A stretch of DNA of 64,000 nucleotides, taken from Synechococcus sp. CC9605. GTDB lineage: Bacteria; Cyanobacteriota; Cyanobacteriia; PCC-6307; Cyanobiaceae. The stretch is from the NCBI RefSeq assembly GCF_000012625.1, contig NC_007516.1:1674001-1738000 (forward strand), read 5' to 3'. Below, one piece after another: positions 1 through 64,000 of this stretch (its first letter is position 1; each line of letters starts with the position of its first letter). The notes beneath the pieces were generated by a model. That model saw only the letters and a program-made list of their open reading frames with translations. It did not search any database and was not told the origin of the DNA. The position numbers and the translations under genes are program-made.

Positions 1-2
1 GC

Positions 3-314
3 TGCCACCCCGTTGGAGGCCAGGGGCTCAATCTCTGCTGGCGTGATGTGGAAGGCTTGCTGCGCGCCGTGGAGCAGGGCGGCAGCGCCGCAGCAATCGC
101 TCGGCGTTACGGGATGAGCCGCTGGCTCGATGTGCTCCAGGTGGGCGTGGCGACGGATCTCCTGGTGCGGGTGTTCTCCAACCGCCAACCGCTGTTGCTT
201 CCCCTACGGCGCCTGGCTCTGCTGCTGCTGAAGCGGTTCTCTGGGTTGCGCCAACTGAGCTTGCGGGCCATGAGTGACGGCCCCATGCAGCTCTGGCGGG
301 CCTTGCCAAACTGA
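3..314 (+). CDS. C-terminal part of a UbiH/COQ6-type FAD monooxygenase (5' end outside window)
   Basis: Only the last 103 codons are present; the frame is open from the window edge. The segment HPVGGQGLNLCWRDVEGL matches the third FAD-contacting signature of UbiH/VisC/COQ6 flavoprotein hydroxylases (consensus HP-GQG-N---D). These enzymes hydroxylate aromatic or quinone rings with NAD(P)H and O2. The substrate in cyanobacteria is uncertain, so only the family is named. After the motif comes a helical, basic tail typical of the family end. The gene stops 20 bp before a small DUF2949 gene on the same strand. Confidence 0.8.
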   Translation, partial: CHPVGGQGLNLCWRDVEGLLRAVEQGGSAAAIARRYGMSRWLDVLQVGVATDLLVRVFSNRQPLLLPLRRLALLLLKRFSGLRQLSLRAMSDGPMQLWRALPN

Positions 315-334
315 GCCAAGCGTGGGTCGCGACC

Positions 335-547
335 ATGGTCATGTCCAGCCAGCGACAACCCCCAGCGACGGACGCGCTGCTGCAGTTCCTTCAGCTCCGT
401 TTGGGGTTGAGTCCCAGCGCCCTGGACCTGGGGCAACGCCAGGCTGAACTGGAACAAGCGCCTCTCCCAATCGTTCTGTGGAGCTTCGGGTTGTTGAGTT
501 TGCAGCAGTTGGAAGAGGTCTTCGACTGGCAGAACAATCAGCCGTAG
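335..547 (+). CDS. small cyanobacterial DUF2949-like protein
   Basis: 70 residues with no signal peptide or membrane segment. The C-terminal half, [19 protein letters not shown] followed by DWQ, has the pattern of DUF2949, a cyanobacterial family of 60-70 residues with no known function. There are two candidate starts, ATG at 335 and ATG at 341; I keep the first. Its end overlaps the convergent apt gene by about 10 bp. Family assignment is by memory of the pattern and not by a search. Confidence 0.65.
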
Positions 548-1101
548 CGCAACAACGCTTCCACGGGTTGGCCCGCAGGCAACGCCCGACGGCCTCCGAA
601 CCCCTCCAGCTCGATCACAAAGGCGAAGCCCACCAAGCAACCACCGGCCTGCTCCACCAGCTGTCCCGTCGCTGCAGCCGTTCCACCGGTGGCTAGCAAG
701 TCGTCCACCACCAGGACCCGGGGTGAATGTTCAAGGGCATCGGCTTGAATCTCGAGCCGATCGGTGCCGTACTCCAAGGCGTAATCCAGACCGACCACCT
801 CACCGGGCAGCTTTCCGGGCTTCCGCACAGGCACGAAGCCAAGCCGTCGGTCGCTGGCCAAAGGTGCCCCGAAAATGAACCCCCGGGATTCGATCCCCAC
901 GATCAGATCAGGCTTCACCTGGTCGCAGATCCGGCCGAACTGGCTGATCACCTCGGCCATGGCCTCGGGCGACCGCAGGAGCGGGTTGATGTCCCGAAAC
1001 AGAATTCCAGGCTTGGGAAAGTCTGGAATTGAGCGAATGTGCGACTGAAGATCCAAATCCAGGTGACGCAATGGCGGTGCCCCTGGCATCATCGCAGCCA
1101 T
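538..1101 (-). CDS. apt: adenine phosphoribosyltransferase
   Basis: Converts adenine and PRPP to AMP in purine salvage, in the cytoplasm. Opening segment [18 protein letters not shown] is characteristic of Apt, [16 protein letters not shown] follows, and [14 protein letters not shown] is the type I PRTase PRPP-binding loop. From the ATG at 1101 the protein is 187 residues, slightly long; ATGs at 1092 and 1089 would give the more usual length. The frame is open farther upstream, but that part is arginine-rich and antisense to the next gene. The start region overlaps head-to-head with the DUF3038-like gene (ATG at 1100), so the two genes must share promoter space. Confidence 0.93.
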
Positions 1102-1648
1102 GACTGAAGCTCCAGCCCCCAGCGCACCCACCGACGGCGCGCGCCTCAGCCGGCGGGGCGTCGAGCGCCTCGACCTCTTGCTGCTGACTATCGAGGCTTT
1201 GGATCTCAACGGTGGGGAGGCGATGGTCTGGACCAGTCAGCAGATGGGCCTTCAGGCGCAATTCCCCAACCGAGTTGAACTCTGGAAGCGGCGCTGTCAT
1301 AACCCCCTCCGGCGCACCACCCGGCGGGACCAGCTCAACCCAGTGGACGCCGACTCACTGATCTGCCTGGTGTGTGCCATGGCAGATCGGCTCTACCCCA
1401 TGCTCCACCAGCTCCTCTCGAGCCGCGAACCGGAACAGCTCACCCAACAGCGTTGGCAGTTGTTCCATGAGCGCCTGCGCGACCTCATCGAAGAACGGAT
1501 GAATCAGCGCCGGGAAGCCGTTGTTCGCCTCCTGACCATGGAGCCGGCAGGCCCTCTGCACCGTCAGCTGATCAGCACCCTGGCGTTCTGCGCAGGCCCA
1601 GGAGGAATCGATCGACTCCGCGCAACCCTGCTCGACCCCACGCCTTAG
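1100..1648 (+). CDS. cyanobacterial DUF3038-like protein
   Basis: 182 residues, soluble and helical, rich in Arg and Leu. It resembles the uncharacterised cyanobacterial family DUF3038 (segments [19 protein letters not shown] and [12 protein letters not shown]). It is followed after 7 bp by a DUF4335-like gene; these two families are commonly neighbours in cyanobacteria, which supports both assignments. No catalytic motif is visible. Function unknown. Confidence 0.65.
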
Positions 1649-1655
1649 GCCGACC

Positions 1656-2270
1656 ATGCTGAAAACGACCTACCAATACGAACAGACTGCAGCACGGCTT
1701 GTGGTGGAAGGCTTTCCCGACCTCTCCGCCGGACACTCCAATGAGGCGATCGGCATCCTGTCGTCCTGGCGGCTGCAGTTGATCGGAGCACCGGAACTGG
1801 AAGGAACCCGAGATCATCTCGAGGCTCTGATGGCAGCGGTGATGCCTTACGCCAGACATCGCTTGTCTGGCGTAAGGCGCCGTTTTGGCCAGGAGAGCGG
1901 TTTTGTGAGCATTGCGCCGGATCAGACCAACCATCGGCTGGAACTGCGCAGCAGCCGTGAGGGCGTTGAGCCGTTGCAGCTCAGGCTCGATGACGCCGAA
2001 CTGGCCGATCTGGTGCGTTGCCTCGATCGCTTGCGGCTCGACAGCCGCGTCAAGCTCGCCTGGACGTTCCCCGAGGACCGCCCTTTGAAGCGTCAGGAGA
2101 TCGTCGATCGGATTCCTCTGCAAAAACGCCTCGGACCTCCCCTTCTGGCCGGGATGGCCCTGGCATGCACCATCGCCACGGCGTGGCTTGTTCCTCTGCC
2201 TCCGGAAACCAAGGAGACATCGCCGGCAGCAGCACCGGTGGACAAGCCTGAAACACAGGCCGACCGTTGA
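1656..2270 (+). CDS. cyanobacterial DUF4335-like protein with C-terminal membrane segment
   Basis: 204 residues. The N-terminal part (YQYEQTAARLVVEGFPDLS) and the pairing with the DUF3038-like gene point to DUF4335, an uncharacterised cyanobacterial family. Near residues 160-180 there is one hydrophobic segment (LLAGMALACTIATAWLVPL), then a short acidic and proline-rich tail, so the protein is probably membrane-anchored at its C-terminus. A perfect 15-bp inverted repeat (1844-1878) lies inside the coding region and encodes part of PYARHRLSGVRR. Probably co-transcribed with the gene before it. Confidence 0.65.
   Translation: MLKTTYQYEQTAARLVVEGFPDLSAGHSNEAIGILSSWRLQLIGAPELEGTRDHLEALMAAVMPYARHRLSGVRRRFGQESGFVSIAPDQTNHRLELRSSREGVEPLQLRLDDAELADLVRCLDRLRLDSRVKLAWTFPEDRPLKRQEIVDRIPLQKRLGPPLLAGMALACTIATAWLVPLPPETKETSPAAAPVDKPETQADR
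1844..1878. repeat. perfect 15-bp inverted repeat, 5-nt loop, inside a coding sequence
   Basis: GCCTTACGCCAGACA (1844-1858) is followed by the loop TCGCT and then by its exact reverse complement TGTCTGGCGTAAGGC (1864-1878). The frame of the DUF4335-like gene stays open through it. There is no U-run, so it is not a terminator. A strong mRNA hairpin is expected. Confidence 0.95.
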
Positions 2271-2329
2271 CGTGCAGGAAACACGCTTCAGAATCGCCGC
2301 ATTGACGGCACTCTGATCTGCACCATGCC

Positions 2330-2698
2330 ATGAGGAAGGCGCGCCGTAACAGCAAACTCGACCAACGACGGGTCTTCCGCCCCCGCCGCCACTTCCCTTA
2401 TGGCCCCGTCCTGCGCCAACTAGCGGTCGTCGTTCTGATGCTGGCTGCTGTCGCTGGCATCGCTGTGCTTCTGCACCAGTTGCCCCAGCAGGTCGACATC
2501 ATGCTGCTGCTGAGCAAGGCCATCGATGATCTGATCGGTGGTGTTCAGCAACTGCTGGAAGCCATGCTAGGTCTCGCTGCTATTGTGCTGATCGCGGCTA
2601 TCGCGGTCGTGGCGGTCATCCTCCTGCTTGGTGCGCTCTGGAGGTTGATTCGCATCATCCGATTGGTGATCGCTCCTCCCGCGAAGGGTCCCCGCTAA
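2330..2698 (+). CDS. small two-helix membrane protein, function unknown
   Basis: 122 residues. A basic N-terminus (MRKARRNSKLDQRR...) precedes a first hydrophobic helix around residues 30-50 and a second long one around residues 78-105. The positive-inside rule suggests a cytoplasmic N-terminus. No family recognised. It ends overlapping the convergent EF-hand gene by 4 bp. Confidence 0.6.
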   Translation: MRKARRNSKLDQRRVFRPRRHFPYGPVLRQLAVVVLMLAAVAGIAVLLHQLPQQVDIMLLLSKAIDDLIGGVQQLLEAMLGLAAIVLIAAIAVVAVILLLGALWRLIRIIRLVIAPPAKGPR

Positions 2699-3147
2699 CG
2701 CGGCGCCAGGGAGCGCTGATGGTTCCACAACTCCTGAAGGGTCACTGTTCCATCTCGATCACCATCCAAGGCCTTGAAGTTGCGACTGATCCAGGGGATG
2801 CGCTTCGCTTCTTTTCGATCCAGGCGACGGTTCCGATCACGGTCGGCTTTCTTGAAATGACGTTTCAGGCGTGGGCCGCTCGGGGATGAGTCCTGAAGAC
2901 GCAAATCCTCCAGCAGGAGATAGGAGCGATTGTTCTGGCGTTTGAGCACACGCCTCAGGGCACGTCGACCCTGCACTTCCGAGGCATCCAATCGACCGTC
3001 TCTGTTGACGTCCAAACGGATGAACAGAGTCTCCATCCTGGTGCTGTAGACACGCATGGTCTTGTCACCCGGGGCGGCCTGCAACGCCATGGGGCTCAGC
3101 GCCAATGCCAACGGGCCGAGCACACGGAGGGCTTTTGGCGCAGTCAT
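2695..3147 (-). CDS. secreted EF-hand protein
   Basis: 150 residues with an N-terminal signal peptide (hydrophobic LGPLALALSPMALQA, likely cleavage after AQA-like LQA). Three EF-hand type calcium loops are visible: DVNRDGRLDASE (about residues 46-57), DRDRNRRLDRKE (about 102-113) and DGDRDGTVTLQE (about 128-139). Loops one and three have the Asp, Asn/Asp, Asp, Gly and Glu ligands in canonical positions; loop two is basic and lacks the central Gly. Likely a periplasmic or exported calcium-binding protein. Role unknown. Confidence 0.8.
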   Translation of the reverse strand: MTAPKALRVLGPLALALSPMALQAAPGDKTMRVYSTRMETLFIRLDVNRDGRLDASEVQGRRALRRVLKRQNNRSYLLLEDLRLQDSSPSGPRLKRHFKKADRDRNRRLDRKEAKRIPWISRNFKALDGDRDGTVTLQELWNHQRSLAPR

Positions 3148-3283
3148 GCCACCAGCCTATGGAGCGTGAGCAGCTCTGACGATGACTGATGCATGACCAG
3201 CGGCTGCTGAGCTGTGACTGGGTCCTACCGGAGAGGGACAGATGCCAAGCCACTGCATACCATCAGCCCATCCGCTGATGGGC

Positions 3284-4009
3284 ATGTCCAGAGACACCAT
3301 GATCTGGTTGGTGGACGACGACCCGGAGCTGAGAAAGATGGTCGGCACTTACCTGATAGACCAGGGCTACGACGTGCGCAGCCTCTGCGATGTGAAGCAA
3401 TTCGAGGCACGTCTGGAATGCCAACGCCCAGATCTGGTGGTCCTCGACTTGATGCTTCCCGGCGACGACGGATTGACGGCACTGCGGAGGCTTCGGGATG
3501 CCGGCGATGATCTGCCTGTTGTGATGCTGACCGCGCGCGCCGATGGGGTTGATCGGATCATCGGCCTCGAGCAAGGTGCCGATGACTATCTGGCCAAACC
3601 GTTCCTGCCCAGGGAACTGACGGCTCGAATTGAAGCCGTGCTCAGGCGGCGCAATGCCATGCCGGCGGGAACACCGGTGGAATGTGGGGAATGCATCCGC
3701 TTTGGCGACAACCAACTCGATCTCTCCGCCCGCACCTTGCTGCAGAACAACCAGCCGGTGGTGATCACCAGCGGTGAGTTCAGCCTTCTGGCCGCCTTTG
3801 TGCGTTATCCCCATCGCCCCCTCTCGCGGGAACGCCTGATTGAACTGGCCCGAGGTCCAGGGAGCGACACCGACAGCCGCAGCATGGACGTTCAGGTGTC
3901 GCGGGTGCGCAAGCTGGTGGAACCGGATCCCACCCGCCCGCGCTATGTGCAAACGGTTTGGGGCTATGGCTACGTGTTTGTGCCAGACGGCACGCCGAGA
4001 TCCCGCTGA
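3284..4009 (+). CDS. OmpR-like two-component response regulator
   Basis: About 241 residues from the ATG at 3284 (ATG 3299 is an alternative just before IWLVDDDPELR). Receiver domain: acidic pocket DDD, phospho-acceptor Asp in LVVLDLMLPGDDGL, Lys in DDYLAKPFLPREL. The C-terminal winged-helix domain ends VQTVWGYGYVFVPDG. The segments LDLMLPGDDGL, LTSGEF-like VITSGEFSLLAAF and VQTVWGYGYVFVPDG are strikingly like enterobacterial OmpR, more so than the cyanobacterial RpaA/RpaB type. The cognate kinase gene begins 1 bp after the stop. Target genes cannot be told from the sequence; osmotic or envelope regulation is a guess from the family. Confidence 0.9.
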   Translation: MSRDTMIWLVDDDPELRKMVGTYLIDQGYDVRSLCDVKQFEARLECQRPDLVVLDLMLPGDDGLTALRRLRDAGDDLPVVMLTARADGVDRIIGLEQGADDYLAKPFLPRELTARIEAVLRRRNAMPAGTPVECGECIRFGDNQLDLSARTLLQNNQPVVITSGEFSLLAAFVRYPHRPLSRERLIELARGPGSDTDSRSMDVQVSRVRKLVEPDPTRPRYVQTVWGYGYVFVPDGTPRSR

Positions 4010-4010
4010 G

Positions 4011-5336
4011 ATGCCTCGCCAACGGGGACTGAGTAGAGGTCTGGCTCGCTTCGGTGCCTGGGGAACGGCCCTGCTGGCCTGTTGGATGCTGGCACTCTTG
4101 CTGCTGCAAGCTCTGTTCGGCCGGCAACTGGAGCGGATTCAGACGCTGCAACTGGGGCGGGATCTGGCGTTGAACATCCGCCTCGCCGAATTGACTCTGG
4201 AGCGTTACCCACCTGCACTGATCAGCGAACTGACCGGTCTGGAACTTCAAGTAAGTGAACGACCAGCAGCTCCAGGTCGAGAAACGCAGGCCTCGGCCCA
4301 GCGACGCCAGGAGCTGAAGCAGGTGCTTTGCTCTCGTCTCTCGCACTGCCGTGTGCTCCGGGCTGCCCCCAGCAGGGCAGGCACACCAGAGGTGTGGATT
4401 GAACTGTTCTCTCCCCTGGAACCGGTCTGGCTGCGCACCCCCCTGCCCATGGCGCGCGCCTTGCCGCCGCCGCCAACACTGCTGCTGCTGGCCCTGGTGG
4501 GCGCTGTGGTGATGACCGGGGTGTTGTATCTGCTGCTGGATGTCGCCCGTCCTCTTCGCAAGCTTGAGGACGCGGTCTCTCGGGTGGGAGGAGACACCAA
4601 CCGCGATCCTGTCCCCGAAGAAGGTTCAGCAGAAGTCCGCCGGATCTCCCGGCGCTTCAATGCAATGGTGACCCGACTGGCTGAAGGGGAAAGAGAACGC
4701 GCCACGATGCTTGCTGGCATCGCCCACGATCTGCGAGCACCCCTCACACGGCTGCAGTTCCGTTTGTCGATGCCGGAGCTAAACGCCGAGGAACGAACCC
4801 GCTGCCAAAGCGATCTGGAGGCTTTGGAGCGCATTACAGGCCAGTTTCTGCTGTATGCCGGAGGCGGTGAGCGGGAAGAGTGCGTTGCCTGTCCGTTGGA
4901 TCAATGGCTGGCTGAAGCTGTGGCGGGGCACCCGAAGGACCAACTGAAGCTCGAGCTCAGTCCGATCCATTTACGGATTCGACCGGTTGCCCTCAGCCGC
5001 GCCGTGAGCAACCTGGTCGACAACGCCTTCAATCATGGCAACACACCGGTTGTCGTTCGGCTGCGCAAGCAAGGAGCTGAGGTCACGATTGAAGTGTGGG
5101 ACCAGGGGAAGGGAATGCCCACCAACGCCTGGGAACGGGCCCTGCAACCTTTTCAGCGCCTGGATTCAGCACGAGGGCGTCAAGGCCATTGCGGCCTGGG
5201 ACTGGCGATCGTTAACCATGTGGTTCGCACCCACGCTGGACGGCTCAGTTTTCGCCAGGGGAACGGCGATCCGGGCCGCTTTGCCGTGATCATCAACCTT
5301 CCGCTGAATGAGACGAAAGAGCCGGACATTCCGTAA
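4011..5336 (+). CDS. EnvZ-like sensor histidine kinase
   Basis: 441 residues from the ATG directly after the regulator stop. There are two membrane helices (about residues 12-32 and 155-178) bracketing a short periplasmic domain, then a HAMP-like region. The dimerisation/phosphoacceptor helix has the H-box IAHDLRAPLTRLQFRL, followed by the ATPase domain with N-box NLVDNAFNHG, G1 DQGKGMP and G2 GLGLAIVN. The H-box resembles EnvZ (HDLRTPLTR). It presumably phosphorylates the OmpR-like regulator encoded in front of it. The frame is open farther upstream, but that part is antiparallel noise inside the regulator gene. Confidence 0.9.
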   Translation: MPRQRGLSRGLARFGAWGTALLACWMLALLLLQALFGRQLERIQTLQLGRDLALNIRLAELTLERYPPALISELTGLELQVSERPAAPGRETQASAQRRQELKQVLCSRLSHCRVLRAAPSRAGTPEVWIELFSPLEPVWLRTPLPMARALPPPPTLLLLALVGAVVMTGVLYLLLDVARPLRKLEDAVSRVGGDTNRDPVPEEGSAEVRRISRRFNAMVTRLAEGERERATMLAGIAHDLRAPLTRLQFRLSMPELNAEERTRCQSDLEALERITGQFLLYAGGGEREECVACPLDQWLAEAVAGHPKDQLKLELSPIHLRIRPVALSRAVSNLVDNAFNHGNTPVVVRLRKQGAEVTIEVWDQGKGMPTNAWERALQPFQRLDSARGRQGHCGLGLAIVNHVVRTHAGRLSFRQGNGDPGRFAVIINLPLNETKEPDIP

Positions 5337-5404
5337 AAACCCTGTTGGGATCCTGCCCTCAGATGACATCACTGGCAGAAATGAACTGGCGATCCACCTC
5401 AAGC

Positions 5405-6319
5405 ATGAGCCAGTCCAGCGACCACGACATGACAGCCGTTCTCGAGGCCATCGATCACTACAGCGATGGCGATGTTGACCGTCCGCAGGAAATCATGGTG
5501 GAACTGCAGGAGGGATTTTCCAACAAGCACAAACGGCTGAACAAAAAGGTCTACGAAAAAGAGCTGGCCAAACTCCAGACGGAACTGGTCAAAATGCAGT
5601 ACTGGGTGAAAGCCACCGGCTTTCGCATGATCATCCTGTTTGAAGGGCGAGACGCCGCAGGCAAGGGAGGGTCGATCAAACGGCTGACTGAGCCCTTGAA
5701 CCCAAGGGGATGTCGAGTGGTGGCCCTGGGCACGCCTTCCGAGCATCAGAAAAGCCAGTGGTACTTCCAGCGCTATGTGGAGCATTTTCCAAGTGCTGGA
5801 GAAATCGTTGTTTTTGACCGGAGCTGGTACAACCGCGCCGGTGTGGAAAAGGTGATGGGCTTCGCGACACGCGAACAGGTGGAGCAGTTTTATGTCTCGT
5901 GCCCACAATTTGAGCAAATGCTGGTGCAGGACGGAATCCTGCTGCTCAAATACTGGTTCTCCATTAACGATGATGAACAGGAGAAGCGTTTCCAGGAACG
6001 CATTGATAACGAAGAGCGTCGCTGGAAGATGAGTCCGATGGACATCGAGTCACGCAACCGCTGGGTGGAGTATTCGAAAGCAAAGGACACCATGTTTGCC
6101 AAGACGCACATCCCGGAAGCCCCATGGTTCACCGTGGAGGCCAATGACAAGCGCCGCGCGCGCCTGAATTGCCTGCGTCACATTCTCAGCAAGGTGCCCT
6201 ACGAAGACATGACACCTCCACCCATCAAGATGCCCAAGCGCCCAAAGCAAGGAAGCTACAAACGGCCTCCTTTTAACGAGCAATTCTTTGTTCCAAACAA
6301 CTATCCCTACAAGGACTAA
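5405..6319 (+). CDS. ppk2: polyphosphate kinase 2 (PPK2 family)
   Basis: About 304 residues from ATG 5405 (in-frame ATGs at 5363 and 5381 are possible). PPK2 transfers phosphate between polyphosphate and nucleoside di- or monophosphates. Walker A is GRDAAGKGG, the Walker B region is VVFDRSWYNRAGVE, and the lid region contains RRWKMSPMD. The single-domain length and these motifs suggest the class I (nucleoside diphosphate) type; direction and nucleotide preference are not readable. Marine cyanobacteria store phosphate as polyphosphate, so a role in phosphate or energy storage is likely. Confidence 0.93.
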   Translation: MSQSSDHDMTAVLEAIDHYSDGDVDRPQEIMVELQEGFSNKHKRLNKKVYEKELAKLQTELVKMQYWVKATGFRMIILFEGRDAAGKGGSIKRLTEPLNPRGCRVVALGTPSEHQKSQWYFQRYVEHFPSAGEIVVFDRSWYNRAGVEKVMGFATREQVEQFYVSCPQFEQMLVQDGILLLKYWFSINDDEQEKRFQERIDNEERRWKMSPMDIESRNRWVEYSKAKDTMFAKTHIPEAPWFTVEANDKRRARLNCLRHILSKVPYEDMTPPPIKMPKRPKQGSYKRPPFNEQFFVPNNYPYKD

Positions 6320-6361
6320 ACAAGCGACTCCACCACAAAAAATTAGGTTGTGAACCCAATC

Positions 6362-6400
6362 AACCCATCGATCTGACTCCCACAGACAGACCGATGGGTT
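6362..6400. terminator. hairpin between convergent genes, possible terminator
   Basis: AACCCATCG (6362-6370) and CGATGGGTT (6392-6400) are perfect complements separated by 21 nt. It lies between ppk2 and the convergent small membrane gene. No U-run follows directly on either strand, so termination is only a suggestion. Confidence 0.35.
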
Positions 6401-6438
6401 CGACAAGTCTGAAGCGATTGAAATCCACGCACGTCAAA

Positions 6439-6750
6439 TCAATACACAAACCAACAGAACAAATAGATCAACAGCGACAAACCAAAGACCAACATTCCGA
6501 TCGAGGTTTTAATCCGCATCCACTTTTTGTCCCACTTGTAGGGAGCCATCACCACGATCGTAAAAAACGTCAAAGCGGCATACACAACCAAGGTGTGCTT
6601 GGGATGCTCCTTGGCGACCAACATACTCACGCCATGCCAGAAGAATGTGAGCATCGAGGCATAGGACGAAATCGCTCCGAGGTTGTAAAGCAACTCTTTG
6701 CGCTTTTTGAGTTGACCACCAATTGATTGCTGAAGGCCCATTAGGGACAT
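6439..6750 (-). CDS. small membrane protein, function unknown
   Basis: 103 residues with three hydrophobic stretches (around SSYASMLTFFWHGVSMLV, TLVVYAALTFFTIVVMA and SIGMLVFGLSLLIYLFCW). The N-terminus is short and basic (QLKKRKELL). No family recognised. It is convergent with ppk2 and divergent from the next small membrane gene. Slightly AT-richer than its neighbours. Confidence 0.6.
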   Translation of the reverse strand: MSLMGLQQSIGGQLKKRKELLYNLGAISSYASMLTFFWHGVSMLVAKEHPKHTLVVYAALTFFTIVVMAPYKWDKKWMRIKTSIGMLVFGLSLLIYLFCWFVY

Positions 6751-6861
6751 CCAAGGGATGAGAACTTCAACTTAGCGATTCGATCTTGATATTCACATTC
6801 CAAGAAATACAGGGCGTGTCATCTGAAGCCGGCTTGAGCCCAGACAACAGCACGCTTTAAG

Positions 6862-7125
6862 GTGATCGACCATCCAACTCAGCAGGCTTTGCTCGGTTCC
6901 TGGCAAGTCCTAATGCGGTGTATCGCCAGCGCACTGTTCCTGGTGGCCCATGGTCTGTTGGTGCTGGAGCACATCACCATTGGAACGGCACTGCATGGGA
7001 TTGCGGAGTTGTTCCTTGCCCCCTGGGCCATCCGCCACAAAGCTTGGGACATCATCGTGATCGGACTGATTTTTTGCGTCTTCGACCTGTGGGGAACGCT
7101 GCGCTTGACCGGCGTATTGGTCTAA
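6862..7125 (+). CDS. small membrane protein, function unknown
   Basis: 87 residues if the GTG at 6862 is the start; ATG 6913 would give about 70. It has two to three hydrophobic segments (ASALFLVAHGLLVLEHITIG, LFLAPWAI and DIIVIGLIFCVFDLW). No recognised motif. The region 7126-7290 behind it holds no convincing gene. Confidence 0.55.
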   Translation: MIDHPTQQALLGSWQVLMRCIASALFLVAHGLLVLEHITIGTALHGIAELFLAPWAIRHKAWDIIVIGLIFCVFDLWGTLRLTGVLV

Positions 7126-7290
7126 AGCCCCTTAACCACTGAGACGCTGGGACCAGAAACCAAAAAGCTGCCACGACGACCAAAGGAACATCCCAAGGAA
7201 GACCCAGTTGAGCCATGCGGGACGTCGGTCGTTTTCAAACATCCTTTGGAGAGCGAAAGGCGATGCCTGACCTTATCGGTGCAACCCGGA

Positions 7291-7536
7291 TCACTTCGCC
7301 GAGGAACTCCAATCGGCCGAACGAAACGACACATTGGCGCCACCACTGCGTTTCAGATCGTGCATGCCCTCCAGCTGGTTGTACACCGACAGCAGCTGCC
7401 GGCGCATGTGGTCTGTATGGGGCAGATCAGCGATCAAACGCAGCACATCCTCCAAGGATCGTTTGGCGTCAATGACCAAACGACAATCGGGGCTGCCAGG
7501 TTCGTCACGCATCAGTTTAGAAACGAATACATCCAT
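7291..7536 (-). CDS. small soluble hypothetical protein
   Basis: 81 residues. The central part (CRLVIDAKRSLEDVLRLIAD) looks like a normal folded protein, with a polar serine-rich end. Family not recognised. A short tandem repeat (7586-7616) lies upstream of its start, between it and the end of the arsJ gene, and could be part of its promoter region. Confidence 0.5.
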   Translation of the reverse strand: MDVFVSKLMRDEPGSPDCRLVIDAKRSLEDVLRLIADLPHTDHMRRQLLSVYNQLEGMHDLKRSGGANVSFRSADWSSSAK

Positions 7537-7585
7537 TCAGCAGAAAATCCCTGTTCGAGGGTGTCTGAATGCCTACCAACTCAGC

Positions 7586-7616
7586 GATATTCAGCAGATA
7601 TCCAGCAGATATTCAG
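7586..7616. repeat. 2.8 copies of an 11-bp tandem repeat
   Basis: GATATTCAGCA (7586-7596), GATATCCAGCA (7597-7607) and GATATTCAG (7608-7616) are head-to-tail copies with one mismatch. They lie in the non-coding gap between arsJ and the 81-residue gene. Unit length matches one turn of B-DNA, as expected for repeated protein-binding sites on one face. Confidence 0.85.
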
Positions 7617-7650
7617 AGTTTGGCCTCGTCCTGCTTCGCCCATGCCTTGA

Positions 7651-8901
7651 TCAAGTGGCGTTTCGCACAGCCGGCAGCCTGAGGCTGCTGAACCAGGACA
7701 AGAACACCAGCAGGGATGACGCCCAGAGGCAGGCCTGCATGCTCGCGGCTTCGGTTTTGCCGAGCATGAACACCGCCCCCGAGAGCAAGGTTCCCACCAA
7801 GCGGCCTGCAGCATTGGCCATGTAATAGAAGCCCACGTTGAGGCTGACGCTCTCCGAATCGGTGTAGGCCAACACCATGTACGAGTGAATCGATGAGTTC
7901 ATTGCGAACACCACTCCGAAGGCGGCAAGACCGGCGGTGATGGCGACGGCCACATCGACCTCACGCAATAGAGCAACTGCAATCAGGGCGGGAATGGCGG
8001 TGAGCAGAGCACTCCAGAACTGCACCGCAGACACTCCCGGGGACGTGGTCCGCCCCCAGAGTCGTCTCAGGCCAGGAGCTGATCCCTGGACGATGCCGTA
8101 GCCAATCACCCACAGACCGAGGAAAGCGCCGATCTCCCAGAAACTCCAGCCCAGAGAAGCCTCGAGAAACACCGGCAAGGCCACCACGAACCAGACATCC
8201 CGAGCACCAAACAAAAAGAATCGCGCCAGAGACAGCACGTTGATGCCCTGGGACTTGGAGAACAGCGATGAAAAGGCCGGCTTGGACTTCATCTTTCCGA
8301 TCTCCCCGGGCAGCACCAGGGTGAGCAGGAAGGCGAGGGTGAGGCCTGCCGCCACCCAGCCCACGGCAGCATTGAAGCCAAAGGCGGTCAGCAGCACCCC
8401 ACCGAGAAAGAACCCCACACCCTTGAGGGCGTTCTTGGACCCAGTAAGGATTCCCACCCACTTGAACAGCTGCTGCTGCCCCTGCTGCTGATCATCCGGT
8501 GTTTCGGGCACCACCGTCTTGATGGCGCTCTTGGCACTCATCTTGTTGAGGTCTTTGGCGATGCCGCTGATGGCCTGAGCGAACATCAAATAGATCACGC
8601 TCAACAATTTCGGCCAACTGGCGGCGACGGGCATCAACATCAGCAGCGCAAGAATCTGCAGCAGCGTCCCCACCCAGAGGGTGAGACGAAGCCCGTAGCG
8701 GGCACCGATCCAACCGCCGTAGAGATTGGTGACGACCCCGAACAACTCATAAAAGATAAACAGGAGGGCGATCTCGAGGGTGGTGTAGCCGAGCTGATGA
8801 AAATGGAACACCACCAGCATCCGCAGGGCGCCGTCGGTGAGAGTGAAGGCCCAGTAATTGGCGGTGACGATGCCGTACTGCTGCAGAGGGGAAAGCTTCA
8901 T
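7651..8901 (-). CDS. arsJ: organoarsenical efflux MFS transporter ArsJ
   Basis: 416 residues from the ATG at 8901, which overlaps the stop of the GAPDH gene (ATGA). The polytopic inner membrane protein begins [20 protein letters not shown], with about 12 hydrophobic helices and an extended polar loop containing a DDQQQGQQQ run. Its sequence and its coupling to a GAPDH gene match ArsJ, the exporter of 1-arseno-3-phosphoglycerate made by the partner GAPDH from arsenate. Export followed by spontaneous hydrolysis removes arsenate. The frame continues upstream across the GAPDH gene, but that part is not arsJ. Confidence 0.92.
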
Positions 8902-9920
8902 GCCTCCAGCCCCACCACGTGGCATGTGAGATCGGCCATGCGGCAGCTGTAGCCCCATTCGTTGTCGTACCAGGCAAACACCTTCAGCTGGTTGCCATCC
9001 ACCACCATCGTCGAAAGGGCGTCGACAATCGAGCTGCGGTTGTCGTTGGTGTAATCGCACGACACCAACGGGCGTTCCTCGTAACCCAGGATTCCCTTCA
9101 ACGGCCCTCCAGCAGCTGCGTGGAAGGCAGCATTCACCTGCTCCACCGTGACGCTCTGCTTGAGCTCGAACACCGCATCGGTGAGCGATCCATTCAGCAG
9201 AGGAACACGAACGGCATGACCGTTGAGCTTGCCCTTCAGCTCGGGGAAGATCATCGCGATCGCCTTGGCCGAGCCGGTGGTGGTAGGGATCAAGGAGGTG
9301 AGCCCGGAGCGCGCCCGGCGCAGATCGGTTTTGAAGGAATCGATCGGCACCTGGGTGTTGGTGATGTCGTGAATGGTGGTGATCAGGCCGTGTTCGATTC
9401 CGAAGCTCTCGTGCACCACCTTCACCACCGGCGCCAGACAATTGGTGGTGCAGGAGGCGGCCGTCACCAACTTGTGTCGCGCCGGCTCATAGAGGTGGTG
9501 ATTGATCCCATAAACGATGTTGAGCGCGTCCTCACCGGCGACAACACCCTTCACGGGACAGGCCACCACCACACGCTTCAAACCCACCTGCTCGAAATAA
9601 GGGTTAAGGGTCTCCGGCGTTTTGATCTTGCCGCTGGCTTCAAGCACCATCTCCACCCCCCGATCAATCCAGGGCACGGCGGTGGGGTCTTTCTCGCTGG
9701 ACCAGGTGAGTGCGGATCCCTCCACGCTGAACCAATCAGCACTGCTGGTGATTCCTCGATCCCAGCGACCATGGACCGAATCGAACTCCAGCAGGTGGGC
9801 CGCCGTTGCTGCATCGCCAGCGGGATCATTGACATGCACGAGTTCAATGCCAGGACGGCTCCAGAGGGCTCGGAACACCAGGCGACCAATCCGTCCAAAG
9901 CCATTGATGCCAATCCGCAT
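8898..9920 (-). CDS. arsenate-resistance glyceraldehyde-3-phosphate dehydrogenase
   Basis: 340 residues from ATG 9920 ([19 protein letters not shown]). NAD-binding Rossmann motif [10 protein letters not shown]; catalytic Cys in [13 protein letters not shown]; substrate loop [22 protein letters not shown] near the C-terminus. In the ars context this isozyme arsenylates glyceraldehyde-3-phosphate to 1-arseno-3-phosphoglycerate, which ArsJ exports. It is translationally coupled to arsJ by a 4-bp overlap and divergent from arsR, with an operator-like palindrome between them. It is probably distinct from the housekeeping Gap enzymes, which are not in this window. Confidence 0.92.
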
Positions 9921-9937
9921 GCCAGCCCCTTTCATCA

Positions 9938-9953
9938 ATCAAATTATGTTGAT
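9938..9953. promoter_or_regulatory. putative ArsR operator
   Basis: ATCAA-6 nt-TTGAT (9938-9942 and 9949-9953) forms a 5-6-5 palindrome in the 60-bp gap between the divergent GAPDH-arsJ and arsR genes. A second overlapping ATCAA starts at 9934. ArsR/SmtB repressors bind such interrupted palindromes, and its placement would control both directions. Confidence 0.7.
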
Positions 9954-9980
9954 CCAAGCAGAGCGGGGGAGACTGCTCTA

Positions 9981-10298
9981 ATGATCCAGAACACCCTCAA
10001 TCGCGAGCAGTCGAGGCAGCTACTCAAAGCACTGGCCGACCCGATCCGCCTCAACGTGATCCATGCGCTGGCGCAGGGTGAACGCTGCGTCTGTGACCTC
10101 ACCGGTGATCTCAACATCCCCCAGTCGAAGCTCTCGTTTCATCTGAGGGTGCTTCGCGAGGCGGGGCTGCTGACGGATCGGCAGAGCGGCCGCTGGATCT
10201 ACTACTGCCTACAACCGGATGCGCTTGCAGCACTGGAGGCCTGGCTGGCCGAACTGCGCCGCAACTGCACGCAAAGCGCTGCCCCCTGCCCAAGCTGA
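9981..10298 (+). CDS. arsR: ArsR-family arsenic-responsive repressor
   Basis: 105 residues from ATG 9981. Winged helix with recognition region IPQSKLSFHLRVLREAGLL. The metal-site motif RCVCDL in helix alpha3 places two cysteines as in classical arsenite/antimonite-sensing ArsR. The Cys-containing tail (RNCTQSAAPCPS) may add ligands. It is divergent from the GAPDH-arsJ operon and followed after 2 bp by a DUF938 methyltransferase. Likely represses both transcripts until trivalent arsenic binds. A long open frame upstream on the plus strand is antisense to the GAPDH gene and is not used. Confidence 0.93.
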   Translation: MIQNTLNREQSRQLLKALADPIRLNVIHALAQGERCVCDLTGDLNIPQSKLSFHLRVLREAGLLTDRQSGRWIYYCLQPDALAALEAWLAELRRNCTQSAAPCPS

Positions 10299-10300
10299 CG

Positions 10301-10918
10301 ATGGATCAACGGCTTTTTTTTCCGGCCACGGAACGCAATCGCGGTCCCATCGGAGACCTGCTGCGCCAGCTGTTGCCCGCCTCAGGAGCTGTGCTGGAAC
10401 TGGCCAGCGGCAGTGGTGAGCATGCCGTCTGCTTTCAGCAGCGTTTCCCCCATCTGCTTTGGCAGGCCAGCGATCCAGATCCAGACCATCGCGCCAGCAT
10501 CAACGCCTGGATCCAGCACCAGGGTCTGAGCCCGGTGATGCCAGAAGCTCTCAACCTTGATGTTGAAAGGCAGCCCTGGCCCCTCCCCCAGAAGGTCCGA
10601 GCGGCATTGAACGCTGTGGTTTGCATCAATCTGCTGCATATCAGTCCGGCCAGCTGCACGGATGCCGTCTTCAAAGAATCCGCCCAGCTGCTGCCCAGCG
10701 GAGCCCCCTTGATCATTTATGGCCCGTTCATGCGCAATGGGGCTCACACGAGTGCAAGCAATGCCGCCTTCGACCAATCCCTGAAGGAACGCAACCATCT
10801 GTGGGGATTGAGAGAACTGAACCAGGTGACAGCCGTTGCCGCCAAGGCAGGCTTCAAAACCGGCGACGTGGTCTCCATGCCAGCGAACAACTTTACGATC
10901 GTCCTAAGTCGCAAATAA
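10301..10918 (+). CDS. DUF938 SAM-dependent methyltransferase-like protein
   Basis: 205 residues. Begins PATERNRGPIGDLLRQLLPA and has the SAM-binding motif VLELASGSGEHAVCF, then LLWQASDPDPDHR, as in the DUF938/UPF0585 family. The family reaction is not established. Only 2 bp separate it from arsR, so it is almost certainly in the same transcript and under the same repressor. A role in arsenic metabolism is inferred from context only; it is not ArsM-like in its visible cysteine pattern. Confidence 0.85.
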   Translation: MDQRLFFPATERNRGPIGDLLRQLLPASGAVLELASGSGEHAVCFQQRFPHLLWQASDPDPDHRASINAWIQHQGLSPVMPEALNLDVERQPWPLPQKVRAALNAVVCINLLHISPASCTDAVFKESAQLLPSGAPLIIYGPFMRNGAHTSASNAAFDQSLKERNHLWGLRELNQVTAVAAKAGFKTGDVVSMPANNFTIVLSRK

Positions 10919-10973
10919 ATATTGCGGCTGAGGCAGATTTGTATCAAAATTAAAGCAATTACAATTCGATATA

Positions 10974-11996
10974 ATGTTTGCAAAAATTGCTACTGACCTA
11001 CTGATTGGATTTGGAGTCACTTTTACAGCTTTACTAATTTTTAGGAAAGCAATAAGTCGTATCACAAGAAAGACAGCAACTGATTTTGACGATTTCGTCG
11101 CAAATACCATAGGCCAGGCGATAGTCCCCCTTGGCGTAGTACTCACTTTTTACTTAATCAAAGAAGATCTAAGTCTCAACGAAAACATCCAGGAAATATA
11201 CGAGATTGTTCTCAGGGTGATGTTAACTTTTACCCTTGTCCGAGCAGCCAATCGTATTAGCATTAGATTCCTTAAAGGCCTAGCAAGAAGAAAAAGAGAT
11301 GAAGAATTAACCATCTTAATGGAGGCATTGACGCCTCTCATCCAGGCCATTATTTGGGCCATTGGTCTCCTGGCACTACTCCAGAGCATGGGGGTCAGCA
11401 TGGGGGTTATATGGGGCATATTGAGCGCTGGCGGCATTGGCATTGGATTAGCACTTAAGGAACCCGCTCAGGAACTATTTGCATATTTGATGATACTCTT
11501 GGACAAGCCTTTTACCGTCGGTCAATTTATAAATATCGGATCTGTCTGGGCCTCTATTGAACACATCGGAGTACGTTCCACTCGTCTTCGCAACCTACGC
11601 GGGGAAATCATAGTGATGAATAATTCAACGCTGACTGGTAGTACTATATATAATTTTGCTGACATGAATAAACGGAGAATGATCTATAAAATTGGTGTAA
11701 CCTACAGTACTTCTGTCGATAAAATGCATGAAATACCCTTTCTCATTGAAAATATAGTCAAATCGGCAGATCACACAGTCTTTGATCGTTGCCACTTCAC
11801 CGAATTTGCTGATTCAAGCCTTGATTTCGAGCTGGTCTATTACATCGATACACGTGATTACACCATCGCACTGAACGCTCAACAAGAGATCAACCTCAAC
11901 ATCATGAGGACATTTGCAGAGCGTGATATTGACATCGCCTTCCCGAGCCAAACACTCTATTTGGAGGGAGATTCACTCGCCGGCAAAGCCTCCTGA
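10974..11996 (+). CDS. MscS-family mechanosensitive channel
   Basis: 340 residues with several N-terminal membrane helices. The pore-lining helix and beta domain follow: GILSAGGIGIGLALKEPAQELFAYLMILLDKPFTVGQFI, here in parts, is the MscS signature, followed by STRLRNLRGEIIVMNNSTL. It releases solutes upon membrane tension in hypo-osmotic shock. Codon use and base composition are clearly AT-richer than in the flanking genes, suggesting acquisition from another genome. Its end overlaps the convergent next gene by 40 bp. Confidence 0.9.
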   Translation: MFAKIATDLLIGFGVTFTALLIFRKAISRITRKTATDFDDFVANTIGQAIVPLGVVLTFYLIKEDLSLNENIQEIYEIVLRVMLTFTLVRAANRISIRFLKGLARRKRDEELTILMEALTPLIQAIIWAIGLLALLQSMGVSMGVIWGILSAGGIGIGLALKEPAQELFAYLMILLDKPFTVGQFINIGSVWASIEHIGVRSTRLRNLRGEIIVMNNSTLTGSTIYNFADMNKRRMIYKIGVTYSTSVDKMHEIPFLIENIVKSADHTVFDRCHFTEFADSSLDFELVYYIDTRDYTIALNAQQEINLNIMRTFAERDIDIAFPSQTLYLEGDSLAGKAS

Positions 11997-12271
11997 GCCA
12001 ACGGCACGGCAGAACGCCAGACGACCCCACCAATCAACAGGGCCAAGGCCGCAACAGCGGCGGTGAAAGGGATCAAGCGACGCTGATCAGGCCTGGTTCC
12101 GAGAGCGATCTGGCCAGAGATGTTGTCGCGTCGTGAGGCCAGAAATGCACCCTGGCGACATTGGGTGAACACCGTGTTGGTGATGCCGGCATTTTTCAAC
12201 TTGAAGCCGTAACGACCCGGAATCTCAACGGGTGTTCCGCAGCTGGAACTAGGGAGAGAAAAAACTGCCAT
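11957..12271 (-). CDS. hypothetical protein with C-terminal membrane helix
   Basis: 104 residues: a polar N-terminal part containing GRYGFKLKNAGITNTVF, then one hydrophobic helix (LIPFTAAVAALALLIGGVVW), then a short tail. No family recognised. Its 3' part overlaps mscS in the convergent direction. Confidence 0.5.
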   Translation of the reverse strand: MAVFSLPSSSCGTPVEIPGRYGFKLKNAGITNTVFTQCRQGAFLASRRDNISGQIALGTRPDQRRLIPFTAAVAALALLIGGVVWRSAVPLAQEALPASESPSK

Positions 12272-12309
12272 CGGGAATCAGCCCTCAGCTCAGATTTATC
12301 ACCCCGGTT

Positions 12310-12714
12310 TCACTCCAGCGGGATGGCACCCGTGGCACAGACAGCACCCCAACAGAGGCTGTGGTCCGCCGTCCAGAAGGGTTGCACCTCGCGCCAGTCC
12401 TCGACCTGACCAAACCGCATCCTCATCTGGCCCATGCCGTCATGGACGAATTCAACGCGCTGCTGCTTCCAGATCGACACCCAGCGCTCTCCAGGACGTG
12501 CAACGACCATCCGGCAGGGACTCCAGGCCTGCTGATCAATCCGGCAGCGCACTGTCGCCGCTGCAGCTGAGCTGGCACCGGCAGAGCTGCCGATGAACAG
12601 CAAAACAGCGGTCCAGAACTGGATCTGAAACACGGACAAGGTCTGGGCGACACGCTGGAGTGGGGCCTCCTCGTCACCATGCGGCTCGGCAATGGCCAAA
12701 CCGGTGGGGCGCAC
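12310..12714 (-). CDS. secreted hypothetical protein
   Basis: 134 residues from GTG 12714. A signal-like segment FWTAVLLFIGSSAGASSAAA sits about 35 residues in, so the GTG at 12633 (giving 107 residues starting VFQIQFW) may be the real start. The mature part contains Cys residues in VRCRIDQQAWSPCRMV and SLCWGAVC that could form disulfides. Function unknown. It is divergent from purS. Confidence 0.5.
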   Translation of the reverse strand: MRPTGLAIAEPHGDEEAPLQRVAQTLSVFQIQFWTAVLLFIGSSAGASSAAAATVRCRIDQQAWSPCRMVVARPGERWVSIWKQQRVEFVHDGMGQMRMRFGQVEDWREVQPFWTADHSLCWGAVCATGAIPLE

Positions 12715-12769
12715 CGGATCTCTTCGGGGTTTGGTGTCTGTCAGGATTTGATCAGACCAGTTGCTGATC

Positions 12770-13024
12770 GTGCCGCGTTTTCAAGCCCGCGTCCTCGTGC
12801 GTCTGCGCCCCTCTGTGCTCGATCCAGCCGGTGAAGCTGCGCGTGGTGCCGCTGAACGACTTGGGGTGGAAGGCCTCAGCAAACTGCGGATCGGTAAAGC
12901 CGTGGAAATGGAGCTGGAGGCTCCTGACGAGGCCGAGGCCCGCCGCAGGTTGGAACTTCTCAGTGATCGCCTGCTGGCCAACCCAGTGATCGAGGACTGG
13001 AGCCTGGAGCTGGAGCAGTCATGA
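12770..13024 (+). CDS. purS: phosphoribosylformylglycinamidine synthase subunit PurS
   Basis: About 84 residues from GTG 12770 (TTG 12761 is also in frame). The sequence [20 protein letters not shown] matches the PurS fold with its conserved RPSVLDPAG turn. PurS bridges PurL and PurQ in the fourth step of purine synthesis. Its stop overlaps the purQ start by 4 bp. Confidence 0.93.
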
Positions 13025-13671
13025 GCATCGGGGTCATCGTATTTCCGGGATCCAACTGCGATCGGGATGTGCAATGGGCAACCGATGGTTGCCTGGGCAT
13101 GAGCACGCGCCGGGTCTGGCATGAGGAGACCGACCTGAGCGGTTTTGACGCCATCATCCTGCCGGGCGGGTTCAGCTATGGCGACTACCTGCGTTGCGGC
13201 GCCATTGCCCGCTTCGCACCAGCCCTGCAGTCGTTGATCGACTTTGCGGCAAAGGGTGGTCGCGTGCTCGGCATCTGCAACGGATTCCAGGTGCTTACAG
13301 AGCTGGGCCTCCTCCCCGGTGCACTCACCCGCAACCAGAATCTGCACTTCATCTGTGAGGACGCCCCGCTCAAGGTGGTGAGCCAACGCACGGCCTGGAT
13401 GCAGGGGTACAACGACAGGGCTCTAACCCTGCCGATCGCCCACGGTGAAGGCCGCTACCAGTGCAGCGATGACACGCTCAAGCAGCTTCAGGACGACGAC
13501 GCCATCGCCCTGAGCTACGGAAACAACCCCAATGGGTCGGTGTTCAACATCGCGGGCATCACCAATGCCAGCGGCAGCGTTCTGGGCCTGATGCCCCACC
13601 CCGAGCGGGCCTGCGATCCGGCCATAGGAGGCACCGACGGCCGCCGCATGCTGGAAGCCCTGCTGGGCTGA
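13021..13671 (+). CDS. purQ: phosphoribosylformylglycinamidine synthase subunit PurQ (glutaminase)
   Basis: 216 residues. Class I glutamine amidotransferase: the nucleophile Cys in [19 protein letters not shown], and the His/Glu pair in [11 protein letters not shown]. It supplies ammonia to PurL for FGAM formation. The start overlaps purS (ATGA) and its stop overlaps the following carboxypeptidase start, so translation is probably coupled. Confidence 0.96.
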
Positions 13672-14624
13672 TGCCAACCCGCCGGACGCTGCTGATTTCA
13701 GGGGCGTCCACGGTCATCACGGCCCTGCTCTCCCCCTGGGCGATGGCTGCCCAGCGCAGGCTGAAACCCCTGAAACCTGGATCACGCATCCGCGCCGTGA
13801 ACCCTGGCACCTGGATGGATCCAGACACCGATCTAAAGGCCTTGCGCAAACGCTGTGATCAACAGCAATGGCATCTGGAGATTCCTGCCACCATCACCCG
13901 TCAATGGCGCTATTTCTCGGGAGCGGACCAGGAACGGGTTCAGGATCTGAGATCAGCCTGGAACGATCCAACGGTGGATGCCGTGGTGACCGTTAGCGGT
14001 GGCTGGGGCGCCGCCCGCGTTCTCGAAGCCGGTTTTCGCTTTCCACGACGTCCCAAATGGAGCCTGGGCTTCTCCGACATCAGCTCCCTGCTGCTGGCCC
14101 AGTGGGCTTCTGGCCTGCCGGGAGCCATCCATGGATCCAGTGGTGGTAGTGAGGCGCAGTGGCAACGCACGGTGGATTTGCTTTGTGGCCGTCCCGTGGC
14201 ACCCCTGCTGGGCGAACCACGAAGACGGGGGATCGCCCGCGGGCCCTTGGTGGTCACCAACCTGACCGTGGCGACCCACCTGATCGGCACGCCCTGGCTG
14301 CCCTCCCTGAAGGGGGCCATCCTGGTGCTGGAAGATGTGGGCGAAGCGCCCTACCGGGTTGATCGGATGCTGACCCAGTGGCGCAGCGCAGGCCTGTTGA
14401 AGCACTTGGCAGGGATCGCCTGCGGTCGCTTCAGCTGGGCTGAAGACGACATCCTTCCCGGGGATTTCACAATGGACGAGATTCTGGAAGAACGCCTTGG
14501 CGACCTTGGGATTCCACTGGTGCTGAATCTGCCGCTGGGCCATGGTCAACCCAACCAGGCTTTGCCTTTGGGAGCGCAGGCGCAACTGGATGGCAACAAC
14601 GGCCTGCTCAGCCTGTTGGCCTGA
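13671..14624 (+). CDS. LD-carboxypeptidase (peptidase S66), Tat-like signal
   Basis: 317 residues. The N-terminus has a twin arginine (TRRTLLISGASTVITALL) and ends in AMA, a probable Tat-type signal. The S66 nucleophile Ser is in LGFSDISSLL, the acidic residue in VLEDVGEAPYRVDR, and the His in LPLGHGQPNQALPLG. Family members cleave the terminal D-Ala from muropeptide tetrapeptides in cell-wall recycling. Here the export signal suggests action outside the cytoplasm. It is coupled to purQ, though a functional link is unlikely. Confidence 0.85.
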   Translation: MPTRRTLLISGASTVITALLSPWAMAAQRRLKPLKPGSRIRAVNPGTWMDPDTDLKALRKRCDQQQWHLEIPATITRQWRYFSGADQERVQDLRSAWNDPTVDAVVTVSGGWGAARVLEAGFRFPRRPKWSLGFSDISSLLLAQWASGLPGAIHGSSGGSEAQWQRTVDLLCGRPVAPLLGEPRRRGIARGPLVVTNLTVATHLIGTPWLPSLKGAILVLEDVGEAPYRVDRMLTQWRSAGLLKHLAGIACGRFSWAEDDILPGDFTMDEILEERLGDLGIPLVLNLPLGHGQPNQALPLGAQAQLDGNNGLLSLLA

Positions 14625-14668
14625 TCGCAGGATGAAACCGTGGTGCTTGGGGGCCTTTGCCGCTAGCG

Positions 14669-15310
14669 ATGGAGCAGTGCAGCCTCACCCCCTTGGCCGA
14701 CCTCACCATCGCAAACACGGTGTCCGATCTGATCCAGGGGGATATACGGGAGCACCTGCCGCTTGAACGAATTCCCCTAAAAAGCGACGTGCTGGGGCTT
14801 GGCACCACCTCAAGTTTGGAGAACGGGGAACTCAGATTCCTTCGCAACGCTTCCGGTAACTCGGACATCTGGCGCTGCATCGCCCACAACGGCAGCATCA
14901 TTCGGCTGCAACCTGGCGACGGTAGCGGTCATTTTCCTTACGTCTGCTTCACCGGGGATTTCACGGCCCTGCGTCACCCCGTGGACCTCGGCCCACTCAA
15001 GCAGCAGGCGCATCGTCCAACTCAGGAGCTGATCAGGGCCGCAATCGAGCAGGAATGCAAGCGCGGGGCCCTGGCAGAAGCATCCATCTACGGCATCCGC
15101 CTGCTGGCGCACTGGGATGAGCTGGTGATCACCGTGGCCTCCAAGCTCTGCATGGGGCAACAGCAACGCAACCATACATTCCCCCGTGATTCAGACGCAG
15201 GAAGCCAAGCCGAGACGAGCATCTACGACAGACCCCAGCACTACCGCCTGGCGCCACTGCCACCAGAGCAGCCCGGCGATCCGATCCGCTATCTCGGCAA
15301 ATCGATGTAA
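14669..15310 (+). CDS. hypothetical protein
   Basis: 213 residues from ATG 14669 (TTG 14657 is possible). Soluble, no signal peptide. Features such as SGHFPYVCFTGDFTALRHPVD and an acidic/basic central helix are visible, but no family is recognised. It lies 44 bp behind the carboxypeptidase gene. Confidence 0.55.
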   Translation: MEQCSLTPLADLTIANTVSDLIQGDIREHLPLERIPLKSDVLGLGTTSSLENGELRFLRNASGNSDIWRCIAHNGSIIRLQPGDGSGHFPYVCFTGDFTALRHPVDLGPLKQQAHRPTQELIRAAIEQECKRGALAEASIYGIRLLAHWDELVITVASKLCMGQQQRNHTFPRDSDAGSQAETSIYDRPQHYRLAPLPPEQPGDPIRYLGKSM

Positions 15311-15355
15311 TGGGATTACTGCGGGTTCCTCGACTGTCAGCCTGAACGGGGGCGC

Positions 15356-15817
15356 GTGACGGTGCCCAAGGCAGGCGATCATCTGCATCTGCACGGCTGC
15401 AGCACCGACCTGGCCTATGGGGGGCATGTTCTCCACGATCACCCCAACACCCGCCTCGGAAGCATCGAACAGCTGGTGCTTTACCCATTGCAGACGATTG
15501 AGTCGCTCTGCAGTGATCTCGCCATCCAAACGCTCACATACAGAGATGAGCAGATCCACTTCAGTTTCAGCAATGCCGGTGCACTTGATGTGAGTGATGT
15601 GGGGGTGGCTGTGGTCGTCGACGATCGCTTCAGCGATCACCGCTACTTGCAAATCCCCTGGATGAATGCGGGAGCAAGCGAGAGCTACAGCTTGTCCTGG
15701 CCGCTCCCCCCGGGGGAGCACTCAATCGCCGTGATCGCCGATCCACAGGAGCTGGTGATCGAACCGCGGAACCGCCGCCAGAACAATCGGATGGATCTGA
15801 AGGTCAACATCCCCTGA
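15356..15817 (+). CDS. hypothetical protein with CARDB-like beta domain
   Basis: 153 residues from GTG 15356; a stop codon (TGA) lies upstream in frame. The C-terminal half (FSNAGALDVSDVGVAVVVDD ... YSLSWPLPPGEHSIAVIAD) resembles CARDB/Ig-like domains that read 'loss or gain of contact in a beta sandwich', and the ending LVIEPRNRRQNNRM is typical of CARDB ('D--N-V-E-NE-NN'). The N-terminal half is His-rich. No signal peptide. Function unknown. Confidence 0.5.
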   Translation: MTVPKAGDHLHLHGCSTDLAYGGHVLHDHPNTRLGSIEQLVLYPLQTIESLCSDLAIQTLTYRDEQIHFSFSNAGALDVSDVGVAVVVDDRFSDHRYLQIPWMNAGASESYSLSWPLPPGEHSIAVIADPQELVIEPRNRRQNNRMDLKVNIP

Positions 15818-15849
15818 ATCCACCAGGCTCAGCTTCTGGACTCAGAGCC

Positions 15850-15874
15850 AAAAAAAAGGGGCCTTTCGGCCCCC
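15850..15874 (-). terminator. rho-independent terminator of fba
   Basis: On the minus strand GGGGCC-GAAA-GGCCCC (forward 15858-15873) is followed by eight T residues. It lies 27 bp beyond the fba stop codon. Confidence 0.9.
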
Positions 15875-15900
15875 GGTGATGCATCGTTTGATGGTGTGGA

Positions 15901-16974
15901 TCAGGCAGCGACGGCAGCTTTGGGATCAAGAGCACCCTTGGCGTAGAGGCCGGCGTAGTAGGTGATGCTCTGCTGCTGGATCTTGCCGGCGTTGCCGGCA
16001 GCCCAGAACTGCTGGTAACGGTCCAGGCAGACCTGCTTCATGTACTTGCGAGCCGGCTTGTTGAAGTGGCGGGGGTCGAAGTTGGAAGGATCGGCCATGG
16101 CCGCTTCACGCACAGCTGCGGTGAAGGCCAGACGGTTGTCGGTGTCGATGTTCACCTTGCGCACACCGTTGCGGATGCCTTCCTGGATTTCCTCGACGGG
16201 AACGCCGTAGGTCTCGGGGATGGCACCACCGTGCTTGTTGATCATCTCCAGCCATTCCTGGGGAACGGAGGAGGAGCCGTGCATCACCAGGTGGGTGTTG
16301 GGGATGGCTTTGTGGATCTCAGCGATACGGCTGATAGCCAACACTTCACCCGTGGGCTTGCGGGTGAACTTGTAAGCGCCGTGGCTGGTGCCGATGGCGA
16401 TGGCCAGTGCGTCGCACTTGGTCTTGGCAACGAAGTCGGCAGCCTCAGCGGGATCGGTGAGCAGCATGTCCTTGGACAGCTCACCCTCGAAACCGTGGCC
16501 GTCTTCGGCTTCACCCTTGCCGGTTTCCAGGGAGCCCAGGCAACCCAGCTCACCCTCAACGCTCACACCCACGGAGTGGGCGAAGTCCACCACCTGCTTG
16601 GTGACGTTGACGTTGTAGTCGTAGCTGGCGGGAGTCTTGGCGTCTGCTTCCAGGGAACCGTCCATCATCACGGAGGTGAAACCGTTGATGGCAGCGGAGT
16701 AGCAGGTGTCAGGGGCGTTGCCGTGGTCCTGGTGCATCACCACAGGGATGTGGGGATAGGTCTCGGTCGCGGCCAGGATCAGGTGACGCAGGAAGATCTC
16801 ACCGGCGTAGCTGCGGGCACCGCGGGAGGCCTGGAGGATCACCGGGCTGTCGGTCTCGTCAGCCGCTTCCATGATGGCCTGGACCTGCTCCAGATTGTTC
16901 ACGTTGAACGCAGGAATGCCGTAGCCGTTCTCAGCGGCGTGGTCGAGCAGGAGCCGAAGCGGAACGAGCGCCAT
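15901..16974 (-). CDS. fba: class II fructose-bisphosphate aldolase
   Basis: 357 residues. It condenses dihydroxyacetone phosphate with glyceraldehyde-3-phosphate (or erythrose-4-phosphate) in the Calvin cycle and gluconeogenesis. [20 protein letters not shown] opens the TIM barrel; zinc-site His residues are in VMHQDHGN; the class II signature [14 protein letters not shown] is present, and [10 protein letters not shown] holds another zinc ligand. A GAGG Shine-Dalgarno lies before ATG 16974. Class II enzymes require divalent metal. The gene has its own terminator, and the upstream gene is on the same strand 60 bp away. Confidence 0.97.
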
Positions 16975-17034
16975 GGATAAATCCTCGGAGGGTTGGGGTC
17001 GTCAAAGACGAATCGGCGGCAACTTTACCGCGTG

Positions 17035-18117
17035 TTACGCAAGAACTAATGTGCCGCCTGCTGCTTGATCGCAGGCCACACGACTGGCCACGCCCTCGGC
17101 CAGTCCAGGCAGCATCGGTTGCCCACTGCGAATGCTTTCGGCCCACCAGCCCAGCACCCGCACCACAGGGGCGATGCGACCATCCGTCCAGGTTTGCGGG
17201 AAGACGAGGTCGGCATCGGTTTCCACGGCGCGGAAGGGCTCACCGAGCGGGGCGTGCTGCAACTCAAAGCCATGGACGTAGTCCTTCTGATTGGTGCTGC
17301 TGAGCAGCAGCGATCCCGAGGAGCCCACCACATCAAGGCAGAAACCGCAGCCGTTGCGCGACACGGAACTGAGGCTGACCTGTGCCGGCACCGGCAGGTC
17401 CTGCCTGCCCTGCCATTGGGCAACGGCCTGCAGCAGCGACACATCGGGGGCATCCACGGTGGCCAGACCACCATCTGGGTGAGGGCGTTGCTTGATCGAA
17501 ACGCCGTTGAGGGCCTGAACAGCCCCCAGGGGGCCGATCAGCCAGGCCAGCATGTCCACGGCATGGGTTCCCAGGGCTCCGATCACGCCGCCGCCCTGAT
17601 CCGCCTGGGCATACCAGTTCCAGCCGCGCTGGGGATCGGCACGGCTGCCCATCAACCAGTCGAGCTTCACAAGCCAGGGTGTGCCGACAGCGCCGGCCTG
17701 CAGCAGGCGTGCGGCCTGCATGAACAGGGGAACAGCCCGGTACTCGTAATCCACAGCCACCGACAGTCCCCGGGCCAGGGCCAGCCGCTGTAGCTCCCGG
17801 GCTTGATCGGCATGCAGCGCGATGGGCTTTTCCAGCAGCAGGTGCTTGCCCGCCTCCAAGGCCCGGCGGGCCAGATCAAAGCGAGGTGCGGGGGGAGTGG
17901 CGATGATCACCGCGTCCACCGCGGGATCGGCCAGCAGGGCATCCCAATCGCTGAATCCCCTCAAGCCATGGGCGGCTGTGGCGGCATCCAGGCGCTTCTG
18001 ACGCGGGTGCCAGAGGGCCACCGCCTCAAGATCAGTCGCTGCCGCAAGGGCCGGCAGGTGCACCTTCTCCCCGAAGCCGAGACCGGCTACTGCAACACCA
18101 AGGGGCTGTGGAGACAT
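17035..18117 (-). CDS. Gfo/Idh/MocA-family oxidoreductase
   Basis: 360 residues from ATG 18117 (MSPQPLGVAVAGLGFGEKV). The Rossmann motif is GVAVAGLGFGEKVHLPAL. The family EKP motif is seen as LLLEKPIALHADQA with the usual catalytic Lys. The C-terminal alpha/beta domain has GGGVIGALGTHAVDMLAWL, as in dehydrogenases acting on sugars. Substrate unknown. The frame continues upstream in an unlikely N-terminal extension. It starts 1 bp from the stop of the next minus-strand gene, so it is probably in an operon with it and accD. Confidence 0.88.
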   Translation of the reverse strand: MSPQPLGVAVAGLGFGEKVHLPALAAATDLEAVALWHPRQKRLDAATAAHGLRGFSDWDALLADPAVDAVIIATPPAPRFDLARRALEAGKHLLLEKPIALHADQARELQRLALARGLSVAVDYEYRAVPLFMQAARLLQAGAVGTPWLVKLDWLMGSRADPQRGWNWYAQADQGGGVIGALGTHAVDMLAWLIGPLGAVQALNGVSIKQRPHPDGGLATVDAPDVSLLQAVAQWQGRQDLPVPAQVSLSSVSRNGCGFCLDVVGSSGSLLLSSTNQKDYVHGFELQHAPLGEPFRAVETDADLVFPQTWTDGRIAPVVRVLGWWAESIRSGQPMLPGLAEGVASRVACDQAAGGTLVLA

Positions 18118-18118
18118 C

Positions 18119-18490
18119 TCAGCTGGAGAGGGGTTCAGTGCAGACAGCCTCAATCACGGAGGTGATCAGCCCGTCATCCCCGGCCGGCTGCCATTGAGCA
18201 CGAAAACGCGGCAAACCGTTCACCTGTTTGTCGCGATATAGCTGCTGGGAGCAGTCCAGCTGCATCACATAGAGCTCTCCTGAGGGCTGATCCTCGTCCT
18301 CGCTGGCCGCTGGGGTGAACCGGCTCAGCACGGTTCGATATCCATCCCGATCGATGCGCACACTGCCGCGGTCCCACCACTGCTGGCCAGCCTGGGTGGC
18401 AGGCACCTCAATCCATTCCACGGGGCCCGCCAGCACGGGGGCGACCCAGCAGAGCAAGGCCAGGATCAGAACAAAACCAGCTCGGATCAT
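18119..18490 (-). CDS. secreted hypothetical protein
   Basis: 123 residues with a clear signal peptide ([16 protein letters not shown]). The mature part contains two Cys residues ([11 protein letters not shown] and [10 protein letters not shown]) that could pair, and a tryptophan-rich start ([12 protein letters not shown]). Proteins with a similar pattern are common in picocyanobacteria with no known role. It overlaps the end of accD by 4 bp, so it is translationally coupled. Confidence 0.65.
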
Positions 18491-19368
18491 GCGCTGGTGA
18501 GCTCCATCGGTTTGCAGCCGTGCAGGCGCAGAAGATTGGCCAGGGTGGAGCGCAGCTGGGTGCGGGGAACGATCGTGTCCACGAAGCCGTGCTCCTGCAG
18601 ATATTCAGCTGTCTGGAAATTGTCGGGAAGCTTCTCGCGCAGGGTCTGCTCAATCACCCGACGCCCAGCAAAACCAATCAACGCCTTCGGTTCCGCCAGG
18701 ATCAGATCGCCCAGCATGGCGAAACTGGCGGTCACACCCCCTGTGGTGGGGTGGGTGAGCAAAGGCATGTAGAGCAGCTCGGCTTCCCGGTGGCGTTCGA
18801 GCGCGCCAGAGATCTTCGCCATCTGCATCAGGCTTAGCATCCCCTCTTGCATCCGGGCACCGCCGGAGGCACAGACGATCAGCAGCGGCAGCTTGCGGGC
18901 GGTGGAGTCCTCGATCAGACGGGTGATCTTCTCGCCGACCACGGAGCCCATCGATCCACCCATGAAGCGGAAGTCCATCGCTGCCAGGCCCATGGGGATG
19001 CCTTCCACCCGGCAGAGCCCGGTGACCACACCATCCCGCAGCCCCGTCGAAGCCTGACTTTCCCGCAACCGGTCGGCATAGGCACGCCGGTCTTTGAATC
19101 CGAGGGGATCCACCGGTGCCAGATCCGCGTTCAGCACCTGAAAGCTGTCGGGATCTGCAATCAGTGCGATGCGTTCAGCACTGTCGATCCGGTGGTGATG
19201 GCCGCAGTTGGCGCAGACACTGGCGTTGAGTTTCAGGTCTTTGAGATAGACGACCTGACCACATTCCGGACATTTGCTCCACAGACCATCGCCTTCATCT
19301 GGTTCCTGCTTGACGTTGGCGACGTACTGACCCTTGCGGCGATCAGCAAACCAATCGAACAGAGACAC
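18487..19368 (-). CDS. accD: acetyl-CoA carboxylase carboxyltransferase subunit beta
   Basis: 293 residues. The N-terminal zinc ribbon [13 protein letters not shown]...[11 protein letters not shown] binds zinc; the crotonase-fold core includes [20 protein letters not shown] and [15 protein letters not shown], which build the oxyanion hole. With AccA it transfers carboxyl from biotin to acetyl-CoA in fatty-acid synthesis. The signatures and length fit cyanobacterial AccD. Confidence 0.97.
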
Positions 19369-19424
19369 ACAGGGCCGTCAGCTCACACCATTAAAAGCCG
19401 GCCCGGGAAATAGACGCTGATCGA

Positions 19425-20221
19425 TCAAGCGCCCAGCAGCATCAACCAGGTGCTCCACCACCACTGCGGACCGGTCAACCAAACCAACCAAATGCCCAGG
19501 GCAATGAAGGGACCGAAGGGGAACGGTTCCCTGGGGCCCAACTGGCCACTGAGACGCGCAGTGCTTCCGAACAAGGCTCCCGAGACAACCGCAAGGGCCA
19601 TTGCAGCTGCGATGCCCCCGGGCCCCAGCCAGGCGCCGCCCAGAGCCGCCAACTTGGCATCGCCCAGACCAAGCGCAGGCTGTCCCAACAACCGTTCGGC
19701 CAGGGCACTGAGACCTTCCAAAAGCAGCAGGTCCAACACCGCCGCGATCAAATGGCTGGCCAGAACGGGGATCCCAGCAGCCGCGCTGACGAGCAAGCCC
19801 AGCACCAACCCCCAGCGGCACAGGGGCTCCGGCAACCAAAGGAGATCCAGATCGATCAACACCAGTGGCAGCAGCAGCGCGATCAGGGGCAGCCCGGCCC
19901 AGGGGAGCCAGCGATCAGGCAGGCCTCCGCCAGCACCAGGCCACACCAACAGCGCCGAGATCCAGAGACCGGCACTTAGGGCCTCCACGGCGGGGTAACG
20001 CCAGCTGATCACCGCATCAAAATCACGGCAGCGCCCCCTCAGCAGCAGCCAACCGAGCACCGGGAGATGTCATGCCAGCGGATGGCATGGCCGCATTTGG
20101 GGCAGTGGCTGCCGGGAAAGACCACCGATTCCTGGCGGGGCAAGCGCCAGGCCATCACGTTGGTGAAGCTGCCGACGCAGGCGCCCAGCAGGCCTGTCCA
20201 AACCAGGATCAACCCTTCCAT
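19425..20221 (-). pseudogene. pilD: type IV prepilin peptidase PilD, interrupted by a frameshift
   Basis: The N-terminal frame (20039-20221) reads LLGACVGSFTNVMAWRLPRQESVV...[12 protein letters not shown] and then runs into a stop. The C-terminal frame (from about 20060) continues [23 protein letters not shown]...[16 protein letters not shown]. Restoring one base near 20066 (an A, giving HDNLPVLGW) joins them into a normal-length enzyme. The active-site Asp pair is visible as [10 protein letters not shown] and GLGDAK. The second zinc-site Cys pair is incomplete (RGRCRDF). PilD cleaves and N-methylates prepilins at the inner membrane. True pseudogene or sequence error cannot be told here. Confidence 0.85.
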
Positions 20222-20508
20222 CGGGTCCGGCCACGACTCGTGCGCCCCCGGATCAGATCGATGGCAATGAACTCCTCATCCGGCAGAAGAACAGGGGTCT
20301 CGAAAACCACACGGCCATCGGTTTCCTGCGGATCGATCACCACGCCGAGGGGCTCCTGCCCCGCAGTGCTGGAGAGATAGGCGAAATAAATGCGACGTGC
20401 CTGGGCGATCAGCGAGCGACTGTCAATGCGGTCCCAGCGGGGAGCCGAGAGCGCCCCCGAGGCTCCACGGATTTCAAAGGAGGGCGTTGACAAAGAAATA
20501 GAGCCCAC
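20209..20508 (-). CDS. conserved hypothetical protein
   Basis: 99 residues, soluble. It ends after the start of pilD (13-bp overlap), so the two are probably co-transcribed. The middle has IYFAYLSSTAGQEPLGVVID followed by GRVVFETPVLLP. No recognised family. Confidence 0.6.
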   Translation of the reverse strand: MGSISLSTPSFEIRGASGALSAPRWDRIDSRSLIAQARRIYFAYLSSTAGQEPLGVVIDPQETDGRVVFETPVLLPDEEFIAIDLIRGRTSRGRTRWKG

Positions 20509-20560
20509 CTGATCACTCAGATGGACCCATTGTAGAGACGATTGTTGTTAGTAGAAGCGA

Positions 20561-21463
20561 TCAGCTGAGCTTGTTCTTCTCTTCGATCATGCGGTGAATG
20601 ATCGGAGTGAGGATCAGTTCCATGGCGAAGCCCATCTTGCCGCCGTTCACCACGATGCTGGTGGGGCTGGACATGAAGGAATCGTGGATCATGTTCAGCA
20701 GGTAACCGAAGTCAATCCCCCACTTCTCACGAGCACCCTTGCGGAAGTGGATGATCACGAAGCTTTCATCCGGGGTCGGGATGTTCCGGCAGATGAAGGG
20801 GTTGGAGGTGTCCACGGTGGGAACACGCTGGAAGTTGATGTCGGTCTGGCTGAACTGCGGGCAAATGTGATTGATGTAATCAGGCATCCGGCGCAGGATC
20901 GTGTCAACGATAGCTTCAGCGGAATAACCACGCTCAGCGTTGTCGCGGTGGATTTTCTGAATCCACTCAAGGTTGGTGATCGGAACCACACCCACCAGAA
21001 GGTCGGCCAGGGCGGCCACGTCATAGCCCTCGCCCTTCACACCGCCATGAAGACCTTCGTAGAACAGCACGTCAGTGCCTGAAGGGATGTCTTCCCAAGG
21101 CGTAAACTGACCCGGCTCGAGGTTGACGCCCAGACGGGCGTTGTGTTCAGCCGCTTCTTCAACGCTGTGGAGGTAGTAGCGCTTCTGGCCAGCACCGGTT
21201 TCGCCGTAGGTGCGGAACAGTTCCTCGAGTTTGTCGAAGAGGTTGGCCTCAGGGCCGAAGTGGGAGAAGTTCTCACCCTTGGCCAGGGCATCCGCCATGG
21301 CCTGTTTCATGGGCATCCGCTCGTAGCGGTGGTAACTATCGCCTTCCACCACTGCAGGGGTAATGCCTTCCCTCGCAAAGATGTGCTCGAAGGCGCGCTT
21401 GACGGTGCTGGTTCCAGCTCCGGAAGAACCGGTAACAGCGACAACCGGATGACGCTTCGACAT
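20561..21463 (-). CDS. prk: phosphoribulokinase, class I-like (no P-loop cysteine)
   Basis: 300 residues. It phosphorylates ribulose-5-phosphate with ATP in the Calvin cycle. The P-loop is VTGSSGAGTSTVKRAFEHIF; other conserved parts are DVLFYEGLHGG, LVGVVPITNLEWIQKIHRD and FIRNIPTPDESFVII-like. The P-loop lacks the regulatory Cys of plant-type PRK (GDSGCGKST), and the length of 300 with these motifs is close to the proteobacterial (class I) enzyme. Classical thioredoxin/CP12 control through that Cys is therefore not expected. Confidence 0.95.
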   Translation of the reverse strand: MSKRHPVVAVTGSSGAGTSTVKRAFEHIFAREGITPAVVEGDSYHRYERMPMKQAMADALAKGENFSHFGPEANLFDKLEELFRTYGETGAGQKRYYLHSVEEAAEHNARLGVNLEPGQFTPWEDIPSGTDVLFYEGLHGGVKGEGYDVAALADLLVGVVPITNLEWIQKIHRDNAERGYSAEAIVDTILRRMPDYINHICPQFSQTDINFQRVPTVDTSNPFICRNIPTPDESFVIIHFRKGAREKWGIDFGYLLNMIHDSFMSSPTSIVVNGGKMGFAMELILTPIIHRMIEEKNKLS

Positions 21464-21527
21464 CGACGCAGGGACTACTGGCCCGGCGATCCTGCCAGAT
21501 CAGGGCCCGATTGCACCAATCTCAGGC

Positions 21528-22601
21528 TTACAGAGCTTTGAGCAATTGCTCACCCATGGCGCGACAACCCAGCTGGGTGCAGCCTTCTGCCATCAGATCC
21601 CCAGTACGGAAGCCACCGGCTAATACGGCATCCACAGCAGCCTCCAGATCATCGGCAGCCGCGGCCTGTTTGAGGCCGATGCGAAGCATCATTGCGGCCG
21701 ACAGCACCATGGCCATGGGATTGGCCTTGTCCTGACCGGCGATATCAGGAGCTGAACCATGCACAGGCTCAAACAGACCAGGGCCCTCACTGCCGAGGGA
21801 GGCGGAGGGAAGCATGCCGATGGAGCCGGTGAGCATCGCCGCCTCGTCGCTGAGGATGTCGCCGAAGAGGTTGCCAGTGAGCAGCACATCGAACTGGCGG
21901 GGATCACGCACCAGCTGCATTGCCGCGTTGTCCACATACATATGGCTCACCTCCACAGGGCCATAGCTGGGCGCCATGGCATCCACCCGGTCTCGCCAGA
22001 GCTGGCTCACATCCAGCACATTCGCTTTGTCCACCGAGCAGAGCCGGCCCCGCCGCTCCTGGGCGATCTCAAAGGCCACCTTCGCGATCCGATCCACCTC
22101 CGAGGCGGAGTAGGTCATGGTGTTGAAACCGCGCTCGTCTCCCTCGGTCTCGATGCGTCCCTTGGGCTGACCGAAATAAATCCCCCCGGTGAGTTCCCGC
22201 ACCACCATCAGGTCCACCCCCTCGATCACCTCACGCTTGAGGCTGCTGGCGTCGATGAGGGCCGGAACAATCTTCACCGGCCGCAGATTGGCGAACAGCT
22301 CCATGCCGGCGCGCAGGCCCAGCAGGCCGGTCTCCGGCCGTTTCTCACGGGGAAGGCTGTCAAAGCAAGGGCTGCCGATAGCGGCCAGCAACACAGCATC
22401 GGCTGCCTTGCAGGCGTCGAGGGTGCTGGCGGGCAGCGGCTCACCAGTGGCATCGATGGCACTGCCGCCGATGGGCTGTTCTTCGAAGCTCAGCGAAAAG
22501 CCATGGCGCCGGCTCACCACCTCCAGCAGCTGGCGGGCGACAGCGGTGATCTCGGGGCCGATGCCATCACCGGGCAGGAGAACAACGCGGTGCTGAGCCA
22601 T
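21528..22601 (-). CDS. leuB: 3-isopropylmalate dehydrogenase
   Basis: 357 residues from ATG 22601 ([18 protein letters not shown]). It catalyses NAD-dependent oxidative decarboxylation of 3-isopropylmalate in leucine synthesis. Substrate-binding [15 protein letters not shown] and NAD-site [20 protein letters not shown] plus [18 protein letters not shown] are clear LeuB signatures. It is followed by lpxD upstream on the same strand, 32 bp apart. Confidence 0.96.
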
Positions 22602-22633
22602 GACGGTGCGGTGCGGCAGGTCGACCGCTGAGG

Positions 22634-23677
22634 TTACTGAGGGGTGTCCCGCTTGAGCTCCCGCAGGGTTTTGGCCATCTCCGGCAACTTGCTGAAGGTG
22701 TTGGCGCAACGGAGCCAGAGGCGGTTGGGGATCGCGGGGAAGCCACTCACCACCTCTCCAGGGGCCACATCACCGTGAATGCCGCTCTTGGAGCTGGCGA
22801 TGGCGCGGTCTCCCACCACAGCGCGATTGGCAACCCCCACCTGGCCGGCCAGGATCACCCCGTGGCCAATCCGGGCGCCGCCTGCGATGCCCACCTGGGA
22901 GGCGAAGGCACAGCCACGGCCGGTGGTGACGCCATGACCGATCTGCACAAGGTTGTCGATCTTGGTGCCGGCACCAATGCGGGTCTCCCCGACAGACGGG
23001 CGATCGATGGTGGTGCCGCAACCCACCTCAACGCCGTCCTCAAGAACCACCTGGCCGGTCTGCGGCATTTTTCGCCAGCCCTTCGCCGTCGGCACAAAGC
23101 CGAATCCCTCGGAGCCGACAACGGCATTGGAGTTCACCACACAGCCACGGCCCAGTCGGCTGCCGGGGTGAAGCACGGCATTGGCGTGCAGCTCGCAGCC
23201 ATCACCCACCACCACGTCGTCGTAGATCACCACCCCGGGGTGAACGATGCAGTCGGCGCCAAGACGGCTTCCCTCCCCGATGCAGACCCGCGGGCCCACC
23301 GCTGTGCCGGGCCCGACCACAGCCCGTTCATCGATCACCGCCGAGGGGTGAATCTCCGCCAAGGGCCGGCGGCGGGGATACAACTGATCGAGGGCTTCAG
23401 CAAAGGCCAGACGCGGATCGGCGAAGACCGCAAAGGCGATGCCACGCTGCGACGCCAGATCAATCAAATCCTGTTGGTCGGGCAGCAACAGGGCACCCAC
23501 ACCGCTGGCGCCCAGAGCCGCCGTGAGGGCGTTGCCCTTCTCCAGAAAGCTGAGCTGCGCCGCTGAGGCCTGATCGAGGGAAGCGGCACCCTCAAGCCAT
23601 GGGTCCAACCCCGCCTGGCTCCAACGCAGGCCTGCATCACCGGTCTGCAGAACCTTGATCAGGGTGCTGAAACGCAT
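22634..23677 (-). CDS. lpxD: UDP-3-O-acylglucosamine N-acyltransferase
   Basis: 347 residues from ATG 23677 ([11 protein letters not shown]). N-terminal uridine-binding domain, then a left-handed beta helix built from hexapeptide repeats ([17 protein letters not shown]..., [13 protein letters not shown]...). The catalytic His region appears as [13 protein letters not shown]. It adds the second acyl chain in lipid A synthesis. An in-frame ATG at 23710 would add 11 residues; the shorter form fits LpxD better. Its N-terminus faces proB, 36 bp away. Confidence 0.94.
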
Positions 23678-23712
23678 GGAGGCCAGGGCAGTCCGGCGGA
23701 TCGTAGACATGG

Positions 23713-24786
23713 TTATCGGCTGCGCAGCACAAGGCCATCGCGATGCACCACCACCGGGGAGGACTCTCCGGGAGATGGGTCATTCATCGCGGCCCGCAAC
23801 TGGTCGCTGTCCATCGAACAGAGGCCACGGCCCAGATCCTCACCATCAGGGTCCAGCAACTGAATGGGTTGATTGGCGGCGAAGTCACCCCGCACCGCCG
23901 TAACACCTACCAGCAGCAGGGACGCACCACGGTGCTGCAGCGCCGCACAGGCTCCCGCATCCAGCTGCAGTTCACCCTCAGGTCGAAGCACATGGGCAAG
24001 CCAACTGCGTCGATTGCCCAGGGGTTCAGGGTGGGGATGGAACACCGTCCCTCCCCGTTGACCCTGCAACAAGGCCTCAAGGCGAGCGGGATCGCGCCCG
24101 TCGGCGAGCTGCACGGTGATGCCACTGGCGGTGGCGATGCGGGCTGCCGCCAGCTTCGTGGTCATGCCCCCGGTGCCCCAGCGCCCCCCGTCGCCGGCCC
24201 CCTGTTCCAACGAATCCAGCTCCCGAGGGTGGCGAATATCCGAGATCGGTTCGGCGTTGGCATCAACCCGCGGATCCGAGGAATAGAGGCGATCAACATC
24301 CGTAAGCAGGATCAGTTGCTGCGCTTCAACGGCGGCGGCCACCAAAGCCGAGAGGGTGTCGTTGTCGCCGAAGCGCAACTCCGCCGGCGAAAGGGCATCG
24401 TTCTCGTTGATCACCGGCAGCACCCCCCAGCTCAGCAGCTGCCGCAAGGTGCCCGAAGCATTCTGGTAGCGACGGCGATCGGCCAGGTCGGAGCGGGTCA
24501 GCAGCACCTGGGCCACGGAACGGCCATGGCGGGCCATGGCCCGTTCATACAGCCCCATCAGCGCTCCCTGGCCGATGGCTGCAGCCGCCTGCAGGGCCAC
24601 CACCGTGTCAGGTCGGTTGGTGAGGGCCAGCTTCTGGCAGCCCAGCCCGACGGCACCACTGGTGACCAGCACCACCTGATCACCGCGGTCCATGGCCCCT
24701 GCGAAGCAGCGGGCATAGCCATCAATCGTGGTGGCGGTCTCCCCCCGAAGCAGGCTGGTGCCGATTTTCACGACCCACAGGGTCAT
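23713..24786 (-). CDS. proB: glutamate 5-kinase
   Basis: 357 residues. First step of proline synthesis, forming glutamyl-5-phosphate. [17 protein letters not shown] holds the nucleotide-binding Lys/Gly; [16 protein letters not shown] and [21 protein letters not shown] bind glutamate; a C-terminal PUA domain is present (about residues 270-357). It is coupled to the yqeG gene upstream by a 4-bp overlap. Confidence 0.95.
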
Positions 24787-25304
24787 GCTGAAGGCGCCCC
24801 CATCACACGAGCCATGACGCGTTCAAACCGCTGCACCCGGTCATGGCTGCAGGGCTTGCCGTCGTCTCGAACCGGGCGCACCAACACCGTGTAAAGCCCC
24901 ATTCGGTTGCCGCAGAGCACATCCGTGAACAGGCGGTCACCGATCATCGCGATCGCCTCCGGTGGCAGCGCAAGATCACGAACCACACTGCGCAGGGCAC
25001 CACGGCGGGGCTTGCCGGCACCAAAGGTGAAGCTGACCTGCAGCTGATCGGCCACGGCAGCAATCCGCTCGCGGGAGGGGTTGTTGCTGAACAGATGCAA
25101 CTGCAGGCGGCGGCCGGCATCCACCAGCCAGTCGCGTACCGGCCCTGGCAGGGTTACGTCGCGACCGGGCAGAAGGGTTCTATCGACGTCAATCACGGCG
25201 GCCTTCAGGCCTTGGGCCGTGAGGTGGGGCAGCGAAAGCTGGGCGATGGTGAGCTGGGAATCCCAATTGGGGATCAACCAGTGCTGTGCCGTCAATCCGG
25301 CCAT
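24783..25304 (-). CDS. YqeG-family HAD IIIA phosphatase
   Basis: 173 residues. HAD motif I is AAVIDVDRTLLPG (DxDxT), motif II is LFSNNPSRERI, and the motif III/IV region is GAGKPRR...MIGDRLFTDV. The family YqeG/GEP4 includes phosphatidylglycerophosphate phosphatases; that activity is plausible given pgsA in this window, but not proven. It overlaps both neighbours (proB by 4 bp, the DUF3727-like gene by 13 bp). Confidence 0.9.
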   Translation of the reverse strand: MAGLTAQHWLIPNWDSQLTIAQLSLPHLTAQGLKAAVIDVDRTLLPGRDVTLPGPVRDWLVDAGRRLQLHLFSNNPSRERIAAVADQLQVSFTFGAGKPRRGALRSVVRDLALPPEAIAMIGDRLFTDVLCGNRMGLYTVLVRPVRDDGKPCSHDRVQRFERVMARVMGAPSA

Positions 25305-25846
25305 TCACGCTCCTCCAGTTCCGCCTCAATCAAGGGTTGAACGCGGTCGAGCTCATCGTCGCTCAGCAGCACGGCCTGGCCATCCACCATTCGCACCAAC
25401 ACCAGGAACGGATCAAGAGGGATGTAGAGACCGTATTCCTCCGCTTCAACCATGAAGCTCACCAGCAGTTCAAAGGTCTCGGCGTCCTCATCAACATCGT
25501 CATCCTCCTCCAGCTCATCGAGCTCGTCCTGATCCGGCTCCTCCAATTCACCACTGACGGTGAGGGTGATCGCCGATCGCACCAGGACCAGATCGTGCTC
25601 CTGGAGCACCACATCAGCCACCGAGAGAATCGGCTCGCTGCTGGCAACTTCCGTGATCGGCACCGGCTCAGCATCGTCATTGAGCCGAAACAGCGACACA
25701 GGTGTATCTACCGGCGAGAGCAGGGCGTAGTCCTGCCCCTCGATCGGGATCAGATGCTCGAGGAAACACAGCAGGTCGTGGCCCTCGCGGTCGCGGACCA
25801 GCAGGGTGGGGTGATCGCTGCTCTTACCGGGGCCCGACTCAGACAT
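25292..25846 (-). CDS. DUF3727-like acidic protein
   Basis: 184 residues from ATG 25846 (MSESGPGKSSDHPTLLV). A strongly acidic stretch (ELDELEEDDDVDEDAE) lies in the middle, with segments CFLEHLIPIEGQDYALLSPV and YGLYIPLDPFLVLVRMVDG matching DUF3727, found in cyanobacteria and plastid-bearing eukaryotes, commonly beside ruvX and yqeG as here. Function unknown. Confidence 0.8.
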   Translation of the reverse strand: MSESGPGKSSDHPTLLVRDREGHDLLCFLEHLIPIEGQDYALLSPVDTPVSLFRLNDDAEPVPITEVASSEPILSVADVVLQEHDLVLVRSAITLTVSGELEEPDQDELDELEEDDDVDEDAETFELLVSFMVEAEEYGLYIPLDPFLVLVRMVDGQAVLLSDDELDRVQPLIEAELEEREWPD

Positions 25847-25866
25847 CGACGCGGCTCTGACTGGGC

Positions 25867-26343
25867 TCAGGATCCACCATCGCCCGCCCCGGCGCCCGAC
25901 CTTGACGCAGTCTGTTGGGCCGGTTTGAGCTCCGGACCCTCCGCCAGCCATTGCTCCAGCAGCAGGGCGGCGGCTGCACTGTCGAGACGTCCGCTGCGGT
26001 CGCCCTTCAGCCCGAACTGTTCACCGGCCGCCCAGGTGCTGCTGTGTTCATTCACCCAGGCCAGGGGCAGATCGAGGGCGGCAGCCAGGCGCAGGCCGTA
26101 ACGCTGGCAATGCTCCGCCTGAGCGGTGGGCTGGCCCGCGGCATCCAGGGGCAAGCCCACCACGAGCCCCTGCACCGACCGTTCGCAGCAGTGGGCCTGC
26201 AGAACGACCAGATCGGCATCAAAGCGACCGCGGCGAAGGGCAGCGAGGGGCGTGACGCTGATGCCGAGGGCATCGCAGCCGGCCAGGCCGATGCGCCGCC
26301 GACCCACATCCAGGCTGAGGATCGAACAGGGACGCGGCCGCAT
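25867..26343 (-). CDS. ruvX: RuvX/YqgF family nuclease (putative Holliday junction resolvase)
   Basis: 158 residues. RNase H-like fold with LSLDVGRRRIGLAGCDALG (catalytic Asp), VVGLPLDAAGQPTAQ, WVNEHSST and final Asp region LDSAAAALLLEQW. In other bacteria the protein acts in 16S rRNA 5'-end maturation and has been proposed as a resolvase. Its start overlaps the next gene by 1 bp. Confidence 0.92.
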   Translation of the reverse strand: MRPRPCSILSLDVGRRRIGLAGCDALGISVTPLAALRRGRFDADLVVLQAHCCERSVQGLVVGLPLDAAGQPTAQAEHCQRYGLRLAAALDLPLAWVNEHSSTWAAGEQFGLKGDRSGRLDSAAAALLLEQWLAEGPELKPAQQTASRSGAGAGDGGS

Positions 26344-27374
26344 CAGTGCCGATCACCCAGACTCGGCGTGGGCAGGGGTGTGCCCTGGGGCCGTAAGCGA
26401 CCAAGCACCTGATCAAGCGATCGGGTCAGCTGCAGGTTGCGCTGGGGGGACTGACGCCGCCACATGCTGCGTCCAAGTAGCAGCTGCTCATCGCCACGGG
26501 TCCAGCCCTCCGCCTCCAGGATCCGGCTCAGGGGTGCATCGTCGAAAGCCGTGAGCAGCCCGCGGGGGCGGCCGCACTGAAGGATCCTGTTCAGAACGTG
26601 GGGAAGCGCCTGATCCAGCCGGGGATCCCAGGCGAGATCGCGCATCAGCTCCAGCACGCCGGCCTCTCCCGCATCGGGTAGGCGGATGGATCCCGCCAAC
26701 ACAGCGTCTCCGGCCATGAGCACGCCGCAGCCGGGACCGTTCCGGTCCAGCAGATCCAGCCAATGGCGGTCGGTGATCTGACGCAGGTGGCTGTGGCTGC
26801 CGCCCTGCTCGATCGGCCAGAGCAACTGGGCGGTACGGCGGTTCAAGGCCCCCCAGCGCAGACCCGCAGACAGCTGATCGCTGCTCGGTGGCTCAACCAC
26901 AGCCCCTGGTGGACACCAGCACTGATAAGGGCGCAGCGGTTGAAAGCCCAGCTCTCGCAAAAGGGCAATGGAATCGGCATCGGTGGCCGGGCAGCGGATC
27001 ACCCAGCTGCAGATCTGGGCCGTCCAGGACTGCAGGGCCTGCTGAAGCAGGGAGTGCTGAATGGTGCGATGGCTGTGATCGTCCAGCGGCCCCAGCAGCT
27101 CCGGCAAATGGAGGATCCAGCAACTGCCGCGACGGTTGAACGGCCGGGCCACCACACTGGCTACCGGACGGTCGCCGTCGAGGGCGATCAGGCAACGGGG
27201 CGAGCGGCTGGGGAGCAGATCAGGAAAGCGCTGCTCAACTCTCGAGAGCCATTCACCGATCAGAAAGCCCTGAAAGCGTGAGAGCTGATCAATCGGAGCG
27301 TCCTGAATCCACTTGGCCAGGTGGGCCGGATTGAGGGGCTCAATGCGGATGGAGGTGGTCTTGGGTTCTGTCAC
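26343..27374 (-). CDS. hypothetical protein, possibly GNAT-like
   Basis: 343 residues, soluble. The pattern RCLIALDGDRPVASVVARP and LLRELGFQPLRPYQCW resembles an acetyltransferase (GNAT) fold with a degenerate second copy (GVLMAGDAVLAGSIRLP ... ILEAEGWTR), but the acetyl-CoA motif is not clear. Cyanobacterial gene beside ruvX; role unknown. Confidence 0.6.
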   Translation of the reverse strand: MTEPKTTSIRIEPLNPAHLAKWIQDAPIDQLSRFQGFLIGEWLSRVEQRFPDLLPSRSPRCLIALDGDRPVASVVARPFNRRGSCWILHLPELLGPLDDHSHRTIQHSLLQQALQSWTAQICSWVIRCPATDADSIALLRELGFQPLRPYQCWCPPGAVVEPPSSDQLSAGLRWGALNRRTAQLLWPIEQGGSHSHLRQITDRHWLDLLDRNGPGCGVLMAGDAVLAGSIRLPDAGEAGVLELMRDLAWDPRLDQALPHVLNRILQCGRPRGLLTAFDDAPLSRILEAEGWTRGDEQLLLGRSMWRRQSPQRNLQLTRSLDQVLGRLRPQGTPLPTPSLGDRH

Positions 27375-27412
27375 CGGACACCCTCCAACCCCAACTGTTC
27401 ACAATGTATCGC

Positions 27413-28573
27413 TCATTCCAGGCCTGGCCGCACCAACACCAGGGGAGTGCGTTCATTGGCATTGCCAGCAGGGTTGGGGCGCAGGGCCCGGCCCAGCAAG
27501 CCCTCATCACAACCGGGGCTGGAGGCCAGCACCTTCACGCGGCCGAGGTCGTTGACATCGACGATGGCAACGTCGACCCCGAGTTCAGCGGAGGCATCAC
27601 GGCAGAACTGCTCAGCCCGGGATGGCCCCAGAACAATGGTCTGGTCGTATGGCGGTGTAGTGCCGGTGATGTCGTCGATCAAGCGGGCCTGGTCGCCAGC
27701 GAGGCGATAGAAGCCACCGGGGATGCCCACCAGCTTCATCAGCAGCCCCCCAATCCAGGCGGCCAGCACCCGGGTGGGCCCTACCAGATCGATCAAGGTC
27801 TGCATGCCGCAGGCAGTGGCCAAGCTGCTGGTGGGGTGGAACACACGGCAGGCCAGACGCGCCACCATGCCTGGCTCCACCTCACTGGGATGGCGGTAGC
27901 GCCCCTGGATCACAGCCACGGGGGTTTCGCCGATGGTGAGGATGTCGCCGGGCTGCACCAGATCGGCGGCATAGGTGCGCAGGACGTCAATGGTGTCATC
28001 CAGGGGCCCGAGCAGGTGGGTGCGAAGGGGCAAGACGCGGCAGCCTTCCCCCTGGCGGAAGTGGACTTGATCGGGCTGCAGGGGTTCAGGACGCGTCAGG
28101 GGAACCAGCACGCCCTGACGGCGCTGCAGACGGCCGAAGGGTCCGTAATTCGCCCAGTGGGCATCCACCCAGAGGCTGTCGACCCGGGCCGATGGCGTCG
28201 GGCCGGTGATCTCGATCAAAACCCGGGCACGGGTGGTCTTGCGTCCCTTGACGATGTAGGCCGCCCAGTAGCCGTCTGCGCGGGTCTCCTCGTCGGGATG
28301 CTCGGCAATGATCCGCGTTTTCACCTCCAGGCCGGTGGGATCGGAGGAGCCCAGCAGCACGGGCTCGACCCGCAGCTCCGGCACAAAGACCTCCATGCGG
28401 GGGTGGGGGTTGCTGATCTCCAGCACGCCTTCGATGCGGAGCCGCGCGCCCAGATCATCCACACGCCAGTCGCGCGGAGTCATCCGCAACGGTGAGGCCG
28501 GTCTGAGGCGATGGCGGAGCTCCAGCCAGGCCACAGCAAGTCCAAGGCCGAGCGGAGCAAACAGCAGCGACAC
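27413..28573 (-). CDS. F420-0:gamma-glutamyl ligase-like protein
   Basis: 386 residues from GTG 28573. N-terminal membrane helix (LFAPLGLGLAVAWLEL), then a domain peculiar to cyanobacteria, then a CofE-like ligase part: LVQPGDILTIGETPVAVIQGRY, LARLACRVFHP and DDITGTTPPYDQTIVLGPS. CofE adds glutamate to coenzyme F420, which most cyanobacteria lack or use rarely; the real substrate here is open. Confidence 0.75.
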   Translation of the reverse strand: MSLLFAPLGLGLAVAWLELRHRLRPASPLRMTPRDWRVDDLGARLRIEGVLEISNPHPRMEVFVPELRVEPVLLGSSDPTGLEVKTRIIAEHPDEETRADGYWAAYIVKGRKTTRARVLIEITGPTPSARVDSLWVDAHWANYGPFGRLQRRQGVLVPLTRPEPLQPDQVHFRQGEGCRVLPLRTHLLGPLDDTIDVLRTYAADLVQPGDILTIGETPVAVIQGRYRHPSEVEPGMVARLACRVFHPTSSLATACGMQTLIDLVGPTRVLAAWIGGLLMKLVGIPGGFYRLAGDQARLIDDITGTTPPYDQTIVLGPSRAEQFCRDASAELGVDVAIVDVNDLGRVKVLASSPGCDEGLLGRALRPNPAGNANERTPLVLVRPGLE

Positions 28574-28635
28574 AGCGGATCCGGCTCAGCGACCGGGACA
28601 ACTGGCCGGCAGCGTAGGCGCCATGGCGGGGCGGC

Positions 28636-29202
28636 TTAGTTGGCGGTGACTTCGATGTTCACTTCGTTGAAGCTGCCTTCCTGATCAATGCGCCCCAGTT
28701 CAGGAGCAGGAAGACCGGTGGAGGCGCTGATGGCGTCGTTGATCGCCGCCAGGGAAACCTGACCGTTCTGATCGAAAACAATCCGGCCATCGGTGCCGAT
28801 CACCACCACCTGCGGAATGGTTCCAGACCAATAGGTGGCTGGATCACCGGCTCCCAGCGTTTCACGGCCCTGCAGCGGATCGGTGGAGAGCGGCAGCAGA
28901 TCGATGCTGCGGCCCCAAAGCCGTTGCAGTTCCGACACCACCGGAGCAAAGCGTTTGCTCACGGCGCTGTCATCCAGGTAGTAGACGATCACGGCCGTGC
29001 GTCCCTCAGCGAGGGACTCCTCCAGCGTGTTAGCGGGGGGAACCAACGAACCATTGCCGGCATAGAGGGCGTAAATGTTGCCGTCGTAGCTATCGCTGTT
29101 CAACACGGCGGCGGCAGGTGCGACATGGAGCAGCAGCGCGATCGAAAAGGTGATCAGACAGCGCACCAAAGCAAGCATCAAGCCGAAGCAGCGGATCGCC
29201 AT
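28636..29202 (-). CDS. thioredoxin-fold exported protein without CxxC (thylakoid PSI-accumulation-factor-like)
   Basis: 188 residues. Signal peptide CLITFSIALLLHVAPAAAV. A thioredoxin-like fold can be traced (AVIVYYLDDSAVSKRFAPVV, then IPQVVVIGTDGRIVFDQNGQ), but the position of the redox CxxC is DDSAVS, so it cannot act as a dithiol oxidoreductase. It resembles cyanobacterial lumenal thioredoxin-like proteins implicated in photosystem I accumulation; this link is by overall pattern only. It sits 15 bp behind the DUF3685 gene. Confidence 0.65.
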   Translation of the reverse strand: MAIRCFGLMLALVRCLITFSIALLLHVAPAAAVLNSDSYDGNIYALYAGNGSLVPPANTLEESLAEGRTAVIVYYLDDSAVSKRFAPVVSELQRLWGRSIDLLPLSTDPLQGRETLGAGDPATYWSGTIPQVVVIGTDGRIVFDQNGQVSLAAINDAISASTGLPAPELGRIDQEGSFNEVNIEVTAN

Positions 29203-29217
29203 TGTGGACCCAGGGGC

Positions 29218-30837
29218 CTAACCGCGGCCGAAGCTGCGTCCCATCCCCTGGGCTATGCCCCGCCCTACTAGACCGATGGCGCGTCCCAGCACCTGGGTGA
29301 GCAGGATCACGGCAAGGTCGCCGATGCGGCGCACCAAGGCCTGCACCTGGGGTGCGAGGGCATCCCGGGCTTCCAAGAGCAAGGCCACCTGCCGCTGCCA
29401 CCAACCCAGCTGATTGAGCTCCTTGTCGCGGGGCTCGGTCAGCTGCAGCGGTTCGATGCGACCGGAGCGCAACTGAAACAGGGTGCGCTGGCTTTCATAA
29501 AGCTGAATCGGACGCTCCACCCAATCCGCCCAGCGCAGCTGGGTGTTCAAGCGATTTCTGAGGCGGTCGAGTTCCCGGGTCGCCAGGAGGGGATCCCGCA
29601 GCAGATAACGACGCAGCTCCGGCCAGTCACCGCAGGCATCGAGCAGTTCGGCACCAATCAGTTCCGCCGTCCTTACCAGCCAGTTGCTGACCAGGGTTTC
29701 CAGTTGCAGGAAGGCCCTGGGATCATCGGCCGGGAGCAGCAGGCCGTTCACCAGCATCGGTTGATCCGCCACCAGCGGCGCCAGCATCCCCGTTGGATCG
29801 GGCAGCTCGCCGTCTGCACCGGTGAGATCAGCACGGGTGAGTAGGGACGCCACAACCGGCTGCAGCTCCCCGTCACGGGGGATCTGGACGTAACTGCCGG
29901 CCAGAGCGGTTATGGCCTGCTGACGCAATTCGGGCTGCAACGAATCCCAGGCCTGGGCCATCGCAATGCCGTCCTGGCGGCTGCGCAGGCGCTGCAAAAC
30001 CTGATCAAGCTGTTGCAACAGGGCCAATAGCAACTCCCGGCGGCGATCGGGATGCAGCCCCTCAATCGCCAGCAGACGGCCGGTGGAATTGGTCAATCCA
30101 GCCTGAACCGATGCAGCGATGCGGTCGCGGATAGCATCCCATACGGCAACGGCATTGCGTTCGCGCAGGCTGATGGCCGTGGTGGTGGGTGCTCCATCGC
30201 TGGACACGGAGGGGGCCAGGGGTTCGGCGTGCTCGAGGCCCATCTGCAGCGGCCCCCAGAGCCAGAGCAGCAAGCCCTTGGCGAAGCGCAATTCGCGGCG
30301 GCGCCCCTGCAGCAGCAGGAATAGCAACGGTTGTTCCGGGGGTGAATTGAGCAGGGCCTCCACCCCCTGCAGGTCGCGGCTCACCTGCTGCAGGCCACTC
30401 ACCAGCAACCACTGGCCCAAGCCCATAGTCTGCTCCGGGCCCTGGGACTCCGACGCAGCCTCCAGGCGGATGTCGCGTCCGCCCTGCAACAGGGTTTCGA
30501 TGGCGTTCTGCAGGCCCTGGGCGTCGACGTTCTGGAGCAGGCCGGCCGCCGGCAGCTCCAGCAGCTGCTCCCGCGACAGGCGTAGGTCGCTGGGCAACAG
30601 CAACAGCACCGGGGCGGGTTGCCAGCGCTCCTGCAGGGCAAAAAGCTCCTGTTGAATCGCCGCCAATGAGGCCACGGTGTCGATCGACCAGATCACCAAA
30701 GCCGGCCCCCCCGTCAGGCGCTCAGGGCGAAGCACGACCTCCCAATCGTCCCGGGCGGAGGTGAGTTTCAGCGCCAGCGACTCCCCGAGCAGATCCGGAG
30801 CGAGCAGCAACATCCGCACCGGCGAAGGGGAGGCCAA
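29218..30837 (-). CDS. DUF3685 / Ycf55-like protein
   Basis: 539 residues. The N-terminus resembles a degenerate receiver domain (RMLLLAPDLLGESLALKL ... LLLLPSDLRLSREQLLELPA) without the phospho-acceptor constellation. The large helical C-terminal region fits DUF3685, related to algal Ycf55. It ends in a hydrophobic, Gly-rich helix (VILLTQVLGRAIGLVGRGIA) that may attach to a membrane. Function unknown. Followed by the thioredoxin-fold gene on the same strand. Confidence 0.75.
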   Translation of the reverse strand: MASPSPVRMLLLAPDLLGESLALKLTSARDDWEVVLRPERLTGGPALVIWSIDTVASLAAIQQELFALQERWQPAPVLLLLPSDLRLSREQLLELPAAGLLQNVDAQGLQNAIETLLQGGRDIRLEAASESQGPEQTMGLGQWLLVSGLQQVSRDLQGVEALLNSPPEQPLLFLLLQGRRRELRFAKGLLLWLWGPLQMGLEHAEPLAPSVSSDGAPTTTAISLRERNAVAVWDAIRDRIAASVQAGLTNSTGRLLAIEGLHPDRRRELLLALLQQLDQVLQRLRSRQDGIAMAQAWDSLQPELRQQAITALAGSYVQIPRDGELQPVVASLLTRADLTGADGELPDPTGMLAPLVADQPMLVNGLLLPADDPRAFLQLETLVSNWLVRTAELIGAELLDACGDWPELRRYLLRDPLLATRELDRLRNRLNTQLRWADWVERPIQLYESQRTLFQLRSGRIEPLQLTEPRDKELNQLGWWQRQVALLLEARDALAPQVQALVRRIGDLAVILLTQVLGRAIGLVGRGIAQGMGRSFGRG

Positions 30838-30881
30838 GGGTTGAACCCGAAACAGTTGGGCTCAAGGTAACGAGCTTCTGC

Positions 30882-31337
30882 TCAGTTCTCCAGGGTGCGC
30901 CGGCCGTTCAATTGCAGGGTGTACGACTCGATGCGAAAGCCGGTCCGCTGTTCGATCTGACGCAACAGGTCGTCGGGAAGAACAACGTCGATGTCTTCGA
31001 TCGAACCGCTGTCCAGACAGGTGAGATGGCTGTGGGGATCACTGCGGTAGCCATACAGGCGACCACTGGCGCGGTCGAGGCACTCGATCACCCCCGCCGA
31101 CTGCAGGGCCTCGAGGTTTTGATACACCGAGGTGTGGCCGATGCTGCGCCCCCTCAGATTCAGTTGTTCAAAGATGTCTCGGGCGCTGAGGTGGCTCTTC
31201 TCGCTCCAGAGAAGGTCGAGCACCATGCGCCGATGACGGCTAAGGCGCATGCCCAGCCGCCGGCACTGCTCGAACACCTCTTGCAAGCTGCCCGCGGGGG
31301 ACAGCGCGCTGATCTTGCTGGCGGCTGCTCTTACCAC
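30882..31337 (-). CDS. Fur-family regulator lacking the CxxC zinc site
   Basis: 151 residues from GTG 31337. The winged helix includes GMRLSRHRRMVLDLLWSEKSHLSARDIFEQL and SIGHTSVYQNLEAL. The dimer/metal domain shows SDPHSHLTCLDSGSIEDIDV: the canonical CxxC is CxxS and no second CxxC occurs near the end, so the structural zinc site is missing. The His of HSHLTC could still bind regulatory metal. It is not clear whether it is Fur, Zur or PerR-like. Confidence 0.85.
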   Translation of the reverse strand: MVRAAASKISALSPAGSLQEVFEQCRRLGMRLSRHRRMVLDLLWSEKSHLSARDIFEQLNLRGRSIGHTSVYQNLEALQSAGVIECLDRASGRLYGYRSDPHSHLTCLDSGSIEDIDVVLPDDLLRQIEQRTGFRIESYTLQLNGRRTLEN

Positions 31338-31378
31338 AGAAGGTGCATGCTACTTCAACCATAAGGCCCTAGGCCAGC

Positions 31379-32146
31379 TCAGGCGATGTCTGCCGCCACG
31401 GCGGTGACGTCTTGAAGCCTTGCCTCACCCAAGGCGGCAATGGCCTCCGCTAAGTCGACACGGCCGTCGTAGAGGGCTCGGCCGACGATGACCCCCGTCA
31501 CACCAAGGGGCTCCAAGGGCAGAAGCGAGAGAAGGTCGGCCATGCAGCCGATGCCACCGGAGGCGATCACCGGAACAGCGCTGCATTGCGCCATGGTTCG
31601 CAGGGCTTCCAGGTTGGGGCCGGCGAGGGTGCCATCGGTGGCGATGTCGGTGGTGATGATCGCCGCGATGCCGGCGGCACTGAACTGCTTGGCCAGATCG
31701 GTGGCCAGAACATCGCTCTGCTCGATCCAGCCCCGGGTGGCCACCCGGCCATCGTTGGCATCAATTCCCACCACGATGCGACCGGGATGGCGTTGGGCCA
31801 ACTCCTGGACCAACTCCGGCTGTTCAATCGCCACAGTGCCGAGGATGACCCGATCCAGGCCACAGGAGATCAATTCTTCGGCGCGCTCGAGCGAGCGCAC
31901 ACCACCACCGAGCTGGACGGGGATATCGAGGGCGGCGGTGATGGCCCGCACCGCCGCGTCATTAATCGGCTCACCGCGTTTGGCGCCATCGAGATCCACC
32001 AGGTGCAAACGGGTTGCCCCCTGGCTCTGCCAGCTGAGGGCCTGCGCCACAGGATCCTCACTGAATCGTGTCACCTGGTCGTAATCCCCCTGATGAAGCC
32101 GGACGCAGGCTCCATCAAGCAAATCAATGGCGGGGATGATCTCCAT
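31379..32146 (-). CDS. hisA: phosphoribosylformimino-AICAR ribotide isomerase
   Basis: 255 residues from ATG 32146 (MEIIPAIDLLDGACVRLHQG). Histidine synthesis isomerase, TIM barrel. The catalytic first Asp is in IPAIDLLDG, the second in ITTDIATDGTLAGPN; phosphate-binding LGGGVRS and IASGGIG are present. The start is divergent from the epimerase gene 71 bp away. Confidence 0.97.
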   Translation of the reverse strand: MEIIPAIDLLDGACVRLHQGDYDQVTRFSEDPVAQALSWQSQGATRLHLVDLDGAKRGEPINDAAVRAITAALDIPVQLGGGVRSLERAEELISCGLDRVILGTVAIEQPELVQELAQRHPGRIVVGIDANDGRVATRGWIEQSDVLATDLAKQFSAAGIAAIITTDIATDGTLAGPNLEALRTMAQCSAVPVIASGGIGCMADLLSLLPLEPLGVTGVIVGRALYDGRVDLAEAIAALGEARLQDVTAVAADIA

Positions 32147-32217
32147 CGGGGTCGGACCAGAGACCCTCCATCCTGCAGCGCCACGCTTCAATGGCTGCGC
32201 TTTTCGGGCCCAAGTGC

Positions 32218-33138
32218 ATGAAGATCCTGGTGATGGGGGGAACCCGCTTCGTGGGCCGGCCCCTGGTGGCCCGCCTGCAGGCCCAGGGCCATGCACTCAC
32301 CCTGTTCACCCGCGGCAAGAACCCCGTCCCCACCGGCGTGGAACACCTCTGTGGAGACCGCAGCAGCGATGAAGGCCTCAGCGCGCTGCAGGGCCGCAGC
32401 TTCGATGTGATCGTCGACAGCTCCGGACGCAAGCAGGAGGACAGCAGCCGCGTGGTGGCCATCACCGGGGGCCCCAGCCATCGCTTTGTGTATGTGAGTT
32501 CAGCTGGGGTGTACGCCGATTCAGAGCAGTGGCCCCTGGATGAATCCAGCCCCACCAATCCGCAGAGCCGTCACGCCGGCAAGGCCGAAACCGAAGCCTG
32601 GCTGCGCAAGGAAGGCATCCCCTTCACCAGCTTCCGGCCCACGTACATCTATGGCCCAGGCAACTACAACCCTGTGGAACGCTGGTTCTTCGATCGCATC
32701 GTTCACAGCCGCCCGATTCCGCTGCCCGGTGACGGCAGCACGATCACCCAACTGGGGCATGTGGAGGATCTGGCCGAAGCGATGGCCCGTTGCATCGAAG
32801 TGGATGCTGCAGCCAACCGGATCTACAACTGCTCCGGCAAACAGGGCATCAGCTTCCGGGGCCTGATCCGCGCCGCAGCCGTGGCCTGCGGACGCGATCC
32901 CGATGGCCTCGAGCTGCGCAGTTTCAACCCCAGCGATCTGGACCCCAAGGCCCGCAAGGCCTTCCCACTGCGGCTCAATCACTTCCTTACCGACATCACC
33001 CGGGTGGAACGCGAACTGGCCTGGCAACCCAGCTTCGACCTGGCCAAGGGCCTGGCCGACAGCTACAGCAACGACTACGCCCTGAACCCAACCGCAGCGC
33101 CAGACTTCAGTTCTGATGAGGCGCTGATCGGGGCGTGA
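32218..33138 (+). CDS. NAD-dependent epimerase/dehydratase, CSP41-like
   Basis: 306 residues from ATG 32218. Extended SDR: Rossmann motif ILVMGGTRFVGRPLVARL, VYVSSAGVYADSEQ, and SFRPTYIYGPGNYNPVE. The overall pattern resembles plastid CSP41 (stem-loop RNA-binding proteins) and their cyanobacterial homologues, which retain the SDR fold but act on ribosomes or RNA stability; substrate unknown. Its end overlaps pgsA by 32 bp, convergently. Confidence 0.85.
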   Translation: MKILVMGGTRFVGRPLVARLQAQGHALTLFTRGKNPVPTGVEHLCGDRSSDEGLSALQGRSFDVIVDSSGRKQEDSSRVVAITGGPSHRFVYVSSAGVYADSEQWPLDESSPTNPQSRHAGKAETEAWLRKEGIPFTSFRPTYIYGPGNYNPVERWFFDRIVHSRPIPLPGDGSTITQLGHVEDLAEAMARCIEVDAAANRIYNCSGKQGISFRGLIRAAAVACGRDPDGLELRSFNPSDLDPKARKAFPLRLNHFLTDITRVERELAWQPSFDLAKGLADSYSNDYALNPTAAPDFSSDEALIGA

Positions 33139-33643
33139 TGTAGCCCAGGGCTGAGCTCAGAGCCAGGCCGAGGGAGGGCCAGAACAGCCACCAGCCCAGG
33201 CTCTGAAGCCCGGCAGCAGCAATCCAGGCGGAAGGCCACAGCATCAGCAACAGGCTGAGGAACTGAAGGATCGTCTTGGCTTTGCCCGACAGCGAGGCCG
33301 GCCCACCATCACTGGCCTGGGAGCGCCAGCCCGAGATCAGCAATTCACGGGCCAGCAACAACCAGACCGCCCAGAGCGGCAGCACAGCGGACGACGCCAA
33401 CCAGAGCAACGGTGCCGCGATCAGCACCTTGTCGGTGAGGGGGTCGAGGCGGGCGCCCCAGCTGCTGCCACCCCCGGCGCGCCGAGCCAGCCAGCCATCG
33501 GCCGCATCACTGAGCCCGGCCAACAGCAGCAACCACCAGGCCCAGCCCTGCCAGCCGAACTGCAGGGCAAGGATCAGCGGGAAACCGGCAACGGCTCGCG
33601 CCACGGTGAGTCCGTTGGCAATCGAACGCAAAGACAGAAACAA
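33107..33643 (-). CDS. pgsA: CDP-diacylglycerol-glycerol-3-phosphate 3-phosphatidyltransferase
   Basis: 178 residues, polytopic membrane protein. The CDP-alcohol phosphotransferase signature DG-2-AR-8-G-3-D-3-D is exact: DGWLARRAGGGSSWGARLDP ending LTD. It makes phosphatidylglycerophosphate, the precursor of phosphatidylglycerol needed in thylakoids. A YqeG-type phosphatase occurs elsewhere in the window. Confidence 0.93.
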   Translation of the reverse strand: MFLSLRSIANGLTVARAVAGFPLILALQFGWQGWAWWLLLLAGLSDAADGWLARRAGGGSSWGARLDPLTDKVLIAAPLLWLASSAVLPLWAVWLLLARELLISGWRSQASDGGPASLSGKAKTILQFLSLLLMLWPSAWIAAAGLQSLGWWLFWPSLGLALSSALGYITPRSAPHQN

Positions 33644-33674
33644 CGCTCAGAATGCAGAGAGCTGAACCTTGATC

Positions 33675-34148
33675 ATGGTCCTGCAGCTCACGGTGGCTGA
33701 TGTGATGACCCAGCCGGTGCTGAAGGTCACGCCCGACACGCCGTTGCAGCAGGCCGTGCAGATGATCAGCGACCACCACGTCAGTGGTTTGCCGGTGGTG
33801 GATGCGGAGGGACGTCTGATCGGCGAACTGACGGAGCAGGATCTGATGGTGCGGGAGAGCGGTGTGGATGCCGGCCCCTACGTGATGCTGCTGGACAGCG
33901 TGATTTACCTGCGCAATCCCTTGAACTGGGACAAGCAGGTGCACCAGGTGCTCGGCACCAAGGTGAGCGCTCTAATGCGCAAGGACTCCCACAGTTGCGG
34001 GACGGAGTTACCGCTGCCCAAAGCGGCCTCACAACTGCATGAACGGGGCACGCAGCGCCTGTTTGTGCTGGACGGCAACAAATGCCCCATCGGCGTGATC
34101 ACCCGGGGAGACGTGGTGCGTGCCCTCGCCTCCCATCAAGACGGCTGA
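33675..34148 (+). CDS. tandem CBS-domain protein
   Basis: 157 residues from ATG 33675. Two CBS motifs: LTVADVMTQPVLKVTPDT (about residues 3-60) and LGTKVSALMRKDSHSCG (about 95-150), ending PIGVITRGDVVRAL. Such stand-alone pairs bind adenine nucleotides and regulate partner proteins. No partner is evident from the context. Confidence 0.88.
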   Translation: MVLQLTVADVMTQPVLKVTPDTPLQQAVQMISDHHVSGLPVVDAEGRLIGELTEQDLMVRESGVDAGPYVMLLDSVIYLRNPLNWDKQVHQVLGTKVSALMRKDSHSCGTELPLPKAASQLHERGTQRLFVLDGNKCPIGVITRGDVVRALASHQDG

Positions 34149-34182
34149 TTCAACTGATCGTTTGTTCTCCCTTTCCAGGCCG

Positions 34183-34452
34183 ATGCTGCGCTCCTTGATG
34201 GTTGCCTGTGTGCTGGTGGTTGTTTCCCTGCAAGGCCATGCCAACCCCACGGACGAGACCGAGGAAATGGATTTCCTGGACATGGTGGATAGCGAGGGCA
34301 ACGTGCTGATCCAGGCCCAAGGCATTGATGCCGTTAACGCCGAAGCCCCGGCCCAAGACCTGGCTTTTCCTGCCCTGGGGCACTGGTCTGTTGAGGGTCA
34401 CTGCTTTGTGAAGCCTGCTCCAGGCGACTGCAATGGCGTGTTCAAGCGCTAA
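34183..34452 (+). CDS. small secreted hypothetical protein
   Basis: 89 residues with a signal peptide (LRSLMVACVLVVVSLQGHA). The acidic mature part has a C-terminal pair of Cys (GHCFVKPAPGDCNGVFKR). Function unknown. Confidence 0.6.
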   Translation: MLRSLMVACVLVVVSLQGHANPTDETEEMDFLDMVDSEGNVLIQAQGIDAVNAEAPAQDLAFPALGHWSVEGHCFVKPAPGDCNGVFKR

Positions 34453-34601
34453 GGGCGTTCCACCGTTTGCGATGCCGGAGCAGGCGGCACGCGGTTATCC
34501 ACGCGCAACGGGGAAAACAGCACGAGATTGCCTGCCACCAGGCCGGCGGCGACAACAACAGCCGCCAGAACCTCTAAACCTTCTGATGTTTTGGCTTGCA
34601 T
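34449..34601 (-). CDS. 50-residue membrane protein
   Basis: MQAKTSEGLEVLAAVVVAAG then one helix continuing to LVLFSP and a proline-rich tail. It is convergent with the preceding gene, with overlapping stops. Small single-pass protein of unknown role. Confidence 0.45.
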   Translation of the reverse strand: MQAKTSEGLEVLAAVVVAAGLVAGNLVLFSPLRVDNRVPPAPASQTVERP

Positions 34602-34678
34602 GCCTCGAGCATGCGCCGATGGCTTGCCAATGGCGAGGCCTTGTTTGGCTTTCAACGTGTGCGAACAAACGGAGTCAG

Positions 34679-34948
34679 TTGATACGCCAACCGTCGAACC
34701 AGGAGAGTTACGACGGAGCAGTTGATGCGCCCGATCCTGTGTCGCTCATCTTTCGTTTTCACGACGACACAGGTGATGTGCCTCCGATCAAGTTCGAGAC
34801 CGGGCATCAGGGAAAGGAGGCAGAACGCCTGACACGATTCATCTGGAATCAAGTGATTCAACTGCTGCTGGCCGGCAAGGAGCTAGAAGCAAACTCGCTG
34901 TTGGAAGAATTTGATGAACCACCCCTTTGGGACGACCCACTCGACTGA
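34679..34948 (+). CDS. small acidic hypothetical protein (start uncertain)
   Basis: The C-terminal part is convincing: LIFRFHDDTGDVPPIKFETG, then helical LTRFIWNQVIQLLLAGKELE, then acidic EEFDEPPLWDDPLD. No ATG is well placed; the TTG at 34679 with a weak GGAG before it, or GTG 34739, are candidates. No family recognised. A 30-residue membrane gene follows after 6 bp. Confidence 0.55.
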   Translation: MIRQPSNQESYDGAVDAPDPVSLIFRFHDDTGDVPPIKFETGHQGKEAERLTRFIWNQVIQLLLAGKELEANSLLEEFDEPPLWDDPLD

Positions 34949-34954
34949 CAAGCC

Positions 34955-35047
34955 ATGGGAACTCCACTCACGCAATGGCTTCAGCTGGTGGGCTGGGTGC
35001 TGCTCGCCACAACCCTGATTTGCTTGAGTGCAACAGGGGTTTTCTGA
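34955..35047 (+). CDS. 30-residue single-pass membrane protein
   Basis: MGTPLTQWLQ then helix LVGWVLLATTLICLSATGVF and a stop. One membrane helix with a very short polar N-terminus, like small cyanobacterial thylakoid proteins of photosynthetic complexes. Directly downstream of the acidic gene at 34679-34948. No family recognised. Confidence 0.5.
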   Translation: MGTPLTQWLQLVGWVLLATTLICLSATGVF

Positions 35048-35225
35048 ATTGAGCGGTTCAATCAAAACACCCTCATCAGCAATCAATCTGCCCTGAAAAA
35101 TCAGTGATCAATGACATCGAAGTCGATCCAGTATGGCTTGCTACATCGATCCCGAAGTCTTCCTTGAATGCGTCAGCGAAGGCATCCAATTGGTTTTTTG
35201 ATTGATGAATGCATTGAATGAACCA

Positions 35226-35516
35226 ATGGCTTCGTATCAAATCACGATCACCACATCGGAAGGCTCCTCGAGCTTTGCCTGTGCCGACGATCAGTACATC
35301 CTTGATGCTGCAGAGGAAGCGGGTGCGGATCTGCCCTACTCGTGTAGAGCTGGCGCCTGCTCCACCTGCGCAGGCAAGCTTTCGAGTGGCTCTCTAGATC
35401 AATCGGATCAGAGCTTCCTTGACGACGAACAGATCGCAAAAGGCTTTGCCCTGCTTTGCGTGGCTTACCCAACAAGTGATTGCCAGATCAAAGGAGAAGC
35501 AGAAGAAGAGCTCTAG
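35226..35516 (+). CDS. petF: plant-type [2Fe-2S] ferredoxin
   Basis: 96 residues from ATG 35226 ([17 protein letters not shown]). Cluster ligands are in [15 protein letters not shown] (C-x4-C-x2-C) and the fourth in ALLCVAYP. Electron carrier between photosystem I and FNR, nitrite reductase and others; which of several ferredoxin paralogues this is cannot be said. Acidic surface (pI clearly low) as expected. Confidence 0.93.
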
Positions 35517-35765
35517 GCTAAATAGGCCCATCTTCGAGTTTCAAGTTTGGGGACTGCCGCTGGAGAACAATCGACGCCCGCCCCCCCTATTCTGACCAGC
35601 TCAATTTATTCCCTTCAGCAACCACCTGATTCGCCCAGACTGAAGTCACCAGGAATAGGCGCCCAATGTCGTCATGGTGCTCCAGTTGATTTGCACCTGC
35701 ACGGAGCGGCGAAGCCACCTTTCAAGGGTGTTGCTTCGCTTGCCAAACAAGGCTCGTCGTCAGGC

Positions 35766-35927
35766 TTAGACGCCAAAGAAAGCAAGGACTGCTTCTAGGG
35801 CTCCGAGACCCAACAGAAAAACACCAGCGAGCAAGGCAAAGTCTTTTTTGGAGTTAGCCACAGATGCAACGGTTGCTCCGACGAACGCCAACAGGACAAA
35901 ACTAAAGAGAATCGGAAGGGCAAACAT
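35766..35927 (-). CDS. 53-residue two-helix membrane protein
   Basis: MFALPILFSFVLLAFVGATV then a polar turn (ANSKKDF) and a second helix (ALLAGVFLLGLGALEAVLAF). The hairpin form resembles small thylakoid membrane proteins. The 250 bp between petF and this gene hold nothing else I can support. Confidence 0.5.
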   Translation of the reverse strand: MFALPILFSFVLLAFVGATVASVANSKKDFALLAGVFLLGLGALEAVLAFFGV

Positions 35928-36038
35928 TGCGGAGGATGTACATCTCCGATGAGTTATGTAAACCCGCTGCGGCGCAGGGAGTTAACGGCTCGATGCCAAC
36001 GTTGAGTTACTTAATTCCTCTCAAAGGAGGCAATCAGG

Positions 36039-36131
36039 ATGACGAGAGTCAACCCTCCTAAAAACTGCTCTGGGTCTGCCCAGCGAAGCGGCCCGCATAG
36101 TGCTCTTCACCAACCATGCGCTGAAAGATGA
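36039..36131 (+). CDS. possible 30-residue peptide with a perfect Shine-Dalgarno
   Basis: An AAAGGAGG (36023-36030) lies 8 nt before ATG 36039, an unusually strong ribosome site in this genome. The frame (MTRVNPPKNCSGSAQRSG...) runs mostly antisense into the end of dcd and stops at 36131. The peptide composition is not distinctive, so the site could be fortuitous. Confidence 0.3.
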   Translation: MTRVNPPKNCSGSAQRSGPHSALHQPCAER

Positions 36132-36582
36132 ACTGACAGATCAGTGTGCCCGGAACCACCGCCAGTGGGGCTGGGCCGAAGTTGCTCATTTCCAGCACCT
36201 GCTGACTGTCGATCCCCGGCCCCATGAACGGTGCACTGATGTGCACCATCAGCCCAAGGCGAGCAAAGCGACTCCGGCCCTCAAGCCAACCGCAAAGACC
36301 TGGGCCGAGCCTGATCCGTTCACGGGTGATCCCCAGCACGGTCTCTCCCGGCATGATCAGGATGTGCCCACCCTCGGGGATCTCCAGCTTGTCGGTGCAT
36401 TCGCGGTAGTCGGTGTGATCGCGAACCTCGATCACTTCATGCACCTTACGGAACACCCGAAACGTGAAGCCGAGGGTGAGATCCACCGATGCAGGCCCAA
36501 CATGGTCGGCATGGAAGGGCGTGATCGCGATCAGGCCGTCGTCTACCGCCTGAAGAATGGCCTGACGCCCAAGCACCGCCAT
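36058..36582 (-). CDS. dcd: dCTP deaminase / dUTPase family protein
   Basis: 174 residues. Trimeric dUTPase-fold motifs: ASVDLTLG (motif 1), GWLEGRSRFARLGLMVH (motif 3 variant), GPGIDSQQVLEMSNFGPAPL with the catalytic Glu in VLEMSN. It makes dUTP (or dUMP if bifunctional) from dCTP. Somewhat shorter than typical bacterial Dcd (about 190), and EGRSRFARLG in place of EGRSSLARLG is unusual; a bifunctional DCD-DUT type is possible. Confidence 0.85.
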   Translation of the reverse strand: MAVLGRQAILQAVDDGLIAITPFHADHVGPASVDLTLGFTFRVFRKVHEVIEVRDHTDYRECTDKLEIPEGGHILIMPGETVLGITRERIRLGPGLCGWLEGRSRFARLGLMVHISAPFMGPGIDSQQVLEMSNFGPAPLAVVPGTLICQFIFQRMVGEEHYAGRFAGQTQSSF

Positions 36583-36771
36583 GGGTCGATCCCTTGCTGG
36601 GCCATGAGTATGGACGCCTCAGACGCCGGGGTGCTCAAACAGAACCGTCGACCGTTCTGACTCGCTCAGCTCGGCAGCGTCTTGCCTTTGATGCTGCTCA
36701 AGCGGTGGAGCTTCGGGAAGCCGGAAGGCTCTTTCGAGATCTGCCTTGATGGCACCAAAGGGGTAGGTCAT

Positions 36772-36798
36772 AAAAAAAGAGGACTGCCCACAGCCCCC
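36772..36798 (-). terminator. rho-independent terminator (minus strand)
   Basis: Forward A-run 36772-36778 with GAGGACTG-CCCA-CAGCCCCC (36779-36798): on the minus strand an 8-pair stem (two G-T pairs) followed by seven T. It would end transcripts from the 64-residue gene at 36970-37164, running antisense to the 36-residue gene in between. Confidence 0.65.
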
Positions 36799-36858
36799 TC
36801 GGAACGACTTAACGACGCATCCCTGCGCCTCCGTTACATTAGTAAACAAAGTTTTGTA

Positions 36859-36969
36859 ATGAGTGCCGTGGCCTTCACCACCCAAGACCTGCTCATCGCC
36901 TTCGGCAGCTTCGGCATGGCGCTTTTCGCCTTGAACCTTTACAAATTGACCAAGCCAGCTAACGGTTGA
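36859..36969 (+). CDS. 36-residue membrane protein
   Basis: MSAVAFTTQDLLIAFGSFGM then ALFALNLYKLTKPANG. One membrane helix with a short basic end. The stop is flush against the end of the convergent 64-residue gene. No known family. Confidence 0.5.
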   Translation: MSAVAFTTQDLLIAFGSFGMALFALNLYKLTKPANG

Positions 36970-37164
36970 TTAAATCGGACACTTGAAAACCCTGAGCTGG
37001 CGCCCTTGATCGGTTTGAACGTGCCCTGACTGAACGCAACCCAGCTCCGCTGGCGGCAGCCGCGAACCGATATGGGTCGTGAAGAGCTCAGAACTTTTGA
37101 CCCCAGACGCCAACACCAGCGCAAAAGTCGCGAGCGAGAGAAGAGCCATGAGAAGCACTCGCAT
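36970..37164 (-). CDS. small secreted hypothetical protein
   Basis: 64 residues from ATG 37164 with a signal peptide (MRVLLMALLSLATFALVLA). The mature part carries two Cys (ELGCVQSGHV and FKCPI), so a disulfide is possible. It ends adjacent to the 36-residue gene and has a terminator about 170 bp farther on. Confidence 0.5.
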   Translation of the reverse strand: MRVLLMALLSLATFALVLASGVKSSELFTTHIGSRLPPAELGCVQSGHVQTDQGRQLRVFKCPI

Positions 37165-37276
37165 CTGCAGGCAAAACAAGGAATTCCAGTCTGCTCGGGT
37201 GAGCCCATCGGTGGTGGACCTCGGAGCAGGCTCGAAGCAGGAACGCCTTCTTAGGCTTGCCTGAGAGGGCTAGCCA

Positions 37277-37720
37277 ATGGAAAACAGCAAAGAGCCGGTT
37301 GGTCATCTCAGCGCGATCATCGGGATTGGCCTCTTGCTGATTGGCCTCGTTGTCTTTGGAGTGGTCCAACAGAAGGCCTGGAGCCATCAAGCGGAACTCA
37401 CCCAAAGATTTGAAGCATGCATGGAGAGCGCTCCCTTCAAACAGGCTCTAAAGGTGCCGAGGCCAGAAGCAGTGCTCACAGACGAGCAACTGCAGGCCCA
37501 CTTTGACGCCTTTGATCAGTTGCTCAAAGAAACAGGTTTACCGCCCATCTGGAATGGCAAAACCTTGGTGCCCTGGAAGGACTACCACAAAAACTCGATT
37601 GAATTCGCAAGCCAATGCCATGGCCAGCTGGGCATCGATCAGCCTCAACGTCAACTGAAGGGCACTTACGCCAAACCCGTCTGGGATCCGAACTCTTCCA
37701 CCTGGCGGCAGGCTGATTGA
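37277..37720 (+). CDS. membrane-anchored hypothetical protein
   Basis: 147 residues: one N-terminal helix (LSAIIGIGLLLIGLVVFGVV), then an exported, soluble region with two Cys (EACMESAPF and QCHGQLG). Its stop overlaps the next ATG by 1 bp, so the two are coupled. Function unknown. Confidence 0.6.
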   Translation: MENSKEPVGHLSAIIGIGLLLIGLVVFGVVQQKAWSHQAELTQRFEACMESAPFKQALKVPRPEAVLTDEQLQAHFDAFDQLLKETGLPPIWNGKTLVPWKDYHKNSIEFASQCHGQLGIDQPQRQLKGTYAKPVWDPNSSTWRQAD

Positions 37721-38118
37721 TGAGCACGCGTCGGTTCAAAGGGCTCTACCTGCAAGCCACCGGTGATCCCTGCTGCTTTTCATTTGTGACCTACACACCA
37801 CAAACCAGAGAACAAATGCTGGCTTGTGGGGATCTGGAGCCAAGCGAAGAATATTTCAATCCAGTGATTTTTGATTTTCTGTTGTTCGCCTCAGAGGCTG
37901 CCCTTGGAGCACCGGCCGGCGACTCATTCCCCATCACCTACGACGACATTTCAATCGTCACATCAAGGCAAAGAGGCTCAGGCATTCAGCACGAATATCT
38001 GATCAGGCTCTCAGACCACGACTGGAATGCTGCAAAGCAGCTTGCGGTTGATCAACTCCAAGATGTATTAACGAGTGCGCGATGGAATGGGGCTCGGCTT
38101 ACGGATTCGCGCGATTGA
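37720..38118 (+). CDS. hypothetical protein coupled to the preceding membrane protein
   Basis: 132 residues from ATG 37720 (overlap TGATG with the gene before). Soluble; features FKGLYLQATGDPCCFSFVTY and VIFDFLLFASEAAL. No family recognised. Confidence 0.55.
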   Translation: MSTRRFKGLYLQATGDPCCFSFVTYTPQTREQMLACGDLEPSEEYFNPVIFDFLLFASEAALGAPAGDSFPITYDDISIVTSRQRGSGIQHEYLIRLSDHDWNAAKQLAVDQLQDVLTSARWNGARLTDSRD

Positions 38119-38182
38119 AACAGCATCAAATCGCCAACGGACAGCCGAGTCCTCTAGCTTGCCGGCTGTAGCAGTAATTCCC

Positions 38183-38284
38183 ATGATTCCAGAACCCCAC
38201 GAGCCCTTTGATATCAACCGGAAGGACGACTCGATCTTCCTGCTGGGTTCCATGTTCATTGTGATTTTCCTCTTCCTTCTTTAA
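38183..38284 (+). CDS. 33-residue C-terminally anchored membrane protein
   Basis: MIPEPHEPFDINRKDDS then helix IFLLGSMFIVIFLFLL to the stop. A tail-anchored micro-protein followed by a strong terminator, which supports it being a real gene end. Confidence 0.5.
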   Translation: MIPEPHEPFDINRKDDSIFLLGSMFIVIFLFLL

Positions 38285-38313
38285 AGAGAAAAAGATCATC
38301 CTCAGCCCCAACA

Positions 38314-38348
38314 AAAAAGCACCTGCTCAAACCGAATAGGTGCTTTTT
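38314..38348 (+). terminator. rho-independent terminator, bidirectional
   Basis: AAAAAGCACCT (38314-38324), 13-nt loop, AGGTGCTTTTT (38338-38348). A perfect 11-bp stem with A and T runs on both sides serves the plus-strand 33-residue gene and the convergent minus-strand gene. Confidence 0.9.
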
Positions 38349-38388
38349 GATGTTGGATTACTATCTACAAACAGTTTCCAGGCAAAAT

Positions 38389-38631
38389 TTAGCGGCGCGG
38401 CAGGCTGACTTGATACATCGTGTCATCAACAGGTTTCCATTGCACAAGATGTAGACGGTCGATCTTGTTGTTGTCCAAACAATCCCAGATCGTGGCTCCA
38501 GACAGTGTTGCCATCGACCACACATCGCCCTGACTCTTCATCTGCTTGCGGTTGCGATCTTTCCATTCCGTCCAGTTGATTTTTGGGTAGGAGCCAACCT
38601 GCTCACTCAGAATCACCACCGTGAATTCCAC
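38389..38631 (-). CDS. small hypothetical protein
   Basis: 80 residues from GTG 38631 (VEFTVVILSEQVGSYPK). The open frame extends farther, but the upstream part is antisense-like. Contains WKDRNRKQMKSQGDVWSMA and ends DDTMYQVSLPRR. Family unknown. Confidence 0.5.
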   Translation of the reverse strand: MEFTVVILSEQVGSYPKINWTEWKDRNRKQMKSQGDVWSMATLSGATIWDCLDNNKIDRLHLVQWKPVDDTMYQVSLPRR

Positions 38632-38687
38632 CGAACGCGAACCAAAACCGGCCGGAACTCTAAGTTGTTGAACTGCAATTCCCTGGT

Positions 38688-38885
38688 TCAGGCCACGGGT
38701 TTGCGCCAGATCCGCCACACCTGCCAGCGCGTCACCCCGAGCCAGAGGAACGCCACAGCCGAAAGGATCGGCACGACGATCAGATAACTCCACACCCCCA
38801 GGGCCACCCAGGCGAGCAGAGACGTGATCAAAGCCTTCTGAAAGTTAATGGCTCCGGCGAGACGTTGCTGCAAAAGAGATATCAC
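38688..38885 (-). CDS. small membrane protein
   Basis: 65 residues from GTG 38885 (VISLLQQRLAGAINFQKALI). Two hydrophobic helices (LLAWVALGVWSYLIVV and ILSAVAFLWLGVTRWQVW) and a basic tail. Located between the PPTase gene and the 80-residue gene on the same strand. Confidence 0.5.
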   Translation of the reverse strand: MISLLQQRLAGAINFQKALITSLLAWVALGVWSYLIVVPILSAVAFLWLGVTRWQVWRIWRKPVA

Positions 38886-38913
38886 GCTGTTGCTCGAAGC
38901 TCCATCCCTTCCT

Positions 38914-39483
38914 TTAGCCACGGATGCCCTCAGCGACCGCAACGCTGAACCCCTCCTGGGTCCAAAGACTGAGGGAATAGCGCGAACCATGCAGCCATGC
39001 CGCGGCCCCGTCCGGCGCAATGGCCACGTTGGCGAGTCCACCGCCCAGCCCCAGACCCGCTGCCTTCAACACGGCCTCCTTCGCCGTCCAGGCCTGAATC
39101 AACGTCCAGTGCTGCAGGCAGGCCGTCGCTTCAGCGGAGGAACCAAACATGCGCCGCTTCAGCAGGTCAGACGCCACACGCAACGGCCGGTCCAGGGCTT
39201 CAACATCAATGCCAATCGGATCCGGTCCCACCACCCCGATGCTGAAGGATCCGGTGTTGGAAATGCTGTGGTGCAGCGGGGAATCGCGCAGCTGCGGCTT
39301 GCCGTAGATCGTGCGGCCGATGTCGTCCGCAGAAACCAGCTGGCCTGCATCAGCGAACAGCCGGCAGGTGAGGCTGTCGCTCAAGGCCCGCTGTTCAGCG
39401 CGCGTCGGGGGCTGAGCGAGATGGGCCACCAACACCCGACGTTGGGTGCTGGGGATCGACCACCAGGACCAAACGGCGTCCAA
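38914..39483 (-). CDS. 4'-phosphopantetheinyl transferase
   Basis: 189 residues. Sfp/HetI-type: IGIDVEALDRP (Mg2+ ligands D and E) and WTAKEAVLKAAGLGLGGGL (catalytic Glu/Lys) are present; GKPQLRDSPLHHSISNTG precedes them. It loads the phosphopantetheine arm onto carrier proteins, at least AcpP of fatty-acid synthesis. It starts 3 bp from the next gene on the same strand. Confidence 0.9.
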   Translation of the reverse strand: MDAVWSWWSIPSTQRRVLVAHLAQPPTRAEQRALSDSLTCRLFADAGQLVSADDIGRTIYGKPQLRDSPLHHSISNTGSFSIGVVGPDPIGIDVEALDRPLRVASDLLKRRMFGSSAEATACLQHWTLIQAWTAKEAVLKAAGLGLGGGLANVAIAPDGAAAWLHGSRYSLSLWTQEGFSVAVAEGIRG

Positions 39484-39486
39484 AGC

Positions 39487-40941
39487 TCAATTCCGGTCAG
39501 CCGGGAGGGGCACCGGCGGCAGGGGCGGCAAATCAGGCGGCGACGTCACGGGTGGAGCTGGCTCATCCAGAAGAACCTCGGCGGGATTGAGCATCGGCTG
39601 ATCGAGCACGATCGGCGGCGGCAGATCGGGGGGCAACGGCACAAATGGCTGCGGCTCTGTCCAGCTGGTGTCTGAGCTGCTATCTGAGCTGTCATCGGGA
39701 TTGGGTTCAGACGGCTCCAGCTGCCGGATCACGGCCGGCTGCTCACGCAGCACCAAAGGATCCGCCGTGATCGGGGGTTCCCTGAGGGGTGCACGATCCA
39801 GATCAACGCCGGAGTCGTCGGCATCCGCAGGCGAGCCCGGCTTGGTGAGGTTGGAGGGCCCCCAGATCATCCGGGCCAGGGGTTCAACGCCCTGTTCCAT
39901 CACCCGGTTCAAGCCAGCCAGTCCGCGATCGGCGAGGTGATTGCCGAAGGACGACACACATTCGATGGGGCTATCGCAGCCCTCATCCATCACCAGCCTG
40001 GGCGTCAGACCCGCGATCAAATTGCCCTGCAGCGGAATCTGGCGTGGGCTCAACCGCAGCAGATAGGGCACATGCACAAAGCTGGTGGCGCCACCGCTGA
40101 TCCAGTTGGCATCTTCTTCGGTGAAGCCCTTCACCCCAGGGATGATCAAACGACTCTTCGAGGCATGGTCGGGCATATAGGCCGCCAGATAGCCCCGGCG
40201 ACGGGCGAGGTCTTTGCTCTGCTCCAGGGTCAGGCCATCGCGGCTCATCAGCACTTCCATGTAGCCGTCCTGACGCAGGCCCATCACCATGCGGATCCGC
40301 GGCAGGTAGTAGCGGATCCGCTGGCCCATGCTGATGCTGTAGGCCCCCTTGTAGCTCTCCGGCGGCGCCTCGATGTCGTTGTAGAGGCTGTGCAAGCCGC
40401 CAATGAAGGTGTCGTAGATGCGGCTGCGCTCATCGGTCAGCTCCCCGTAGCCGAAATCAATGCTGCCGTTGTGGCGGATGCCGACGAAAGCCCGCTGGCG
40501 TGAAGCGGAGCGGTTCCGCCCGCGCCAGACCTGATTGCCGAATTTCAGATCCCCCAGGGGGACTGTGATCTCGCGGCCGTCGTCGTCCACATGGCGCTCG
40601 TACATCGGGCCCGACACGTAGGCCAGGGCAGCGCTGTCCTGGTATGCGTCCTGTTCGCGATCCCAACCCTCCAGCAGCCCGAAGCGCACCCGCCGTGGAT
40701 CGAGATCCAACGCGTACACCTCATCGTCGGGGATGTAGCGGAACGGCTTGGCATCCCGGCCACGCTGCTGGGCCGAACGGACAGCTTGATCCTCAAAATT
40801 GGAGCGCTCGGGAGCCACAGGCGCCAAAGCGATCAAGCCGCCGAACACCACAAACGGCATGGCCAGCAAGAGCCAGCGCTTGCGCAGATGGATCCTGCGC
40901 TTGAGGCGGGGTCTGGGTAGCGGCGCAGCAGGCTGAGTCAC
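39487..40941 (-). CDS. membrane-anchored hypothetical protein with proline-rich tail
   Basis: 484 residues from GTG 40941, whose start overlaps the pdeM stop (GTGA). Basic N-terminus and one helix (WLLLAMPFVVFGGLIALAPV), then a large exported region (for example FGLLEGWDREQDAYQDSAAL; IDFGYGELTDERSRIYDTF), then a long Pro/Asp-rich C-terminus. The folded part vaguely resembles phosphodiester-glycosidase-like repeats, but I cannot assign it. Confidence 0.6.
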   Translation of the reverse strand: MTQPAAPLPRPRLKRRIHLRKRWLLLAMPFVVFGGLIALAPVAPERSNFEDQAVRSAQQRGRDAKPFRYIPDDEVYALDLDPRRVRFGLLEGWDREQDAYQDSAALAYVSGPMYERHVDDDGREITVPLGDLKFGNQVWRGRNRSASRQRAFVGIRHNGSIDFGYGELTDERSRIYDTFIGGLHSLYNDIEAPPESYKGAYSISMGQRIRYYLPRIRMVMGLRQDGYMEVLMSRDGLTLEQSKDLARRRGYLAAYMPDHASKSRLIIPGVKGFTEEDANWISGGATSFVHVPYLLRLSPRQIPLQGNLIAGLTPRLVMDEGCDSPIECVSSFGNHLADRGLAGLNRVMEQGVEPLARMIWGPSNLTKPGSPADADDSGVDLDRAPLREPPITADPLVLREQPAVIRQLEPSEPNPDDSSDSSSDTSWTEPQPFVPLPPDLPPPIVLDQPMLNPAEVLLDEPAPPVTSPPDLPPLPPVPLPADRN

Positions 40942-41612
40942 GCGATCCTTCGCTCTCGGTTGTTGGGGGTTGGATCGAACCAAGGAACGATGGAGCCTTC
41001 GGCCACCAGCCATTGCTGGTAACGCTCGCCGCAGTCATGGCCTCCCGTCAACTGCCCGAAGGAAGGAATCACCAAACGCGGCCCATCCGGATCAAAGGCG
41101 AAACAGGGCAAACGCAACTGATCGGAACGGCTGCGAATCCGGGTGGTGGGGTGCAGGTGACCGCACACGTTCAACAACCCCGGCTCCGGCAACCGTTCGG
41201 GCATGTGGCTCAACCAGAGATTGCCCAACCGCTGAGAAGGCTGCTGGGGCAATCCTTCAATCCAGCTGTCCTGATCATGGTTGCCACCGATCAGCACCAC
41301 CGGGCAACCACAGAGATCGGGCAACGCCAGCAGGGTCTCGCGCAGGGCAGCGGTGATGCCGATTCGGGCATGCACGAGATCACCCAGCACAAACAAGCTC
41401 TGAGGAGACCAGGCATGGCAGAGCTCCAGCAGCGGATTCAGAGTTCCTTGATCCCCATCGCTGGGCATGGGGATGCCATGGGCCTGGAACGCCTCGGCCT
41501 TGCCGAGATGCAGATCGGCAACAAACAGTTCGCGCCCCTCAGCCCGCCACAGGGCCCGCTGGGGCAGGAACGTGAGTGGGCTTTCGCCCCAGGACCACTC
41601 CAATGCGGTCAT
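40938..41612 (-). CDS. PdeM-like metallophosphoesterase
   Basis: 224 residues. Calcineurin-like motifs in order: ELFVADLHLGKAEAFQAHG (D-x-H), LFVLGDLVHA (GD), LIGGNHDQDS (GNHD), CGHLHPTTRIR (GH-H). The pattern is that of PdeM, the phosphoesterase often associated with a DNA ligase in DNA-damage gene sets; no ligase is present here. The gene behind it begins within its stop codon. Confidence 0.85.
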   Translation of the reverse strand: MTALEWSWGESPLTFLPQRALWRAEGRELFVADLHLGKAEAFQAHGIPMPSDGDQGTLNPLLELCHAWSPQSLFVLGDLVHARIGITAALRETLLALPDLCGCPVVLIGGNHDQDSWIEGLPQQPSQRLGNLWLSHMPERLPEPGLLNVCGHLHPTTRIRSRSDQLRLPCFAFDPDGPRLVIPSFGQLTGGHDCGERYQQWLVAEGSIVPWFDPTPNNRERRIA

Positions 41613-41653
41613 GAACGGTGCAGATCGCAGATCTGTAGCGCTGGCTGCATTGG

Positions 41654-41881
41654 ATGGCTGACGTCGTGCCGCAAGCTTTGTGGGCCTCCAGAAGACTCAT
41701 TGTGGCGCGAAGCAAGGGTCCACACCAGCTCGCGAGTTCAACCCTGCGCACGCTCGAACAACGGTTGAGCCTGCTGGAAGAGGAAGGCCGTTTCGAATGT
41801 GCCTACGCCCTAAGGATGGAAGTGGCCGACTGGCTGCTCGGGGCCAAGGATGCCAACCTGAGCGCACCATCGTTGACCTGA
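41654..41881 (+). CDS. small hypothetical protein
   Basis: 75 residues at most; the credible part is HQLASSTLRTLEQRLSLLEE followed by CAYALRMEVADWLLG, an amphipathic helical pair. Start uncertain. The gene is divergent from pdeM. Confidence 0.45.
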   Translation: MADVVPQALWASRRLIVARSKGPHQLASSTLRTLEQRLSLLEEEGRFECAYALRMEVADWLLGAKDANLSAPSLT

Positions 41882-41888
41882 GCCTTCC

Positions 41889-41969
41889 ATGACCATTGCC
41901 CTGCTGATCGCGCTGGCGGGTTCCCTGGCGGCGATGGCCGTGATCGTGCGTCGTCTGGAACAGCGCTGA
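41889..41969 (+). CDS. 26-residue membrane peptide
   Basis: MTIALLIALAGSLAAMAVIV then RRLEQR and stop. A single helix with a basic tail, in the manner of the smallest photosystem or cytochrome b6f subunits, but not identified. Lies 7 bp behind the small gene at 41654-41881. Confidence 0.45.
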   Translation: MTIALLIALAGSLAAMAVIVRRLEQR

Positions 41970-41992
41970 TGTGAAGGGTCCGGCGCTGGTCC

Positions 41993-43040
41993 GTGGCCCT
42001 GGCGCTCGCCTGCTTCGGCAGCGCACTACCCCTGCAGGCCAATGAGCTCAGGGTGGGCATCAGCGGCTCCGCCCCGTTCGTGATTCAGGACGGCGACTCC
42101 ACCAGCGGCATCAGCCTCGACATATGGCGGCGCGTCGCCGAAGACAACAACTACAGCTACGAACTGATTCCGCAGCCATCCCCCAAGGCCGGGATTGAAG
42201 CGGTGGATGAAGGTGAGATCGACGTGCTGGTGGGGCCAATCAGCATCACCTCCGGTCGATTGGCCATGCCGGCGTTGATTTCACCCAGCCCTACTACCTG
42301 GGCAAGTCGGGGGTGTTGCTGCCGATGCGCCTGCCGTCGATCATTAGCCGCGTCCAGGTGTTCTTCGGCTGGGCAGTGATCTCCTCGGTGCTGGTGCTGA
42401 TTAGCGTTCTGCTGCTGGTGGGCAGCCTGATCTGGCTGGCGGAACGGAACCGCAACAGTGAGCAGTTTCCGCGGGACTGGCTACCGGGCATCAGCAGCGG
42501 CATGTGGTTTGCCCTGGTGACCTTGACCACGGTGGGCTACGGCGACAAGGCCCCGATCACACGAACCGGCCGAAGCATCACCGGCGCCTGGATGGTGATC
42601 TCTCTGATCGAGGTGTCGTCCCTCACCGCCAGCCTCGCCTCGGCGTTCACCCTGTTCCTCTCCGATGCCACCGAATCGGCCATCAGCGCTCCTGAACAAC
42701 TCAACGGCCGTCGGGTTGCAGTGGTGAAGGGCACCAGTGGCATGGAGCTGGCCCAACGCGGTGACATGCGGATCGTCAGCGCCACCAACCTCAGGAGTGC
42801 CGTTCAACTGTTGTTGGAGCAGCAGGCCGATGCCTTGATCTTCGATCGACCCGCCATTCGCTACCACCTCAAAAACAACCCCGACCTCGCCTACGCCTCG
42901 CCCCCTTCACCCTGTCGGAGGAGACCTACGGCTTCGTAATCAAACCGGACAGCCCCCTGCGCACGCCCATGGACGTCTCCATCCTCAAATTGCAACGGCA
43001 GGGGAAGGTTGCAACCATTGCCAACCGGCTGCTGGATTGA
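41993..43040 (+). pseudogene. GluR0-like ligand-gated K+ channel with two frameshifts
   Basis: Three consecutive reading frames form one protein. Frame 1 (to about 42270): signal peptide VALALACFGSALPLQA and the first ligand lobe (LRVGISGSAPFVIQD, DEGEIDVLVGPISITSGRLA). Frame 2 (to about 42900): VDFTQPYYLGKSG, a membrane helix, pore loop TLTTVGYGDKAP (K+ filter TVGYGD), second membrane helix, then the second ligand lobe (RVAVVKGTSGMEL). Frame 3: FTLSEETYGFVIKPDSPL to the stop at 43040. Adding one base near 42270 and one near 42900 restores the whole. The layout of substrate-binding lobes split by a pore is that of the Synechocystis GluR0 class. Confidence 0.85.
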
Positions 43041-43058
43041 GGCCAAGCCGCAGCCGAG

Positions 43059-43295
43059 TCAGCCCAGAGGGCGATGGCGACGCAGGGCCTCTTCCAGCAG
43101 ATAGGCAGCCAGATTGCCGCAACTGCGCCCTTCAGCGAGGGCATGACGCTTGAGGTCATGCATCACCCCGCGGGGCAGGGTGACGTTGATGCGCTCGGAG
43201 CCGGCGGCGTCCGCCACCGCAGCCGTGCTGGGAGCCGCGCCCTGGCCCTCGATCCGCTGCTGCAACTCCTGAACCAGATCCTGAAGGAGAGACAC
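43059..43295 (-). CDS. ribbon-helix-helix (CopG/Arc-type) regulator
   Basis: 78 residues from GTG 43295. The C-terminal RHH fold is clear: ERINVTLPRGVMHDLKRHA then GRSCGNLAAYLLEEALRRH. The N-terminal helix (LLQDLVQELQQRIEGQG) is probably for oligomerisation. It could be an antitoxin-type or autoregulatory repressor; no toxin gene adjoins it. The start codon lies inside the first of three palindromes in the divergent promoter region, consistent with autorepression. Confidence 0.8.
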   Translation of the reverse strand: MSLLQDLVQELQQRIEGQGAAPSTAAVADAAGSERINVTLPRGVMHDLKRHALAEGRSCGNLAAYLLEEALRRHRPLG

Positions 43296-43361
43296 GATTT
43301 CGTGAAAATATGCTCACAATTCGTTAACGATATCGTGCTAGACAAGATTGCGTAATCTTGG
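43293..43361. promoter_or_regulatory. cluster of palindromes, putative RHH operator, shared divergent promoter
   Basis: Repeated half-sites TCGT/ACGA with 2-bp centres: ACGATTTCGT (within CACGATTTCGTG, 43293-43304), TCGTTAACGA (43322-43331) and ACGATATCGT (43328-43337), the last two overlapping. A fourth inverted repeat CAAGATT-GCGT-AATCTTG occupies 43344-43361. All lie between the RHH gene and the PPC-glutaredoxin gene. Confidence 0.75.
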
Positions 43362-43380
43362 ACACACTTTTTGAGGCGCC

Positions 43381-43989
43381 ATGCAACCCCTGCCGCTGAA
43401 GCTTGCTCCCGGCAGTGATCTGCGCCTCAGCCTCGAAGAACTGGCCGAGCGGGATGGCATCAGCGGCTTTGTTCTCGGCGTGGTCGGCAACCTGACCAAG
43501 GCGTCCTTTCAATGCCCCGGCCAGGCGGAGCCCACTGTGCTGGAGGGAGACCTTGAGGTAATCACCCTCAATGGAACCTTTTCCCCCGAGGGCGTTCACC
43601 TGCACCTGAGCCTCTCGGACGGGGCCTGTCAGGTGTGGGGAGGCCATCTGGAGCCTGGCACGATCGTGCAGAAGGGCGTCGACCTCCTGATTGGCGTGCT
43701 GGAGCAACGCGAAGGCCACCCCACGCGTCAGACCGCAGCAGCAGCGCCAAGGATCGAGATCGCCGTGCTGCCGGGATGCCCCTGGTGCAGCCGCGCCCTG
43801 CGCATCCTGAGAACCCTGGATCTGCCCCACACCGTCACCACCGTCAACGACGACGCAGCCTTCCAGGCCGTGCAGCAGCGCAGTGGAATGACCACCTTCC
43901 CCCAGGTGTTCATCGACGGATCGGTGATTGGTGGCTACGACGATCTCGCCGCCATGCAAGCCGCCGGTGAACTCGACGCCCTCCGCTGA
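43381..43989 (+). CDS. PPC (DUF296) domain fused to glutaredoxin
   Basis: 202 residues. Residues about 1-110 form a PPC/DUF296 domain (PLKLAPGSDLRLSLEELAER, GVHLHLSLSD, then GGHLEPGTIV), known from plant AT-hook proteins and stand-alone in bacteria, usually with zinc-binding His residues (here HLHLSLS and GGHL). Residues about 120-202 form a glutaredoxin: VLPGCPWCSRALRILRTL (CPWC), TTFPQVFIDGSVIGGYDDL. Domain order implies redox coupling of an unknown PPC function. GAGG precedes the ATG. It is the first gene of a likely operon with the two after it. Confidence 0.88.
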   Translation: MQPLPLKLAPGSDLRLSLEELAERDGISGFVLGVVGNLTKASFQCPGQAEPTVLEGDLEVITLNGTFSPEGVHLHLSLSDGACQVWGGHLEPGTIVQKGVDLLIGVLEQREGHPTRQTAAAAPRIEIAVLPGCPWCSRALRILRTLDLPHTVTTVNDDAAFQAVQQRSGMTTFPQVFIDGSVIGGYDDLAAMQAAGELDALR

Positions 43990-44236
43990 TCAGCCGGAGC
44001 TGAAGCCTCAGGAACAGCCACTCTCGGAACAGCCACCGTTCTGGTCGCTGAAACCCTGGTGGTGCCAGCCCTGGTCGATCGTCTCCACGGGAGTGCTGTT
44101 CGTCGGCGGGTCCTGGGCAGTGCTGCATTGCCTCTGGATCAGCCTTCCGCTGGCCCTGGGTGTGCTGGCCTGGTGGCTGCTGTTTCTGGTGCTCGTCCCC
44201 GCCGCCTACCGCTCGGCAGCGGAGGCGAACCAATGA
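43967..44236 (+). CDS. small membrane protein (possibly DUF6737)
   Basis: About 89 residues from GTG 43967, which overlaps the preceding gene by 23 bp. No later start codon exists in this frame before the conserved part SLKPWWCQPWSIVSTGVLF. Two membrane helices follow (VLFVGGSWAVLHCLWI and LALGVLAWWLLFLVLVPAAY). The KPWWCQPWS motif is shared with a cyanobacterial/plastid family that I think is DUF6737. Function unknown. Confidence 0.65.
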   Translation: MNSTPSADQPELKPQEQPLSEQPPFWSLKPWWCQPWSIVSTGVLFVGGSWAVLHCLWISLPLALGVLAWWLLFLVLVPAAYRSAAEANQ

Positions 44237-44730
44237 CGCCCTCACCCTTTCGCCGCATCGACCAACAGCTGTTCGCCCAGGTTGCCGCCGAGGCCCGGCA
44301 GCATCCCCGCCTGCGCCTAAACCACAATTTCCACCGGGAACAGGATGCGGTTCAGCGCTTCCTCAACGTGCTGCAGCCCGGCACCTATGTGCGTCCCCAC
44401 CGCCACCGGCGCAACGGTTCCGGCACAGGCTTCGAATGTTTCCTGGTGCTGCAAGGCGCCATCGGACTGTTGCTGTTCAACGGTGAGGGGGAAATCCAGC
44501 AGCAGCTCCATCTCAGCGCCAAGGGGCCCACCCACGGCATCGAGATTGCAGAAGATCAGTTCCACACCCTGGTGGCCCTGGAGGCCAACAGCGTGATTTT
44601 CGAGCTGAAACAGGGGCCCTATCAGCCCTCTCAAGACAAGGACTTTCTCAACGGCTTCCCCCAGGAGGGCACAACGGAGGCTGCCAGGCAAGAGTCGCAG
44701 TGGCGCGACCTTCTTTCAGATCAGGTCTGA
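44233..44730 (+). CDS. WbuC-family cupin protein
   Basis: 165 residues from ATG 44233, overlapping the gene before by 4 bp. Cupin metal motif in VLQPGTYVRPHRHRRNGS with further His in QFHTLVALEAN. Resembles WbuC, found near polysaccharide gene clusters; activity unknown. Third gene in the operon headed by the PPC-glutaredoxin fusion. Confidence 0.8.
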   Translation: MTPSPFRRIDQQLFAQVAAEARQHPRLRLNHNFHREQDAVQRFLNVLQPGTYVRPHRHRRNGSGTGFECFLVLQGAIGLLLFNGEGEIQQQLHLSAKGPTHGIEIAEDQFHTLVALEANSVIFELKQGPYQPSQDKDFLNGFPQEGTTEAARQESQWRDLLSDQV

Positions 44731-44921
44731 CGCGAGGCTTCACGGGAGCGCTGCTTCTCATCCAGCAGTTCCCCTTCCAGCTGCTCGATCAAACGACTCA
44801 CCAACGCCTGAAATTCCGGCTGGCAGCCACGAAACGCCGCTTTATGACGGATCGGCTCGTTGCGCATGCGCAGATCCGTGAGCATCAGCTGCAGCGAATC
44901 GATCCGGGCGTTGGAAGACAT
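44721..44921 (-). CDS. small hypothetical protein
   Basis: 66 residues, highly charged and helical (FQALVSRLIEQLEGELLDEK). Convergent with the cupin gene, overlapping by 10 bp. No family recognised. Confidence 0.5.
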   Translation of the reverse strand: MSSNARIDSLQLMLTDLRMRNEPIRHKAAFRGCQPEFQALVSRLIEQLEGELLDEKQRSREASRQT

Positions 44922-44964
44922 GGACTGCGTCGGTGTTCCAAAATGAGGTTATGACGCAGCTGCT

Positions 44965-46500
44965 TCAAAGCTCCAGCTCCCGCAGCAGACTGTTTTGCGC
45001 CTCTCGGCCGAGGATGGCATGGGCCGCCATCGCACCACTCGCTGCAACGGGGGGGATGCCGATACCGGGGAAGGTGCTGGCACCACACAGCCAGAGATTG
45101 GCCAAGGGTGTCGTCACCCCAGGGAAGAGGCCTTCAGCCGCTGATAGGGCAGGGCCATAACTGCCCTGATGAACATTGAGAAAATGGCTGTGGGTCAGCG
45201 GCGTTCCCTCCATGATCAACTCGCAGCGGTCGCGGATGTCGGGAATACGACGCTGCAGAACCCGCCAGAACACAGCGCATCGCTCCTGTTTTCTCTGCTG
45301 ATACGCAGCACTGTCGCGCTCCAGATCAGCCCAGATCTGCCAGGGTTCGCTGGCTGGGGTGTAAGCGTGCAGCACATGGCGACCGGCCAGTGCCATGGAG
45401 GGATCCAACACCGACGGAATCGACAACACCACGGCATTGCGCTCAGCGTCGATTCCACGCTCCCAGTCGTCGACCCAGACGGTGTGAATCGGCAGATCCT
45501 CCAGCCCGGAGGCATCAAAACCCAGATGCAAGTGCAGGAAGCCGTTGCAGGCCGGCGTGGCCTGGCGCAGACGCTGCCACTTCGGCGCCACGGACTCCGG
45601 CAGCAGCCCAAGGGTGGACCAGATGTCGGCATTGCAAATCACCTGCCGCGCCGCAATCTGCGTTCCATCGGCCAGGGTCACACCCACAACGCGGTCCCCC
45701 TCCACCCGTAGTTGTTGCACCGCCGTGCCGGTGTGCAGGCTGCCGCCATGGGCCTCCAGGCCACGCACCAGGGCCTCAACCACCGCAGCACTGCCGCCAA
45801 CGGGGTAGTCGAGATGGGCATCCGGCTCAAACCATTCGCCGAACAGCGTCGCCATGGCTGCAGCGTTGGTGTCTCCCATCGGCATGCCACTGATCAGGAA
45901 GGAGAGCAGATCCACCCAATGGCGCAGGAAGGAATCGCTGAGGTGACGATCCACCAGGGGGCCAAACGAACCGGAAAGGTGACGCATCGCCGCAAGATGC
46001 GGCAACAGGCGTCCGCCGCGCTTCAGCAGCTGCGCCATACCATCCACCCCAGGCCGCAAAGCCAGCAAGGGCAAAGCATCGGCAGCGGCGGCGATCGGCT
46101 GGAGCGCCTCCACAAAGCGGCGCCATTCGGCGGCCACCTCGGGGCCGCGCAGGCTGCGCACCACAGCCTCAAAATCGTCGTGCCCGACGGCGATGCGCAG
46201 ATCCCCTTCCGGCAACAGCACATCCCAGCTGCGATATGGAATCACCTCCACGCTCTGCCCAAGTGCGCGCAGCACCTGGGCCAGGGGATTGCTGCTGGGC
46301 CAACGCCCCAAGCCACTCCAGAGGGATGGACCGGATTCAAAGTGATAGCCCTGGCGTTGAAAGCCATGGGCGGCTCCACCGGGTTGGTGGTGGGCTTCCA
46401 GCACCAGCACCTCCCGGCCGGCGCGGGCACACAAACCTGCGGCACAGAGTCCGCCGATGCCGCTGCCGATCACCAGAACGTCGACGTCGCTTCTGATCAT
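44965..46500 (-). CDS. carotenoid isomerase/desaturase-like FAD oxidoreductase
   Basis: 511 residues from ATG 46500. The FAD motif VIGSGIGGLCAAGLCARAG is followed by VLEAHHQPGGAAHGF, then YHFESGPSLWSGL; the C-terminus has LWLCGASTFPGIGIPPVAAS. This is the CrtISO/RetSat/phytoene-dehydrogenase-like group. A role in carotenoid metabolism is likely, but the substrate is uncertain; the genuine CrtISO of a picocyanobacterium could be elsewhere. Confidence 0.85.
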   Translation of the reverse strand: MIRSDVDVLVIGSGIGGLCAAGLCARAGREVLVLEAHHQPGGAAHGFQRQGYHFESGPSLWSGLGRWPSSNPLAQVLRALGQSVEVIPYRSWDVLLPEGDLRIAVGHDDFEAVVRSLRGPEVAAEWRRFVEALQPIAAAADALPLLALRPGVDGMAQLLKRGGRLLPHLAAMRHLSGSFGPLVDRHLSDSFLRHWVDLLSFLISGMPMGDTNAAAMATLFGEWFEPDAHLDYPVGGSAAVVEALVRGLEAHGGSLHTGTAVQQLRVEGDRVVGVTLADGTQIAARQVICNADIWSTLGLLPESVAPKWQRLRQATPACNGFLHLHLGFDASGLEDLPIHTVWVDDWERGIDAERNAVVLSIPSVLDPSMALAGRHVLHAYTPASEPWQIWADLERDSAAYQQRKQERCAVFWRVLQRRIPDIRDRCELIMEGTPLTHSHFLNVHQGSYGPALSAAEGLFPGVTTPLANLWLCGASTFPGIGIPPVAASGAMAAHAILGREAQNSLLRELEL

Positions 46501-46544
46501 CCGCTCAGCATCAGCGTCATCATTGTGGTCATTGGCGCAAGACG

Positions 46545-47084
46545 ATGCGCGCTCGACTGCTGCTTCCCCTGCTGATCCTGGCCTTGGCATGGGGGCAGGA
46601 GCTGATCGACCAACTGCTCTTTGCGGGGCAGTGGAACCTGCCGATGGGGCCGGATCAACCGTGGTGGGGGGTGATCACAGCGCCGTTAAGCCATGCCGGC
46701 TTCGGGCATCTGATCTCCAACAGCCTGGCCTTTCTGCCCCTGAGCTGGCTGGTGCTCAGCCGGGGGATGCGCGATTACCTGAGCGTCTGGCTGTCGGTTC
46801 TGCTGATCAACATTCCCGTCGCCATGTTCTGGCCGGCCCGCAGCCATGGACTCTCGGGCGTTGTTTACGGACTGCTCGGCTACCTGCTGCTAATCGGCTG
46901 GCTAGAACGTCGTGTCCTCTCCATCATCCTGGGCCTGGTGGCGTTCTGGCTCTACGGCTCAGCCTTGATCGCCTTGATCCCCGGCGTTTCCCCCGCCGGC
47001 GTCAGCTGGATCGGCCACAGCGCAGGCTTCATCGGCGGCTTGGTGGCGGCCCTGGCGGTGTATCGCGAACCCACTACCGATTGA
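46545..47084 (+). CDS. rhomboid-family intramembrane serine protease
   Basis: 179 residues, six predicted helices. Catalytic Ser in HGLSGVVYGLLGYLL and His in IGHSAGFIGGLVAAL; the oxyanion-type His/Asn is in FGHLISNSLAF. It cleaves membrane-spanning helices of unknown client proteins. Confidence 0.9.
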   Translation: MRARLLLPLLILALAWGQELIDQLLFAGQWNLPMGPDQPWWGVITAPLSHAGFGHLISNSLAFLPLSWLVLSRGMRDYLSVWLSVLLINIPVAMFWPARSHGLSGVVYGLLGYLLLIGWLERRVLSIILGLVAFWLYGSALIALIPGVSPAGVSWIGHSAGFIGGLVAALAVYREPTTD

Positions 47085-47100
47085 GGACAGTCAGTTGGGC

Positions 47101-47832
47101 TCAACCCTGAGTCAGAACCTCGTCGAGAAACGCCAAAGGGCGTTCCATGGTGGCGGAGTAGCCGAGCAGGCTTTGATCGCGATGGCAGTAGATCACGCTG
47201 TCATCGGCATCGAGCAGCACGGTGGCACCACGCTGGGTGATGTGGTCGTCACAGGGCACATACGTGCGCCAGTTGCGGAGCACTTCGTTCATGTTGCGCA
47301 GACGCTTGGTAGCGAGCTCAAACGGACGCTGGAACCCGGCGCCACCGGCCCGGCGGAACAGAGCGCCCCGGAAGCGTGGCAAGGGGAACGCTTCAACCCA
47401 CTCCTCGTCGTCAAAGATCTGGGCAGCCGTGCGATCACCGGTGTAGCCGCGCAGCACCTCGCGCAGGGTGCCCGGCGAACCGACGCCGGCGCACATCAGC
47501 AAAAAGCCAGCCCAGGGCCCGCCGGGCAGCTGCAACCCAGACTCCAAACCCAGAGATTCATGCAACACCGGGGATGCATCGGCGGTCAGCTGCTGCAGGG
47601 GAAACCCGGTGAAGGCCGCGAAGCGCTCAGCGCTGGCGGCGTTGCCAATGCCGAACAGCTGAACCTTGACCCCTGCTGATGCCAACTGGGGAAGCCTGGG
47701 CACCAGCGCCTGGGCATATTCGATCGAGTCGAAATCCCCCAGCTGGCCCAACACAACAACAAGGCGCTTGCAGCCGCTCTCCATGCCGGGCAAATCAGCG
47801 AGGCGCTTGAGCAGTGGGTCGAGTGGAATCAT
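47101..47832 (-). CDS. peroxiredoxin-like (AhpC/TSA fold) protein without the catalytic Cys motif
   Basis: 243 residues. The thioredoxin-like core (KRLVVVLGQLGDFDSIEYAQ; VKVQLFGIGNAASAERFAAF) is that of cyanobacterial PRX-like2/AhpC-TSA proteins. The peroxidatic PxxxTxxC is not visible; the only Cys residues (MESGCKRL, LMCAGVG, YVPCDDH, IYCHRD) are elsewhere. It may be a non-peroxidase member of the fold. Confidence 0.7.
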   Translation of the reverse strand: MIPLDPLLKRLADLPGMESGCKRLVVVLGQLGDFDSIEYAQALVPRLPQLASAGVKVQLFGIGNAASAERFAAFTGFPLQQLTADASPVLHESLGLESGLQLPGGPWAGFLLMCAGVGSPGTLREVLRGYTGDRTAAQIFDDEEWVEAFPLPRFRGALFRRAGGAGFQRPFELATKRLRNMNEVLRNWRTYVPCDDHITQRGATVLLDADDSVIYCHRDQSLLGYSATMERPLAFLDEVLTQG

Positions 47833-47906
47833 TGCCGTGTTGTCGAAGTGGTTATCAAAAAAGACTGTTGTCGACCGGATCGTGACAAAAATCGGGATCC
47901 AGCCGG

Positions 47907-48023
47907 GTGGTTGCCACCCACATCCAGGCGATCCAGCTCCATCGCCCCGGCTGGGAGTGCATTGCCGTTCATATGACTCGATGGCAGTGGTCAGATGGCT
48001 CGCTGAAATGTTGTGGCAATTGA
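47907..48023 (+). CDS. 38-residue micro-ORF with WQWSD motif
   Basis: From GTG 47907: VVATHIQAIQLHRPGWECIA then VHMTRWQWSDGSLKCCGN. The core C-x-AV-x-MT-x-WQWSD recurs at 51264-51326 in a copy with an in-frame stop, which is why I take it for a real or recently real coding unit. Cys-rich end (KCCGN). Confidence 0.5.
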   Translation: MVATHIQAIQLHRPGWECIAVHMTRWQWSDGSLKCCGN

Positions 48024-48356
48024 AACCGCTGAACTGACCCCTCAGAGGAAGTAAGGAGCCAGTTTCTAATCAGCGCCCAATGGTCATTGGAGAAACCATT
48101 GGATGGAAAGCCCTAACGGCAGAACCTCCGCCCTCAACCTTCCGCCATGACTCCAGAGACAACAGCGCAGCTCTCGACGTCGGCGTTCAGAGAATGCACC
48201 TCTTCTTTAGATGCTGTCGCTAGTGCAACTGCGTCTGGCAGATCGGTGGAGTGTGCCAGCAGTTCCCAATGGATTCTTGGGCCCATCTTCGTGTGGACAT
48301 TGGCCTGGAAGCCCCGGTATACCCTTCTACAAAGGTTTGCCGGAGTAACTGGTGGG
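48024..48356. other. intergenic stretch without a supported gene
   Basis: A plus-strand open frame (48147-48368) exists, but its composition (Ser/Thr-rich start, then WILGPIFVWTLAWKPRYTL) and overlap with the next gene are not convincing. Nothing else seen. Confidence 0.4.
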
Positions 48357-48653
48357 TTAGTCCAATGAATAGGCTTTCTTCGCTGCTAACCCTGCTTCGA
48401 CAGCGGTGCCCGCTGCCAGCGCAACCAGGCCAAAGAGCCCGATGAGCTGGTTCTGCAGCTCAGTCCCAGCCTCCGCGTCTTGTCCCAGGGCAGCCCCAAG
48501 GGCGAACCAGGTAGTAGCCATTGCTGATGTGATCCAGTACGCCTTCCAGCGGCGTTGATAAAGGTATCCGGCACCCAGACCAGGCAACACGTTCAGAATC
48601 ACGGCGACCCAGCCAGCAGACGCGGCGAGGATTTCTTCCTTCGTGGGTGCCAT
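48357..48653 (-). CDS. small TM2-like membrane protein
   Basis: 98 residues. A first helix (AGWVAVILNVLPGLGAGYLY) with the turn GAGYLYQRRWKAYW resembles the TM2/Gly-rich hairpin group, then two further helices. Function unknown. The gene lies at the border of an AT-rich gap. Confidence 0.65.
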   Translation of the reverse strand: MAPTKEEILAASAGWVAVILNVLPGLGAGYLYQRRWKAYWITSAMATTWFALGAALGQDAEAGTELQNQLIGLFGLVALAAGTAVEAGLAAKKAYSLD

Positions 48654-48659
48654 GGCTCA

Positions 48660-49045
48660 TTGATCAGGGATTCGATTATGGCGACCAATTCCTTTGACTA
48701 AAGCTTCCAGAGCCTCTTTTTGAGATTCATTGCCCTGCAGGCAACCTGAGCTCGTCTAAACGGAAGTGCGTTCTAATTGAAGTACGTCTTGTTCTGCAGG
48801 GCAGGGCAGAGGTCGCGCATGGTCACGGCAGTGGCCTGAGCGGAAGAGTGGATCCCACCGCGTCATTTTTGTTCAGCCGATGCCAGGCCTGCGCTTGCTT
48901 CAAGCATTACCTGCATGAATGCTGACGGAGTGCTTGCAACTGTCGCTCAGACCAAATCCGACAAGCAAGTGCTAATTGAAGATGTCTAGAAAGTTTGCAG
49001 CAGAAAAAGATGATTCTTTTTTGGTTCTTGAGAACAATCTATTCA
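48660..49045. other. 386-bp gap, AT-rich towards its end
   Basis: No convincing gene. A 24-codon frame (MNADGVLATVAQTKSDKQVL...) from about 48914 and a duplicated CTAATTGAAG (48773-48782 and 48972-48981) are the only features seen. Confidence 0.4.
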
Positions 49046-50329
49046 TTAAGGGTAATAGCGCTTAATTACATTTTCAATCGTCAATCCCTGGATAGCGACA
49101 GAGAATAGCACCACTAAATAAGTAACAAAAAGGAGCAGCTCACTCTCCGAACTACTCGGAAGTGAAAGGGCGAGAGCGACTGAAACTCCACCCCTAATTC
49201 CGGCCCAGGTGAGAATCTGTACAGTTCCTGGGTTCACTTCCGAATTAAGCGATTTGATCTGAACAGGCAATGCTATAGCCACAAATCTAGCAAAAAGCGA
49301 TAAAAGAGTGATGGCAATAAACAAACTAATTAAGAGAGGATAGGCAATCTCGTATGACGAATGCTGAAACAAGAAAACAATTTTAAGACCAATCAGAAGA
49401 AATAGAACTGAATTCAGAATTTCATCAACCAATTCCCAGAACGTTTCAACATGCATACGTGTCGTCTCTGACATTGCCATTGATGTGCCTTGATTACCAA
49501 TCAGCAAACCTGCAATCACCATGGCAATAGGACCTGACAGATGGAGATGCAACGCGATTGAGTAAGCACCTGTTACAAGTGCGAGTGTGATCAAGACTTC
49601 AAGTACGTAATCATCAATTTGTCGAAGCAACCAAAACGCGATATAGCCAGAAATCAAACCCAGAAATAGTCCACCCAAGGCTTCTTTAGTCAGCAGCCAT
49701 ATTACCGATGTGAGCTGAAAGCTGGTTTCCAAGCCTTCCTCACCGCCGTTCCCAAAAACCAAAGAAACTAAAACAGAGAAAAGTACCACTGCTACACCAT
49801 CATTAAAAAGGCTCTCACCGGCAATCTTTGCTTTTAAAGGCGACGGAACCTGCAATGTTTTTAAGACGCCTAAAACAGCAACGGGATCCGTTGGAGAGAC
49901 CATGACTCCAAGCAGCAAACAAATCAAAAACGGCAAAGAAAGGCCAACCGCTCCAGAAATAAGCCAAAAACCACCTCCAATCACAAATGATGAAACAAGA
50001 ACCCCAAAGCTTGCAAAAGCAAGAATGGTCCACTTGTTTTCGAGCAATTGATCTAGATCAACATGAAGAGCACCTGCAAATAAGAGAAACGACAACATTC
50101 CTTGCATGAGCGTGACGTTAAAATCAATATTTCCGAGAAATTTATTAACCAATACACTCATTCCAAGGGACGGAAAGATTAGATCAAGCGCTATTAGAGA
50201 CAAGCTAGCCGCCAGCGCGACTATCATCAATCCAATCGTATGGGGAAGTTTGACAAACTTATGATTAATTGCCCCAAACATAGTTGCCAAAAAAAGCAGA
50301 ATCGCCGGAATGTCGAGTGGTTTTGTCAT
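49046..50329 (-). CDS. CPA1-type Na+(K+)/H+ antiporter
   Basis: 427 residues with about 12 helices. Ion site VMVSPTDPVAVLGVLKTL (TDP/PTD) and the second pair of acidic residues in AGESLFNDGVAVVLFSVL (ND) are typical of CPA1/NhaP. The C-terminal cytoplasmic tail is short. The gene and its surroundings are much richer in A+T than the core region, and codons such as AAA/ATT dominate, suggesting transfer from another lineage. Probably used for pH or Na+ homeostasis in seawater. Confidence 0.9.
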   Translation of the reverse strand: MTKPLDIPAILLFLATMFGAINHKFVKLPHTIGLMIVALAASLSLIALDLIFPSLGMSVLVNKFLGNIDFNVTLMQGMLSFLLFAGALHVDLDQLLENKWTILAFASFGVLVSSFVIGGGFWLISGAVGLSLPFLICLLLGVMVSPTDPVAVLGVLKTLQVPSPLKAKIAGESLFNDGVAVVLFSVLVSLVFGNGGEEGLETSFQLTSVIWLLTKEALGGLFLGLISGYIAFWLLRQIDDYVLEVLITLALVTGAYSIALHLHLSGPIAMVIAGLLIGNQGTSMAMSETTRMHVETFWELVDEILNSVLFLLIGLKIVFLFQHSSYEIAYPLLISLFIAITLLSLFARFVAIALPVQIKSLNSEVNPGTVQILTWAGIRGGVSVALALSLPSSSESELLLFVTYLVVLFSVAIQGLTIENVIKRYYP

Positions 50330-50625
50330 GTCAAAGAGTCAAATAAAGTTCTTAGTGTGCTCGGCATCAATCAACTCAAAATAGCATTAAATGTCTTCAG
50401 AATTTTTAGCAGCTGAATAGCCATATTGAGCGGCAATGGCACTTAAAATCGAAAACTTTCAAAACAAGGGACGTGTTTAAGGATTTACGAAAATAACCAT
50501 AACGGATTTAGCCCGACTATTCTGCATTAAATGTATCGATAGAATATTTTGACTCATCAGCAATGCCTAGGTCTAAGCCATCTGACACTCCTGAAGCCTC
50601 TCTGCACATAGGTCCTGGTCGTCCA

Positions 50626-50730
50626 CTAGCGCCGCTTGAGCTTGTAGACGCAAACAACCTGAGACATTGCCAGGTTATAGACGAAGGCGACGTTGCCAAA
50701 CCCCAACAGGTTGGTCAGGGGATCAGCCAT
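50626..50730 (-). CDS. 34-residue membrane micro-protein
   Basis: MADPLTNLLGFGNVAFVYNL then AMSQVVCVYKLKRR. Hydrophobic middle and basic end. Its ATG is 3 bp after the stop of the 57-residue gene on the same strand, so the pair is almost surely co-translated. Confidence 0.5.
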   Translation of the reverse strand: MADPLTNLLGFGNVAFVYNLAMSQVVCVYKLKRR

Positions 50731-50733
50731 GAA

Positions 50734-50907
50734 CTACTTCTTGAATAGGGCACGCCAGGCGACATAGCTGCCTCCGCCTAGCAGTATTAGGGGGAAGATA
50801 ATCTTGCTAAAGGCGAGCAGGACGACACCGCCAATACTGATGAGTCCGACCTTCTTGACCATGGCCTGACTCTCATCAGTCATTTGGTCCCACTTGACCC
50901 GGGCCAT
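50734..50907 (-). CDS. 57-residue membrane micro-protein
   Basis: MARVKWDQMTDESQAMVKKV then helix (GLISIGGVVLLAFSKIIFPL) and GGGSYVAWRALFKK. One or two helices with a charged N-terminus. Heads a two-gene mini-operon with the 34-residue protein. Confidence 0.55.
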   Translation of the reverse strand: MARVKWDQMTDESQAMVKKVGLISIGGVVLLAFSKIIFPLILLGGGSYVAWRALFKK

Positions 50908-50968
50908 ACGACTCAGAAGCTGTGGATCACTTTTTAAGGGTTCTTGGCTTTGAACGCCAGGTCAGTTC

Positions 50969-50996
50969 AAAAAAATAAGCCCCGCCAGGAGCCTTG
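50969..50996 (-). terminator. rho-independent terminator (minus strand)
   Basis: On the minus strand GCTCC-TGGC-GGGGC (one T-G pair) is followed by TTA and seven T (forward A-run 50969-50975). It ends the gene at 51001-51258. Confidence 0.75.
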
Positions 50997-51000
50997 ATAT

Positions 51001-51258
51001 TCAGAACGGTGGATCCTTATCAGGAAAAGGATCAGTCGGGAAACGATGAAGATCTAATGCGAATAATCGTTCGAGCTGCTCCTCCTCCGGGCGGGGTGGT
51101 GGAGGCAGCACGTTGGACTGTTTGATCGAAAGCTCCGGCAGCTTGTCCACCTCTTGACCGCCAGCCTCGTTTGCCAAATGGATGAGGGCACTAAGTAACG
51201 GGCTGATGACTTGACCTAGCTGGTTGTCGAACGGCAGTACTTCTGAAGACACCCTCAC
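51001..51258 (-). CDS. small hypothetical protein with Pro/Glu-rich segment
   Basis: 85 residues from GTG 51258. Helical half (LLSALIHLANEAGGQEVDKL) followed by LPPPPRPEEEQLERLFALDL. A terminator directly behind supports a real transcript. Family unknown. Confidence 0.5.
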   Translation of the reverse strand: MRVSSEVLPFDNQLGQVISPLLSALIHLANEAGGQEVDKLPELSIKQSNVLPPPPRPEEEQLERLFALDLHRFPTDPFPDKDPPF

Positions 51259-51263
51259 CCCAG

Positions 51264-51326
51264 CTGTCGTGCAGTGCCGTTCAGATGACGTAATGGCAGT
51301 GGTCAGATGATTACTTCTGCCCGTAA
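51264..51326 (+). repeat. degenerate second copy of the WQWSD micro-ORF
   Basis: About 47 bp align with 47951-47997 at roughly 80 percent identity. In frame it reads LSCSAVQMT, stop, WQWSDDYFCP, stop. Compare CIAVHMT-R-WQWSDGS in the other copy. Confidence 0.75.
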
Positions 51327-51343
51327 AGGTCGATCCAGTCGAT

Positions 51344-51491
51344 CTAACCCCAGCCCCCTTCGAGCAGCTCCTTGGTGCGCCGGCGTGCCTCGCAGTTCTC
51401 TTGTTCTGAATGGTTGCGGGCCTCCAGCTCCTGCTGCTGTCTCAGCCCGCTCCACCCGTACGGACTCCAGGATCAGATGGAGTTGACTCAT
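51344..51491 (-). pseudogene. small charged protein, possibly frameshifted
   Basis: From ATG 51491 the frame reads MSQLHLILESVRVERAET and then becomes low-complexity (AAGAGGPQPFRTR). In the neighbouring frame the same DNA encodes QQQELEARNHSEQENC then EARRRTKELLEGGWG and a stop at 51344, far more protein-like. A one-base shift near 51435 would join them. Moderate confidence only. Confidence 0.4.
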
Positions 51492-51511
51492 TACACATCC
51501 GTCCCCGAGCC

Positions 51512-51865
51512 ATGAGGTCCATTGCTGTTCTTACAGCTGCGGTGCTTGCAGCTGTTGTTAGTCCGGCCAATGCCGAGAAGTTGAAGCTCCGCTGCGCAAG
51601 CCCTGAAAGCCCTCTAGGCCCGTCCGCCTTTGCGACTTTGTATGTCGATGAAGTGAATGGTCAAATCACCCAAATTTGGGATTCCACCGGTTACGAGGAA
51701 ACCAGCCCGGCCACATTTAAAGACGGGGTCTGGAGATGGGTGGGCTGGAGATCCGAAGAGTCCGGCTGGGCTAGCAACGTCGGCATTGATCCTCGAACGG
51801 GAGAAATTGTCGGTGTATACCCTTCGGGAGAGATCTTCGGCCCAATCGGGCCGATTTGCCGGTGA
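51512..51865 (+). CDS. secreted hypothetical protein
   Basis: 117 residues from ATG 51512. Signal peptide SIAVLTAAVLAAVVSPANA. The mature part has two Cys (LRCASPES and GPICR end) and a beta-rich middle (FATLYVDEVNGQITQIWDST). No family recognised. Confidence 0.6.
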   Translation: MRSIAVLTAAVLAAVVSPANAEKLKLRCASPESPLGPSAFATLYVDEVNGQITQIWDSTGYEETSPATFKDGVWRWVGWRSEESGWASNVGIDPRTGEIVGVYPSGEIFGPIGPICR

Positions 51866-51881
51866 CACAACGATCCTTCTG

Positions 51882-51980
51882 TCAACGCATCCGTGCCATC
51901 AGCTGATTCATCAGCACCAGCACCTCCGGCAGCCGCGGGTCTTCGTCGAGCCGACCCAGGAAGTCGCACAGGTCAGTCAT
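51882..51980 (-). CDS. 32-residue helical micro-protein
   Basis: MTDLCDFLGRLDEDPRLPEV then LVLMNQLMARMR. An AGGGG lies 7-8 nt before the ATG. It follows the 45-residue gene on the same strand by 9 bp. Looks like a genuine micro-gene; function unknown. Confidence 0.5.
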   Translation of the reverse strand: MTDLCDFLGRLDEDPRLPEVLVLMNQLMARMR

Positions 51981-51989
51981 AAGTGACCC

Positions 51990-52127
51990 CTAGCCACTCA
52001 TCATCTCCCAGACGGTGACTTGATTAGTGCCACCAGCGGCAGTTTCGACGGGCACCTGGCCTTCATCACCGCCCCCGGTGACGAGGACCTCTGGTGGATC
52101 CAGCGTCGAGGCTTCTGGTTTTTCCAT
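51990..52127 (-). CDS. 45-residue acidic micro-protein
   Basis: From ATG 52127: MEKPEASTLDPPEVLVTGGG then DEGQVPVETAAGGTNQV and TVWEMMSG. AAAGGCGG precedes the ATG at good spacing. Gly/Asp-rich middle without Cys, so not a lanthipeptide-type precursor. Pairs with the 32-residue gene. Confidence 0.5.
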   Translation of the reverse strand: MEKPEASTLDPPEVLVTGGGDEGQVPVETAAGGTNQVTVWEMMSG

Positions 52128-52576
52128 CACTGCCGCCTTTGGGTTTGAGGTGAAAAAGCCAGTTAAAGCTGCGCATCTATTGCAGGCTCTTTCTGCCACA
52201 TGCGCAAGAAACAGTGGTCTCATTCTTTGTAGTGATCATGTCTCTTTGCCTTCAGCATCAAGGTGATCAGCAATTACAGGGACTGCTCCACAACACCACT
52301 TACAGAGTTAGATCTGACCCGGCTGGCGCGGAGTTGATGGCTAGGGGCAACGCGCAGGTTTATCCCACCTCTAGCGCTCAATCCACTTCCGTTGTGCTGC
52401 AGTAGATCTCGGTATCAGATTGAGGGAGAAAGCTTGGGCTTGCCAATGCGTGGCTGTTTCTGCCGTACTTATCTCTTGCAGCAGAATTCTCAGCAGCGAA
52501 GGCTTGAAAGCATTGCTAAACGGTTGATCGCAACCATTTATTTGCCCTAGTTTCCGGTCAACTGAATGCACCGGCC
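52128..52576. other. 449-bp stretch without a supported gene
   Basis: A 63-codon plus-strand frame (52214-52405) is present but unconvincing. No hairpin or repeat stands out. Confidence 0.4.
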
Positions 52577-53746
52577 ATGTCTTTCGGATGCATTGGCGCA
52601 ATCGGCCTTGCGGGATCCATCACTCTTTTGACAGGGTTACCGTCTAAACCAGCACTGGCAGAGGCCCCGTTCAGCCAAGTGCAACAGCGGATTGAACATT
52701 TGCGGCGGGAGCACAACATTCCCGGGGCCTCGATCGCCGTAATTGACGACGGACAAATCGCCTGGGCGCGAGGCTTTGGATTTGCGGATCTGTCTAGCGG
52801 TCGACCGGTCACTGCCGACACGCTGTTTCAGGCTCAGTCGATCACCAAAACTCTCACATCCTTAGCAACGGTCAAGCTCCTCGCCAACCGTGAGATTGCC
52901 TTGGATGAACCCGTTAACCGTTACTTGAAGGGTTGGACAATCCCAGAGAACGCCTACACCAAAAAGGTTCCGGTCAGTTTCCGCATGCTGCTGAACCACA
53001 CAGGCGGTTTGAGCAATCCGTACCCAGATGGGTGCTGCGGCCCAATGGAGAAATTGCCGACACTGCAGCAAGTGTTGCGTGGACTACCTCCTGCAACGAA
53101 CAAACCCCTCACCGTTGAACGGATCCCCGGAACAGCCTTCAGCTACTGCAACGGCTGTTACACGGTGCTGCAGCCGGCCTTGGAATCAATCAGCCAAAAA
53201 CCATTCCCCAGCTTGATGCAGGAGTTGGTGCTCACACCCGCAGGCATGAACAAGAGCACCTTTGACAACACCTTTTTTCTCAACGACTCCAGCACCATCG
53301 CCATCCCCTACGACGTTGATGGGAAGCCCCACGGTCGGGCACCCATGCGGCATCCCATCCTTTCCACCGGTTTGATGTGGAGCACAGCGAGCGATCTGGC
53401 TCGTTTTAACCTCGCCTTCACAAAGGCGCTGAACTCCGGCCACTCACTGATCGATCAACACCTCGCCAAGCAACTCAGCATCCCCAGTTCCACTGCAAAC
53501 CGCAGCATGGGGTTTGAACTAGGCAACCGCGACGCAGACGCCAAAGCAAGGGGCGATTACCTGTTTCATTCGGGAACAGGCAACGGTGCCGTCAGCCTTT
53601 CAATCATCAGCATGGATGGAAATCACGGGGCTGTGTTCTTGATCAACAAAGGACCAAACCCCTGGCTGTCAACAAACATTCCACAGTTTGCGTTCATCAA
53701 GGAGGGCCTTAAGGTGATTAATACAGAGGCCGAGTGGCCAAACTAA
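52577..53746 (+). CDS. exported beta-lactamase-fold serine hydrolase
   Basis: 389 residues. Signal peptide (GAIGLAGSITLLTGLPSKPALA). Class C/esterase-type motifs: FQAQSITKTL (S-x-x-K nucleophile), SYCNGCYTVL (Y-x-N), and LFHSGTGNGAVS (H-x-G). Could be a D-alanyl-aminopeptidase, esterase or penicillin-binding-like hydrolase; substrate not readable. A terminator follows at 53924. Confidence 0.9.
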   Translation: MSFGCIGAIGLAGSITLLTGLPSKPALAEAPFSQVQQRIEHLRREHNIPGASIAVIDDGQIAWARGFGFADLSSGRPVTADTLFQAQSITKTLTSLATVKLLANREIALDEPVNRYLKGWTIPENAYTKKVPVSFRMLLNHTGGLSNPYPDGCCGPMEKLPTLQQVLRGLPPATNKPLTVERIPGTAFSYCNGCYTVLQPALESISQKPFPSLMQELVLTPAGMNKSTFDNTFFLNDSSTIAIPYDVDGKPHGRAPMRHPILSTGLMWSTASDLARFNLAFTKALNSGHSLIDQHLAKQLSIPSSTANRSMGFELGNRDADAKARGDYLFHSGTGNGAVSLSIISMDGNHGAVFLINKGPNPWLSTNIPQFAFIKEGLKVINTEAEWPN

Positions 53747-54088
53747 TCAATCCAAGGGTTGAGTCCGAAAGCACTTTCGAATAAGCCTTATACTAACCAG
53801 TCTATCAAAAAAGTATCGCAAGGCTTGTTAATACTCTGGCAGCAATTTAGTTTCCAGAAAACTCGGATAAGTTGTGATGCATTAGATCTGAGCTGTTGGA
53901 AGGAAGTTAGGCTCTAATGAAAACCCGCCATTGCTGGCGGGGGGATTATTTTTTTCGGGAGATGGATGGCGATAACAAGTCCCCCCGCTTTTCCCTTGCG
54001 GGTTTCGTATAGCTTTTAACCAAAAGGCATCGAGCTTCACAGCAGAGGATCTAAATAGCATTAAGAAAAAGACATAAACATTAGTTCA
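53747..54088. other. AT-rich gap
   Basis: Contains the terminator at 53924-53957 and a second GC hairpin (CCCGC...GCGGG at about 53985-54003). No gene seen. Confidence 0.5.
53924..53957 (+). terminator. rho-independent terminator
   Basis: CCCGCCA-TTGC-TGGCGGG (53924-53941) followed by GGGATTATTTTTTT. It is placed about 180 bp behind the serine-hydrolase gene. Confidence 0.85.
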
Positions 54089-54256
54089 ATGCATTGTATG
54101 GCCATTATTGCTTTTAACTGTCAAGAGCAGGTGAAGCGTTGTGACATTCTGTCCTCCACCGGTATTGCGATCGGCGGATTGATCGCTGGCAGTTGCGTAA
54201 GTGCGCATGCAGCATCTGCTGAAAACAATTCAGACCCCTATTGGCAAAATACCTGA
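54089..54256 (+). pseudogene. out-of-frame Tat-like leader of the amine oxidase
   Basis: A 55-codon frame (MHCMAIIAFNCQEQ...) contains KRCDILSSTGIAIGGLIAG then SCVSAHAASAENNSD, a Tat-like signal with basic pair, hydrophobic core and an A-x-A-like end. It stops at 54254-54256, one base out of frame with the FAD domain that begins at 54258. Relatives probably have it fused. Confidence 0.55.
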
Positions 54257-54257
54257 C

Positions 54258-55670
54258 ATGATTGACGTTATTGTTGTAGGCGCTGGTGTTTCAGGTCTTA
54301 CGGCAGCGCGCCGCATAGCTCAAGACAGCCGCGATGTGCTTGTACTTGAGGCTCAAGAAAGGATTGGCGGGCGACTCCATCGAGTCGAGGTTGGGCATGA
54401 AGGGCGTAGGGCCCTTGGTGCAGCACCCGGTTGGGTTGATCTCGGAGGTCAGTGGGCAGGCCTCACCCAAACCAAAACAATTGAGTATGCGCGCAAGCTG
54501 AACATTCCCACCTTTCCGGTGCCGGTTGGTGGCAAGGACACGTTCCTCTATGACGGTCGACTAAGTCGGCACAACCATGCTTGGCCATCGACCCCGTACA
54601 ACGCCAAAGAGCTGAAGAGCGACTGGCCCGACCTGAAAATACCGAAAGAGCAGCGTGATGACGTCGTTGCCACTTGGCAAAAGATCGAGGCCCTGGCGGC
54701 AACGATTGACCCCGCTGCGCCATGGACCCATCCAGAAGCGCGCGCTCTTGACACGATGACTATCACCACATGGTTGGAGCGCAATGCCCTCACACCGATG
54801 GCGGCCTGGTGGGTCGATGTCATTGCGCGCAACTGGGGGGGTAACGGCGCTTTTGAATCGGGCTCGGCGTCAATGCTGCATTTCGCCTGGGCGCAGCGCG
54901 TGTCGCCGCAGAGTCAAACGCCTGAAGCGTTGCTGTTCGACGGTGGGGCTGGGCAGTTCCCGTCGCGGCTTGCAGAGGCGTTGCCCCCTGAGGCGATTCG
55001 TACGAGCGAGCCGGTGTTGTTTATCCAGCACACCAGCTCAGGTGTGACGGTGACAACGCCCAAGGGGACGTACCGCGGTCGAGCCGTCATTGTCGCGATG
55101 CCGCCGCATCTCACTGGACGTATTCATTACGACCCGCCGCTGCCGGCGGCACGTGACCAGCTGACCCAGCGCTCGCCCATGGGGGCCATCATCAAGGCGC
55201 TTGTCGTTTACGACTCGCCCTGGTGGCGTGCAGGAGACCTCTCTGGAAACGCTATTGGAAATCTTGATGCAATTGAGCTGGTTCCCGATTCGACCAACCC
55301 ACGGCCCGGAAGCCCTGGCGTGTTGGCCACCTTTTTGACCGGCGAGGCGGCGACGCGATACGGCGCTGCCCCTGAGTCTGAGCGCCAAGATGCCTTGTTG
55401 GCTGATCTGGCAACCCTATTGGGGCCCATGGCCCGTAGTGGCGTTCTCGAATATCACGAATGGAACTGGCCCGCGAACCCCTGGGTAGGTGGAGCCTACT
55501 CAACCTTTTACACCCCCGGCACTTGGACCCAGTTCGGCAAGCATTTGCGCGAACCGGTGGGTCGCATTTTCTGGGCAGGAACCGAAGTCAGTACAGCGTG
55601 GCCGGGCTATATCCACGGTGCCCTACACGCGGGTGAACAGTCTGCTGAGGCGGTTACGGCCGTTTTGTAG
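54258..55670 (+). CDS. flavin-containing monoamine oxidase-like protein
   Basis: 470 residues from ATG 54258 (MIDVIVVGAGVSGLTAARRI). Dinucleotide motif VVGAGVSGLTAARRIAQ, then LEAQERIGGRL (flavin clamp) and VDLGGQWAGLTQTK. The C-terminal signature FWAGTEVSTAWPGYIHGAL is typical of MAO-type oxidases. It oxidises amines (for example polyamines or amino acids) with O2, giving H2O2. An in-frame GTG at 54201 is available, but that part is antisense to the leader. Composition is less GC-rich than core genes. Confidence 0.88.
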   Translation: MIDVIVVGAGVSGLTAARRIAQDSRDVLVLEAQERIGGRLHRVEVGHEGRRALGAAPGWVDLGGQWAGLTQTKTIEYARKLNIPTFPVPVGGKDTFLYDGRLSRHNHAWPSTPYNAKELKSDWPDLKIPKEQRDDVVATWQKIEALAATIDPAAPWTHPEARALDTMTITTWLERNALTPMAAWWVDVIARNWGGNGAFESGSASMLHFAWAQRVSPQSQTPEALLFDGGAGQFPSRLAEALPPEAIRTSEPVLFIQHTSSGVTVTTPKGTYRGRAVIVAMPPHLTGRIHYDPPLPAARDQLTQRSPMGAIIKALVVYDSPWWRAGDLSGNAIGNLDAIELVPDSTNPRPGSPGVLATFLTGEAATRYGAAPESERQDALLADLATLLGPMARSGVLEYHEWNWPANPWVGGAYSTFYTPGTWTQFGKHLREPVGRIFWAGTEVSTAWPGYIHGALHAGEQSAEAVTAVL

Positions 55671-55674
55671 TCAT

Positions 55675-55793
55675 TCATTGCTGTGCCTGCTGTTGTTGTG
55701 CCTGCCACCGCTTGAAGGTTTCGGGTCGTTGGCTTGAAGGACTGCCACCAGTTCCCCCATCAAGAACAGGGCAATGCGTGTATCGCGGGTCAT
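55675..55793 (-). pseudogene. 39-residue small protein with a one-base frameshift
   Basis: From ATG 55793 the frame reads MTRDTRIALFLMGELVAVLQ then ANDP, after which the same DNA in the neighbouring frame reads ETFKRWQAQQQQAQQ and a stop at 55675. One extra C near 55728 (GACCC-GAA to GACCCC-GAA) makes a continuous protein. Real frameshift or sequence error. Confidence 0.55.
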
Positions 55794-55938
55794 CGGTAAA
55801 ACGTGACTGCCATGAGCGTTCCCCCCTCGCCCACCCGTGCTGCAAACCCGTAGGAAAATACTCAGGCACAACGCCGTGGCGGCCTGGGACAAGATTCTGA
55901 AAACAGGCTGGCGGCGGTGCTCACCGCCAGTGCGGTGA

Positions 55939-56411
55939 GCAACAAATTCACCCGGTCTAGAGCTTTTTCACGTAAGCAACGCCTCGATACGTGAGGCTCA
56001 CAGATTTATTGACCGCCATCTGCGCCTGCAGTCGATTGAGGATGTACTCCCCTCTCCTGTACTGCATGAGGTGGATGAGCTCAGAACGTTCAGCGACCAA
56101 GGCTCACCACCCGGAAAGCGTGATGAAAGCATCGATTCGCCGGATCAAATCTTTAGCTCAATTGAAGCTCCAGCTGGTCCATCGAGCGCTGGTCGCAGCT
56201 GGTGAATCAGTCCATTGCCTGGGCAAGACTTTCAGGTGGATCGTTCCAATGCTTCGGCACCACCGACAGCAACCTGTTGCTTCCGGGGTGCTTCACCGGT
56301 CTCTCCGGAATCGGCCTGGCACTGTTGGACCAGGTGAACCGTGATGATCGTTTGCAGTCCGTGTTGTCGACAGGACTGCTCTCACCATCTAGGGCGGTGG
56401 TGAACGCCTGA
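55939..56411 (+). pseudogene. remnant of a lanthionine-synthetase (LanC/LanM)-like protein
   Basis: The frame at 56166-56411 encodes SIERWSQLVNQSIAWARLSG then LLPGCFTGLSGIGLALL and DDRLQSVLSTGLLS: the last helix of the LanC barrel (consensus PGL-TGLAGIGY-LL, then a short proline/leucine segment). No start codon. The frame just upstream (55939-56205; IREAHRFIDRHLRLQSIED...) could be its former N-terminal continuation with one base lost near 56180. No catalytic zinc Cys remain. Confidence 0.55.
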
Positions 56412-56646
56412 TTGTTCGGCCAGACCAACAAGGGCCGCACCACCAATCCCCCGCAGGAGAAGCTGGGTGGCGAGGGTTGGCTTGTGAGCGCTTAGCAACA
56501 GCTGCTTTGTCGGTTCAAAGTCGACTCAGCAACGGTCAAGGCGCTGTGAGTGTTACGGAATCATCCCGACGGCAGACACCCACAGCCGAGGTCTTTGATG
56601 GCGCTTGCGCGCCGCCTGAGAGACTCAAATCAAAGGAAGGAGGCAG

Positions 56647-57045
56647 GTGGGCAAGAAATCTGGCTTCACAAGTGCCGAGATCGAGGAAATCAAACGTCTC
56701 TATCTGCAGGAAGGGCGATCGATCCTCCAGATCCCCAAGATCCTGGGCAAAGGCAGTGAAAACTCCGTGCGCAACGCCCTGCACAAAGCCCGGGTCAAGC
56801 ATGCCCCGGAGGAACGCACCAAGCTGGAACGTTTCAAGCCAGAGCAAGTTTTTGGCAAAGTGACGCTCTTAAAGCGACTCAACAAAGCCAAGAAACTGAA
56901 GTTCCATGCCCGCTGCTCCTGCGGCTACGAATTTAATGTGGATCCATTCCGGCTGACGCTGCCGGAACACCACAAGGACAGAATTTCTGCTTGCCAACGC
57001 TGCAGCAAAGCGCAAACAGAGGAACGCTCCAAGCCTCAAAGCTGA
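56647..57045 (+). CDS. HTH and zinc-ribbon protein
   Basis: 132 residues from GTG 56647 with AAGGAGG just in front. N-terminal helix-turn-helix (FTSAEIEEIKRLYLQEGRSI then LQIPKILGKGSENSVRNAL), a basic linker, and a zinc-ribbon-like Cys set (ARCSCGYEF ... ISACQRCSKA). DNA- or RNA-binding; target unknown. Sits in the accessory region. Confidence 0.7.
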   Translation: MGKKSGFTSAEIEEIKRLYLQEGRSILQIPKILGKGSENSVRNALHKARVKHAPEERTKLERFKPEQVFGKVTLLKRLNKAKKLKFHARCSCGYEFNVDPFRLTLPEHHKDRISACQRCSKAQTEERSKPQS

Positions 57046-57299
57046 ACAAATCAATCAAAAAAGTTCAACGGCACAAGCAACATAAACAAAATATTTCAAT
57101 CACTTCACAACAACTAAAATAAGATTCCGTCAACCACATCAAACCCCTTTTCCTTTCAGAGCAAGGGAGGAGGGCAAAGCTTGTATCAAGCCGATGCGGC
57201 TTTAACAATGGCTAAAGAGCAAGGTATCCAGTGGAACCTTGCGGCCCTTTTGTAGCGGCCGTAAAACACAGAAAGTTTTTATTCTTCCCTATTTACTCC

Positions 57300-57467
57300 A
57301 TGGAACTCACTTTCCTGGGCAACAAATATTCAAAGACAGAAGGAGTATCTGCGAGGCCCACAATTCAACTGAAATATATGGGGAAAAGCTATCGCGCTGA
57401 GCAAATCCAAGCTCTTCGCAATTCCGTTGCTCTGACCTACCGCGGCGTCTCTTACTCAAAAAACTGA
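57300..57467 (+). CDS. DUF4278-like protein
   Basis: 55 residues from ATG 57300: MELTFLGNKYSK ... IQLKYMGKSYRAE ... VALTYRGVSYSKN. The three-fold L-T/K-Y-x-G-x-x-Y pattern is that of cyanobacterial DUF4278, usually found in small, often stress-related proteins. Function unknown. Confidence 0.75.
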   Translation: MELTFLGNKYSKTEGVSARPTIQLKYMGKSYRAEQIQALRNSVALTYRGVSYSKN

Positions 57468-57499
57468 GAAGCCTTGGGCTTGGCCGGCAAAATGGCGTG

Positions 57500-57736
57500 A
57501 TGAGACTTCTGATCACAGCCCTGATCGCATCCAGCGCATTGGCCTTGCCGGCAAAAAGTGCGGAACCGATCCCCCTGGTGGTGGTCCCCTTTGATGCCTC
57601 ATGGGGATCACGCCGTCTTCCCGTCCAGCCCGCAGCGTTGTTGCCGCCACCTCCAGTGCCAGAGGTCAAACAAAGCAGCGAGGCCAGGGCTGAACCAAAA
57701 CCGCGACGCCAACGCTGGTGCCGGGGCGGCTGTTGA
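57500..57736 (+). CDS. small secreted proline-rich protein
   Basis: 78 residues from ATG 57500. Signal peptide LLITALIASSALALPAKSA. Mature part has a PPPPVPEVK run and a basic end with Cys (RWCRGGC). Confidence 0.55.
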   Translation: MRLLITALIASSALALPAKSAEPIPLVVVPFDASWGSRRLPVQPAALLPPPPVPEVKQSSEARAEPKPRRQRWCRGGC

Positions 57737-57840
57737 ACGCAGTAGCTGCTGAACGCAGTGCCTGATGAAATCACTACGGCTGTCAGCTGGCCTCGCTCTG
57801 TGTAAACCGAAGTGAGATGCACTTCCATCGGGCGCCAAAT

Positions 57841-58059
57841 ATGCGGCATGCGGCTCTGTTAATGGCCAGCCTCCTATTGGCATCCACGGCCCTTGCGGGC
57901 GGCAAGCGGGCCACAGCCCAAGGGCCTTCCGAGCAGTTCGCCACTGCCGAGGCGATGCGGGTGATCCCAAAAGGGGCAACGATCACCGACACACACTGCA
58001 AAAGCATTGATGTGGGAGCCAGCAGTCGCTATCAGTGCACCATCACCTACAGCCCATGA
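57841..58059 (+). CDS. small secreted protein
   Basis: 72 residues from ATG 57841. Signal peptide MRHAALLMASLLLASTALAG. Mature part VIPKGATITDTHCKSIDVG ... SSRYQCTITYS has two Cys. First of several exported small proteins in a row. Confidence 0.55.
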   Translation: MRHAALLMASLLLASTALAGGKRATAQGPSEQFATAEAMRVIPKGATITDTHCKSIDVGASSRYQCTITYSP

Positions 58060-58067
58060 GCTGATTG

Positions 58068-58337
58068 ATGAAAGGTTGGCGTGCTGCGTGTTGGACCTTG
58101 ATCCTGTTGGGAATTCCGTCCGCGGGGCGCGCCGAATTTGATCAGTGTCGCTTGATCGATCAGGTGCTGAATCGCCTGGGCAACGCCATGGCGATCAATC
58201 GGTTGATCATTGCGGAAGGCAATGACAGCAGTGCCGTTGCTGCCGCCAGTGAAACTCTGGCCCAACAGAACGAGAGCTACCGTCGCACCAAGCGACAACG
58301 CGCCAAAGCCGGCTGTGATGGCTGGGGACGGGAATAA
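58068..58337 (+). CDS. small secreted protein
   Basis: 89 residues from ATG 58068, 8 bp behind the preceding gene. Signal-like start (WRAACWTLILLGIPSAGRA); Cys in FDQCRLIDQ and AGCDGWG; a helical, Asn/Ala-rich middle. Confidence 0.55.
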   Translation: MKGWRAACWTLILLGIPSAGRAEFDQCRLIDQVLNRLGNAMAINRLIIAEGNDSSAVAAASETLAQQNESYRRTKRQRAKAGCDGWGRE

Positions 58338-58392
58338 CTACCTGACTGGCTAACTGACTCCAGGCAAGCTGGTGAAACCTGATTGAGAGATC

Positions 58393-58602
58393 TTGGCCGT
58401 CACCGTCTGCCAGAACTGCGGAAGCCGACGGTTTCGTTCCGACCGATCGATGGGCGGTCGTCTGGTCTGTCAAGACTGCGGCACTCCAGCTGGAAGCCGA
58501 GCTATCCGTGCAACGCCCCGGAGCACCCGACGCAACAATGGAAAGCTCTGGTTGGTGATCCTGCTGATCGCGGTGATCGTTCTGGTAGTGGTCACGTCGT
58601 GA
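58393..58602 (+). CDS. zinc-ribbon membrane protein
   Basis: 69 residues from TTG 58393. Zinc ribbon VCQNCGSRRFRSDRS...LVCQDCGTPAG, a basic linker, then one C-terminal helix (LWLVILLIAVIVLVVVTS). Ends overlapping the convergent pepN by 11 bp. Confidence 0.65.
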   Translation: MAVTVCQNCGSRRFRSDRSMGGRLVCQDCGTPAGSRAIRATPRSTRRNNGKLWLVILLIAVIVLVVVTS

Positions 58603-61195
58603 GCAGCTGCACGACCTCGGCCGTATTCGCCGACAAGGGCTTGGCGGCCAACTGGTCGATGGCCTGACGCATGACCGATTGCCGCTCGGGGCCGTAACTG
58701 GCGCAGCGGCTAAACACCTTGGCCATCCGTGACGCGGTGATCGGATTGCGGGAATCGACCGCTGCAATCTGCTCCGCCATGAATCGGTAACCACTGCCAT
58801 CGGCGGCATGAAATGCCTGAACATTGGCGGTGAATCCACCGAGAACAGCGCGAAGGGAATTGGGCGCCAGGGAATCGAAGTGCGGATGGTCCAACAGCTG
58901 TTGAACCCGCTCCAAGGCGTTGGGTCTGGGGGCTGATGCCTCCATCGCAAACCAGGCATCCAGGATCACGGGCTTGTCTTGCCAACGCTCGTAGAACAGG
59001 GCCATCGCCTGCTCACGCTCAGCGCTCTCCTGCGGCAGCAAGGCCCGCAAGGCTCCCCGCGCCAGGGTCATCGAGGGGCCGGACACCGCCGCCAAGGCGT
59101 CCGCTTGCACCGTGTCATCGCCCGCCGCAGCAAGCCAGCGCCAGGCCAAGGCCGTCAGGGCACGGCCGCCCTGGCCAGCCGGCCAAGCCAGGGTCCAGTC
59201 AGTCCGGGCCAGCTCCAGGAGTCGTCGCAAGGACGACTGCAATTGAACGCCCAGCTCCTGGGTCCACGCCCGGAAGGCTTGATCCAGCGCCAGCGGATCC
59301 ACCGGAGATTGCAACGCCTCCAGTTCCGCCATTCCCGGCAGCGCCAGCAGCGCCGCCAGGCCCATGCCATCACCACCGTCGTAGGCGCAGATCCGCTGAT
59401 CGAGGGCCTGAATCAATGCCGCCTCCACCGCAGGCTTCGGCTCGTTTTCAGCCCGCGCCAAAAGTACCTGGCGTGCCAGGCGCTGGGCAGCATCCCAGCG
59501 ACAGAAGGAGTCATCGTCGGAAGCCAACAGCTGCAGGCACTCCTCCAGCGGCTGCTCGAGACGCACGTGCACCGGCGCCGAGAAGCGGCGGAGCACCGAA
59601 AGGGCAGGAGGGGTGTCGCCCGGCTGACCCTGCAGGGTGATGCTGGCGCGCTCATCCTCCATCACCAGCAGCTGCTCGTCACCAACACGGCCCTGCTCAT
59701 TCACCAGGGCCATGGCAACCGGCAGCACCAGGGGCTGTTTGTCCGCTTGTCCCGGCGTCGGAGGGGTCGCCTGGTGCAAGTCGACCGTCAGCTGACCCGA
59801 TTCAGGGTTCCACTGACGATCAATGCTGAGTTCCGGAGTTCCTGCCTGGTAATACCAGCGTTTGAAGCGTTCCAGATCAAAGCCAAGGGGCTCGCACTGA
59901 CTGGTGGCACCATCAGCAATCGCCTGAACGAAGTCCTCCGTCGTGGCGGCCGTGCCATCGAAACGTTGCACGTAAACCTCCATTCCCTTCATGAACCGCT
60001 CCGGTCCAAGCAGGGTGTGCAGCATGCGTATCAACTCTGCACCTTTTTCATAGATGGTTGTTGTGTAGAAGTTATCGATGGCCTGGTATTCCGCTGGCTT
60101 CACAGGGTGGGCCGTTGGGCCAGCATCCTCACGGAATTGGGTGTTGCGCAACATCGCAACATCCTCAATGCGTTTGACCGCTTTGGAATGCAGATCCGCG
60201 GTAAAGCATTGATCACGGAACACCGTCAGACCCTCTTTAAGCGATAGCTGGAACCAATCCCGGCAGGTGATGCGATTTCCGCTCCAGTTGTGAAAGTATT
60301 CATGAGCAATCACACTTTCGATGCGTTCAAGCTCAGCATCGGTGGCTGTTTCCGCATCAGCAAGAACAAGCTTTGAGTTGAAAATATTCAGACTCTTGTT
60401 CTCCATCGCGCCCATGTTGAAGTGACGGACAGCGACGATGTTGTATTCATCAAGGTCGTATTCAAGGTTGTAAACAGACTCGTCCCATTGCATGGATCGC
60501 TTCAACGAAGCCATGGCGTGGGCCGTGAAGGGTTCATCCCCCTCCTCCACGTGCAATCGCAGGGTGACCTGCCGGCCCGATGCCGTTGTGTAGTGATCAC
60601 GAATTTCCCTGAGATCTCCAGCCACCAGGGCAAACAGATAGGAGGGCTTGGGGAAGGGGTCGTCCCAAGTGACCGCATGACGATCAGCGCCAACGGATTC
60701 CTCACGTACGGCATTGCCATTGCTCAGCAGCACAGGGCAGCTGCTGCGGCTGGCCTCAATCCGCACCTGCCACCGGCTCAGCACATCCGGACGATCGGGG
60801 TGAAGGCTGATGCGCCGGAACCCCTCGGCCTCGCACTGGGTGCTAAGCAGACCACCACTGGCGTACAAGCCTTCGAGGGAACTGTTGGAGTAGGGATCCA
60901 GGCGGCAACGGGTCTCGAGCACAAACGGCTGGCCCGGCACGTTGGGGATGACGAGACGTCCGTCGGTGAAGCTGTAATCCTCGGGCTGCAATGGGTCCTG
61001 GTCGATCACCAGGGATTCGATGGCCAGATCGACGCCGCAAAGCTCCAGAGGCTCACCAGGACGACGCGGTTCAAGGCTCAGCTTAGACACAACGACGACA
61101 TGGTCGTCTTGGATTGTCACGTCCAGGGCGATGGTTGGGAGCTCAAAAGCCCATGGCGTGTAGTCCGCCAGTCGAATCGAAGAAGCAGCATTCAT
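58592..61195 (-). CDS. pepN: aminopeptidase N (M1 family)
   Basis: 867 residues. The exopeptidase signature GAMENKSLN and the zinc motif VIAHEYFHNWSGNRITCRDW (HEYFH, and E in QLSLKEGLTVFRD) are intact. N-terminal beta domain, thermolysin-like domain, then a long helical C-terminal domain. It removes N-terminal residues of peptides, metal-dependent. Length and motifs match bacterial PepN. Long open frames on the opposite strand are shadows. Confidence 0.96.
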   Translation of the reverse strand: MNAASSIRLADYTPWAFELPTIALDVTIQDDHVVVVSKLSLEPRRPGEPLELCGVDLAIESLVIDQDPLQPEDYSFTDGRLVIPNVPGQPFVLETRCRLDPYSNSSLEGLYASGGLLSTQCEAEGFRRISLHPDRPDVLSRWQVRIEASRSSCPVLLSNGNAVREESVGADRHAVTWDDPFPKPSYLFALVAGDLREIRDHYTTASGRQVTLRLHVEEGDEPFTAHAMASLKRSMQWDESVYNLEYDLDEYNIVAVRHFNMGAMENKSLNIFNSKLVLADAETATDAELERIESVIAHEYFHNWSGNRITCRDWFQLSLKEGLTVFRDQCFTADLHSKAVKRIEDVAMLRNTQFREDAGPTAHPVKPAEYQAIDNFYTTTIYEKGAELIRMLHTLLGPERFMKGMEVYVQRFDGTAATTEDFVQAIADGATSQCEPLGFDLERFKRWYYQAGTPELSIDRQWNPESGQLTVDLHQATPPTPGQADKQPLVLPVAMALVNEQGRVGDEQLLVMEDERASITLQGQPGDTPPALSVLRRFSAPVHVRLEQPLEECLQLLASDDDSFCRWDAAQRLARQVLLARAENEPKPAVEAALIQALDQRICAYDGGDGMGLAALLALPGMAELEALQSPVDPLALDQAFRAWTQELGVQLQSSLRRLLELARTDWTLAWPAGQGGRALTALAWRWLAAAGDDTVQADALAAVSGPSMTLARGALRALLPQESAEREQAMALFYERWQDKPVILDAWFAMEASAPRPNALERVQQLLDHPHFDSLAPNSLRAVLGGFTANVQAFHAADGSGYRFMAEQIAAVDSRNPITASRMAKVFSRCASYGPERQSVMRQAIDQLAAKPLSANTAEVVQLLTT

Positions 61196-61243
61196 GGCCT
61201 AACGACACGAGCACCGGGTGATCCTGACGGATGAGCCTCAAAA

Positions 61244-61271
61244 CCGGGATGTTTCTGCCGGGGTGTTTCTG
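61244..61271. repeat. tandem 14-bp duplication upstream of pepN
   Basis: CCGGGATGTTTCTG (61244-61257) and CCGGGGTGTTTCTG (61258-61271) are adjacent copies with one mismatch, in the non-coding region between pepN and the gene at 61375. Confidence 0.85.
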
Positions 61272-61317
61272 CCAAAAAGCCAGTTTTCCAACGGCAGCAG
61301 ACCACAGAATAAATGAC

Positions 61318-61349
61318 AAAAAAACGCCTGACCTAATCGGACAGACGTT
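61318..61349 (-). terminator. rho-independent terminator (minus strand)
   Basis: On the minus strand AACGTCTG, an 11-nt loop and CAGGCGTT form an 8-bp stem, then T-rich TTTTT (forward A-run 61318-61324). It terminates the gene at 61375-61785. Confidence 0.85.
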
Positions 61350-61374
61350 CAAAGGAATGAAGAGCGAGGAGAAA

Positions 61375-61785
61375 TTATCTTTTGGAGGGCTTCAACGAGG
61401 CAGCAGCTTTCTCAAAGCGTTCTTTTTCTTTTGCGGGGACTGATTTAGGGCAGAACTTCAGGGCTCCCCCAACAATCATGAAACCGGCATTGTTGAGAAA
61501 CTGCTTCTCAGGCAAGGGGTCTTTGTAGCCAGGGAGCAGACCGCCATGCTTGCCGTAAATCACGTGCAACTGACCCGCAAGGGCAACCGCCAAAGACTTG
61601 TTGAAGTCGATCTTCTGCGCCCTTGCCTCACAGAAGGTGGCGATCGACATCACGCCGTAGGTGTTGACCTCCATGGCTGTGGCAGGAGTGAACTTGTCCT
61701 TGGAGGCCTGAGCCAGAGCCGTAGCCGTTGACAGCAAGGGGGCTGCCAACAAAAGAGCCGCGACAGCAAATGGACGACGAATCAC
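61375..61785 (-). CDS. secreted hypothetical protein
   Basis: 136 residues with a signal peptide (FAVAALLLAAPLLSTATALA). Mature part includes AMEVNTYGVMSIATFCEAR, LAGQLHVIYGKHGGLLPG and FCPKSVPAKEKERFEKAA; two Cys. Picocyanobacterial exported protein of unknown role. Has its own terminator. Confidence 0.65.
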   Translation of the reverse strand: MIRRPFAVAALLLAAPLLSTATALAQASKDKFTPATAMEVNTYGVMSIATFCEARAQKIDFNKSLAVALAGQLHVIYGKHGGLLPGYKDPLPEKQFLNNAGFMIVGGALKFCPKSVPAKEKERFEKAAASLKPSKR

Positions 61786-61879
61786 CTTGGTACCCGGGCA
61801 GCTTCAATTTTCCGAAACTTACCGCCCAAGCCAAGGTCGCACGAGGGCTAGGCGCGGTTGTTGAACTGGGCCATCAGCA

Positions 61880-62491
61880 CTATGGCGACGTGTAGTCGTC
61901 CTCGATCAGCGGCAGGGGATCGGACATTCGAATCTCATGGTGGTGCTCCACGATCGAGAGATCACCGTTCTCCCAGCTGTAGATGGCGCGGTAGCGGTAG
62001 CGGTCCTGATCGACAAGGCGAATGTGCTCAAGGATGTCCCACTGCTGGTAGTGGGATTCGAGGATAGTTTCGTGCTCATCCACCTGACGCAGCCGGGTGC
62101 GCACCGGGTCTCCCGTCAAATAACCACGACTTCTCTGGAGTTGATGGCCCCACAACGTGGCTTCCATCACGCCACTGCGCTCAAACCAAGGCTTGCGGGC
62201 AAAAAATTCATCCGAATGCTGGTCTTCCTGGTCAGACCACCAGCTGAAGCGATAGCGGCTCTCACCCACCTCGGGGTGTGCGAACGCCTCCATTTTCAGG
62301 TGCATATCCAGGTGGAGAACCTGATCGTCGCTAAAGGTGTATTGCCGCCGGGAACGCCACAAGCCCAGATTGCGGCTGAACCAGCGGCGCAGGTTGCTAT
62401 CGACCTGAATCGAAGGCTGGGCAGCCTCTCCGCCGGGAACGGTCAGAGGAACACGGTTTTGCGCGGAAAAAAGCGACATGGACCGCGTCAA
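61880..62491 (-). CDS. hypothetical protein, possibly lipocalin-like (CpcS/CpeS-type)
   Basis: 203 residues from ATG 62491 (ATG 62479 also possible). The opening RRWFSRNLGLWRSRRQYTFS followed by beta strands (VLHLDMHLKMEAF, YRFSWWSDQ) recalls CpcS/CpeS bilin-lyase lipocalins (W-S-R-Y), but key residues are not recognisable. Not assigned to a pigment. Confidence 0.5.
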   Translation of the reverse strand: MTRSMSLFSAQNRVPLTVPGGEAAQPSIQVDSNLRRWFSRNLGLWRSRRQYTFSDDQVLHLDMHLKMEAFAHPEVGESRYRFSWWSDQEDQHSDEFFARKPWFERSGVMEATLWGHQLQRSRGYLTGDPVRTRLRQVDEHETILESHYQQWDILEHIRLVDQDRYRYRAIYSWENGDLSIVEHHHEIRMSDPLPLIEDDYTSP

Positions 62492-62587
62492 TGACGCAAC
62501 GGAGTGTTCCTGTTCGTCTTAGCGCTGCTGGCGGTGCAGTCAAAAACCCATAAGGTAAGTATCGGTTTTTGCTGTCTTGCAGTCAGC

Positions 62588-63739
62588 GTGGTCAAGGACG
62601 CTCCCAAGACACGTCAACCGTTGAAGCTATTGCTCGTAGCAGCACGACATCACCTGTCGGGTCAGGACCTCCGTGCCCTGGTTCAGTTCCTGGAACGAGA
62701 AGACCTGGGCTTCGAAGTCACGCTGCAGGTGGCCGATCCTTCACAGCAACCCGAACTGCTTGAGCTGCATCGCCTCGTGGTGACGCCAGCCCTGATCAAA
62801 CTCTCACCGAACCCCAAACAGGTGTTTGCGGGAAGCAACATCCTTCAGCAACTCAAAGGATGGGTTCCCCGCTGGAAACAGGATGGTGTGGTGAGCGGCC
62901 TTGGCCTCAGCCTCAGACCGACCGAACTGGATGGAAGCCGCACCCAGAAGGAACTCCAGCTGGAAGATCAGCTGCTGGTGCTGCGTCAGGAGAACGAGAC
63001 GCTGATCGATCGCGTCAGTGCCCAGGAACGCCTGTTGCGCATGGTGGCCCATGAACTGCGCACCCCACTCACGGCAGCAGCGCTGGCCCTTCAAAGCCAG
63101 AAGCTGGGCCAGATCGACATGGATCGCTTTCAGGATGTGATCACCCGCCGCCTGGAAGAGATGGAGGCACTCTCGAAGGATTTGCTGGAGGTGGGCACCA
63201 CCCGGTGGGAAACCCTGTTCAATCCGCAGCGACTTGATCTGGCCAGCGTTTCAGCCGAAGTGATCCTCGAGCTTGAAAAATTGTGGCTGGGTCGCAACGT
63301 CGAAATCCAAACCGACATTCCCGCGGACCTTCCCAAGGTCTTCGCAGATCAGCGCCGCATGCGCCAAGTGCTGCTGAATCTGCTCGAAAACGCCCTGAAA
63401 TACACCAACGACGGCGGGCACATTTCGCTCACGATGCTGCACCGCACCAGTCAGCGGGTGGAAGTGAGCGTTTGCGACAGCGGCCCGGGCATTCCAGAAA
63501 CGGAACAGCAGCGGATTTTCCTGGATCGGGTGCGGCTGCCGCAAACCTCCGACCAAACCACCGGCTACGGAGTGGGGCTGTCTGTTTGTCGACGCATCGT
63601 CGAAGTGCACGGCGGCAAGATCTGGGTGGTTTCGGACCCAGGCGAAGGCGCCTGCTTCACCTTCACGGTGCCGATCTGGCAAGGACAAGGTGTCGAATGG
63701 GGTCAAGCTGTCTTGACGGAGGGTCCGACCAAGCCCTAG
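62588..63739 (+). CDS. sasA: circadian-clock histidine kinase SasA
   Basis: 383 residues from GTG 62588. N-terminal KaiB-like thioredoxin-fold domain ([38 protein letters not shown]), then HisKA with [18 protein letters not shown] and an HATPase with [20 protein letters not shown] and [11 protein letters not shown]. SasA senses KaiC, competes with KaiB, and phosphorylates RpaA (not in the window) to drive clock output. tRNA-Glu follows 47 bp later. Confidence 0.95.
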
Positions 63740-63786
63740 TGTTCACAAGTGATCAGGAGCACAGACAGCTCGCTGGTTACGGCCTC

Positions 63787-63859
63787 GCCCCCATCGTCTA
63801 GAGGCCTAGGACACCTCCCTTTCACGGAGGCGACAGGGGTTCGAATCCCCTTGGGGGTA
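63787..63859 (+). tRNA. tRNA-Glu (anticodon UUC)
   Basis: 73 nt cloverleaf: acceptor GCCCCCA/TGGGGGT (first pair a G-T wobble), D-arm with GTCTAGAGGCCTAGGAC, anticodon stem CCTCC-CTTTCAC-GGAGG with TTC, T-arm GGGGTTCGAATCCCC, discriminator A. In cyanobacteria this tRNA also feeds the C5 pathway to chlorophyll and haem. Confidence 0.97.
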
Positions 63860-63889
63860 TGACGTCATCTCCAGACCTGTTTTGGTGAT

Positions 63890-63906
63890 GAATTGAGTAG
63901 CAATTC
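63890..63906 (+). terminator. hairpin behind tRNA-Glu, possible terminator
   Basis: GAATTG-AGTAG-CAATTC (63890-63906) then AACCGTTTT. A weak stem with a T-rich but not pure run; termination is plausible. Nothing is supported in the remaining bases to the window end. Confidence 0.35.
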
Positions 63907-64000
63907 AACCGTTTTGCGAGTCTTTCAGGCCCCGGTTCACACATCAATTGAAGGCGCTTTTAACTGCTGCGCCCTTGCTGCTCGTTCAGCTGTTTCTGCG

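Follow-up and report, generated by a model that had tools for sequence, protein, structure and literature searches.

A PPC-glutaredoxin fusion common in Cyanobiaceae carries two fusion-only cysteines that point to a thiol-based function

The stretch of Synechococcus sp. CC9605 DNA analysed here (the window, 64,000 nucleotides of a 2.51 Mb genome that consists of a single contig) holds a gene joining a PPC domain (PCC/DUF296) to a glutaredoxin (Grx) domain, and raises the question of whether this gene belongs to a larger system and what the joined domains might do. From the sequence, the first-pass annotation had described a PPC-CPWC glutaredoxin fusion followed by overlapping genes for a small membrane protein and a WbuC-like cupin behind a promoter controlled by a ribbon-helix-helix (RHH) protein, and had taken the four linked parts for an undescribed redox or metal-responsive system. 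The fusion was confirmed by its open reading frame and by Pfam profiles, PCC (PF03479) matching residues 3-108 (E 2e-20, 73.7 bits against a cut-off of 25) and Glutaredoxin (PF00462) residues 125-183 (E 3.1e-14, 53.4 bits against a cut-off of 22.9). The protein gave no Pfam matches other than PCC and profiles of the Grx, GST_N and thioredoxin type, and PF03479 was matched at E <= 0.001 by 25/25 members of the fusion alignment. The overlapping DUF6737 and WbuC cupin genes downstream and the divergent RHH gene were likewise borne out by open reading frames and profile matches (Table 1).

Table 1. Positions of the features discussed, in window coordinates (residue numbers for the domains of the fusion protein).
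Feature	Coordinates	Strand	Details
PPC(PCC/DUF296)-glutaredoxin fusion gene	43381..43989	+	202 aa; ORF and Pfam
Domains of the fusion	residues 1-110; ~111-119; 122-202		PPC; low-confidence linker; Grx
C45 codon, PPC half	43513..43515	+	invariant and fusion-specific, 132/132 fusion rows
H73-x-H75 codons	43597..43605	+	presumed metal site; invariant in fusion rows and in the kept standalone PPCs
C83 codon, PPC half	43627..43629	+	invariant and fusion-specific, 132/132 fusion rows
H89 codon	43645-43647	+	third His of presumed metal site; invariant in 132/132 fusion rows
Grx active-site codons, C133-P-W-C136	43777..43788	+	C133 invariant; Ser frequent at C136 in relatives
DUF6737 small protein gene	43967..44236	+	GTG start; PF20522, E 2.3e-19, 69.7 bits vs cut-off 27
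WbuC-family cupin gene	44233..44730	+	TIGR04366 cupin_WbuC, E 4.1e-46, 156.1 bits vs cut-off 42
RHH_5 ribbon-helix-helix gene, divergent	43059..43295	-	PF07878, E 6.4e-17
Inverted repeat CACGATTTCGTGAA / TTAACGATATCGTG	43293..43337	.	arms of 14 nt with 86% complementarity; putative RHH operator

The start of the DUF6737 gene overlaps the end of the fusion gene by 23 nt and the cupin ATG sits in an ATGA overlap with the DUF6737 gene, both starts having been chosen by eye in place of the first mechanical starts of the open reading frame list. The DUF6737 protein contains the motif KPWWCQPWS and is a putative membrane protein, as hydrophobic stretches recognised by eye suggest. The intergenic stretch between the RHH and fusion genes (43293-43360) also holds a perfect 7-nt inverted repeat, CAAGATT / AATCTTG, besides the longer repeat, which may serve as the RHH operator. 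CACGAT/ATCGTG-like boxes were seen by eye upstream of the fusion in close relatives.

The occurrence of the fusion was assessed in a class-wide sample of 291 genomes, in 300 genomes of the family Cyanobiaceae and in a named scan of 336 relatives, 80 of which were kept. In the class-wide sample it was present in 36/36 Cyanobiaceae, counting one genome (G062) in which it lies in two pieces within one 245-aa frame; no row over both domains was obtained at E 1e-13 from any of the 255 genomes outside the family, 80 of which gave a PPC match without Grx. Some match at E 0.001 was found in 299 of the 300 family genomes, the best E being below 1e-30 in 239 and not in 61 (hand count). A value below 1e-30 is by itself no proof of a fusion, since the PPC piece of G062 reaches 5.5e-46 on its own; among the family-genome matches listed (E down to 2e-61), all span both domains. 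When 37 of the 61 genomes without a strong match were rechecked with profiles, none gave a row spanning both domains, two of them (G224 and G168) being cut by contig ends at the fusion. The fusion gene is chromosomal, common but not universal in Cyanobiaceae, and specific to that family within the class sample. Restriction to a single strain, which the first-pass annotation had considered, can be set aside because the fusion is conserved far beyond CC9605. Aligned members range down to 41% identity with the window protein, and the gene is kept in genomes of 1.6-1.7 Mb. Most of the 80 kept named relatives are titled Synechococcus, Prochlorococcus, Cyanobium or uncultured cyanobacterium. Two loci (L085 and L093) titled Phycisphaerae bacterium and Bifidobacterium breve hold ordinary picocyanobacterial fusion genes, and as both fall among the cyanobacterial fusions in the tree, these titles are probably binning errors. 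The phage collection gave 46 records with a match, in none of which one place covered 80% of the query, and none of the 38 pattern-matching stretches in viral contigs encoded a relative.

Gene order was compared at 51 genome loci and 80 named loci, two sets that overlap. DUF6737 lay directly next to the fusion at 33 and 39 of these, respectively, a divergent RHH gene was present at 32 and 26, both at 28 and 20, and all four parts at 13 and 5. The 13 include L003, where the cupin is split over two frames, and L010, where a remnant (residues 98-159) is left, so that the cupin is decaying in part of the genus. It is absent from 10 of the 23 readable genus loci and absent or broken in 12, L025 having been left out of the tally because its contig ends, and is a sporadic neighbour outside any conserved unit. 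DUF6737 was found in 131/194 class genomes. All 21 Cyanobiaceae of that sample have the fusion and 14 have DUF6737, beside the fusion in seven and elsewhere in the other seven; it is absent from all seven g17 genomes (1.6-1.7 Mb), which retain the fusion. The distant position of DUF6737 in half of the genomes that have both, together with its absence from g17, indicates that the fusion is independent of these neighbours. No fixed functional neighbour was found, the clusters of flanking open reading frames of L033-L132, many of which are shadow frames, differing by lineage and indicating no single pathway; at Prochlorococcus loci the neighbours, read by eye from translations, resemble CDP-alcohol phosphatidyltransferase, NAD-epimerase, GNAT, endonuclease III and HisA. 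In 30 short loci from other cyanobacteria no recurrent real neighbour of DUF6737 was recognised, and a search for literature on DUF6737 found none. The RHH, DUF6737 and cupin genes are therefore best described as lineage-limited neighbours and not as required parts of a system. Where present, DUF6737 and the cupin are probably co-transcribed and RHH is probably regulatory; the RHH protein is a possible regulator in part of Cyanobiaceae. The four linked parts of the first-pass annotation thus did not survive the comparison: lack of joint conservation, which it had named as a ground for doubt, applies to the cupin and, beyond part of Cyanobiaceae, to RHH and DUF6737 as well.

The fusion alignment comprised 132 rows, of which 117 are distinct because L001 and L002 represent a single gene and some of the named loci duplicate genome loci. 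Residues D13, G36, C45, E59, H73, H75, D80, C83, V85, G88, H89 and E91 are invariant over all 132 rows. For comparison, 31 of 32 standalone cyanobacterial PPCs were used, paralogues inside Cyanobiaceae included, L172 having been dropped because it is a partial fusion truncated where its contig stops. The three histidines H73, H75 and H89 are common to the fusions and all 31 standalone proteins, and the proposal that the fusion unites a thiol domain with a His-rich, probable metal-site domain is supported. C45 and C83, by contrast with the standalone set, occur in 117/117 distinct fusions and 0/31 standalone PPCs, and are the sole PPC columns at the 100%/0% level, with one residue in all fusions and in no standalone PPC. 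Standalone proteins have Leu, Phe, Tyr or Trp at position 45 in 30/31 cases and Pro in one, and Gly at position 83 in 31/31. At a looser 90%/10% level 13 PPC columns are diagnostic, i.e. 11 beyond C45 and C83; E91 is found in 100% of fusions against 3% of standalone proteins, and L103 in 100% against 7%. A PPC tree was calculated from 39 fused and 31 standalone domains after removal of the C45 and C83 columns, and has few columns and several long branches. A single branch (SH-aLRT 100, quick method) separates the fused PPCs from the standalone ones, and on it C45 and C83 each need one change. The cysteines and the fusion fall on the same branch, a clean association, and since both cysteines became fixed on that one branch, their link to Grx rests on one evolutionary event. 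These fusion-only cysteines point to a thiol-based function of the PPC half.

Among the standalone proteins, 14 rows have a Cys at the E91 position, directly after GGHL. A separate Grx-less PPC paralogue (MKVVPLRL-type) also occurs in Cyanobiaceae (L163-L170, L199, L201 and L202). In L183 and L185, from the non-Cyanobiaceae family f4, the PPC domain lies inside a 648-aa open frame, possibly another PPC fusion.

The C-terminal half is a class-I-type Grx, with CPWC in the window protein and C133, P134, cis-P174, G184 and G185 invariant in 132/132 rows. The active site reads CPWC in 50 rows, CPWS in 54, CPFS in 20 and CPYS in 8, so that the C136 position is Ser in 82/132 rows (75/117 distinct); judged by its sequences, the orthologous group is mixed dithiol/monothiol, and the second cysteine of a class I Grx is not a group-wide character. 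The Ser state at C136 needs at least six changes on the tree drawn, two of them forced by starred branches, many branches of this tree being long. Some glutaredoxins work by a one-cysteine mechanism that depends on glutathione. Fixation of C133, P134, P174, G184 and G185 with frequent Ser at C136 is what would be expected if a one-cysteine mechanism suffices, and retention of the glutathione-site residues beside Ser fits glutathione-dependent chemistry of this kind. By sequence, profile and structure the Grx half is closest to Grx3/GrxA types. The GRX_bact and Grx3 models score best, NCBIfam GRX_bact giving 60.7 bits, which is under its equivalog cut-off of 90. The CGFS motif was found in 0/132 rows, and TIGR00365 (Grx4 type) gave 36.2 bits against a cut-off of 117.1. 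Two stronger Grx matches lie elsewhere in the same genome, and the Grx of the fusion therefore need not serve the whole cell.

A single-chain model was obtained with AF2 from 25 orthologues (mean pLDDT 92.2, pTM 0.54), the linker at residues 111-119 falling under pLDDT 50. In this model the PPC half has the PPC fold, aligning with 2p6y (Z 19.7, rmsd 1.5, 109 aligned residues) and with the metal-containing protein AF0104, 2h6l (Z 13.9, rmsd 2.0, 106 aligned), and the Grx half aligns with 1fov (Z 14.4, rmsd 1.3, 80 aligned). The strand order of the model puts C45 and C83 at the ends of two separate hairpins, possibly far from each other in a single chain, so that their contact may need another subunit. 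Archaeal PPC crystals contain trimers.

Each half of the fusion has known relatives. The PPC half shares its fold with the standalone PPC/PCC proteins 2p6y, 2hx0, 2nmu, AF0104 (2h6l) and PH0802 (2dt4), and cyanobacterial single-domain PPCs have the same three-His site, but lack C45 and C83 and give no row over both domains. The C-terminal half resembles GrxA (ssr2061) of Synechocystis (3qmx) and E. coli Grx3 (1fov) in fold and sequence; these are standalone dithiol proteins, whereas the Grx of the fusion is tethered and its second Cys is replaced by Ser in 82 of the rows. In plant AHL proteins an AT-hook, with the core RGRP, stands beside the PPC domain, whereas no AT-hook was seen by eye in the 202 residues of the fusion. 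The hybrid Prx5-Grx of Haemophilus influenzae (1nm3) likewise has an N-terminal domain followed by a class-I Grx, to which the Grx half corresponds, and in that protein the Grx serves the thiol of its fused partner. Its N-terminal domain is a peroxiredoxin, however, whereas that of the window fusion is PCC, a fold from which peroxidase activity would not be expected.

The architecture itself is not wholly undescribed, as a DUF296-GRX protein with the same two domains is listed as bacteria-specific in a 2009 survey, where it is assigned a CPYC-class Grx and a DNA-binding role is suggested (Alves et al., 2009, PMC2679010). Unlike the present analysis, the account of DUF296-GRX given there does not say which organisms carry the protein and mentions neither cysteines of the PPC domain nor a loss of the second Grx Cys, and the words Prochlorococcus and Synechococcus are absent from the main text of the survey (PMC2679010). 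Among titles and opening lines of abstracts, no literature on a PPC-Grx fusion in cyanobacteria was found beyond this survey, and none on a biochemical function of a bacterial PPC/DUF296 protein in the CC0, CC BY and CC BY-SA literature of PMC. As far as the literature was searched, the following are new: the confinement to a single family in the class sample, the single branch of origin, the pair of cysteines seen in fusions only, and the mixture of CPxC and CPxS active sites.

We favour, with a probability of about one half, a redox-sensing or thiol-dependent PPC protein in which a metal-site PPC domain carries C45 and C83, reset in cis by the tethered Grx. The PPC half would be a metal-site protein with a predicted three-His site at H73, H75 and H89, oxidation, glutathionylation or metal binding would take place at C45 and/or C83, and the tethered Grx would reset these cysteines in cis with glutathione, C133 alone being required. 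The fusion might thus work in the manner of the Grx in hybrid Prx5-Grx. A fused Grx and two cysteines confined to the fused form strongly hint at thiol chemistry at C45 and C83. For the history of the protein we suggest, tentatively and at slightly under even odds, that in an ancestor of Cyanobiaceae (Synechococcus, Prochlorococcus, Cyanobium) a metal-site PPC domain gained, on one branch, two cysteines and a tethered Grx and so became a glutathione-reset thiol or metal switch. If this is correct, most of these picocyanobacteria, including those with reduced genomes, would keep a new kind of switch, and it would offer a concrete starting point for working out the biochemistry of bacterial PPC domains. 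The carriers are among the sea's most abundant phototrophs, and survival of the gene in genomes of ~1.6-1.7 Mb suggests that its function may be relevant to oxidative or metal stress in open-ocean waters.

The conserved His site and the invariant added cysteines would also be compatible with metal or Fe-S handling, in which Zn, Fe or a cluster is bound by C45 and C83, alone or together with the His site, and a [2Fe-2S] cluster carried by the CPx(S/C) Grx and glutathione is passed to, or sensed by, the PPC half; the protein would then be a metal carrier or sensor and not a disulfide switch. The fold match to the metal-containing AF0104 and the frequent Ser at the second Grx position speak for this, some monothiol-type glutaredoxins being known to bind clusters. 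However, the Grx is not of the CGFS type, the best-scoring models being GRX_bact and Grx3, and no ISC, SUF or BolA gene was recognised by eye among the translations of the conserved neighbours; we regard this alternative as doubtful, albeit one to be taken seriously. Neutral joining of two housekeeping domains, with the cysteines as chance lineage markers, would account for the single branch and for the further PPC columns that changed on it, but is hard to reconcile with fixation of both cysteines in every distinct fusion despite identities down to 41% and with persistence of the fusion in genomes of 1.6-1.7 Mb, and is considered very unlikely.

A redox-controlled nucleoid or DNA-binding regulator, in which the Grx tunes a PPC half that, like plant AHL proteins, binds to DNA or to a transcription factor, would agree with the DNA binding and regulation proposed for DUF296-GRX (PMC2679010) and with the PDB titles that call relatives putative DNA-binding proteins. 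That name is an annotation in bacterial PPCs, however, and neither an AT-hook (202 aa, by eye) nor any further DNA-binding domain (Pfam) was found, which leaves this explanation unlikely. A dedicated metal or redox-responsive system made of RHH, the fusion, DUF6737 and the cupin draws on the overlapping genes and divergent RHH gene of CC9605 and on the loci where RHH and DUF6737 both accompany the fusion (28/51 and 20/80). Against it stand the few loci with all four parts (13/51, two of them with a broken cupin, and 5/80), the missing or broken cupin in the genus (missing in 10/23, broken in L003 and L010), and the distant or absent DUF6737 (7/14 Cyanobiaceae with both, 7/7 g17). It is largely refuted by gene order, was rejected on that ground and on the distribution of DUF6737, and has the least probability of all, a very small one. 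The thiol-dependent PPC protein with a Grx acting in cis remains the preferred reading.

Two further genes near the fusion were noted. A 66-aa protein is encoded downstream on the opposite strand (44721-44921) and has no Pfam or NCBIfam match; such a gene has this placement at 39/80 named and 36/51 genome loci, and in small genomes of the Prochlorococcus type, e.g. L046-L048, it is 15-17 nt away from the fusion frame. Upstream, a gene resembling those of ligand-gated ion channels (41993-43040, forward strand) has Ion_trans_2 and Lig_chan matches for 42313-42936 and is split over frames, with open reading frames at 41993-42379 and 42313-42939 and the rest extending to ~43040, as if frame-shifted.
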